A stretch of 64,000 bases of DNA from Atrina japonica. Taxonomy: Eukaryota > Mollusca > Bivalvia > Pterioida > Pinnidae. Numbering within the stretch: position 1 is the stretch's first letter; every line of letters starts with the position of its first letter. The notes under the pieces are model-generated. The model was not told the origin of the DNA and made no database searches. It was given only the letters and a program-made list of their open reading frames with translations. This document shows positions 1 through 64,000 of this stretch, in pieces. The stretch covers positions 1 to 64,000 of the forward strand of contig BROG01000464.1 in the NCBI GenBank assembly GCA_030159075.1. Direction: 5' to 3'. Made by a program: the position numbers and the translations under genes.

Positions 1-526
1 CATTGACATCACATGCTCCTGGGGTTGGGTGGGGTGGGGTCAAAATGTATAACATTACCAAACTTTGGTGGGACCGGGGTCATTTGTGTTTCACAAACAC
101 ATTTCGTTTTCAAAATATTGTCTTCCCCTTTTTTCACAGTAACAAATAAGAGATTTACACAGGCATAGAAATTTTGAAATTCCTATATATTTCATTAAAA
201 TTGCTTGTGAAATCCAGGTCTGTCACTTTCTCAATTGGAATTGAGTAACTCAACTTTATTATTTGTATATTGATACCACACTGGACCTGAACTTATTTTC
301 ACTTAATATATAGGAATTTACTATTTTCTATGCCTGTGTATATCTCTTTTTTGTTCTTGTACATCAAGTACAAGTAGTAAAATACAGCTATTTGTCAGCT
401 AATGACCCTTTAAAGGACAATTGGTTTTAGGTGTATAAAAACAGGAAAACCATATATTTACATGTCATGATGACCGAGGGTAGCTTGAGTGAGCTTGATT
501 TTAGTGTAAATGGATTTTTGTTTTCA
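1..526. other. AT-rich intergenic stretch, no gene recognised
   Basis: No coding similarity recognised. A GGGGTTGGGTGGGGTGGGG G-rich run lies at about 20-39. The phrases 'tataggaattt' and 'aaattcctatata' occur in opposite orientation (about 175-190 and 308-320), suggesting a decayed foldback. Confidence 0.4.
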
Positions 527-612
527 AAAGAAGTGTGGTGCCATACAAGGCCAATTGATAAATCTAAATGTGTTGTCAAATCCGTCTTAGAGTGTCCACT
601 GTAAAATAAACA
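527..612. repeat. Dispersed repeat copy (catacaagg...ccactgtaaaa)
   Basis: Shares catacaagg, atccgtct and agagtgtccactgtaaaa with 3899-3985. This is the oldest-looking of three related copies. Confidence 0.5.
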
Positions 613-837
613 CATTGGGTTTTGCAAAGTTTAAAACTTAAATGTCACCCCAAGTAAAAAGGTAAAATACAATACTAATTTCTATACGTTGAAACAGAGA
701 GTGGGGAAAACGTGGTTGTAATTATGAGTGTAACCTGATGGTGTAATTGGTATATATTGTTAATATATAAATATTTACAGAAACGATCGTCTGAGCATTA
801 TAACTTCGGTACTATATTTATAATATTTTTACACCTG

Positions 838-1078
838 GATTTACTCCTGTCGATAGGGAAGGACGGTCAATATTCCCTTTATGACAAACACGACGATTTT
901 AATTTCCATATCCCGAACTTCCCGTTCCAGGGTAGTAATATTCCGTCTTTTCCTGCCTATGACTTTTTTCATTTTACAACTTATACGTTATGCAAGCGCA
1001 TGCTCCTCTTATGAATGTTTTATTCCAGGAGCCAAACGACTCACCAGTGAACTTGAAATTGTCACTTGTTATAAAATA
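838..1078 (+). mobile_element. Penelope-like reverse transcriptase fragment
   Basis: In two adjacent frames it reads YSLYDKHDDFNFHIPNFPF, NIPSFPAY, then QLIRYASACSSYECFI. This is the C-terminal part of a Penelope-like RT, of a different subfamily from the copies at 1354 and 5690. A frameshift near 970 breaks it. Confidence 0.75.
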
Positions 1079-1330
1079 TGAAGAACAAAATATTTATACA
1101 AACTAGAAGAGAGATTTTTGATGAACCACAAATGGGTTCACTGATGTAAAACTCAGTCATATATCTAAAAAATCAGTTGAAAATGATATATGCTGTTTGA
1201 TTATTTGATCTCGATAATGATCTTGACCATATGTTGTTCAGACCTTGAAACCAACATGAATATGAAAATGTTTCAGTGCTTTTAGCTAATTATATAGGGG
1301 CGAAATTTTCAATATGACATTTGACCTTGA

Positions 1331-1353
1331 CATATATATATATATATATATAT
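1331..1353. repeat. (TA)n microsatellite
   Basis: About 11 TA units directly abutting the 5' end of the Penelope-like copy. Confidence 0.9.
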
Positions 1354-2825
1354 ACGAATTCTGGAAATCCTACATACACACGTAGCTCACTTTCAAAGGA
1401 CGAGATCCTTCAAAATCACGTGTCCGTATTACAATCATTTGATATACCTACAACGGAGACCGATTTCGAGCTACCACATTTATACTGGATACCTAAACTT
1501 CATAAAAACCCATATAAGCAAAGATACATAGCAGGATCCAGCAAATGATCTACCAAACCTTTATCTTTACTCCTTACCAAGATATTGACAGCTGTTAAGG
1601 AGAAACTTCAAAAATAATGTACATTTGCTTATTCCAGAAGCGGTGTAAATCAGATGTGGATACTTAAAAATTCTAAACAGCTTTTAGAAAATTTGAAGGC
1701 ACACAATTTTTCTCGAATTCACAGTATCAAAACTTATTATTTCTCAACTCTTTTTACACTACTATTCCACATAAAAATTAAAAGAAAGACTTTTTAGCAT
1801 CATAGACAACTGCTTTTTCACTAAAGGTGGTACCCGAAAATTTAAATATCTAGTGATTGGCTATCAGGATACTTATTTCGTCAAACACCACTCTGATTCT
1901 ACACATAAGTATACTGAAGTTGATATAAAAAACATGCTGGAATTTCTAATAGACAATATATTTGTAATGTTCGGAGACGTGGTCTTTCAACAAACTGTCG
2001 GCATTCCTATTGGAAACAATGTGCTCCTTTATTGGCCGACCTGTTCCTTTATTCATACGAAGCAGACTTCATTCAGAAACTGCTGAATCAAAAAAAGAAC
2101 AAGTTAGCGGTGTCCTTTAATTTGACATTTAGATATATCGACGACGTTTTGTCAATTAATAATGACAATTTTCATAGATATGTCAATGCGATATATCCCA
2201 GCGAACTAGAAATTAAAGATACAACAGAATCAAGTACACACGCTTCGTACTTAGACATTTTACTTAATATAAACACAGACGGGACATTAGCAACTAAGCT
2301 ATACGATAAACGCGACGATTTCGGCTTTCCCATCGTAAATTTTCCACATTTAAGTAGTAATATCCCTCGGTCACCTGCATATGGAGTTTATATTTCACAA
2401 ATGATCCGATATGCCAGGGCGTGCACAACATATGAAGATTTCATATACAGAGGTAAACTACTCACTGACAAATTATTGACACAGGGATATCGAAAACCGC
2501 GTTTAATGACAACGTTCCGCAAGTTTTACGGTCGGTATAATAGTCTTGTTTGCGACTACTCTGTTTCACTAAGTGAAATGTTGAGTTGCCTTTTCGTTGG
2601 CGGTTGTTGAGACGTCTGTACCAATTGTGACGAGGATACACTCCTCACGTGTTTCATTGGACTTGACTGTGGACTCACGGCGGGTGTGACCGGTCGACAG
2701 GGGATGCTTACTCCTCCATGGCACCTAATCCCACCTCTTGGTTTCCAGAGGTCCGTGTTTGTCCATTTTTACCGGACTTATCTATGTCCTGGACATCCTA
2801 TTGATTTATACTGTGGTATTGAGAT
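1354..2825 (+). mobile_element. Penelope-like retroelement, 5'-truncated, broken
   Basis: Reading through frame changes: HLYWIPKLHKNPYKQRYIAG, SRSGVNQMWILKNSKQLLEN, DTYFVKHHSDSTHKYTEVDI, VFQQTVGIPIG, FRYIDDVLSIN (RT active-site YIDD near 2140), YDKRDDFGFPIVNFPH, QGYRKPRLM and YGRYNSLVCDYSVSLSEML, stopping at 2610. It has a TGA at 1546 and several frameshifts, so it is dead. The downstream tail (2690-2825) includes gggatgcttactcctccatg, shared with the 5690-6545 copy. No GIY-YIG endonuclease was seen. Confidence 0.88.
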
Positions 2826-2828
2826 TTA

Positions 2829-2836
2829 TATATTTG

Positions 2837-2869
<33 letters not shown>

Positions 2870-2891
2870 ATATATATATATAAATATATAT
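2829..2891. repeat. (TA)n microsatellite
   Basis: Interrupted TA/TTTATA run following the retroelement tail. Confidence 0.9.
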
Positions 2892-3080
2892 GAAAATTCT
2901 ATAGATTATATATTTTAGTACTTTTTCAAATTGATATGAGAAATTAATCTATTATTACATAACCTTAAAACTTCCCACATATTCTACAGCATATTTCATA
3001 CAAATCGTCGCAACTAAAATTTAATAACTATTTTAGTTGAACTTTTCAAATTGGACTCTGTCCTTGACTTTTGATCCGAA

Positions 3081-3200
3081 TGTAACAGTCATGGATATAG
3101 TCCAAAAGCTAGGTTTTGTGGCTGGATGTTAGCGTTTATTTCATGTACTGAAGTGATGCAACGTCAGCATCTGGATGGGTGACAATCTGATGTCTGAAAT
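3081..3200 (+). mobile_element. Degenerate solo copy of the 5S-like LTR element
   Basis: Starts with the same 20 bases TGTAACAGTCATGGATATAG as the element at 44390, shares tttgtggctgga and catgtactgaag, and keeps cagcatctggatgggtgaca, which resembles box C of the 5S rRNA internal promoter. The right end is lost after tctgatgt. Confidence 0.65.
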
Positions 3201-3788
3201 TGGTCAAGCCGTTTTTTTAGAGACAAAGTAAGTGCAGTTTTACTAGAAGAAAATTATAATACTGATAGTGATAATTATGATTATACTGCTACAACAACAA
3301 CAACAACAACTAATAATAATAATAAATATTATTGTAATTTAAAATGCTGAAATTTGCTGAGAAGTAGAAACAAAATTGAAATTACAGTGATGTTTCAGGA
3401 GTATGCAATATTAAATTACAAAAATACGTATTGTAATGTTTATCTTTTTAGGAAAATATATTTTTAATGATTAATTCATTTTCTTTTCGCTATGTTTTTA
3501 ATGAATAATAAAATATCTGACAATAAATTGGAGATAAAATCTAATAAGCAGTCAGAGGGCATTACTCTCTACTTTAGATTGTATAATCGATGAACCTTAC
3601 TGAGAAATTAAGTGTTGGACAGTGGACGTTTCTGTAGTATATGTTTCACTGCACGTATTTTCTTATATAAACAAGTATCAAATTTTTATTGATATTATTT
3701 GGTACGATAGATTAATTTTCTTTTCATTATTTTTATTATGGATAATTGATTCCCTGACGATAAAATGTATCTGCTATCAGTCAGAGGG
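3201..3788. other. AT-rich intergenic stretch
   Basis: A (CAA)n run at 3294-3309 and (TAA)n at 3311-3325. Two loosely similar halves (ttttcttttcgctatgtttttaatga / ttttcttttcattatttttatt, 3479-3750) indicate an old duplication. No gene seen. Confidence 0.4.
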
Positions 3789-3985
3789 AAAATAAATATT
3801 ATAAACATAATACCAAAGTTATAATGCTCAAGACGATCGTTTCTGTCAATTAGACTTCATCAGTTGAGCTCCAATTTAAAATGTATATGTAATTTCTAAA
3901 GACAAACTGGTATCATACAAGGTCAAATAAATAATCTAAAAGTATAGCCGAAATCCGTCTAAGAGTAACCACTGTAAAAAGATGA
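3789..3985 (+). repeat. Direct repeat copy A
   Basis: About 130 bp from 'ataaacataataccaaagtt' to 'ggtatcatacaaggtc' recur at 4142-4270 with roughly 10% difference. The distal part matches 527-612. Confidence 0.75.
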
Positions 3986-4311
3986 CTAATTTAGCTTTAG
4001 AAAACTTTAATGGTGTCATCAGTACCAAATATTACTTTCGTATAAGATTATCAGCTGGTACGGAAATACCGGGTACTTGGTTTATGTATACCATCGGGGA
4101 CTCAACGGTCCAACAGCAGTGGCAACGACCAAGTGGTTATAAATACTATAAACATAATACCAAAGTTATAATGATCAAGGCGACCGCCTCTGCCAACCAG
4201 ACTTCATCAGTTGACCTCCAATTTAAAATGTATATGTATTTTCTAAAGAGAAAGTGGTATCATACAAGGTCTTTTAGAGAGCTATTGACTTTAATGGGGG
4301 AAAATGGATAG
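3982..4311 (+). other. Unrecognised ORF, 109 codons, overlapping repeat copy B
   Basis: Met-start ORF coding MTNLALENFNGVISTKYYFR and GTWFMYTIGDSTVQQQWQRP among others. I recognise no family. Its last third is the direct repeat also at 3789, which argues for a fragment of a mobile element or chance. Confidence 0.2.
4139..4275 (+). repeat. Direct repeat copy B
   Basis: Second copy of the 3789-3927 segment, same orientation, about 350 bp apart. Confidence 0.75.
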
Positions 4312-4861
4312 GATATTGATATTTAGGTGGTGTATACTAGCACTAAGAAAAAGAAAGTCTTATGTCTGACAGAAGGTACGGGAACAGGATTTCAGGAAAC
4401 TGTCTCGCCATTTTTACGGAAATGCAAACCATTTTTAGACTTCGATAGAAACGAATTTTAAAAGTTGAAATAGTTAGACCAATACTCTTTTCAAGATACC
4501 ATACCTACAAAACAACTGCATTCTGTGTTATAACTCACGATGAGTACGTGTTTGACGTCAGGGGATGCTAACGCGTCGTCGGGTCGGTCCTGGGTTTTTT
4601 TAGGTTTTTTTTTTTTCAATATTCACTGCTCAGATATTTCCCCGAATACTTCCTTGTAAAAAATCTCAGTAAAAAATGAAACTCATATACATTCATTATG
4701 TTCGATCAAGGAGATAGAGAGAATAGTAATTAAATCAAATCAATAATGCAAAAATGGTATTTTGCAAGTCATGTTAGGATAAAAAGGAGTTCCGTGCGAT
4801 AAAGTATTCATCTAACCCTAGTAAACGTAATTTGAATCAATAGGGAACATTCGTATTAGTT

Positions 4862-6795
4862 CGGTGTAATGTAGAAAAGCGACCAGCATAGAAAAACTAC
4901 CGGGGGTCAATATTCTACGTAGAAATCATACCGGGCTCTTGTAGAAAATTGACCCATACCTGTAGAAAAATGACCCGCGTTCCTACGAATTTAGAGACGC
5001 GCACAATGAGGGAAATATGAATAATGAGAGTTTCTAACATATAAATATCACGTTAAATTTCAGGGAGTCACGTGATGGCTGATCAGTGATTGATGTCTTC
5101 GATTGATGGTTGCAACATCTCGTATCCAAGATGTGGACTCGAATCTCGCTCGGGGCAATTAAAACTGTCATAAGATTTTTCTCCGTCTGATGTGAGAATG
5201 TTGCCAAAAATAGCCCATTCTATTTTTTATGTTTAGCGTCCAACAAAAACTTATCTTCCTATATAATGAAAAAAAAACCCAAAACGACAGAAAAGACACA
5301 ACATTTAAGGAGAACAAATACAAGTTAATGCACATTTATAAATTTTACTGATGCGTTAACAAAAGAAAAACAGATCGAATTAAACTTATAAAAACCATAT
5401 CTTTGGAACAAACTTACAAATAACTTATGAAATAGTAGTTTTCTCTTTGATGAAAATAGATGTTCATGTCTAACTCATTATTTGAGAGCTATGTTCTATA
5501 TGTTTTCCTAGATTCTCGTGATTCTTCTGTTTTACCGGATATCAAAACCAATCCGCCTGCAGACACTGGTCAAAGAAAAAACTTAGGTCTATTTTGTTTT
5601 ATTTGCAAGTTTTTAGATCTTAACAATAATGCATACAAATGACATCTGGTCGCTTTTTCATGAGAAATATAAAAAGTCTCAGATACCAAGGTATATATCA
5701 ATAGGATGTCCAGGATATAGGTACAAATCTTGTAAAAATGGACAAACACAGACCTCTTGAAATCAAGAGATGGGATCAGGTGCCATGGAGGAGTAAACAC
5801 CCCCTGTTGACAGGTCACACCCGCCGTGGGTCCACAGTCAAATTAAAATGAAATATGTCAGAAACGAATCCTCGTCATAATTGGTACAGACGTCTCAACC
5901 GCCGCCATCGAACAGGTAACTCAACATTTCACTTAGTGAAACAGAGTAGTCGCAAACAAGACTATTATATCGACCGTAAAATTTGCGGAACGTTGACATC
6001 AAACGCGGTTTTCGATATCCCTGTGTCAATAATTTGTCAGTGAGTAGTTTACCTCTGCATATGAAATGTTCATATGTTGAACACGCCCTGGCATATCTGA
6101 TCATTTGTGAAATATAAACTCCATGTGCGTCTGATTGTGACATATTACAACTTAAATGTGGAAAAGTAATGATGGGAAAGCCGTAATCGTCGCGTTTGTC
6201 ATATAGCTTAGTTGTTAATTTCCCGTCTGTGTCTATAATTAGTAAAATGTCCAATACGAAGTGTGTGTGCTTGATTCTGTTGTGTCTTTAATTTCTAGTT
6301 CGCTGGGGTATATCGCATTGACATATGTATGTAAATTGTCATTATTAATAGACAAAACTTCGTCGATGTAACTTTTTTTTTCTTTTGATACAGCAGTTTC
6401 TGGATGAAGTCGATTCATATGAATAAAGGAACAGGTCAGCCAATAAAGGAGCACAATTGATTCCCATACCAATGCCGACAGTTTGTTGAAAGACCACGTC
6501 TCCGAACATTATAAATATATTTTCTTCAAGAAATAACGCATTTAGATGTGTTCAAGTTTTAGTCATATTTGGCCTTTGGGGTCCAACGCTGTCCAGATAA
6601 TAATCAGGCCTAATACATTTATATGCATGATATCCGTGTTCCTTTTTCCTTAAAATATAGGGTAATTTTTATTTGGGGGTCAATTTTTCACGGAACGACT
6701 AGATCCAACAGAAATATTGAAGCGGGTCATTTTTCTACGGCTACCTCGGTAAGATTTCTACGGCGAGAAAATTTTTCACGTTACATCGGCACTGT
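4862..6795. mobile_element. Decayed inverted-repeat DNA element containing a nested Penelope-like copy
   Basis: Left arm 4862-4985 (cggtgtaatgtagaaaagcg ... gtagaaaaatgacccgcg) and right arm 6715-6795 (agcgggtcatttttctacgg ... ttcacgttacatcgg) are inverted relatives. Penelope copy B lies between them. Confidence 0.5.
5690..6545 (-). mobile_element. Penelope-like retroelement fragment, 5'-truncated
   Basis: On the minus strand: VFQQTVGIGMG-like start near 6490, YIDEVLSINNDNLHTYVNAI (the second Asp of YIDD reads Glu), IDTDGKLTTKLYDKRDDYGF, FKYGVYISQ-equivalent GVYISQMIRYARACSTYEHF and YGRYNSLVCDYSVSLSEML. The shared tail with tttactcctccatggcacct runs to about 5690. Closely related to the 1354 copy; frameshifted and inactive. 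Confidence 0.87.
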
Positions 6796-6885
6796 TGATA
6801 TGGGGAAGTAGGTCGTGCAAGAAAATATCAACTGTACAAATATGGAGTTTGTTCATTGATCATGGTAACTTTCAGTATTGTTACC

Positions 6886-6966
6886 ATGTTCTGTGAAATC
6901 AACAGTATCAAAAACTAGGAAAAGTCAGATCACACTCTGTGAAATCAACAGTATCAAAACTAGGAA
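6886..6966. repeat. Short tandem duplication
   Basis: Two adjacent copies of ctgtgaaatcaacagtatca followed by aaactagga. Confidence 0.8.
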
Positions 6967-8749
6967 TATTGATAGGTAGCCTATATAATAAAATTATATG
7001 CGCAATTTCGACTCAATAAATTTCAACATAATTAAGATAATGAAATTCTACTGTATATACCAGTTATGGGAGAGATATAGATTGATCTTCCATAGCAGTT
7101 GGCACAATTAAAAAAAAAAACAAGACATAGTCCGAGTGTGAGGGGAGTTTTAATATACATCTGACATATTCTCAGTACAATATACATCTGTACATATTTA
7201 CACTGTACAACATACAAAAATTTGTGTATCACAAATGTAATGGAAAATTACATACCCCATCATAATCAGCATAAATCACACAGCATCAATTAACATTACT
7301 GTTAAATAACAAATACAATTTATAACAACTTTAAAATTGCATAATTATGGAAAAATCTTTCCTTGTCCATTTTTTCTTTTTTGTGTCAAATTAAAAGGCT
7401 AATAATAAAGATGATAATAATAGTAATACAGAGTTGTTTCCCCTTAGTACAGAAAGCGACAGTACAACTATGACATTAAAATTAATACTCAAATAGGGTA
7501 GTCAAAAGTAAAATGTGTATAATGCATCTGTTGAACAACACTTGTACACCCCTTTAAATATAGACTACTCCTTGGTTACAGAGTGGAGGAGTCCATTTTG
7601 ACAAAGGGGTAAATAAGATTCATATTTCCAACTCATTTTATTTTGTACAAAATTTATCACGCCTGAAAATAAAAATTTACAGATTATTTCATATTCCTTT
7701 TACAATTTTATGTCAGTATTATCTAAAACCTTTTTACCATGTCTCTATAAATATAAATACATTGAAATGGTGGGCTAAATTGCAAGAGGTTTACTTGGAC
7801 TTGGTTACAATAAAAAGCTGTTCAAAGGAATGCACATTTTTCTAGCCATTAACATAGTTCACAGCTAAATATACATACCACAGAAAACTGTACACCTGCT
7901 CATTGGGCCTACAGTTTTAGAGAGGGCAGCTCGAATGGAAAGGTGTTGTCCTACTGAGGTCGTTTAGATTCCTGATGAATGCTTTTCCCCCCTGTGTATG
8001 TAAAACAAACAGCTGCGCTCTCTTTCAAGGCATTGCCTCAATTCATATCATTTCTTTGTTACACTTATTAATAAAAAAAAGAAATCTTCATATTTCAAGT
8101 AATCACACAAACATATTTATATCCTTTTTACCCATTTTAAAATAGATTCTACCTCACATGAGTGAAATAGCTCCATTTCATTTTGTCTTTTTGTGTGAAT
8201 AAATTTAGTTTGGTGCATAGGACTTATGTTTCGGTGAAATGAAGGCTAGAAATATCATGTTTATTACACGTGGTCCCAAAATCACTACATAATCTATCGC
8301 TGTTCTCCTGTTATATTACTGGTAACTATCCCAGAATTCCACTTCCTCGTGTGTACCATTATAGCAGCATATTTTACATTTCCGTAAATGAACTGGCCTC
8401 AACCAATCTTCTGAACCATAGCATTGAAAATTGACAAAACGGGGTCATTTATGTTAAAGTACAGGACTACCTTAATCCAGGACCTGAAACATATCATGTG
8501 CTAAGAATGGTAAGACATATATACATGTCATGAAAGTTATGTCAATGTACTTGACCCAATAAGTGCCCAATGTCCCTATAAGAGCCCCTACAAGAGCCCC
8601 TCCCCCTTTTTTCACAAACAATCAAGTATCTTTTCTAGCCAGTTTTCAAGATGATGTGGACCAGAAAAACTTAAAATAAAAATTTATCTTTAGCCCCATG
8701 CAACACAATGATGTTGATAGGTGTCCACTGTATTAAGTAAAACAACTTT
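6967..8749. other. AT-rich intergenic stretch, no gene recognised
   Basis: No convincing coding sequence on either strand. It lies 3' of the USP gene but far beyond its stop. Confidence 0.5.
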
Positions 8750-9054
8750 ACCATCGTACTTTAGAGCCGGCCTGGCTCAGTTGGTAGCGTACTCGACTCT
8801 TGATCGTGAGTTCAAGTCCAGCCGGCGGCAGATTGATTTCCTGTCCTTCGGATGAGACAGTAAAACTCGAGGTCCCGTGGCGCAGTTGGTGTTAGCACAT
8901 TAAAGAATCCTCACTGCTCAATGGCCGTAAGTGCCGAGCATAGGCCAAAATTTGAAGCACTTCACTGGCATTTGGTGACGTCTCCATGTGAGTGAAAGAT
9001 TCTTGAATGGGACATTAAACAACAAAAAACAAACAAACAAACCATCGTACTTTA
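8750..9054 (+). mobile_element. tRNA-derived SINE, family 1, with target-site duplication
   Basis: tRNA-like head with A box TGGCTCAGTTGGTAGCG and B box GTTCAAGTCC, a body with cctgtccttcggatgagaca and ctcactgctcaatggccgta, and a (CAAA)n tail. A perfect 14-bp ACCATCGTACTTTA occurs at 8750-8763 and 9041-9054. Recent insertion. Confidence 0.93.
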
Positions 9055-9910
9055 AAAAAAAATTAACTGCTTTAGGTTAATTTGACTATTAATTGGTCTA
9101 AAGAACTGAATAAGCGCCCAACTCTTTTTCCCTATTTTTGGAGTGCCCTGGGTGAGTATTGGGTCGAATACCGTAATTCAATAATCTTTTAGAGCAGATT
9201 TACAGTGACCAAAAAGTTTTAGAGACATAGCTGTACTGTGACATTTATTCAAACCTTAATGGCATACAAGCTGTCAAAAAGGATTTTTTGTTTGTATTAA
9301 AACATACTTGCTGTCGAAATGGATTTTTGGTTTGTATTAAAAGTTCCAATATTTGACATTTTATACCAAATAAATGTTTAAAAAAATCATGGGCTGAAAA
9401 AATAACTTGTCATACTGTCGTATTTGTGAAAAGAAATTGAATGTGAACAATGGGCGAGTAAATACCAGTATATGTATTTGTATTCTTATGGATAGCAGAA
9501 ATATCAATTGTCGTCTTATTTCATTCAGCCTAGGCAATATAGGCATATGTTAAAATTTTCTACAACAAAATATTTTTTAGAATTTTTTAATCAAAGTTAT
9601 GGTCTAATCAGGAGATTTTTTCCCATCAAAATGACTGCCTATATGTTTTCAAGAAGTAAAAGAGTAGAAACTTATAAATTTCTTATATGAGAATTTGGAC
9701 TCTGACCATAATATTTCCATATTCACATGAATCCCCACCCCTGGGGTCATATTCCCTAGAAAAATCATGGAGAGAGGTAGAAGTTGTAGACTGAATACAA
9801 TATTACTGCTATTCAACTAAAAATTCTGAGAAACGTTTTGATGCTACCATTTCTGGTCTGGAGGCCAACATCAATTTCACGAATATAGTGACAAATCCTC
9901 TACAAAACTG
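9055..9910. other. AT-rich stretch, no gene recognised
   Basis: 'ggattttttgtttgtattaa' and 'ggatttttggtttgtattaa' (about 9280-9345) form a short direct repeat; otherwise nothing was identified. Confidence 0.4.
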
Positions 9911-10100
9911 AGCTAAAAAGACAAAACTCACATACACACATGACTCAAAAGAAGAGAAAAAAATGTAAGCTAAAAAGACACACACCCACCCACCGACTCA
10001 CATACACACATGACTCAAAAGAAGAGAAAAAAATGTAAGCTAAAAAGACACACACTCATTCACCCACTCACATACACACATGACTCAAAAGAAGAGAAAA
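9911..10100. repeat. 70-bp tandem repeat, about 2.5 units
   Basis: Unit begins ctcacatacacacatgactc; starts at 9927, 9997 and 10067. Confidence 0.9.
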
Positions 10101-11099
10101 TGGAGCATTAAACAAACTAGAAATTCCTATTCCTAACGTACTGTTATAATTTTGAAGAAACATTACTGTATTTCATACATTTCCAGGGTCCCTTGGGTAG
10201 GCATGGTAACAGAGACCCTTTCATTGTTAAGACTCATGAATATGCATGAAGACCTGACCAATTAAACATACAAATTGCGTCTGTGAAAATCTATTTACAT
10301 TCACTAACTTAAGTGTTATGTATGATATGTATGGGATAGACAAAGGTTCAGAATTCAGAATTATCAGTTTATACTGTTTTGTAACTTAAAGACGATCTCT
10401 ACAATGGGTGTTTCAACACTGAACATTAGTGAAGCTGTGAACATATCATATGACAGTTAAATAAGATGACAGCGAAATTTGAATCATGTTTAGTGGGGCA
10501 CAGCCAACAATGCAGAAAGCTGTTGTAATTACGAGATAAGGAGTTAAATACAAACAAAAAAAATAACAACAACAAAAATTCTAATAGACCTTTTCACGAT
10601 AATTGCGGTCCAGTAATTCTGGACAAAAAAATGAGATTCATAAGATTCTCGGAAAACGATGTGATGAAACAATTGATTCCTTTGATGATGACTATGTTTT
10701 TGCCGAAATTTGTATAATTTTGCCGTCCAAAGTTATAGGGCTGCAGTTATCATGAAAATTTCTATTGATATACATTTATATGAAGAAACTTTACAGACTT
10801 AGGGATAAGCAATACACTGCCTTTGGTAAGAGGAACATACATCCAGTTGAATACCATTGTATAATAAAATATTTTTCACTCTGAAGCTGAAAGTCCAACC
10901 AACAATTGATGTTAATTTCATGTATACTAAAAATTTACATGAACACTAAAAATCTCTGGATTATTCAAAAGAATCATGGCATGAAATAATTCTACAAACT
11001 ATGAGACTGACATTGGTGTAGGATAAAATGCCAGGATACTATAATTCTCATTCTGATTACCATACAATACAACTCGTATATATCACTCATTAATGTATG
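10101..11099. other. Intergenic stretch, no gene recognised
   Basis: No ORF or repeat family recognised with confidence. Confidence 0.4.
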
Positions 11100-11600
11100 A
11101 TATAATCCTAGCGCATACAACAATCTCATGAGCAAACGATATAATTTATGCACATCTCACTCATTAGATGATCAATGTATGATATAATGCTACAACATAA
11201 ACGCATATTAGCGTTTGATATAATCCTAGCACGTGAAACTCTTATTAGCGTTTGATATAATCCTGGAACAAAAAACTCATTAGCGTTTGATATAAGCCTA
11301 GCACATGAAACTGTCATTAGCGGTTGAGATAATCCTATCACATGAAACTCTTATTAGCGCTTGATATAATCCTGGAACATAAAACACATTAGCGTTTGAT
11401 ATAAGCCTAGCACATGAACCTCTCATTAGCATTTGATATAACCCTTGCACATCAAAATCTCATTAGCAGTTGATATAATCCTAGCACATGAAATTCTCAT
11501 TGGTGTTTGATACAGTACTAGTGCACATAAAACTCTCATTAGCAGATTATATAATTCTAGCTAGCACAGATAATTCACTAACAAGTGTATGATATAACCC
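11100..11600. repeat. Minisatellite, ~38-bp unit
   Basis: Around 12 diverged units of 'cattagcgtttgatataa' plus 'cctagcacatgaaactct'. Units vary by substitutions and small indels. Confidence 0.85.
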
Positions 11601-11921
11601 TAATCCAGTGGTGAGTGACAAAACTCTGGCATGTGTGTTTCTCAATGGAAATGTTAGCACAATAAGTATTATAACATTGTAATTCTAGCAAAATGTTTCA
11701 AAGATGCTTCTTCCACAAAATTTCATAAAAGCTTATTCCTTATTTTTTCATCAAAATATTTCAATTTCTTAAAAACAAATGGCATTTCATGCATCATTTT
11801 AAACATTGCTTCCCATTTAAAGACATAGAGTTCCTAAAGAGTCATAGCTTATAGAACCAATGATTCTTTATATACATAATGAAAAGCATCATAGAGAAAA
11901 ACATCAAATTACAGGCTTCAT

Positions 11922-12100
11922 ACAGTGGAACCTGTCTTGAGAGACATCATATCTGCCACTGATGTGTGGTCCCTCAAGACAGGTGGTCCCTCGAAAGAGG
12001 TTTTATTGAAAGCATAATCTGACTTTAGAACTTTGAGAATGTGGTCTCAGATGAGATGTGGTCTTTCACTAGACTAGTCATTTAAAATAGGTTCCACTAC
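11922..12100. mobile_element. MITE with AGTGGAACCT ends
   Basis: AGTGGAACCT at 11924-11933 and AGGTTCCACT at 12089-12098 are perfect inverted ends; the inside has ccctcaagacaggtggtccc. Confidence 0.75.
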
Positions 12101-12189
12101 AATCTTAAATATCTAGTATTTTGTTGACTTCAATTTGCATCCTCGTCATCAGCAATCATGAAGTAATCCAATAAAAACTTCTCTCTACA

Positions 12190-12405
12190 TTTTTTGAGTT
12201 GACTGATGCAACACAGTGAGGGTTCTTGTACGTGCCATGGGACCTCGGTTTTAAGTCTCATTCTCAAAAACTTGTGCTTTTCCACTTTGTATACTGAGCT
12301 TTTGGCAAAGGTACAATCACTGCCATTTTTAACGTCTTTGGTATGACCCAGTATAAGGAATTGAACCCAGGACCTGAATGCTCTACCACCAAACCACTGC
12401 AGATA
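12190..12405 (-). mobile_element. tRNA-derived SINE, family 2
   Basis: On the minus strand a head with tggtttggtggtagagcat (A box) and gggttcaattcc (B box), then accgaggtcccatggcacgt and aagaaccctcactgtg, body motifs also seen in the family 1 SINEs. Confidence 0.75.
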
Positions 12406-13790
12406 ATCAAATATGTAGATGATGAATAACAGTCAAAAATGTTTAATCACTGATTTTTGGTATTTGGTCAGTTCTAGATATTTGCACACTAGATCTAGCT
12501 CTTTCTTAAGATAAACAAGAAATGTGTGGTAATACTAAGTCCCCAAGAACTAAGCCTTTCTTAAATTTATAAAGTAGCAATGTAAATATATATACCCAGC
12601 CAATAACATGCTCATGTGTTGAAAAACCATTGGTCTTCAATATATTACAAGTTTTAACAAATTCTATTTTGACTGTGTTGCCAGAAAAATGATGAACTAA
12701 ACAGTGTCAGGTTTCTTTTTTTGGCTGAATATATATGTAAAAACATCAAGTGTTTTGAAAAGTATATTAAAAACCCATTAAAAAACAGAAAAATTTGATA
12801 CACCATACCTGGAATTTTTCACTCCCATTAACCCCCCCCCCGGATCAGGTGATCTAAAAGAAAAATGAAGCTAAATTTTCAAGCTAAAAATTGAAGTATG
12901 GACATATATGTCATCTATGAAACTATGGAGATTCAGGGCAAATTTAAAATGGGGAAATATGTTTTCTGTCGTAAGTAGGTGAAAAGAAATTTGTTGTTTT
13001 TGTTATTATTTTTTAGGGGGGGGGGGTGAAGCCAGTTTATACTTACACATTTAATTATCAGAAGACTAACAGTTGGACATGATTCATTAGACAAGGAACA
13101 TTCAAGCTTTTTATCTCTGAAATCAGCAATACAAAAAACTCCAACACAACACGCACAAAAGTGTGGACATTTAACTTACTTATCCAACAAATACACAATG
13201 AAACCTTCCAAACTAAAAGACGGTTCATTCTATTTCAGAATCAGGGATGAATGGAGTAAAATTAGTGATGTAGCACTCAAAAAGCTTTTTTCTGTCTAAC
13301 TTAGATATCACACAATATTTTCATTTTTTCTGATAACATTTCATATCATACAATACACGCAATACTTCATTATGCTAAGAACGACCAACCAATGATAACA
13401 TGATAATGACTGCATCTCAAAATATGATCTATCCATGGGAAAATGAAACAAATTTTCCTTAGAATAAAAGGTATACAGTCTTAATTCAAAGCTAGTGCAA
13501 AAAGGTCAGTATAACTGAAGAGGTACTTTTTTCATTACATATTTCATAAAATATTTGTCAAGATGTAAAGATTGTGCTAGTAAATGTTAAATTTAGTACA
13601 AGTTTTTCATAAAAAGAATACACAAACTTTAAATCTTTGAAAAATATCACTAAATATAAAGTTAATCTATAAATTTCTTTTAAAAAATTACTACTTAAAA
13701 AGGAGACAAATTGGTATGTAAGTGCTCAACTTGATACTTCATAAGTATTAAGTATCATATTAACGGGTATTTAATTTTGCGGTATTTTCT
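12406..13790. other. AT-rich intergenic stretch
   Basis: Contains C- and G-homopolymer runs (12832-12841, 13016-13026) and 'caaatttaaaatggggaaat' (about 12940), a phrase shared with the MITE at 20608. No gene seen. Confidence 0.4.
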
Positions 13791-13867
13791 TTGACCAAGA
13801 ATATAGCAAAATTAAATCCCCCCGCAAACAGAAGCAACTATACAGTACTCAGCATCCATATAAACAT

Positions 13868-14352
13868 GTTTACACCTGTGACAGCTTGTATCTATACACA
13901 CATGATTGCTTACATCTATACACATGTGACAGCTTGCATCTATACACATGTGACAGCTTGCATCTATACACACATGATTGCTTACATCTATACACATGTG
14001 ACAGCTTGCATCTATACACATGTGACAGCTTACATCTATACACATGTGACAGCTTGCATCTATACACATGTGATTGCTTACATCTATACACATGTGACAG
14101 CTTACATCTATACACACATTATTGCTTACGTCTATACACATGTGATAGCTTACATCTATACACATGTGATAGCTTGCATCTAAACACATGTGACAGCTTA
14201 CATCTATACACATGTGACAGCTTACATCTATACACACGTGATTGCTTACATCTATACACATGTGACAGCTTACAACTATACGCATGTGACAGCTTGCATC
14301 TATACACACATGATTGCTTACATCTATAGAAATGTGACAGCTTACACCTATA
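13868..14352. repeat. 24-bp minisatellite, ~20 units
   Basis: Unit tatacacatgtgacagcttg plus catc, with variants acatgattgctta. Because 24 is a multiple of 3, all frames stay open, so the ORFs here (up to 190 codons) are artefacts. Each unit holds the palindrome CACATGTG. Confidence 0.95.
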
Positions 14353-14611
14353 CGCATATAATAGAATGTGCAATAACGGTTCAAGTTTTACCTATAGAAT
14401 ACAAAAGTGATTCACCATGACAAAGTAAAACAGATCTGGTACCTGACATCAGCAATGAAAAAAACATTGTGATACTAAATGGTATAAGGCTTTGGACATC
14501 AATGTTTCTTCCTGATTTCCATCTCTCTTTACAAAGATAATTTTGTGTAAGATGATTTAAGCAAAATGTATACAACTTTTTTGTCTGCATTTTATATTCA
14601 TATTGATCAAA

Positions 14612-14687
14612 AATTGTACATATTATATTGTACATATTACATTGTATTTATTACATTGTACATATAACAGCATGGAGTGTTATTACA

Positions 14688-14764
<77 letters not shown>

Positions 14765-15010
14765 TGTACATATTTTAAATGTACATATTACATTGTACAT
14801 ATTATATTGTACATATAACAGTGTACAAATATCATTGTACATATATTGTACATATTACAATGTACACATTAGTGTACATATTACATTGTACATATTATAT
14901 TGTATATATAACATTGTACATATATCATTGTACATATATTGTACATATTACAATGTACACATTAGTGTACATATTACATTGTACATATTACATTTTACAT
15001 GTAACTGTAT
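14612..15010. repeat. TACATTGTACATAT satellite split by (TA)n
   Basis: Repeats of tacattgtacatatta flank a (TA)n run of about 35 units at 14692-14762. TGTACA palindromes dominate. Confidence 0.92.
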
Positions 15011-15022
15011 ATATTACACTGT

Positions 15023-15832
15023 CAGAGGTGCCAACATTTGAAAATCAAAAATAGGAGCATTGCACAGTAAAAAAAAATTATTGCTGGTTCTGTTGACAGC
15101 AGATACTACAGTCAAGCAATTGCCTTCTGAGCTTGAAGTATAGAACATAATCCAAATGTATTTGCAATAATTAATAATGGAATCCAATGTGCCAAATATT
15201 TAAATTAGCCTACCTGTCCAAAGAGTTGTGTGTCAAGGGTTAAAAAAGACCCCAATTTAATTGGCAAATCTGTTTTTGGTTTTGGGCTAAATTAATCCAT
15301 TTTGATTGGTTTTGGTTGTTTTCTCAGACAACTATAGGCTTTACAGATTCACGTGTGTGGTGTGGTGTTATCACACATTCTCCATGGTCATGCTATGATC
15401 ATGGCAAGTGCAACACTTGGTCTGTCTTTCAAATAATGATCCTCCCATAAAATTCACCGTTAACACTTTGTGTGATAAAAAGAATCTCTTTATTATATTT
15501 TTCTTTAAATGTTCCAATCTGGGTTGTTCTGTTTTCTTAATCTGTTTCTTCCTTGAATTTGGCCTAGTTGTATCAACGTTGCCAAGGACACGTTTTTCTG
15601 CCATCTTGAATCCAGAAAACAAAAGTAGTAATCATTTGGACGCTTCATATTTTCTCACACTTATTCTAAACATCCAGATGATTAAGACAACTATATTAAA
15701 AAAAAAAAACGAAAACGTACTGATTTTCCGGAATCATGGGAAATCGTACAATTAGTAAGCAAAATCGTAAGGCGTATTTTTAATTTTAAAATCATAAGGA
15801 TTACGCTAAAAACATAAGGGTTGGCACCTCTG
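15023..15832. mobile_element. hAT-like non-autonomous element with 13-bp perfect TIRs
   Basis: CAGAGGTGCCAAC (15023-15035) and GTTGGCACCTCTG (15820-15832) are exact inverse complements. Flanks cactgt and cattgt are a possible imperfect target duplication, and both lie in the TACATTGTA satellite. No transposase recognised inside. Confidence 0.82.
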
Positions 15833-17077
15833 CATTGTAATATAACAGCGTTCATATTACATTGCACGCATTACATTGTACATTATCATATAGTTTCATG
15901 AAATTCTATTTCTTATTTTTCCCATCATTAAATAACGCTTTGACTGAAAATGTCATTCAATATATTGTTATAAAAAGTGCATCCTAATTAAGAAGCTCGG
16001 GACTGGGGAAAACAAATCTTTACATTGACACACCAAAAAAGATGCAACTTTTGTTTTCTCTATATATTTTATATAAAACAATAATTTTTCAAAAAGCTAT
16101 TACAAAGTCATTTCCTGTTCAATTTCAATCAATATTTCCCTATTTCCCATTAATGTTTTGAAGTTTCTGTGTTTGTTTCGTTATAAATTCCCATCGCTTC
16201 ATTTTTTTTACTCCTGATGAGTTCTGCAGGATACAAACTTTTAATGTCTCTTATGAATATGCACACATTGGGAATAACATGAAAATATCTGTCTCATCTC
16301 ATAGCATTTTACCGAAACTTGTATAAATATGTATTTTACTCTATCAGGACTACAAAACTCACATCACATTTCTTGGGATATACACCAACATTACATACAT
16401 ACATGTATAAACCAGTAACACATAATTGCTAATTCTCTTTTGTCTGCATTTGATATACAGTATAATACATTCTGCTTATTATTACATAAATCTAAAACAT
16501 TGTCAAAGTCTTGAGGGTGAGAGGAAAGTGATACATGATCTAATGTCTATTTCATATCTGTAGAGGAAAGTCCAAGAGCGTCTCATTAGTTACCTGGGAT
16601 CTGATCTTATTCTACATTACCTCTGACACCCAGCTGTCATGATCTTTATCCTTGCCCCTGAGATGCTACCATAAATGCCAAATTTGAACAGAATTGGCCC
16701 AATAGTTTTTGAGCTACATGTATACCCCAAATTTAAAGAGAATTGGTCCAGCGGTTGTTGACCTAAATGTCTTGCCAAATTTGAAGAGAATCGGCCCAGC
16801 AGTTTTTGAGAAATTTAAAATGTTCAAAAGTTTAAGCACTTAACATGCATAGTAATGAATAGCAACGGATGACAATAAGTGACTAAGAACACAATCTCAA
16901 AGATTTGAGGTCGCAAGGAAAGGAAATGTATATAATGTCTCCACATAGATACGACATAATGTAAATGGTAGATAAAAATTACTTGGTTATTTATACATAA
17001 AAAAAAATTCCATATATTTTGGTTTGTTTAAATATATTGTATAAACAATTTCATATTTTTTCCTATATCATCACAAA
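15833..17077. other. Presumed USP12/46 3' UTR side and intergenic DNA
   Basis: At 16640-16830 there is a repeat with 'ccaaatttgaacagaattgg' and 'ccaaatttgaagagaatcgg', a phrase I associate with bivalve dispersed repeats. No polyadenylation signal was placed. Confidence 0.45.
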
Positions 17078-17179
17078 TTACTCTCGGGACTGGTAAAACA
17101 ATATGTATCCTGTTTCTGAGTTCTTCTGTAGATCTGATGGCAGTCCATAAAAATCTTCTATTGTGCTAGAGTCTATTTT
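17078..17179 (-). CDS. USP12/46: USP12/46 exon 9 with stop codon
   Basis: 102 nt coding [20 protein letters not shown], then [13 protein letters not shown] and TAA at 17080-17078. The C-terminal end matches the family exactly in position. No AATAAA on the minus strand was seen in the first kilobase downstream, so the 3' UTR end is not placed. Confidence 0.95.
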
Positions 17180-20100
17180 CTGTAAAATAAAATGTAGACA
17201 TTTGAAATAGACAACAATTGTTGTTTTATTTGTGTTATCAATTATTCTATGCCTTAACACCTTAACAGTTCTTTGCCCTCAGCCAGTTCTTAAAGTCCAA
17301 GTAAACTTTTTCAACCTGCCTTGCTTAACTTCAACCTCTGAAAAATAATGGACTCTTCCTTAAATCAATGACTTAGACCAGTCCAAATGTGTCAATTAGT
17401 TAAGCAATTCATATTTCAGGATTAGCTAAAGTTGAGTTAAAGTTTTAAACTTAAATAATTCGTAAGTTTTATGGTGCCAGGCCCTGCATATTACTGTATG
17501 AGTATTAAAATTAGCGCACTCATATTTTAGTGTTCTGAGGTGGTGTAGAATTATTAGCGCAATCTTGAATTTGCGCAATTACGACAGACCATAATTTTAT
17601 CATAATGGCACACACTGAAGTATGCACATGATGAATATATTTTTTGTGGTCTAAAAACCATCAGTTTCATCATGTATGCAGAGTGACAGGATTGAGAACT
17701 TTTAGTGCTGCATTTGAATAAGTGCAATGACGTGAACGCCAAAGGCGCTAATATCACAATACCGCTAAAATAAGTACACGTACAGTATATGTCTTGAGGA
17801 AAAAAATCAGAAAATATTACTTCATGGTCAGATAAGCTTCAAGCAAGTCTTGAACCACTGCTGACTAGAGATAACAATATGGCCACAGACACCCCCCTGA
17901 TCATGTCTGCTAGATCCTGCAACAGACAGCAAAGCTACAGGTACTTATCACATATGAAAAAGAACGCACAAAATCTGATCAATGGACATGTAGTTTCGGC
18001 TGTTGTTTACTGTTCAAATAATAACTCTTTATATATACATATGTCCGCATTATCTGTTGATGAAATGTCACACATACAGTGTGTCAGAGACATGTGAAAT
18101 GAACTTGCTTGGATGTTCAACTATTTCCTGGATCAACTGTAACACAAGTAGTAGATGTTCTTTTGTTAAACACTTGCATCAGAACTGATACTTGAACACA
18201 AGTGATGTTCCTTTGTCAAACACTTGAGTCAGACCTGTAACACAAGTAGTAGATGTTCCTTTGTCAAACACTTGAGTCAGACCTGATACTTGAACACAAG
18301 TAGTAGATGTTCCTTTGTCAAACACTTGTGTCAGAACTGATACTTGAACACGAGTAGTAGATGTTCCTTTGTCAAACACTTGAGTCAGACCTGATACTTG
18401 AACACGAGTAGTAGTTGTTCCTTTGTCAAACACTTGAGTCAGACCTGATACTTGAACACAAGTAGTAGTTGTTCCTTTGTCAAACTCTTGAGTCAGACCT
18501 GATACTTGAACACAAGTAGTAGATGTTCCTTTGTTAAACACTTGCGTCAGACCTGATACTTGAACACAAGTAGTAGATGTTCCTTTGTCAAACACTTGAG
18601 TCAGACCTGATACTTGAACACAAGTAGTAGTTGTTCCTTTGTCAAACACTTGAGTCAGACCTGATACTTGAACACAAGTAGTAGATGTTCCTTTGTCAAA
18701 CACTTGCGTCAGAACTGATACTTGAACACAAGTAGTAGTTGTTCCTTTGTCAAACGTTTTGCGTCAGACCAGATACTTTAACACAAGTAGTTGATGTTCC
18801 TTTGTTAAACACTTGCGTCAGAACTGATACTGGAACACAAGAAGTAGATGTTCTTTTGTTAAACACTTGAGCGTACAGAACACAAGTGTAGTTGTTCCTT
18901 TGTCAAACACTTGAGTCAGACCTGATACTTTAACACAAGTAGTAGTTGTTCCTTTGTCAAACACTTGAGTCAGACCTGATACTTTAACACAAGTAGTAGT
19001 TGTTCCTTTGTCAAACACTTGAGTCAGACCTGATACTTAAACACAAGTAGTAGTTGTTCCTTTGTCAAACACTTGCGTCAGAACTGATACTTTAAAGTGA
19101 TATGAGCTGCCGTAGGTGAAAAAATTTACATGTCTATTTTATGTAATATTTTATCTCATATATATCCCAAAGAGACCATCTGGTGGTTAGAATAACAAAT
19201 GCATGAGTATATTTGCAACAATCTTGCAAAATGTAACCCGTAATATCAGTTATTGTTTGTCTGCCATTACTTTGAGAACTGCAAATTAACTTTTGGTAAT
19301 TTTTTACGAAGATTACCGAGTGTCTGATAAACATGTGCTATTTGCAGTTAATATACATTCTATTCTTATTACCCTTTGGGTTTATTTTCGTACATCATCA
19401 TTTCATACTTAAACCAGGCAAAGTTGTTCTTTTTCGTTGTTTCAAAACATTTGTTTCTGAAATTGTCCACATGACGGGTATATCGGGTGATCTCGACCCA
19501 TTTTTAACTTGTCCCATCGCATTTTCGGCTTGATCATTCTTGACACATATGATTATGAACTGCCCAACTCCACCAGACATGGCGGCATGATTGTAAAACA
19601 TGAGGTACGCATACTTTTCACAGTTATATTATTTTGATTTTGTCAGTGTCAGCATTCAGGGTAACATTGAAGATCGGGAAAAAATCTCTTAGTGACCTGA
19701 TATATTTATTCATATATTCATCCGATTTTCTTCATGTATTAAAAATAGCATTGAAAAGCATATATTTTACTTAATACATGCACATTCCAATAAAAATCAC
19801 GTCCTGTATGTGTCAGGGGACAAAAATAATCATTCTAACAGCTTATATCGCTTTAACACAAATAGTAGATGTTCCTTTGTCAAACACTTGCATCAGACCT
19901 GAGACTTTAACACAAGTAGTAACTATTCATTTGCCAAACCAGGCATTTGAAGTGAAGTAGGTCTTTCAGACGAGTCTATATCTCAAGTTTTAAAACTGAG
20001 GTCCTGTGTAACAGCAGGAAGAACAGCAAAATAGAGAACAGTATGGAGATAGGACATGTTTACAACTCTATTCTCGACCGGGAGAAAAGTAAATAAGTTC

Positions 20101-23100
20101 CTGTACAATAGTGTATAACAGTACTGTCAGTAGGTGTGGAGCAATCAAAAACTTTATATCTATCTAATTTATACAGATCTTAGGCATGATCTAGTTCAAC
20201 CTTGGTGTTTTGGTGGTTTATCTATGCTATTCAACAGGTAGCCGTTGAATAGATAAATAGATTTTAGGCATATTGAACAATTCGACAGATAGCAGTTGAA
20301 TAGATGAATGGAATTTAGCTATTCAACTGCCCAGCTGTCATATGAACAAAAATAAGGGAACAAAATCATTTCAACCTTCAAACAAGTTAATTTTTTTTGT
20401 TTTGTAGTATTTCGAACAAGAATTATATAATGGAATGTTAGTTCTTAATCCTCTTTCCTGATTTTGATAAATTCATATTGTGACACAGATTCAGATACAG
20501 TGACATCATGTTTTCCTTTAGATCCTTGAGAGCTGAATCACATATTTTCTCTGTTCATTTCATTTTCTTCATATTCAGTACATCATTGATAACAGTACAC
20601 ATGTATATACTGTATACAGGGAAATTTTCGCTCCCGTTTTATTTTTGCCCCTTTCGCCCTCATCGTCAGACGGCGAATTCAAAACTGTGCCAATACAAAA
20701 TGGTAAATTCATCTACTTTTAATAATAAAAGTCAGGGCGAATTTAAAATGGGGAGAAACCATTTGCAAGTGCATAAGGGCGAAATTAACATGGGGAAAAA
20801 ATAACCCTGTATACAGTAAATATATCTAGTCCAGATGAAACATCTTTAATATTACTCCAAGTTATACATAAATTATTGTCTCTGTCAATACAGATACATC
20901 TGATGTGACTCCATTTTGTTTGTACTGTCACATCTCAATGAACATTGCAAGAGCTACCTTCATGCCAGGTAACTTTAAATCATATTAACTATTCAATACT
21001 GTTTAGCCCTTTAGATGAATGTCCTGACCATGCATTGGGGCACAATAAATGGGTAAATTTTTTAAGTTTGATAAATCATGAAATAGTGTTGAATAGTAAA
21101 GAGAACAATACCCCTCTCGGGCTTTTGGCCCTGGAGAGGGTACATGTTCTCTGTACTATTCAACACTACTTCATGATTAATCCATTACGCTGAATGTTCT
21201 TCCTCTTGTGAGAAGCCAATATGAATATTGTGTGGGGATAGGTACTAAAACATGTTCTATTCTGACACAATTTTGTTGCTATAAGAAGTAATCTAAAACA
21301 AGAAAACAGATGGATTGTAATACTTACATCTACAATATCATCATCAAACAGTAACCAAAAACCATCACTTTTCACAATACTTATGTAATGGCCACGATTT
21401 AAGCTACTTCCGATGTGGATCACCACGGCAACTAGATCATACATCCTATCTGGATTACAAGCATCGTCAGACTGAAATTATGTAAAATAAAAAAGTTGTA
21501 ATAATTGTAATATTCCAACAGTACATAATTATAGAATAAGTGATCAAGGATAAATCCTCAGAAATTCAAAATTCAAAATTTTCAGACAATACCTTGTGGT
21601 CTTTAAATAGAGGTTGATTTATACACAAATGGTACTAATGGGGACATCAAAAAACGGTCTTTGTGACCAGGTGGTTTTTATACACAGGTGGTCGCTAAAG
21701 CAGGTCTTACTGTAATGAGCTTAATATAAAGTCCATGTAATGTTTAGAATTAATTTTCAGGAGGGAACTAAATGCATTGAATTTTCTATATCAAATGCAA
21801 CATTTTTAAGTTAACATAGAAATAAATCTTAGATTAAGAATTGTATTAGCTATTACATACAAAACGTTATGTGATTAAAAAAATGGGGAGTTAATCATTA
21901 AGACCATGGTTTATACAGCCGATGAAAAAGATTTTTCAAGCACTTTTCCACGACTTTTCCTACTGTTTTTCAAGCACTTTTCCACGACTTTTCCTACTGT
22001 TTTTCAAGCACTTTTGAAGCATTTCAATGGGTTTGTTCAAGCTATCATGACCTTGCAAGCCAAAACAAAGTGAAAGAAAACTAAAAACACTGACAGCAAA
22101 GTTCTATCACATTTCAATGGCCGTCCTCAAAATACTGCTTAGAGTTTTACTAAATACTAAAGAGATCCATCAGTACAGAATCATGCATCTGTATGATCAT
22201 ACTATTAATTTTTCTTTATTAAAAAGAGTCTTTCATTAGTGACGATAAATATGAAAGAAGAAGAATTCAAGCACTCCGATGAAATAAGTCAAGCATTTTG
22301 CATCAAATTCAAGCACTTTTCAAGGGTATTTTTGTATTCAAGCACTTTTCAAGGTCTGTGCAAACCCTGTAAGACTGTATATGACAATCACTGCCAGACA
22401 GAAATGTAAGAATTGTACTTACCGTATTAAACAACCTAAGTTCTAGTGGAAATACAACACGATATGATAGTTTGGTAAATCGATTCATTTGTTCCATATA
22501 CTTGAACCTCTTCAGGTGTAAAGCTAAAATTTGAGGCAACTTTTTAACCCGCATTCTGAAAAAAAAATGATATCTTAATCAATATTTTTCACACATAGAA
22601 AAAACAGAAATATACATGTAAGGACTAGTTGTATATCATATCGTCTGACTCCTAAGGCAAGTTTTATGTTCCAAGTTAAAAGGCCAGTTATTTAACGAAT
22701 GAACGCTTGTCAAAGAGCATTTAATGTCAAGATAGATGCCGTTTGGGTGAAAAATCAATAGAATGCCGCCCACTAGCGTCCATTTGTTATAATTACATAT
22801 CATAGATTTTAAATTGAAAAACAAAATAATGGAATTGAAAATCCTGCCTTATACATGATCAACCACATTATGATGGAAGAGCTAAGATCAAGGTATAACA
22901 GTAAAGTAAAGTACTGAACGAAATATCTTGGTGTGACGTCATGTTATGAATGAAGGTACATCATTATGTGTCTTCATATGAGGAACTTCATTTATATCAG
23001 ATATGAGCACTGAATCTATGGGAGACTGCTGCGGGAAATGTAAATACAGTAAAACCTGCTTTAGCCACAACCTGTGTGTAAAGACCACCTGGTCACAAAG

Positions 23101-26100
23101 ACCATTTTTTGCTGTCCCCAATAATATAATTTGTGTACAAATCAACCTCTATATAAAGACCACCTCCCTATAAAGAACGATTTTCTTGTGTCCCTAAAGA
23201 GGTTGTTATTTACAAGTTTCGCTGTATATTGAATTAAATAACCTTAATATCAAGTTGTATATGTATGTTTGTTTTATTGGTTGTTTTGTGCCAGACTTAA
23301 CAATTTTTCAGTTATACGGTGGCGACCATGTTTTAATGGTGGAGACAGAACCCAGTTAGAAAGTACCCGGGGAGAGACCAGCAGTCTTCCCCAAGTAAAT
23401 TGGCAAATTTCCTCACAAAATCAGCTAAGGTTTCAGTGGGGCTCGAACCCAGGCTGACCCAACCTGAGAGACTTCATGGTTTAAAGTGTGATGCTCTTAC
23501 CACCTGTCCATGGAAATATTTTATTATATCATATTTCCCATATATTCAATTGTTAGACTTGTTCTGTTTCATACAACTTAGATATCAAATGGTTAGATAT
23601 CAAACGGTTAGATATCAAATTGTTAGATATCAAATTGTTAGATATCAAATTGTTAGATATCAAACGGTTAGATATCAAATTGTTAGATATCAAATTGTTA
23701 GATATCAAATTGTTAAATACCTAATTATTAGATATCAAACGGTCAATTATCAAATTGTTAGATGTCAAATTGTTAGAAATCACTGTCAGATATCAAATTG
23801 TTAGATATCAAATTGTTAAATATCAACCTGTTAGATATTAAACTGTTAGATATCAAATTACATGTATATGATTGATTTCAAGTTACAACACTGTTACTAT
23901 TTATCAAATAACCAATATCCAGGGATCTCCATGGATGAACATATAACGATGGAGCAATCTTCAACTCGATTCGAAAACCCCCCTCAAAAACCACCTGCAC
24001 CCCTGCCGAAAAAATATGAGTCACGACTTTTACGATTGCATTTGAAATTATTTTAAAATTATTTATGATCTAACATCTGTTAAAAAAGTGAATTTTATCT
24101 AATCCTAAAATATTAGTTGATATAATGAATGTATTTTATTGATTATATTTAAAGTATAAAATATTTATGATTTTATTGATAAAATCATTACACTTCAATT
24201 AATCACTATATGATAAATACATGTATGTAGATTAACTGAGGGTAAAAGAGCATTTTTATACTGATGATGACACAGACCTTTACACCATGCACACTGACAT
24301 TAATTTATAAATTTCATGCATATTTATTTTTCGCTGAAATAATTTCAATTTAAAAACTTTTAAATAAATTAAATCAAAGAATTGAAATGCCAGTAAAATT
24401 CATGGACCTGTTTTTTAAAAAATGGATGTACAGATGAATAATTTTAGTAAATCTTTACATCTTTCATCGATCGGGTTTGGTGTTGGTCTGTTCATTTAAC
24501 TTGGCGGAAATGAAATATGGCCAAACGCACATTGCAGTTCGGTTGTGGTCAATCATTTTCAGTGGTAAATTATTGAATATACTGTTAATATTGTTTGCTT
24601 TTCTTATGTCTATTACAGCATTAATACCAAAATTTCATGTTTGGTGATACATTTGCTTATGTTAGACATCGTCGCTGTCTATAGCACTGTATATAAACAT
24701 CAGCATTTTAATGAAAATTGTTGACAGATTTTGTCGGTTGTTGGCTTCTATTGCCAGGACTGTGTTTGTATATCACATGATGTTAATTCATCTGTATATT
24801 ATTTCTCCAAAATTACTGATAAATAAGCTTGTATGAAAGTGAGTAACACCGAAAACGATAACAAATTTGTTTAGGCTACACTACAGTACATTGTATATTA
24901 GGATGGCGATTGTTGATTTAACAATGGCACTTGGAAATTTAATGATGGCGCAGACAATTTAACAATGGCGCAAGAAAATTTAACGACGGTGCAGCGCCAT
25001 CATAAAACAGATCATGGAGATCCCTGAATATCATATGGTATGACTGCCTCTTTGTATAATATAACCTAGATATTAGTTGTAATACTGGTTCCGTATAAAC
25101 AAGATATCAGGGTGTAAGACTGTCTGATGCATCACATAACAAAGATATCAAGTTGTCAGCCAGTCTGATTTATCACATAACATAGATATCAAGTTGTCAG
25201 CCAGTCTGATTTATCACATAACATAGATATCAAGGTGTAAGACAAGAACTGTGTATAACATGACCCTGATATCTAGTTCTACGACAGGTTCCATATATCA
25301 CATATTCAAGATATCATTGTAAGACAGGTTTCGCATATCATATATCTTAGATATCATTGTAAGACAGGTTCTGTGAACCACATCTTAGATATCAAGTTGT
25401 AAGACAGTCTGATGTATCACATAACTTGGATATCATTGTAAAATAGGTTCATGTCTTACATATCTTAGATATCAAATTGTAAGACAAGATCAGTGTAGTT
25501 CCTAGACTAGATATTATAAGACAGGTTTGTGTATCAAATATCTTAGATATCAAGTTGTAAGACAACATATCAAATATCGTAGTTATCATTGTAAGACAGG
25601 TTCCCTGTATCACATCTTAGATATCAAGTTGTAAGACGAGATCAGTGTATTACCTAGCCTAGATATCATTGTAAGACAGGTTCGTGTATCAAATATCTTA
25701 GATATCAAGTTGTAAGACAACATATCACATATCTTAGATATCATTGTAAGACAGGTTCATGTATCAAATATCTTAGATATCATTGTAAAACAGGTTCTGT
25801 GTATCACATAACCTAAATGTTAAGTGTATTACACTAACATCAAGGAAATCAAACTACAAGATCATCTCTCTAGATATTATGAATATCTCAAAACTAAATA
25901 CTATCCAGATATCTGATTGCTATACTGACCTCTTTTGTGCTTCCTGTTTACTACAGCACACTTCACAATAATACTTGTGCTCAGCACATAATGTTTCTGT
26001 GCTACTAAAGCCTCTAAGACAATGTGTGATTGATGTATTTTGTTCCACGTCCACGGACAGATCCAAGAAGTCTTCATCTTTACTGCTGACCTTTAAGAAA

Positions 26101-29100
26101 TAAAATAAACAAATATCATAATTAGAAATGCACACATACTTAACACACAGTTCATGAAAAGTTATTTCAAAGTAGTTTTAAAGTAAATGATTGCTATAAT
26201 TAAACAAGAGTTATCAGAAGACAACAAAGCTTGCTGGAAATGGGTGTAAATTTTCAAAATAGGTACATGTATTTGATCCACAGCTGACAGGTTTTAAGGT
26301 CAAGGTACAGTTAAAATTTTGATTCCATCTGTTAGATTAAAGCTTCTGAAAAGTAGGTCAAAGCCAAAGTTCAAGGTCACAAGGTCAAAAGTCAAGGGAC
26401 CAAATGGAAACTCTGATCATAAGAAATCTACATGTGAAATATCAAAGCCCTATCCCTCGTGGTTTAAAAGATATAGCCAAGGTTAATTTTGAAAAGTAGG
26501 TCAAAGTCCAATGTCACAGTCACTAGGTCAAAAGTCAAGGCACAAAATGAAAGCTCTGGTCACAAGGAATTTATATATGAAAATGAAAGCCCTGTCCCTT
26601 GCGTTTAAAAAGATATAGGCCAGGTTAAAGTTTTGTCTATGGATGCAGACAATAACAATGGCATCGCCGCCAGAGTATGGTATTACTTCTCTGGATTTTG
26701 TTTATTTTTCATCTGTTCTCATAAACATGACACAATTTTCTACATTCAAGTTTTGTTTATTTCTATGTTGTTTTATGCCACACTCAACAATTTTTCAGTT
26801 ACATGGTGATCACCAGATTTTAATGATGGAGGAGAGAAAGGGGTTACACTCTCCACTAGCTCTCTGCAAGCAAACTGGCAAAATTCCTCACGAAGTCAGC
26901 TAAGGTTCCAGCCCGCCTCAAACCTGCCCCGCCTAGAGGTGAGAGACTTCATGGCTTAGAGCATAATGTTCTAACCATTTTAAAAAACATGGAGGGCCCT
27001 CTTTAATTGAGTCTCAATGACAACAAAATACAGAGACTTACTGTTTCACAGTTTAAACATCTTGTCTCATTGGTAAATGTCCCTTGAAATAAGTCCTCCA
27101 CCCAGGTGGGTTCTGGCTTGGACTGTATGTCTGTTGGACCATTCTTGGGTTTGTTACCCTGTTTTTCTGCTATAAATAGAAAATGATAAAAAAGATTTAT
27201 TTACATGAATGACAATGAAATCTACAATAAAAAAAGTCATTATCCATGGAAATACAGTCAAACTTGCTTTAGCGACCACCCGTGTATAAAGACCACCTGG
27301 TCACAAAGACCATTTTCTGCTGTTCCCAATAGTACCAATTGTGTACAAATCAACCTCTATATAAAGATGACCTCCTATAAAGACCGGTTTTCTTGAGTCC
27401 CCAAGGAGGTCGTTATATACAAGTTACACTGTACACATGAAGAACAACCTGCTGACACGACTTACAAATGAACTTTGCCAATACTATTTTTTCATGAATA
27501 AGTATGTGCATGTATTGAAATAATCATAATGTTACGTTAACTTTTCAATGTTTATATGGTATTTTACGGTCCAATTTAGAGCAAATTTATCATGCATATG
27601 TACTGTTATTATCATGTACATGTACCTGCGTCACAAACAGCTCAGGTATATGATTGTTATTATAATCTAATTGTATGTAGATCTGTTATGAAAATTAATA
27701 CACTTTCACTGTTTTCAGTGTTATTTTTTTGACTCAAAGTCCGATTCATTCTCAAAATAATTATCACTCCAATTTTTTTCACTCTGACTTAATCAGACTT
27801 TCATAATTAATAACGACCATGTTTGTTCCCACATAGGATTGACGTTATATCAAATTTGCCACTGTAAAGAAATTAATGTGGTGAGCATTTTATAGTTAGC
27901 TCCCTTGAGTATCATTTACGCATATAATTACATGTAAATAAATAAAACAGAGTCATAACTGTTCTTAGTACAAACTATTTTCACCCTTTTAACTGTCATA
28001 TTTATTCAAGATAATCTTGTAAACATCGATGCACAATTATTTTTTTGGTCGCATATAGTAAATCGGTGATGTCGTAAAATGTATGGATACAAAATGCCTG
28101 AATGTAACTGATTCCGAGTTAGATTCTTTATTGCTTAAATAAAAAGCACAGAGATTGCTGATACAATATAATTAAAAATAACTTTCATAAATAAAATCTT
28201 ACTAAAATGTCTATGGCTATCGCAAAAATTGAAGTAATTTAATGATACGCCATTGTAAACACATCGGCACAGACATGTAGCCTAACGGAACTTGTCAACT
28301 ATGTGTATTTATTTTAATTATCTTTATTTCCATTTGTACACAGCTCGTATTTTAATGTCAGTTCAGTCCTAATGAAACCTGTTTTCTAAACATTAGGCCT
28401 ACTGCAGTAATGGTAAGGCAAATCATTGACGCCTATTGTACCACCTATCAGTGTAGATCAGCGAACAATTGACGGTATAATTGTTTTATTGACACAATTA
28501 TTTTTACCTGTGATATCAACCGTGAAGAAAATCAAGACTGATAACAATAGCCGAATCAGCAGGTGGCTTCTATGTCAGGTTGTTGTAAAGAGTTTACTTA
28601 CACCGAGTTCTGTACATTTGTTCCCGGAATCTAATGTCGGAGTCGGATATTGAATATTCCGTTGTAATGAGTACTTTTTATGTACATGTACATTTGTTAA
28701 CGAGCGATTCTTGTTGGATACAGAATATTCCGTTATAATGAATGTCGTTGTAAAGCGGGTTCACTGTATATAACATCTTTATATATCATTCAATTATTGG
28801 CAGCCAGTGTTCAAAGGGATGAAAACTTTCAGCAGGACTGTCAAAAAACAGTTGGCAGGAGTTCATTAATTTCTGAAAGATAACATCAGGCCACTTACCT
28901 TGTAAAAGTTCTGACACTCGATTCAGTAAATAGTTTAAGAACTCATGAGCATCCTGTTGCATGAAGTTATCAAACAACTCTGTGAAAAAAAAGCAGAAAA
29001 AAAACAATTCAACATACATGAGAATGTAGAATTTTAAATGTCACCAATCTTTTAAATTCACAGAAAAAAAGCCAAATCTTTTCTATGGATGAAAAAGATA

Positions 29101-32100
29101 TATTTCATTGTAATAAATGTTTATAATACACAAACAGGCGTTTATATTTCGGGTAAACTGAGGTACAAATAAAACCGCCAAAACACCCAAATATCATTTG
29201 TGCTGAAACAATACTGTGCCTGAGGTCACATAGTGTGCCTAATCTACAAGTACAATGTCTGCCACTGACAGCTCATATACATGTATATTTCTTTAAATGA
29301 CTGATCTTGAAATTGATTGTTTACTGAACTCTCATGGATAAAATTTTGACAAAATATCCTTAAAACATTTATACCACCACTCTCACAATAATTCCCAAAT
29401 AACTCTTGGACAAATGTCCAGAATTTAGAGAGGGAGCGCTTGTGAATAAACGAAATGCATATGTGTATATACAGGTGACCAGAGATACCTTGAAGTCCAC
29501 GGTACCACCGAAAAACTTCAAGGATTCAAGAGTTCAAGGTTTTGAAAGTTCCAGAAATGGACATTCTGACCGATATAGGTTCTTAATACTACACTAAATA
29601 AGGAATTTTGTTTCCTAATTCGTATGAATTTTGTCATAAACAATCCCCTACCTAATTTTCAAAAATAAAAAATGTGTAAATATGTTATCTTTATCATTAT
29701 GTATCCGATTTGGATAAAAACCGTTGTCGACATAAATGGTATATAATGTTGCAGTAGCATTCACTACTACTTCAGTAATCTACAATACTGCTTGATCTAA
29801 AAATTAAACTACCACTTGACTTGGCTGCGACACTTGTACTCGACATTGTCGTCTACAATGCATCTTTATACAGTTCTTCTGTTTTAATAGCTCTTAATTA
29901 ATTAACAATCCTGTCAATCACTTCTTGATTAGGTCAGGGACTACTTGTCACCCGGTTATCAAAACAACTTTTGTTTAATCTTCCAGGTAAGGATCCCGGT
30001 GTCGTTCTGGCTGGCGGCATTGACTTTTAATGAAATCACCAGTAATTACTTGAACTTTGAGGTTTCAAGAGTGAAATATAAAGGAATATATAAATCGGGA
30101 CTTCGAGGTTTCAAGGACTTCGAGGTTTCAAGAACTTCGAGGTTTCACTGTTCGAGAGATCGAGAGTTAATTTACTTAATTTATAAAGAAAAATAATCAT
30201 GACCTGTACGAAACTTCAAGCTTTCAAGAACTTCTAGGTTTTGATGTTTGAGCCATCGAGAGTCACCTGTATTACATACATGTATATTGTTTTTCTTTTG
30301 GTATTTTTAATTTCTGTTTGGTTTTTATTTTCTACTTTTTACAATTTTTGCTTACAGAGTGGTGACATGTTATTTATATTGTATATTTCTCTTGATCTCC
30401 AATTTAAAGATGGAAAATTTGATGTCATACAATACATAGTGGCATACACATGTGCATATACCCAAGTAAACTTACAGACTAACACTGTTTCATCTTTATT
30501 CATTTCAAATTCTTAAGCTACAAGTATTTCTATAATTTTACAAACCATATTCCTTTCTGAGCCTGGTGATGAATTTCTTTGGTGCAATTGTACCAACTTT
30601 CTTCTTCTGTGTAGCAATATTATAAAATAAATCAGCTAAGCAGGTAAGTAATGTCTCTTTTTTGTTGTTTTTCTGATGCTGTTTGAACTGAAGAATTTTC
30701 TCACGGAAAGGTCGACAGAAATACAACGCTTGTAAAACAGAGTTACTGTAGCAGGTGTTTCCAAACTGTCAAAAAAAAAAAAAGATATTTTAAAACACAT
30801 ACACCGAGACTCTTTTGATATGTGAGCCGGTCTGGCTCAATCGGTAGCGCGCTCGACTCTTGATTGTGAGGTCATGAGTTCGAGTCCAGCCGGCGACGGG
30901 CTGGTTTCCTGTCCTGCGGATGAGACAGTAAAAACCGAGGTCCCGTGTCGCAGTAGGTGTCGGCACGTGAAAGAACCCTCACTGCTCAATGGCCGTAAGT
31001 GCCGAGCATAAGCCAAAATTTGAAGCCCTTCACCAGCATTTGGTGACCTTTCCATATGAGTGAAATATTCTTGAGTGGGATGTTAAACAACAATAAACAA
31101 ACAAACTTTTGATATGTATTGTAAAAGTTTCCTCGGGTGACTTTGATCTTAAACATAGAATAACCGAAGTATACAAACTTAACCTCACACATGGTCAGCT
31201 TATATTACATCCCCCAATTAATTTCATCCAAATTGTAAATTGCAGCACTGAAAAAAGACTACATACATGTATAAGTCCAAAACAGGGTCATTTGAGAAGG
31301 ACTAATCCAGCACCTGATTTACAGCACATGATTTGCATCATAGAATCTTTATGGCATGCAAGTTAACTTACTCATCCCTAAAGACACATTTGGACTGATC
31401 TAAAACATTGATTTACAGAAGAGTTCATTGTTTTTCAGGGGTGTATGAGTTAAGTAGATCATGTATGAACAGTAGAATCAAGACCTCAACCAATTTTCTT
31501 TACTGGATGTTGGATGCCTCTACTTTGTTGAGGTCAGCTTAAAACGTGAGTTGTGATGCTCTTGCAAAGTGAGTCTAGAAATGTTCTTCTTTAAAGGATC
31601 GTTCGACAGATCCAGAGAGATTTTCAGATTTCTGCTTTTCAAGACAAGTTGAAGTAGTCTTTAATGGCATTGGCCTTTAAGAGTGTTACCATTTTCAGCT
31701 TTAACTTGATGCAGCTGTGTTATGGCAAAGGGACCTCAGATGAAAACTATGGTGTTTATATATAATTAAACTAGTCATACTGATCTTTTCAGACATTTTT
31801 TTTTATCAGCCAGCATTAACGAGAAATAAGAATATACACAGGTAACCCCCTCCACACCTTTAAAAAGTTTAAAATACTCTTTGTTTAAAAGATACATGTA
31901 CCTGTACCTGTCTAAACTGAAGAAGCCAATAATGATAGAAAGAGCTGACTTTAAGTTAACAATAAAATATAATTCAAATATACTGTAAAATCATACATTT
32001 TTGTTGAGAATTTTATTTTGTGAAGTTTTGTGGGTAACTAACGAAAAAGAATGAAAATGAATTCATGACATGTTTAACTTAAATGATATAGACAAGAGGA

Positions 32101-35100
32101 TATCTTAAATTCAACAAAAATTAATCATTGTCACTGAATTTGTTTTTTAAGACAAAACCACAAAAACTCACGAAATAAATGATTTTACAGTACCCGGTAT
32201 ATCACTCCTGGCATTGCAGTGCACCTATCAACAACAATTTTGTCTTTTTTCTTGACAACCATCTAAGGAGATGTTTGAATTGTAATGTGGTACATATGTA
32301 CAAACGTACAATACAGTTACATGTATGTACATATCGGTACATCTTAGAAACAGCTAATTTATGGTCAGAAAATGTTAACAAGAAAAATAAATAAAAAAGT
32401 AAGAATTGTTTGCCAAAAATGAAAATTGTTTTGTTTTATGTCAATCTAATTAAAACTGATTCCTTACCACTCCTGTTTTCTGATACGTTGCATATGGGAT
32501 CTAACGCTATTTCACAAGTGGATGACCTCTCATAGGCGAGTAATGTCCGACCAATGAAAATGTAACTTACAAAATTTTGAAAGTTTTTCAAATGGCAAAG
32601 AGATGTAATATATTTTATAAAGAAGAACCCATCAGTCTGCAAATTCCTTTAGAATATCTTGATTGATTCAAACTTACATGTATCCATGGTTATAAAAAGA
32701 ACTCTCTACTTCCAGACTTTGTGTACTCAAGTCACATTTTCATTGGTCAAAAATACATTGTAAAACACATACGAGGTAATCTGCACATGACTCCATAGCA
32801 GATAATGTTAGATCCTACATGCGACATATCCGAAAACGGGAGTAATTACAGATTGGTTTTAAATTAGATTGGCTTTATGTTACCAAACTCAGTAACCATG
32901 GTAACTCACCCATCTTAAAAGCTTAGTAACTCTGATCAATAAATTTGTTTAAGAAGTTTTGCAAACGAAGTATTTTTTTTTTCTTCTGAAAATTCTGGAA
33001 TTTTTTCTAATTTTCATACCAAAATGAAAACAAAATTTGGTCCAATACCTACCAAACAACCTACATGCCATACATCAAACAAATTACGTTTCTTTATTTT
33101 GGATCTGAACACAATCTAAATACAATGTACTTACATTTACTAGCCCAAAGTAGTGTTCATTTGCAGGTAGTTGCTCAGATCCTATTTCCTTTTCTAGCTG
33201 TGATGCATTGTTACCCTGTAACACACAAAGAGCAATATTATCATCATATCTGTAGATATCAATGTTCATGTCAGTTGCATGCACATTTTCAGGGGTTCAA
33301 AATTCTTTTTTTAGATAATCAAGTCCAGGACTTGGAAAGTAAATTTCTGGCAAGTCCAATTGAGAAATTTCAAAGTCTATGCTGAATTTTGTTAATAAGT
33401 AATAGAGTAAAATTAAATGAATGCAGTCCCTTGGACTTTGGGTATTTCTAAATGCCAAGTCCTAACCTGAATTAAGCAAGTCCCGGACTTCGAATATGGG
33501 GAATTTTGAATCCCTGCATTTTGTAGGTTCTAAGATTTAATATCTGCATTGATTCAAAATGCCATTAATTGTGTATTACACAACCAAAACAAGTTAATTT
33601 TTTTCTACATTTTGTATGTACATGTATCACTATCAGTATGCCCTACATGTATTCCTACATGCATACTATATTCAAAGAGTTCACTTAGTTTCTAAGTTAG
33701 AGGTAAATCTGTAAAGAAAATGGAATTGTATACTGCCAATACTAATAGGCAGTCTTGAAACATCGTTAATTTTTCTAACTTGCCCATGGACTAGCCGTCC
33801 ATATTTTTCAACTTGCTCCAGGTGTCGGGCAAGTGGATTTGTCCTGCCATGAGATGTGTTTCTAGCCAAAAAAGAGTTAAATAGGCACTGCGGCATTAGC
33901 TGTGTTTACCAAAACAAATTATTTCAATTTTTTCTACTTTTCCTACTTGTACCTGATGTACAATTAATAACAAATAAGACCTACACACAAACATAAAAAA
34001 TCGGATTGTGAAAATAAGGCCAGGACCAGTATGGTATTCAATATTCATATATAAATAGTAAGATTGAGTTAATCAATTGCAAGTGAATAATTACCAAACT
34101 GGGTTTCTCAATCAATTTTCACAAAATATATAGGGATTTAAGAATTTTCTATGTCAATAATTCAAAAGCGATAATTTTGTGTCTGTTTTTTTATATAGTG
34201 ATGAACAGGTGATAATGATTTGTGCCGCCTACATGGAATGGTCAGGGCTGAGCCCGCTCTACATGAAGGATTTTTTTCACTTGTCTAATCCGACTAATCA
34301 GACAAGTAATGTCAAAAAGTATCTTGTCCGGATCACAAATCCACTTGTCCGTAATTTACAAAGAAAAAATTCATAGGATTACAAAAAAAAAAATAATCTA
34401 AAAGTTAAAAAATAATCATAAAAAAAAAACATATGGTAAGAGAAATTCATAATACAATAAAAAATAAAAGCAACAACAACGATAGGGATGTTACCAAAGA
34501 AAACAAAACAATATCTGTACTCACACACTACAACAATGTCTATTATTTGCCACTTTTCAAATTAGATCTAAACTGTTAATGTTATAATAAACAAACCTTT
34601 ATCGTTGAAAGCGTGATCTTGGGTGATTGATTGATTGCAGAATGTTTTTAAACTGCTCTCAATTTCAACTTGTCTTTCTTTATTTCTTTGCAATGCAGTT
34701 TTCTGTATTATTTTGTTTATAATTTGTTTTCATTAGTCATAAACCAATAAGTTGTCAAACCCATGTTTATGGTATCAGGTAATATCTGTAATCAATTCAG
34801 GGTCACTGCAGTCTCAAAAGCTATTAATTTCTCATAGGTGACAAAGGTTTAAGTGATTATTTTTCGGAAGACCACATGACTCTACATTCGCACCTACTTT
34901 ATTATGATTATTTTGATTGAAATCAATGTCTATCTATGTTTATGCATAGGAAGATAAAACTACTACAATATTTATGTGAGTAATTCAAGCTTAAATGGAT
35001 ACACAACAATTTAGTTGAGGTCAGAAATAACAAATTATAAATATTGCTTGTTATTTTAACTTGTCCACTCGGACAAATGCTTAGGAAGATTTACTTGTCT

Positions 35101-36344
35101 GAGCTAATTTTCACATGGATACAAACAAGCGTTAATGTCGAGCCCTGTGACCACCTGTCAACAGAGCTCCAGATAAGGGGAGTAAGAGGGTATTCACCCT
35201 TTAAAAAATTGAAAATCAGCTTTGGAATATAGGGGGTGAAATTACTCATTGGAAATTGAAGTTACAAATTGTATTAGTGACAATTTATATATAATAGATC
35301 TATATACTTTTGTAAAACACCCTTTAAACATTTAAAAATACCCTTTCAGAATTTTGATTTACCCATTAAATTTTATTTCTGGGAGTGAAATACCCTTTAC
35401 TTGAAAATCTTATCTGGAGCTCTGTGTCAATAAACGTGTGAGCAACTATCAAACTATAAATTTGTCAATTCCATTTGTTAGGGTTATGAATATGTCTAGT
35501 GGGACTATAGCTGGGGTTTACAACTTTAAAATGTCACAGAGAAATCTTGTGTGTCAAATATGCATACCTTTGGGTCACTGGGAGCCCTGTATACATTATT
35601 CAATCAACATATGACTATAAATTAGTTGTGACACATTATTGGGTGCCCACCCAACCACCCTTTCGACTGTTCCCTGCTATATTTCTACCCCCACTACTAC
35701 CCATGAACACATGACCCTCGGCAGGCATCAATGTAAAAGCTCATGCTCAGACAGATTTAATTGTTACATTTTTATACTGAACTTAAAATCATTCAAGGAG
35801 ATCATAAAATCAATATATATCATCTTAAAATACCCTACATTTCAGCACCTCAGACTTCCATTTCGACATTTTTATACTACATTTCGACATTTTATGTACA
35901 TTTCTGCACATTTTGAGGTTTACCATTACCGACTGAAATTTCCTAAAAATAGCCATGATCTTATGATGTGAATGTTTGACTCATTAGGCGGATTAGCTTT
36001 ACATCCCCATTTTATTATAGATTCAGTTCATTCAAATTAAATTAGTTTCCTTTGCACCAGAAATGGTGTACTAATTTTCTTAAGCTTAGGAAAAAATTAA
36101 AGTATGATCATTAATTCATTTTTTTCATCGAAAATCGGTTGTTTTCTTTGAAAAAATGAAATATACAAACAGATTGCAGGAGTTGCAAGCCAGTCCATCA
36201 TTCCTTAGTAGTACGATTGGGAAATATTATTTAATTTCTAGGTGAGAGACGTTGCATTTATCTTAGAAATATAATGTTGTTTCTGATCAAATAAAAACTT
36301 AAATATATTCATATTAAACCACTGTCGTAAATTTTACTTACCAT
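17078..36344 (-). CDS. USP12/46: Ubiquitin carboxyl-terminal hydrolase, USP12/USP46 family, nine coding exons, complete
   Basis: A cysteine protease that removes ubiquitin from substrates; the family is known to be activated by the WD-repeat proteins WDR48/UAF1 and WDR20 (established knowledge). Exons on the minus strand: 36344-36342, 33215-33135, 30765-30546, 28979-28899, 27169-27042, 26090-25930, 22555-22423, 21471-21328, 17179-17078. They total 1053 nt, keep phase throughout and give 350 aa plus stop, slightly shorter than vertebrate USP46 (about 366). Seen: Cys box GNTCYSNS with catalytic Cys33, [12 protein letters not shown], zinc-binding pairs C166/C169 and C213/C216, [13 protein letters not shown], His box NRGHY with His297, FDDDIV (Asp312-314), and the end [10 protein letters not shown]. 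The vertebrate N-terminal extension before MG is absent; the frame upstream of the ATG is open for at least 60 nt but shows no in-frame ATG. The exon 3 donor is the weak GTTTGT. Introns carry many MITEs and satellites. Identity very secure; USP12 versus USP46 cannot be separated because invertebrates usually have one gene for both. Confidence 0.95.
17491..17788. mobile_element. MITE, imperfect TIRs (TACTGTA...)
   Basis: Left tactgtatgagtattaaaat and right (reverse) tactgtacgtgtacttattt, both followed by tagcg. In the last USP intron. Confidence 0.65.
18129..19091. repeat. 54-bp satellite, ~18 units
   Basis: Unit with tgttcctttgtcaaacactt, gagtcagacctgatacttga and acacaagtagtag. 54 nt is a multiple of 3, so the minus strand stays open as an 18-residue repeat ([18 protein letters not shown]). 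Intronic in USP12/46; no start context or family, so not called a gene. Confidence 0.93.
19092..19856. mobile_element. TTAA-flanked (piggyBac-type) non-autonomous element inserted in the satellite
   Basis: TTAA on both sides (19092-19095, 19853-19856). TIRs AGTGATATGAGCTG and CAGCTTATATCGCT match at 12 of 14. Outside, satellite sequence resumes in register (gatacttTAA / TTAAcacaa). A longer relative is at 50540-51567. No transposase coding seen. Confidence 0.85.
19857..19940. repeat. Satellite remnant beyond the TTAA element
   Basis: Continues the 54-bp unit (cacaaatagtagatgttcct) for about one and a half diverged copies. Confidence 0.85.
20608..20818. mobile_element. MITE with 14-bp TIR TACTGTATACAGGG
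   Basis: TACTGTATACAGGG (20608-20621) and CCCTGTATACAGTA (20805-20818) are exact inverse complements. 211 bp, interior without coding potential. Confidence 0.88.
21328..21471 (-). CDS. USP12/46: USP12/46 exon 8, catalytic histidine
   Basis: 144 nt, 48 codons: [31 protein letters not shown] and DIVD. His297 of GHY is the catalytic base; the Asp run after WLLF is the third catalytic region. Confidence 0.96.
21589..21714 (-). repeat. 'tacagtaaaacctg' dispersed repeat, reversed copy
   Basis: On the minus strand it has gtaagacctgctttagcgac and accacctggtcacaaagacc, like the copies at 23044 and 27251. Confidence 0.7.
21905..22372. repeat. Dispersed repeat rich in 'ttcaagcacttttc'
   Basis: Two tandem copies of tttttcaagcacttttccac at 21935-22010, with related phrases again at 22262-22365 next to USP exon 7. 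Confidence 0.6.
22423..22555 (-). CDS. USP12/46: USP12/46 exon 7
   Basis: 133 nt coding [20 protein letters not shown], then [17 protein letters not shown]. Acceptor tcag, donor GTAAGT. Confidence 0.96.
23044..23230 (+). repeat. 'tacagtaaaacctg' dispersed repeat copy
   Basis: tacagtaaaacctgctttag ... agaccacctggtcacaaaga ... caacctctatataaagacca. Two sister copies in the window. Confidence 0.75.
23270..23512 (-). mobile_element. tRNA-derived SINE, family 3
   Basis: Minus strand: caggtggtaagagcatcaca (A-box region) and tgggttcgagccccac (B box), body tagctgattttgtgaggaaa. Confidence 0.78.
23577..23860. repeat. 15-bp minisatellite gatatcaaattgtta, ~19 units
   Basis: Near-perfect units with variant gatatcaaacggtta. 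Each holds GATATC. Confidence 0.95.
23930..25026. mobile_element. DNA element with 14-bp TIR CAGGGATCTCCATG
   Basis: CAGGGATCTCCATG (23930-23943) and CATGGAGATCCCTG (25013-25026) are exact inverse complements, separated by 1.07 kb of AT-rich DNA. AATATC or ATATC flanks both ends. Near the right end are three 'atttaacaatggcgca'-like repeats. No transposase seen. Confidence 0.8.
25075..25815. repeat. Diverged minisatellite 'tcttagatatcattgtaaga'
   Basis: About 15 units of irregular length, each with agatatca, ttgtaagaca and ggttc. Shares the agatatcaa(a/g)ttgt core with the 15-bp array 1.2 kb away. Confidence 0.85.
25930..26090 (-). CDS. USP12/46: USP12/46 exon 6, second zinc-binding CxxC
   Basis: 161 nt. 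[20 protein letters not shown] is almost invariant in the family; [15 protein letters not shown] carries C213/C216. Donor AG|GTCAGT splits an Arg codon completed by exon 7. Confidence 0.96.
26288..26640 (+). repeat. Dispersed 'aggtcaaag' repeat, two internal copies
   Basis: gaaaagtaggtcaaag occurs at about 26349 and 26488, each followed by ggtcaaaagtcaaggcac-like and aaatgaaagctctggtcaca-like sequence. Confidence 0.65.
26757..26985 (-). mobile_element. tRNA-derived SINE, family 3, second copy
   Basis: Matches 23270-23512: aacaatttttcagttacatg, ttaatgatggaggagag, cctcacgaagtcagctaagg, gagagacttcatggcttaga. The B-box end is diverged. Confidence 0.72.
27042..27169 (-). CDS. USP12/46: USP12/46 exon 5, first zinc-binding CxxC
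   Basis: 128 nt. A low-conservation linker ([10 protein letters not shown]...) is followed by [21 protein letters not shown]166 and C169 are the first zinc ligands. The linker is shorter than in vertebrates, which accounts for most of the length difference. Confidence 0.95.
27251..27435 (+). repeat. 'tacagtcaaacttg' dispersed repeat copy
   Basis: Third copy of the 23044 family, with agaccacctggtcacaaaga kept exactly. Confidence 0.75.
27436..28619. other. USP intron 4, AT-rich
   Basis: No repeat family or gene recognised with confidence. Confidence 0.4.
28620..28770. repeat. End of a 'cagtgaacccgctttacaac' element
   Basis: Contains two copies of gaatattccgtt(a/g)taatgaat-like sequence and ends ttgtaaagcgggttcactgt, a MITE-like terminus. 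No matching left end was found. Confidence 0.45.
28899..28979 (-). CDS. USP12/46: USP12/46 exon 4, QQDAHEF box
   Basis: 81 nt coding [20 protein letters not shown] and the following VSELLQ. Acceptor tttcacag, donor GTAAGT, split codon G|CA to exon 5. Confidence 0.95.
29470..30271. mobile_element. MITE-like element with TACAGGTGAC ends
   Basis: TACAGGTGAC (29470-29479) and GTCACCTGTA (30262-30271) are inverse complements. The inside has repeated 'cttcgaggtttcaag' phrases near the right end and 'cttcaaggattcaag' near the left. In USP intron 3. Confidence 0.75.
30546..30765 (-). CDS. USP12/46: USP12/46 exon 3, catalytic cysteine
   Basis: 220 nt coding [20 protein letters not shown], then [18 protein letters not shown] and [11 protein letters not shown]. 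Catalytic Cys33 is the TGC at 30753-30751. The donor is GTTTGT; the split codon G|AG joins to give KEYELFDNF, in line with the family's KENDLFDNY. Confidence 0.95.
30813..31118 (+). mobile_element. tRNA-derived SINE, family 1, with target-site duplication
   Basis: Head gagccggtctggctcaatcg with B box GAGTTCGAGTCC; body as at 8750. TTTTGATATGT repeats at 30813-30823 and 31108-31118. In USP intron 2. Confidence 0.93.
31981..32192. mobile_element. MITE with TACTGTAAAATCAT ends
   Basis: TACTGTAAAATCAT at 31981 and ATGATTTTACAGTA ending at 32192 (14 bp, inverse complements); 212 bp. Confidence 0.85.
33135..33215 (-). CDS. USP12/46: USP12/46 exon 2
   Basis: 81 nt, residues 2-28, ending NEHYFGLVN. 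Acceptor gttacag, donor GTAAGT, both phase 0. Matches the family's N-terminal [18 protein letters not shown] block. Confidence 0.93.
33290..33516. mobile_element. MITE with CAGGGRTTCAAAATTC ends
   Basis: CAGGGGTTCAAAATTC (33290-33305) and GAATTTTGAATCCCTG (33501-33516), one mismatch in 16. Lies just upstream of USP exon 2, on its 5' side. Confidence 0.83.
34243..35147. mobile_element. Element with CAGGGCT ends
   Basis: CAGGGCT at 34243 and AGCCCTG at 35141-35147, with 'acttgtctaatccg/acttgtccgga' phrases on the left and 'acttgtccactcggacaaat' on the right. A related terminus 'cagggctcaacattaact' stands alone at 47804. Confidence 0.6.
35163..35423. mobile_element. MITE with perfect 15-bp TIR AGAGCTCCAGATAAG
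   Basis: AGAGCTCCAGATAAG (35163-35177) and CTTATCTGGAGCTCT (35409-35423) are exact inverse complements; 261 bp. TGTCAA flanks both sides. Confidence 0.88.
36342..36344 (-). CDS. USP12/46: USP12/46 exon 1 (start codon only)
   Basis: The sequence reads ccgaaATG followed directly by GTAAGT, so only the initiator Met is coded here. The next exon opens with GGT, giving MGNNAS, which matches the internal MGTNAS/MGANAS of vertebrate USP46/USP12. A polypyrimidine-AG lies just upstream, so the ATG could also be in a tiny internal exon with the true 5' exon further out. Confidence 0.7.
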
Positions 36345-36440
36345 TTCGGCTGAAAAAAACAAATGTAAATAAGACCGAGAAATTTCATCTCTCAACTTCC
36401 GCCATTTTTGTTTTATTTGAGGTTTGTAAGATTCAAAACC
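36345..36440 (-). promoter_or_regulatory. Candidate USP12/46 core promoter / 5' UTR
   Basis: On the minus strand, 60-80 bases upstream of the ATG, the sequence reads AAAAATGGCGGAAGTTG. This joins a YY1-type ATGGCGG to an ETS-type CGGAAG, a combination common at TATA-less housekeeping starts. A six-codon upstream ORF starts at this ATGG. Inference from motif and position only. Confidence 0.35.
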
Positions 36441-36560
36441 AACACGTTAATATTTTTCCGGAATATAGTCCTACGCCTCAGCAGTAAGAAACGAGAATCC
36501 ATTTATTATAATTTAAATTCAGTTAAATATATCACTGATTCTATTACATTGATTTAATAG

Positions 36561-37206
36561 GGTCAGGCGACTATATCAAAACACACCAAAAATAAATGTT
36601 GTAGATAAATTTCGGTAAGGCGATTTACCGAAACAGACTTGAATTACCGAAACAGACATAAACAAGACCCAAACACACGTAAATTAGTAGACCTAGATAC
36701 AAATGTCGTAATATATGTTGTAATGTGAATATTTTAAAAATGTAATGTGTAACCTGCTTTACGAGTATTTATGGATTAATTCCGAATAAATTTCCAAAAC
36801 AAGAGTCAAGACCGAAACACACAACAGTTACCGAAACAGACAGAAACAATACTGAAACACACCACAAAAGCACAATTGATGACCATAGCAAGATACAAAA
36901 TATTTAGATAATTATTTAAAATGTATTTTGTAACATGACTTATGTAGTATTATTGATTAAATTTAAGAAATAAATCCCTGAAACAAGACCGAAACACACT
37001 ACTGAGTACAATTGCCAAAACAGGTCTTGTTTCGGCAGTTGTATCTAGTCTGTTTGGGAATTTTTTTAAGAACTAAGCCATAATTATAATTAAATTATGT
37101 TACAAAATACATTTTAAATATATATATACTACAACATTTGTATTTTGCTCCAGTAATTGTGGTGTGTTTCGGTAATTGTAGTCTGTTTCGGTAAATCGTC
37201 CAACCC
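36561..37206. mobile_element. Foldback element with 'gatttaccgaaacagac' arms
   Basis: Left ggcgatttaccgaaacagac (near 36617) with outer agggtcaggcgac; right gtctgtttcggtaaatcgtc then caaccct. Several more 'ccgaaacagac/ccgaaacacac' phrases lie inside. It sits just upstream of the USP promoter. Confidence 0.7.
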
Positions 37207-37284
37207 TATAAATTTTACCAAAAAAGGTAACTTAAGAATTTCAGCCTAGGGGGCTTTAAACTATGAAATATCCCACCTATACTG

Positions 37285-38530
37285 TCAGTGGCGTAGCTGT
37301 GTCCAGAAAAGTGGTGGGGGCACAACCGTTCAAAATACTGAGAATAATTTACAGGGCGGATCCAGGAATTTTCAAAGAGGGGGCGTAACTTTTGGGGGGT
37401 GACAAGACGTCATGCGCGGTTGCAGTAATGTAGGACGCAAATCCAACGGTGGTTTTAAAGGGGGATAGGTTTGAGGCTGGTGACATTAATTAAACTTGTT
37501 TATACTTTAAAAATTTAAACTTAGATTAAAACTGTTAATGTAATGCATAGATTCTACCTCATCAATAATAGAGTGATGATTTCAAGTGATGTAAATCTTA
37601 AGTAAAGTCGCCCAGCGGAGCGAGGAGCGAACATTTTTGGAAATTTGTCTTTAATTTTTCAACTTTTTATAAAAAAAATGAAAAGTTTAACACCTACACC
37701 TATTTTATCTACTTTAAGCGATATCCCCCAAACATTGAGTTATGACCTCCTTATCGTTAAAAATATCGTTGATGGATTAATTCGAAAGCCCGATGAGGTA
37801 TCCTCTAGCTTCCAGGCACCAAAATCGCCATTTTCCCTTGGTCCAGGGGTATGTTTCCCAGCAATTTTCATCTATTAAAGCCAAAAGAGTTAATTATCAC
37901 ATTGCAAATCGTTTTTATTTCGGCCAAATATTACATTAAATTGACATGCGTATCATTTATCAAAAATGAAATTGAGCATCAGCAAACACAAATGCATAAG
38001 AATGGTGAGGGAGTCCAAAAAATTTTTGATTATTCAAAATTCTGCGAAGCCGTTTCCTGGATTCCAGACGTGTTGATGATTTATTTAAAAAATGATATGT
38101 GAGAAAGTGTGGGAAGGGGGAACCCCTGGCCGCTCCGGTACCTACGCCTACATACATATAATGTGTAAATAACTTACATTTTCGGATACAATGCAAAATT
38201 TGCCAAGTTTACAAAAAAAAAAAAAAAAAAATCATATTCACACAAGCTGAGGAAAAGAAAACGAAAATTTCTTTTACCGAAATAATGTGCAACAGCGAAG
38301 GAAGAGTATATATATTGTAATTGTTTTGGCCGAGAGTAGCGAGGCGCGAAAATTTTGTAGATTTCGGAAAATAAATTATTAAAGAATTATAACTACTGCT
38401 TTGAAAAAATCTAAAATTTAAAAAGAAATGTGGCTGTGTGATGAAAGAAATTACGTCAAAAAGTGGGGGGACACAAACATACTTGTGCCCCCGTTTCAAA
38501 AGGGGGGGCTCATGCCCCTGCTGCCCCACT
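37285..38530. repeat. Long dispersed repeat, copy 1
   Basis: Starts gtggcgtagctg-gtccagaaaag, has tccaggaattttcaaagagg, aggcaccaaaatcgcc and ttgacatgcgtatcatttat, and ends in aagtggggggacacaaacat. Matches 39812-41060 in the same order over ~1.2 kb. Several 'gcgaaaattttg' phrases. No coding recognised. Confidence 0.85.
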
Positions 38531-38718
38531 CCTTGTCCAACACCCTTGACTGTCCTCAGTACGGGCTCGCGTCCCACTAGAAAGTAAGGCTTAGCTGATT
38601 TTGTAAGAAGGTTAAGCTCTATACATGGATGATTATGCGACATGTAATTTATAAGGATTTGAATGCCAATAAAATTAAAATACACTTGTATATCTATGAC
38701 TAGCCTACAGTTATAGTG

Positions 38719-38728
<10 letters not shown>

Positions 38729-38788
<60 letters not shown>

Positions 38789-38799
38789 TAGATAGATAG
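38729..38799. repeat. (CA)n then (GATA)n microsatellite
   Basis: About 29 CA units at 38729-38786 followed by three GATA units. Confidence 0.95.
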
Positions 38800-38809
38800 G
38801 GCCTAGTAT

Positions 38810-39480
38810 GATGGGGGTGTAATTTTTAGAAAATCGTCGCGGTAGCGATGCGCGAAAAATTCAGGAAATTTGTTATCAATTTTCGACTTTTCATAGAAAA
38901 ATAAAGGTTGTACATTTATTTTACAGGGGTCACATTTTGCAGCGCTTCTGTATGGATATTTCCATGGTCACTGCACTGACATAATTTATCATGTTCCCAC
39001 TTTTTTATTTACCAGGGGTTTTACCACCCCCCCCCCCCAAAAAAAAGGTGGGAATATACCATATCCTTCGTAAATCAAAAAGTCGGAACATGATAATTAT
39101 ACTAAGTATTGGATTTATTATGAGGAATTTTTTATAATGATGTCGGTTTTTACGCCAAAAAATAAAATTGCAATTTGGAAATCTGTAGGTCCGCATTTTT
39201 CTGCCTTCGGGCGCGAAATACGCCTGGCAATTCGCTTACACTGATTAACCTCCTAAAATAATGTTGACTCGGTAAAAAATGAAAAAAAATATTTAAAATT
39301 GGGACAGAATTTCGACACTGAATTATTAACTCTCTATCCTTAAAAATATTTCATTGATAGATTAATTTAGTGGAATTTGGCAACTGCTGGGAGTAAGCTC
39401 CCGAGATACATCAGTGGAATTATCCGTAATCTCTGAAGTTCCAGACACAAAAACACCATTTCCCCCAGTTCTATAATATT
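38810..39480. repeat. Long dispersed repeat, diverged partial copy
   Basis: Shares aaatttgttatcaattttcg, cttcgggcgcgaaatacgcc and cagacacaaaaacaccattt with the two fuller copies either side. A C9/A8 run lies at about 39029-39046. Confidence 0.6.
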
Positions 39481-39811
39481 CACAATATATTTTCATCCTT
39501 TCATGTTTTCATGTTGATATTTACTTTTTTCTTTTTCTTGAAATGCGACAGCTTAATAGTAAAAATATTAATGAAGAGTATTTAGAAAAATCAATGATAT
39601 ACACATATATATAGAATGACAGAAAATGTAAATGTCGCCATCCGAGGTCCTATGTTATTGGACTACGTTTGTATCGTGGTCAACGGCATGCTTCACAGAA
39701 GAGTTCAATATTAAAAGCCCCAGATACATGTAGTGCATTCATGAAATAAAAAGATTATTTACCCCAAATAATTTGAATTTCTACAAACACAAATCTTACA
39801 TTCAAGAGGCA

Positions 39812-41060
39812 GTGGCGTAGCTTGGTCCAGAAAAGTGGCAAAACCGTTCAAAATATTGAGAATCGATTACAAGGGTGGATCCAGGAATTTTCAAAGAGGG
39901 GCGTAACTTTTTTGCAGTGGTGTAGGAAGCAAATCAAAAGGTGATTTAAAAAGGGGTAAGGTTTGAGGCTGTGACATTAATTATACTTGTTTATACTTTA
40001 AAAATTAAATCAAAACTGTTTATGCAATGCATACCTCATCAATAGTAGAGTGATGATTTCATCAATAGTAGAGTGATGATTTCATCAACAAAAGAGTGAT
40101 GATTTCAAGTTGGAGTGGTGTAAAGTCGAGGCGCGAAAATCGTTGGAAATTTGTCTTTAAATTTTCGACTTTTTTGGATCCCTTTTCTCTGCATCCAGAC
40201 GCGAAAATACGCATAGCAATCCGCTAATAAACCACTTTGATTATTCTTCTCAAAAGAAGATAGGATCAGCAAAAAAGTTACTAAAATCGGAACAAAATTT
40301 TGTGAGGCGTCCTCTAGGTTCCAGGCACAAAAATCGGCGTTTCCCCGAGGTCCAGGGTATGCTTATAAGAAATGTTCAATTATTAAAACCCAGAGAGTTA
40401 ATTATCACATTGCGACTCGTTTTTATTCCGGCCAAATATTGCATTAAATTGACATGCTTATCATTTATCAAAAATAAATTGAGTATCAGCAAACACAAAT
40501 GAATGCAGAGCATGATGAGGGAGTCCAGAAAATTTTTGATTTTTAAAAGTTCGGGGAAGCCTTTTTTTCTGGATTCCAGACGTGTTGATAATGTATAAAA
40601 AAATTGGTATGTGAGAAAGTATGGGGAAGGGCGTCCCTGGTCGCCCCGGTACCTACGCCTACATACATGTAATGTGGAAATACTGAATTGGTAAGATATA
40701 ACTTACATTTTGATATAATGCAAAATTTGCCAAGTTTTCAAATAAATTTTCATATTCATACAAACCGAGTAAAAGAAAACAAAAATGTCTTTACCGAAAT
40801 GATGGGAAACAGAGAAGGACAAGTATATATCATGTGATTTTTTGGCCGAGCGTAGCGAGACGCAAAAATTTTGGTAATAGTAAGTACTGATTCCGAAAAA
40901 TCAATTATTCAAGAATTATAACTACTGCTTTGAAAAAATCAAGTACATGTATTTCATGTATTTAAAGAAAAATTGTGGCTGTGAGATAAAAGAAATTACG
41001 TCAAAAAGTTGGGGGGGGGGGCACAAACATATGTATCCCCTCCCAGTTTCAAAAGAGCGG
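39812..41060. repeat. Long dispersed repeat, copy 2
   Basis: Direct-orientation partner of 37285-38530, with several internal small deletions. 'gtagagtgatgatttcatca' is tandemly repeated at 40040-40090. Confidence 0.85.
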
Positions 41061-42379
41061 GAGCACGCCCCTTGTCCTACACCATTAAAGAGGGGTCCAG
41101 ATTTTGATTTAGTTTTAGAAGCTTTGATCATGCTATTTTCTGCCTTGCAGACACTATAACTACCATTTTCTCTCTCATTTTCTTCTTCTTCACAAAAAGA
41201 GTAAATCTTAGGGGAGGGGACACTTTATAAAGAGTTATCAGTAAGTTCTCGACTTAACCGGAGAAAAACTGGGTTTACCCGGGTTAATAAACCAAGTTTC
41301 CCCTAGAAAAATCTAGTCAGTTATCTGAGAAAAGCTAGCTTAAATGAATACGTATTAATGTGATTATAGGACAGTTATCGATAAATCTAGTTTTCTGCAT
41401 TTAATTCAAATCAGCGCGACGCAAAAATAAAAAAAATGAGTTAAGGTATAAATTGTGTAAATGAGTAAGTTAAATTCAGATAAATCCGTCGTAATCTCGA
41501 CAAATTCCAGAAAAAAAAATTAAATTTCATTGCAATATCATAAAAATAAGTTTTCTTTAGAAGAAAGTCTTATATTTGATATTAATTAAATATTTGCGAA
41601 TGATTATTGTACAGAAATCATCAAACAATTACAACAACTATGTTTTTATGTTTAATGCCATCGAGCGATTTAACTCCAAGATTAGTGCTTTGGCAAGTAT
41701 AAATCCAAAATAACAATGTGCAAGATTTTTCCATCTCCGATATTTGATCCCCAAAAACCGTATATCTGTACATGGGACATACCTATCTATCATAAAATAT
41801 AATCATTATAGTACCTTACCTGGCATCAAATTTTGACCTTTTATACAATGGGTACCTTAAACCTAGTTTTTCTCGAAACTCGCATTAACTTGAGAAAAAC
41901 TAGAAAAGAACTGCAGAAAAAAAAGTTTCATTTACAAGTATGTGATGTAAAGGCCGCGTGCTTCCAACTTTAAAGATGATATTTCCCTTAATGTGACAGT
42001 TTGAATTTTAACAGTTGTTTAAAGGGTCAATACTTGTCATTAAATTATCTACCAAACAATCAGTACTTTCAATGCAAACATTAAGTTTACCAGTTTTCAG
42101 CAATTTTTGTTATTTATTTTCTATGGTTTTTACCCTAAAACTCCCAAACGCCCTAACTCCCATCGTGCTAACATGTCACATTTTGTTGCATTTTTGATAG
42201 GCTTTCAGAAAAACATAACCTTCGAAATAGCCAGGGGACTAAAGTATTTTATTAGCTTTTGAAACCGGGGAGCTTTATCGGAACTTCTCGGTAGCGATTC
42301 CTACACTAGTGTTAAATGCTAAGTGATCCGAAAAATTCCGAGTGATTTCACAACTGCAACTTTACATGTGTTTCCTTTA
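41061..42379. other. AT-rich intergenic DNA between the two genes
   Basis: No gene or clear repeat. 'gagaaaaactgggtttaccc' (41262) and 'ctagtttttctcgaaactcg' (41862) hint at an inverted-repeat element, left uncalled. Confidence 0.35.
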
Positions 42380-42443
42380 GCGGGCAGCCATATTTGTCGG
42401 TGTCAACGTTGTTCTAGCCAGCTATTGACACCGAATAAACACA
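42380..42443 (+). promoter_or_regulatory. Possible ABCE1 first non-coding exon / promoter
   Basis: A less AT-rich patch with GCAGCCATATTTG (YY1-like) is followed by unique sequence ending acaca|GTAAGT. It lies upstream of the first coding exon, which has an acceptor and therefore needs an upstream exon. No other strong candidate is clear, and repeats fill most of 42900-45230. Weak inference. Confidence 0.25.
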
Positions 42444-42907
42444 GTAAGTATATGCGGTAGAAGAACAAGAGACAAATAATTTTACACGTTTGACTCTTGA
42501 ATTTTAAAATCTCAATTATTTCATCAGTATACTTCAAATTTAAATTCAACTGATCCGATTAATTGATGCCGTATGGCCTGTATTTTTTGGATAACTTTAC
42601 TGTTGAGTTGGGTCCTCACGAGTTAGGCCTTTAGACGCCAGATTGGTATTAATTTGTCTCAGAATAAATGAAGAATTACTTTTTATGAAGGGGGTGCTTC
42701 AAAATTATACTGGATCTATAACTATAATTCCTTTGGAGGGATTCTGTCGTGGACCGTTTCATATGCTGTGTTTTAGTACTTTTACAACATTGCCCCACCA
42801 GAATCCCTTCTCAAGACTTCATGGATTTTTGGGGAAATAGTTTTACTCTGGTGACCAACTCTCTTCAAGAGGACAGAAAAAAATTGGTGACAGACAATTG
42901 GTAGGTC

Positions 42908-43214
42908 ATGCGTCATTTCTGAGCCAGCCTGGTTCGGTTGGTAGCACTCTCGACTCTTTGATTGTGAATTCGAGTCCCGTCGGCGGCAATTGGTTTCCTG
43001 TCCTTCGGATGAGACAGTAAAAACCAAGGTCCCGTGTCACATTAGGGGTCGGAACATAAAAGAACCCTCACTGCTCAATGGCCATAAGTGCTGAGCATAG
43101 GCCAAATTTTGGAGCCCTTCATCGGTATTTGGTGATGTCTCCATATGAGTGAAACATTCTTGAGTGGGATGTTAAACAACAATAAAAAAAACAAACAAAC
43201 AATGTGTCGTTTCT
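42908..43214 (+). mobile_element. tRNA-derived SINE, family 1, with diverged target-site duplication
   Basis: Head gagccagcctggttcggttg, B box aattcgagtccc, body as in the other copies, tail (CAAA)n. ATGCGTCATTTCT (42908-42920) and ATGTGTCGTTTCT (43202-43214) flank it with two mismatches. Confidence 0.9.
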
Positions 43215-43296
43215 AGACATATTTTTCTTTGAATCCAAACAATGTCTTGTTTAAAATCCTCAATAATAGAACTTAGAAACTGAAATATCACATAAT

Positions 43297-44213
43297 CAGT
43301 GTTTTATCTAGGCCGCGCCATTGCGCCAATGGCCTGCTGAAATCAGACATGGCACAATTAAAATTCAATGATGGGCCACTCGGGCGCAATGCTAATCTTC
43401 CCAGTGATAACTTTATTTCAATTAAATGTCCGCGTATAAGCTGAAATAATACCTTGAAATGTAACATCGTGGATAGTCTAACGCGAATAATTCAAGCCCG
43501 CTCCGTTTCCGATTATCTCCATACTACGCTAGGTTAATGCAGTGATCGAAGTGAACAGAATATAACGACTGAATTATTTGGGTTATGGATAGTCTTGAGC
43601 AAACCACATAGCAGAAAGTAACTGCCTGGTATTATTAGTTGAAACGAGGTTTCAGTGCCAGAGTCTGCCAAACGCTTAAGGTCTGCTATATGCTGTCAAG
43701 CGTATTATGTGCTGCGTCCATGTGCAGACGACATTTTTCTCTCTGTCATAATTTAAAAACATGAAGAGAATATCAGACTTTTTCTTAGTCACCCAGAGTT
43801 CTAAAAAAGCTCGAAATGATATTCAAAACAACCCAAGTTCGTCATCAAGTGTAAAAAAAAACACCAGAAAAACCAGAATCTGTCTCTGAAAATCAGAAAG
43901 TTTCAAAATCATTGGTTACACGACGAACGTTTTAAAAACTGGTTGACTTATGGTGACAAATCTTGTACCGTGAACTATAGTGTATGCACAAAATTTTAAA
44001 AAGTAAATCCCTTCAATACAGGGTGTACCATTTTTTGTTTATTGGTGAACAATGTACATGGACAATTATGATGGTTACAGTAAACTCTTAACTCGTCACA
44101 ACTGGTCAGTTTTTCTTTATATGTTATGGCCCCTTCTTTTTGAAAATGGCCCCCTGATTTTAATAGCATGGGCCCGTCTGGCCCCCTTGTTCGTGGTACT
44201 AGATTGAACACTG
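43297..44213 (+). mobile_element. hAT-like transposon remnant
   Basis: Ends CAGTGTTTTATCTAG and, reversed, CAGTGTTCAATCTAG; flush CATAAT on both outer sides (43291-43296, 44214-44219). It carries a transposase N-terminal fragment (43761-43996) but is far too short for a complete transposase. Confidence 0.78.
43761..43996 (+). pseudogene. hAT transposase N-terminal fragment, ZNF862/KIAA1586-like zinc finger
   Basis: ATG opens MKRISDFFLVTQSSKKARND. After a frame change, FQNHWLHDERFKNWLTYGDK and SCTVNYSVCTKF follow; this WL-(x)-W-Y-C-x-x-C pattern resembles the TTF/BED-type DNA-binding finger in hAT transposases and their domesticated relatives. It stops at the zinc finger, so it is a remnant. 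Confidence 0.65.
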
Positions 44214-44217
44214 CATA

Positions 44218-45224
44218 ATTATTTAGGCCGAACTTTCTGCCCCAATTTTAAGCAATTTTGTTGTTGTAAAATCAGGGGCAGAAGTCCTCCCATATACTTT
44301 CTTCGTAGCAAGATGCTGTGACATTTTCACAGTAGTTTAGCAATTGTTTTAACAATCTATTTCTCATCGCTGACATTTGATATTTGTTGTGTAACAGTCA
44401 TGGATATAGGCAGATTAGCTGTCTAGTCCATCAGCTAGCTTTTGTGGCTGGACGGTTAGCATTTATATCCATGTACTGAAGTTAAGCAATGGCGAGCGTG
44501 GTCAGCATCTGGATGGGTGACAATCCGATGTGTTGCGCTCGGCACGTTACATTTGGTGGCAGCGAGAAAGCCTGTAATCCAGGAGATACAGCTGAAGGGC
44601 ATAGTGTAAGCTGTGGATTTCAGGTTGAACCCATGAAGCTTCGGGACGAATCTTGTCAGCGGAGAGGGTAGTGTAACAGTCATGGATGCTTACTTGATCT
44701 TTAAAATTTATAAATCCATCATCACTAAGTTATGACATGACATAATGCCATATCTATGAGATATTTATTCTAGCTACCTATCGTTTTTTGTATTCAAGTC
44801 ATCTGTCTCCATTATGAACATGAGAAAATCTAAGACGTTCGCTGATTGGTTAACTTTAAGATAACAATGAATATGCATTTATGATCAACCAATCAGCGGA
44901 CGTCTTAGTTATTCTTATGTTCAAAATGGAAAACGAGATGACATGTAAATAGAAATGATGGGTAGCTTGAATTCATGTCTTATATGAATGGAATTATGTC
45001 ATGTCATGACTTAGTGATGATGGTTTTATAAATTTAAAAGATCAGGTAAGCGTATCAACAAATATCAGACGTTGGCGATAAGAAATAGATGGTTAAAATG
45101 ATTGATAAACTGCTGTGAAAATGTCACAGCATCTTGCTACGAAGAGGACTTCTGCCCCTGATTTTACTAAAATAAAATTGCTTAAAATCATATCAGAAAG
45201 TTCGGCCGAATAATTGTTCTGCCT
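44218..45224. mobile_element. 1-kb palindromic (foldback) element
   Basis: Left arm aattatttaggccgaacttt ... agcaagatgctgtgacattt ... gatatttgttg, right arm the inverse (caacaaatatc ... aaatgtcacagcatcttgct ... aaagttcggccgaataatt). The inner arms pair too (44690-44850 with 44870-45053), meeting at 'cgctgattggtt/aaccaatcagcg' around 44861. About 365 bp per arm once the TRIM insert is removed. Confidence 0.88.
44390..44687 (+). mobile_element. TRIM-like LTR element with a 5S-rRNA-like LTR, inserted in the palindrome's left arm
   Basis: Candidate LTR 44390-44551 begins TGTAAC and ends GTTACA (perfect 6-bp inverted ends). Two bases later, TGGTGGCAGCG (44554) matches the 3' end of tRNA-Leu as a primer binding site. 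About 100 bp of internal DNA has no ORF; purine-rich gcggagagggtag precedes a second TGTAACAGTCATGGAT (44672-44687), taken as a truncated 3' LTR. Inside the LTR, gaagttaagcaa and ggtcagcatctggatgggtg (44478-44520) match the A and C boxes of the 5S rRNA internal promoter. The opposite arm of the palindrome lacks the insert. Confidence 0.72.
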
Positions 45225-46224
45225 GACACATTCTTTTCTCTCGGACTTGAATGGTGACTTGTTTACATTTCATGATCATCTCAACTGGCAAACAGGCTAT
45301 ATTCTGTTTTACTATTCTTCGTTGGAAGCCCTTACAAAGTGAAGCTTATGTTTTCTGACTTACATTGTACAAAAAGCTATCAAAGATTTAGACAAAGATT
45401 AAAAAATATATGTAGAAACGAAAGATGACCTACTGATTGTATGTCACCAATGAAGGTAGGGTATTTGTTGTTTTAAATCCTCTTGAAAGTGTGTTTTTTC
45501 CTGAATAAAACTATGAAGGCTTGACAAGGGATTTGGTGGGGGCAACATTAAAATGCAGCATAAGAAAATGTGCCATGACAAAATCCCCAAAGAGATTAAC
45601 TAGATCTACATGTAGTCTAGTCAGAGATGTGTTATATATACATCACTTGACTTTGGTCTGCTGGAAACGATGATATTTGATTGTGGGCCTGCCATTTATG
45701 ATTTAACAAGTTTTAGGGGAGGCAGACAGGCCCTACATGTACCTCAATGTTACTGCCAAAATCTAACTCTTACTGTGCTAGCAAATGGCAATATCTTCAA
45801 AATCTAAATGGCAAACATCATTATGTTTAACTTTATTTTACTGTAAATGATGTGAAGTACCATGATATAATGATTATGGTTAGCTGAAAAAGATATGTTT
45901 CATTAGAAAACAAATTGAGGGAATCATCAATTATTTGTTCTGGGCTTGTTTTGTTAGAATTTCCTTTCATTGATCTGTTCACCTACTTACCTGTGCAGAA
46001 AGGGTAAGTTATCTTAGCGAAAGGCCTACCAGTTCCCAAATGGCAGAACCATAATTCATGTTAGAGGAGGCAGTCCAAACATTATCCAACTCTGGGAGTC
46101 TTAATTATTATAGTACATGTACTAAGATCTAAATCTCAAACTTAATAATGTACAACCTTTTATCTCGTCAATGATATGATTATATCCTTCATATACATAG
46201 AAATATTCCTTCTTTTTTTTTTAG
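45225..46224. other. Upstream of the ABCE1 first coding exon
   Basis: AT-rich, no repeat recognised. A GTAGGG-type donor at about 45453 could end an alternative non-coding exon; not supported further. Confidence 0.3.

Positions 46225-64000
<17,776 letters not shown>

Follow-up and report, generated by a model that had tools for sequence, protein, structure and literature searches.

Genomic setting of the element

The window, the whole 64,000-nucleotide stretch of Atrina japonica contig BROG01000464.1 analyzed here, contains two divergent host genes, one for a USP46/USP12-type deubiquitinase (positions 17081-33239, minus strand) and one for ABCE1 (46280-63482, plus strand). Among the best 120 of 1524 hits, the window USP46 was most similar to that of Mytilus galloprovincialis (95% identity), followed by Solemya (91%), Mactra (89%), Octopus and Crassostrea virginica (87% each) and the nemertean Tubulanus (86%). 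This ranking makes the host a bivalve, probably close to Mytilus, and led to the rejection of a nemertean host, which would have identified the retroelement described below as Ajax. Between the two genes, about 1.6 kb upstream of the first recognized ABCE1 exon, lies a small LTR retroelement of the TRIM type with a 5S rRNA-like segment in its LTR, hereafter the 5S-TRIM.

Other repeats were also present. A 65-bp tandem array (57627-59417) starts within an ABCE1 exon match (57556-57654), and the exon's end (MVCIQRADM) recurs in a later stretch, at 58214-58240. Two open frames at 1318-2610 (LDILLNINTDGTL...) and 5570-6508 (KLYDKRDDFGFPIVNFPHL...) are related to each other, lie on opposite strands and resemble mobile-element sequence by eye; the two pieces tested had no Pfam match at E 0.01.

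The 5S-TRIM is inserted in a palindromic (foldback) repeat at 44223-45210. The foldback is of the long-TIR type, measures about 690 bp without the insert and has arm pairs that are 85-89% complementary. Its left arm holds the 5S-TRIM and its right arm serves as a proxy for the empty site: the right arm reads TTTGTTG-ATAC-GCTTAC, and the left arm TTTGTTG-[element]-GCTTAC.

Structure of the window copy

Direct reading of the window showed that the 298-nt insert at 44390-44687 (plus strand) is a copy truncated at its 3' end. It begins with a 162-bp 5' LTR (44390-44551) that has TGTAAC and GTTACA at its ends; a 120-bp interior (44552-44671) comes next. The interior opens with a TT spacer and an 11-nt primer-binding site, TGGTGGCAGCG (44554-44564), and closes with a polypurine tract, CGGAGAGGGTAG (44660-44671). 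The LTR then restarts, and only its first 16 nt are present (44672-44687), the remainder of the 3' LTR being missing. The reading of this DNA from its letters alone (the sequence-only reading) had described the terminal repeat, the primer site two nucleotides beyond it, the purine tract and the restart of the repeat, and each of these was borne out, the restart extending for 16 nt and then stopping. It had also described about 100 nt without an open reading frame. The interior is longer than that, at 120 nt, and a 77-aa stop-to-stop frame, the sole frame of at least 70 aa, runs across the copy on the minus strand; the absence of a frame of that length thus holds for the sense strand only.

The antisense frame gave one database match, P0121, without a Pfam domain. 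This predicted protein of 67 aa comes from a 533-base ENA contig; it can be aligned to the element in two frames, the box C stretch included, and a copy is therefore present in another sequence record. Exact-pattern scans gave no match in a viral contig collection and 11 contigs, bacterial or archaeal, in a collection containing prokaryotic contigs.

Viewed by itself, the window copy has a direct repeat of 16-20 nt at its flanks that resembles a long target duplication. Comparison with the empty site in the right foldback arm identifies the 16-nt repeat as the start of the lost 3' LTR instead. The copy would thus have inserted into one arm of the foldback and lost most of its 3' LTR afterwards. 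A decayed second copy, a partial LTR with internal deletions that starts with TGTAACAGTCATGGATA as in the window copy, lies at 3081-3193 on the plus strand.

Copies in the A. japonica genome

The genome (832 Mb in 2347 contigs) was searched with the element, which gave 837 first-look candidates of which 40 were scored, and with the interior only, which gave 259 candidates of which 40 were scored; these candidates are not copy counts. Seventy-two loci were fetched, 39 from the first search, 20 from a search with the second copy as query and 13 through the interior search. The two-LTR analysis took in 47 of them (the 39 and the eight of the 20 that had two near-complete LTRs), and 37 passed.

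A full copy measures 444 bp and consists of two 162-bp LTRs around a 120-bp interior. An exact 4-bp target duplication flanked 22 of the 37 two-LTR copies, against about 0.15 of 37 expected by chance at equal base frequencies and somewhat more in AT-rich flanks. The 5-bp duplications that the sequence-only reading had anticipated occurred in none of the 37. Three of four intact solo LTRs also had a 4-bp duplication (L079, L083 and L088, but not L087). No target duplication was flagged in the 13 interior-selected copies, most of which are truncated; one of them, L119, has AGTA/agta flanks when its end is placed by eye.

The family has been active both recently and long ago, as judged from LTR-LTR divergences (K2P) that range from 0.006 to 0.175 and from the identity of one LTR each of L022, L024 and L029. 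Seven copies (L021, L022, L024 and L071-L074) have LTR pairs identical at 161 of 162 positions, which indicates recent movement. A variant of about 490 bp with part of the interior duplicated was found at L072-L074, L078 and L086, and tandem arrays at L024, L027, L034 and L071.

The element is accordingly classed as a TRIM: it has two terminal direct repeats, a primer-binding site and a polypurine tract within less than 1 kb, encodes no protein for its own mobilization and makes a short target duplication of fixed length. The view that the locus holds a small LTR retroelement was supported by these copies, the full two-LTR copies by which it was to be checked having been found in the same genome.

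A 5S rRNA-derived segment in the LTR

The LTR carries a 44-nt segment derived from 5S rRNA. LTR nt 89-132 (44478-44521, plus strand) align without gaps to nt 48-91 of the host 5S rRNA with 37 of 44 positions identical, and similarity falls away on either side (13/47 in the upstream flank and 5/28 in the downstream flank). The score against the host 5S was 54; none of 20,000 dinucleotide shuffles attained it, and the shuffle maximum was 29. The 5S-TRIM also had the top 5S score among 3192 window tiles. The host 5S genes were found in a search that gave 13 matches, 11 on contig C87, one on C1939 and a weak one on C58, with 47 of 18,071 candidates scored. Ungapped identity to human 5S, in the sequence that we take to be correct, was 33/44.

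In the host 5S alignment, and with box positions that we assume for 5S rRNA, the segment holds the equivalents of box A (5S nt 50-64; 44480-44494), the internal element (5S nt 67-72; 44497-44502) and box C (5S nt 80-97; 44510-44527), all on the plus strand. Box A is nearly intact and the internal element is preserved in part. Box C is represented up to GGATGGGTGAC, that is, by its first two thirds; similarity stops at 44521 and the 3' third is not 5S-like. Agreement at about four of five positions had been claimed across boxes A and C. Box A is indeed covered, but of box C only the first two thirds are. Taken together, the full copies and the host 5S match bear out the description: a mollusc genome holds a small LTR retroelement that includes 5S-like sequence.

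An Rfam RF00001 scan of the LTR, which had been suggested as a check, produced no match that reached the threshold: the model stayed below threshold in the window and was absent among matches at E<=10 on 44300-44800, since only 44 nt of a structured model of 120 nt are present. Taken alone, the decayed copy at 3081-3193 was not significantly 5S-like, as 102 of 5000 shuffles attained its score.

Primer-binding site and candidate helper elements

In 22 of 40 interiors, the TGGTGGCAGCG core of the primer-binding site falls in the initial 20 nt, and the full 18-nt site, TGGTGGCAGCGGTGGGAT, was found in four of the 40 (L022, L023, L029 and L045). L021 and L024, which are among the youngest copies, are outside these four. 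The primer is putatively tRNA-Leu, on the basis of what we presume to be the 3' end of tRNA-Leu(AAG). The commonest interior start, in 13 of 40 copies, agrees with this presumed tRNA over 11 nt only.

Elements that might mobilize the 5S-TRIM were sought in the genome with the pattern TTACA-N-TT-GGTGGCAGCGGTGGGA (as TTACANTTGGTGGCAGCGGTGGGA), which had 17 matches; the reversed control had none. Eleven matches were copies of the TRIM family, five belonged to one Gypsy family (L131, L134, L136, L137 and L138) and one to another LTR element (L123). The Gypsy family has LTRs of 809-969 bp that start with TGTAAC and end with GTTACA (GTTTACA in L136), followed by TT and the 18-nt primer-binding site of the 5S-TRIM. 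The interior of L131 encodes a gag with a Pfam SCAN domain (E 3.2e-13). The pattern prescribed TTACA, TT and the primer site to GGGA, so that only the TGTAAC start (5/5), the G before TTACA (4/5) and the last base of the primer site agree independently. Because part of the agreement was thus prescribed, the SCAN-gag Gypsy is a candidate and not a proven helper; judged from these shared sequences, it is the best candidate mobilizer of the 5S-TRIM.

The distinct element at L123 has a Retrotrans_gag match at E 4.9e-4, below Pfam's cut-off. At L123:1501-1560, sequence complementary to a tRNA-Leu-like molecule continues beyond the primer site; judged by eye, it spans about 33 nt in total and reaches through the T arm, as though copying of the tRNA primer had gone on past its usual stop.

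Contig C34 (L091:41-900 and L126:1292-1360) contains a TRIM copy with pieces of an unrelated Gypsy on both sides. On the right, the TRIM continues through its 3' LTR, breaks off 15 nt into a primer site and is joined directly to the 3' region of the Gypsy, in which an integrase-like C-terminal frame is seen by eye and Pfam gave no retroelement match. On the left, 51 nt from the start of the Gypsy LTR, in inverted orientation, together with 2 nt of the Gypsy purine tract, lie 1 nt from the 5' LTR of the TRIM. This chimera looks like the product of cDNA recombination in one particle. The C34 Gypsy was considered as a helper, since it makes 4-bp duplications (ATCA at L104, TACA at L107) and touches the TRIM on both sides; it was lowered as a candidate, its own primer-binding site (TGGTGGCCAGTGTGGGG) being different and the chimera having no target duplication at its flanks.

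Proposed transcription and mobilization

We propose, with a probability of roughly three in four, that the 5S-TRIM is a recently active element that is transcribed by Pol III from its 5S boxes, primed by tRNA-Leu and mobilized in trans by a Gypsy element. Transcription factors of the 5S type would bind the boxes in the LTR. Pol III would then start near LTR nt 42 (44431, plus strand), which corresponds to 5S +1 when the host 5S register (5S nt 48 = LTR nt 89) is applied, and would copy the element into the 3' LTR. A tRNA-Leu would prime minus-strand synthesis, and reverse transcriptase and integrase would be supplied by a Gypsy, for which the SCAN-gag family is the best candidate. Transcription by Pol III, the property that defines Pol III-promoter TRIMs (TRIMp3), is predicted here from the promoter sequence.

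Alternatively, the 5S-TRIM may be transcribed by Pol II, the 5S segment being a passenger without a promoter role that came from a SINE3 or 5S fragment inserted in the ancestral LTR; we consider this somewhat unlikely. Extra conservation of the 5S boxes was sought across 65 LTRs and was not found, as a passenger would predict. The mean majority fraction at non-CpG positions was 0.927 in the 5S segment, 0.956 in nt 1-88 and 0.971 in nt 133-162, and with CpG positions included it was 0.91 for box A, 0.88 for the internal element and 0.92 for box C. The missing end of box C and the run of four T just past the predicted start also speak for a passenger. Against it, the retained piece corresponds to the internal promoter core, a feature also described for Ajax (PMC10886601). 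The boxes are also kept more often in younger copies: box A is intact in the 5' LTR of 15 of 18 younger and 11 of 19 older copies, and box C keeps its GGATGGGTGAC core in 12 of 18 and 5 of 19, respectively, although decay alone would give a similar trend.

Returning to transcription by Pol III, the run of T could bear on where the transcript ends. The window copy has a single TTTT, at LTR nt 51-54 (44440-44443, plus strand), whose counterpart in the 3' LTR is a candidate Pol III terminator. Of 65 LTRs, 51 have TTTT at these positions and nowhere else, and the interior lacks such a run in 35 of 40 cases; termination at the second run would then give any transcript that passed the first one a terminal repeat of 13 nt. 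A single run confined to the 20 nt past the predicted start arose in 2.8% of 5000 shuffles, which makes the arrangement suggestive only, and the terminator is for this reason hypothetical. Lying 9-12 nt past the predicted start, the first run could also halt Pol III early.

A more elaborate version holds that the 5S promoter was captured for a third independent time, that the SCAN-gag Gypsy mobilizes the element through its termini and primer site only, and that the Pol III transcript sets the R region. Pol III would start at LTR nt 42, ignore the TTTT at nt 51-54 on first passage and stop at that of the 3' LTR. The 13-nt terminal repeat would then serve strand transfer, the arrangement being equivalent, for Pol III, to the poly(A) signal that retroviruses have in R. 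We regard this version as doubtful.

Relationship to Ajax and other TRIMs

To the TRIMs with Pol III-type promoters known from plant Cassandra, Ajax and Helenus were added in 2024 (PMC10886601). Ajax is a TRIM of the nemerteans Notospermus geniculatus and Lineus longissimus (Kojima, 2024; PMC10886601), whose LTR contains 5S rRNA sequence limited to the promoter (box A, internal element and box C). It measures 421 or 434 bp, has a tRNA-Leu primer and makes 5-bp duplications (PMC10886601). The occurrence of Ajax in two nemerteans makes the statement that no animal case was known outdated (PMC10886601). In the titles and abstract openings of the open-access literature searched, no mollusc 5S-TRIM was encountered; a Repbase listing is possible.

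The bivalve element was compared with Ajax by the description of the latter. Both have a 5S promoter fragment in the LTR and a similar length (421/434 vs. 444 bp); the tRNA-Leu primer-binding site of Ajax has a putative equivalent in the bivalve element. These properties would fit the view that the bivalve TRIM is Ajax itself, a single lineage of nemerteans and molluscs maintained by descent or horizontal transfer. We consider that view decidedly unlikely, as the duplications are 5 bp in Ajax but 4 bp in the bivalve TRIM (22/37, with none of 5 bp) and the host is a nemertean in one case and a mollusc in the other. Because of the 4-bp duplications and the different phylum, the bivalve TRIM is filed as a third lineage of 5S-promoter TRIM, set apart from Ajax on the basis of Ajax's description.

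Identification as a 5S-derived SINE (SINE3) is highly improbable: the 5S-like promoter and the 16-20-nt flanking repeat of the window copy would suit such an element, but the repeat is the start of the LTR, and intact copies have two LTRs, TG...CA ends, a primer-binding site, a polypurine tract and 4-bp duplications where SINE3 elements have no LTRs, a LINE-type 3' tail and variable target duplications.

The 444-bp bivalve element is thus a recently active TRIM of the same design as Ajax and Cassandra, in which the 5S segment probably acts as the promoter. A recently active bivalve 5S-TRIM with 4-bp duplications argues for at least three acquisitions of 5S promoters by LTR elements, with different integrase partners. 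Its genome also holds a candidate helper, a Gypsy with the LTR termini, spacer and 18-nt primer site of the TRIM.

Cassandra uses another primer tRNA than the bivalve TRIM and makes 5-bp duplications. Cassandra is an element of plants that measures 565-860 bp, with no helper indicated (PMC10886601), and forms tandem arrays (PMC7215508); it is also treated in PMC10853983. The two elements are alike in being TRIMs with 5S-derived LTR sequence and tandem arrays and differ in length (565-860 vs. 444 bp) and in host (green plants vs. a bivalve). The designation "Cassandra-like TRIM in a mollusc" was therefore apt for the design, with 5S sequence in the LTR, but not as membership of Cassandra, given the length and the bivalve host.

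Helenus, as outlined in PMC10886601, is a TRIM with a tRNA promoter and 4-bp duplications that occurs in animals, including pteriomorph bivalves. On that outline, it has in common with the bivalve 5S-TRIM an animal host, a promoter of the Pol III type, duplications of 4 bp and a Gypsy-like primer-binding site, and differs in that its promoter is derived from tRNA and not from 5S rRNA. The primers named in the outline for bivalve Helenus are Lys, His, Ile, Pro, Glu and Ser, and Leu is not among them (PMC10886601). ARAGORN detected no tRNA gene in the window, although the program could overlook a tRNA that is strongly decayed.

Another bivalve element, biv-TRIM, has a TDR of 202-218 bp, an interior of 77-80 bp, the polypurine tract GGGGAGA and the core TGATCCCAAAGGAC (Satovic et al., 2019; PMC6934838). 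The 5S-TRIM has an LTR of 162 bp and an interior of 120 bp instead, and neither GGGGAGA nor TGATCCCAAAGGAC occurs in the interior of the window copy. Judged by that description, the two are alike as bivalve TRIMs that form tandem arrays. Satellite-like arrays made of pieces of the 5S-TRIM LTR were also observed, with a 53-bp period at L075:640-1500 and a 79-bp period at L081:1-519.
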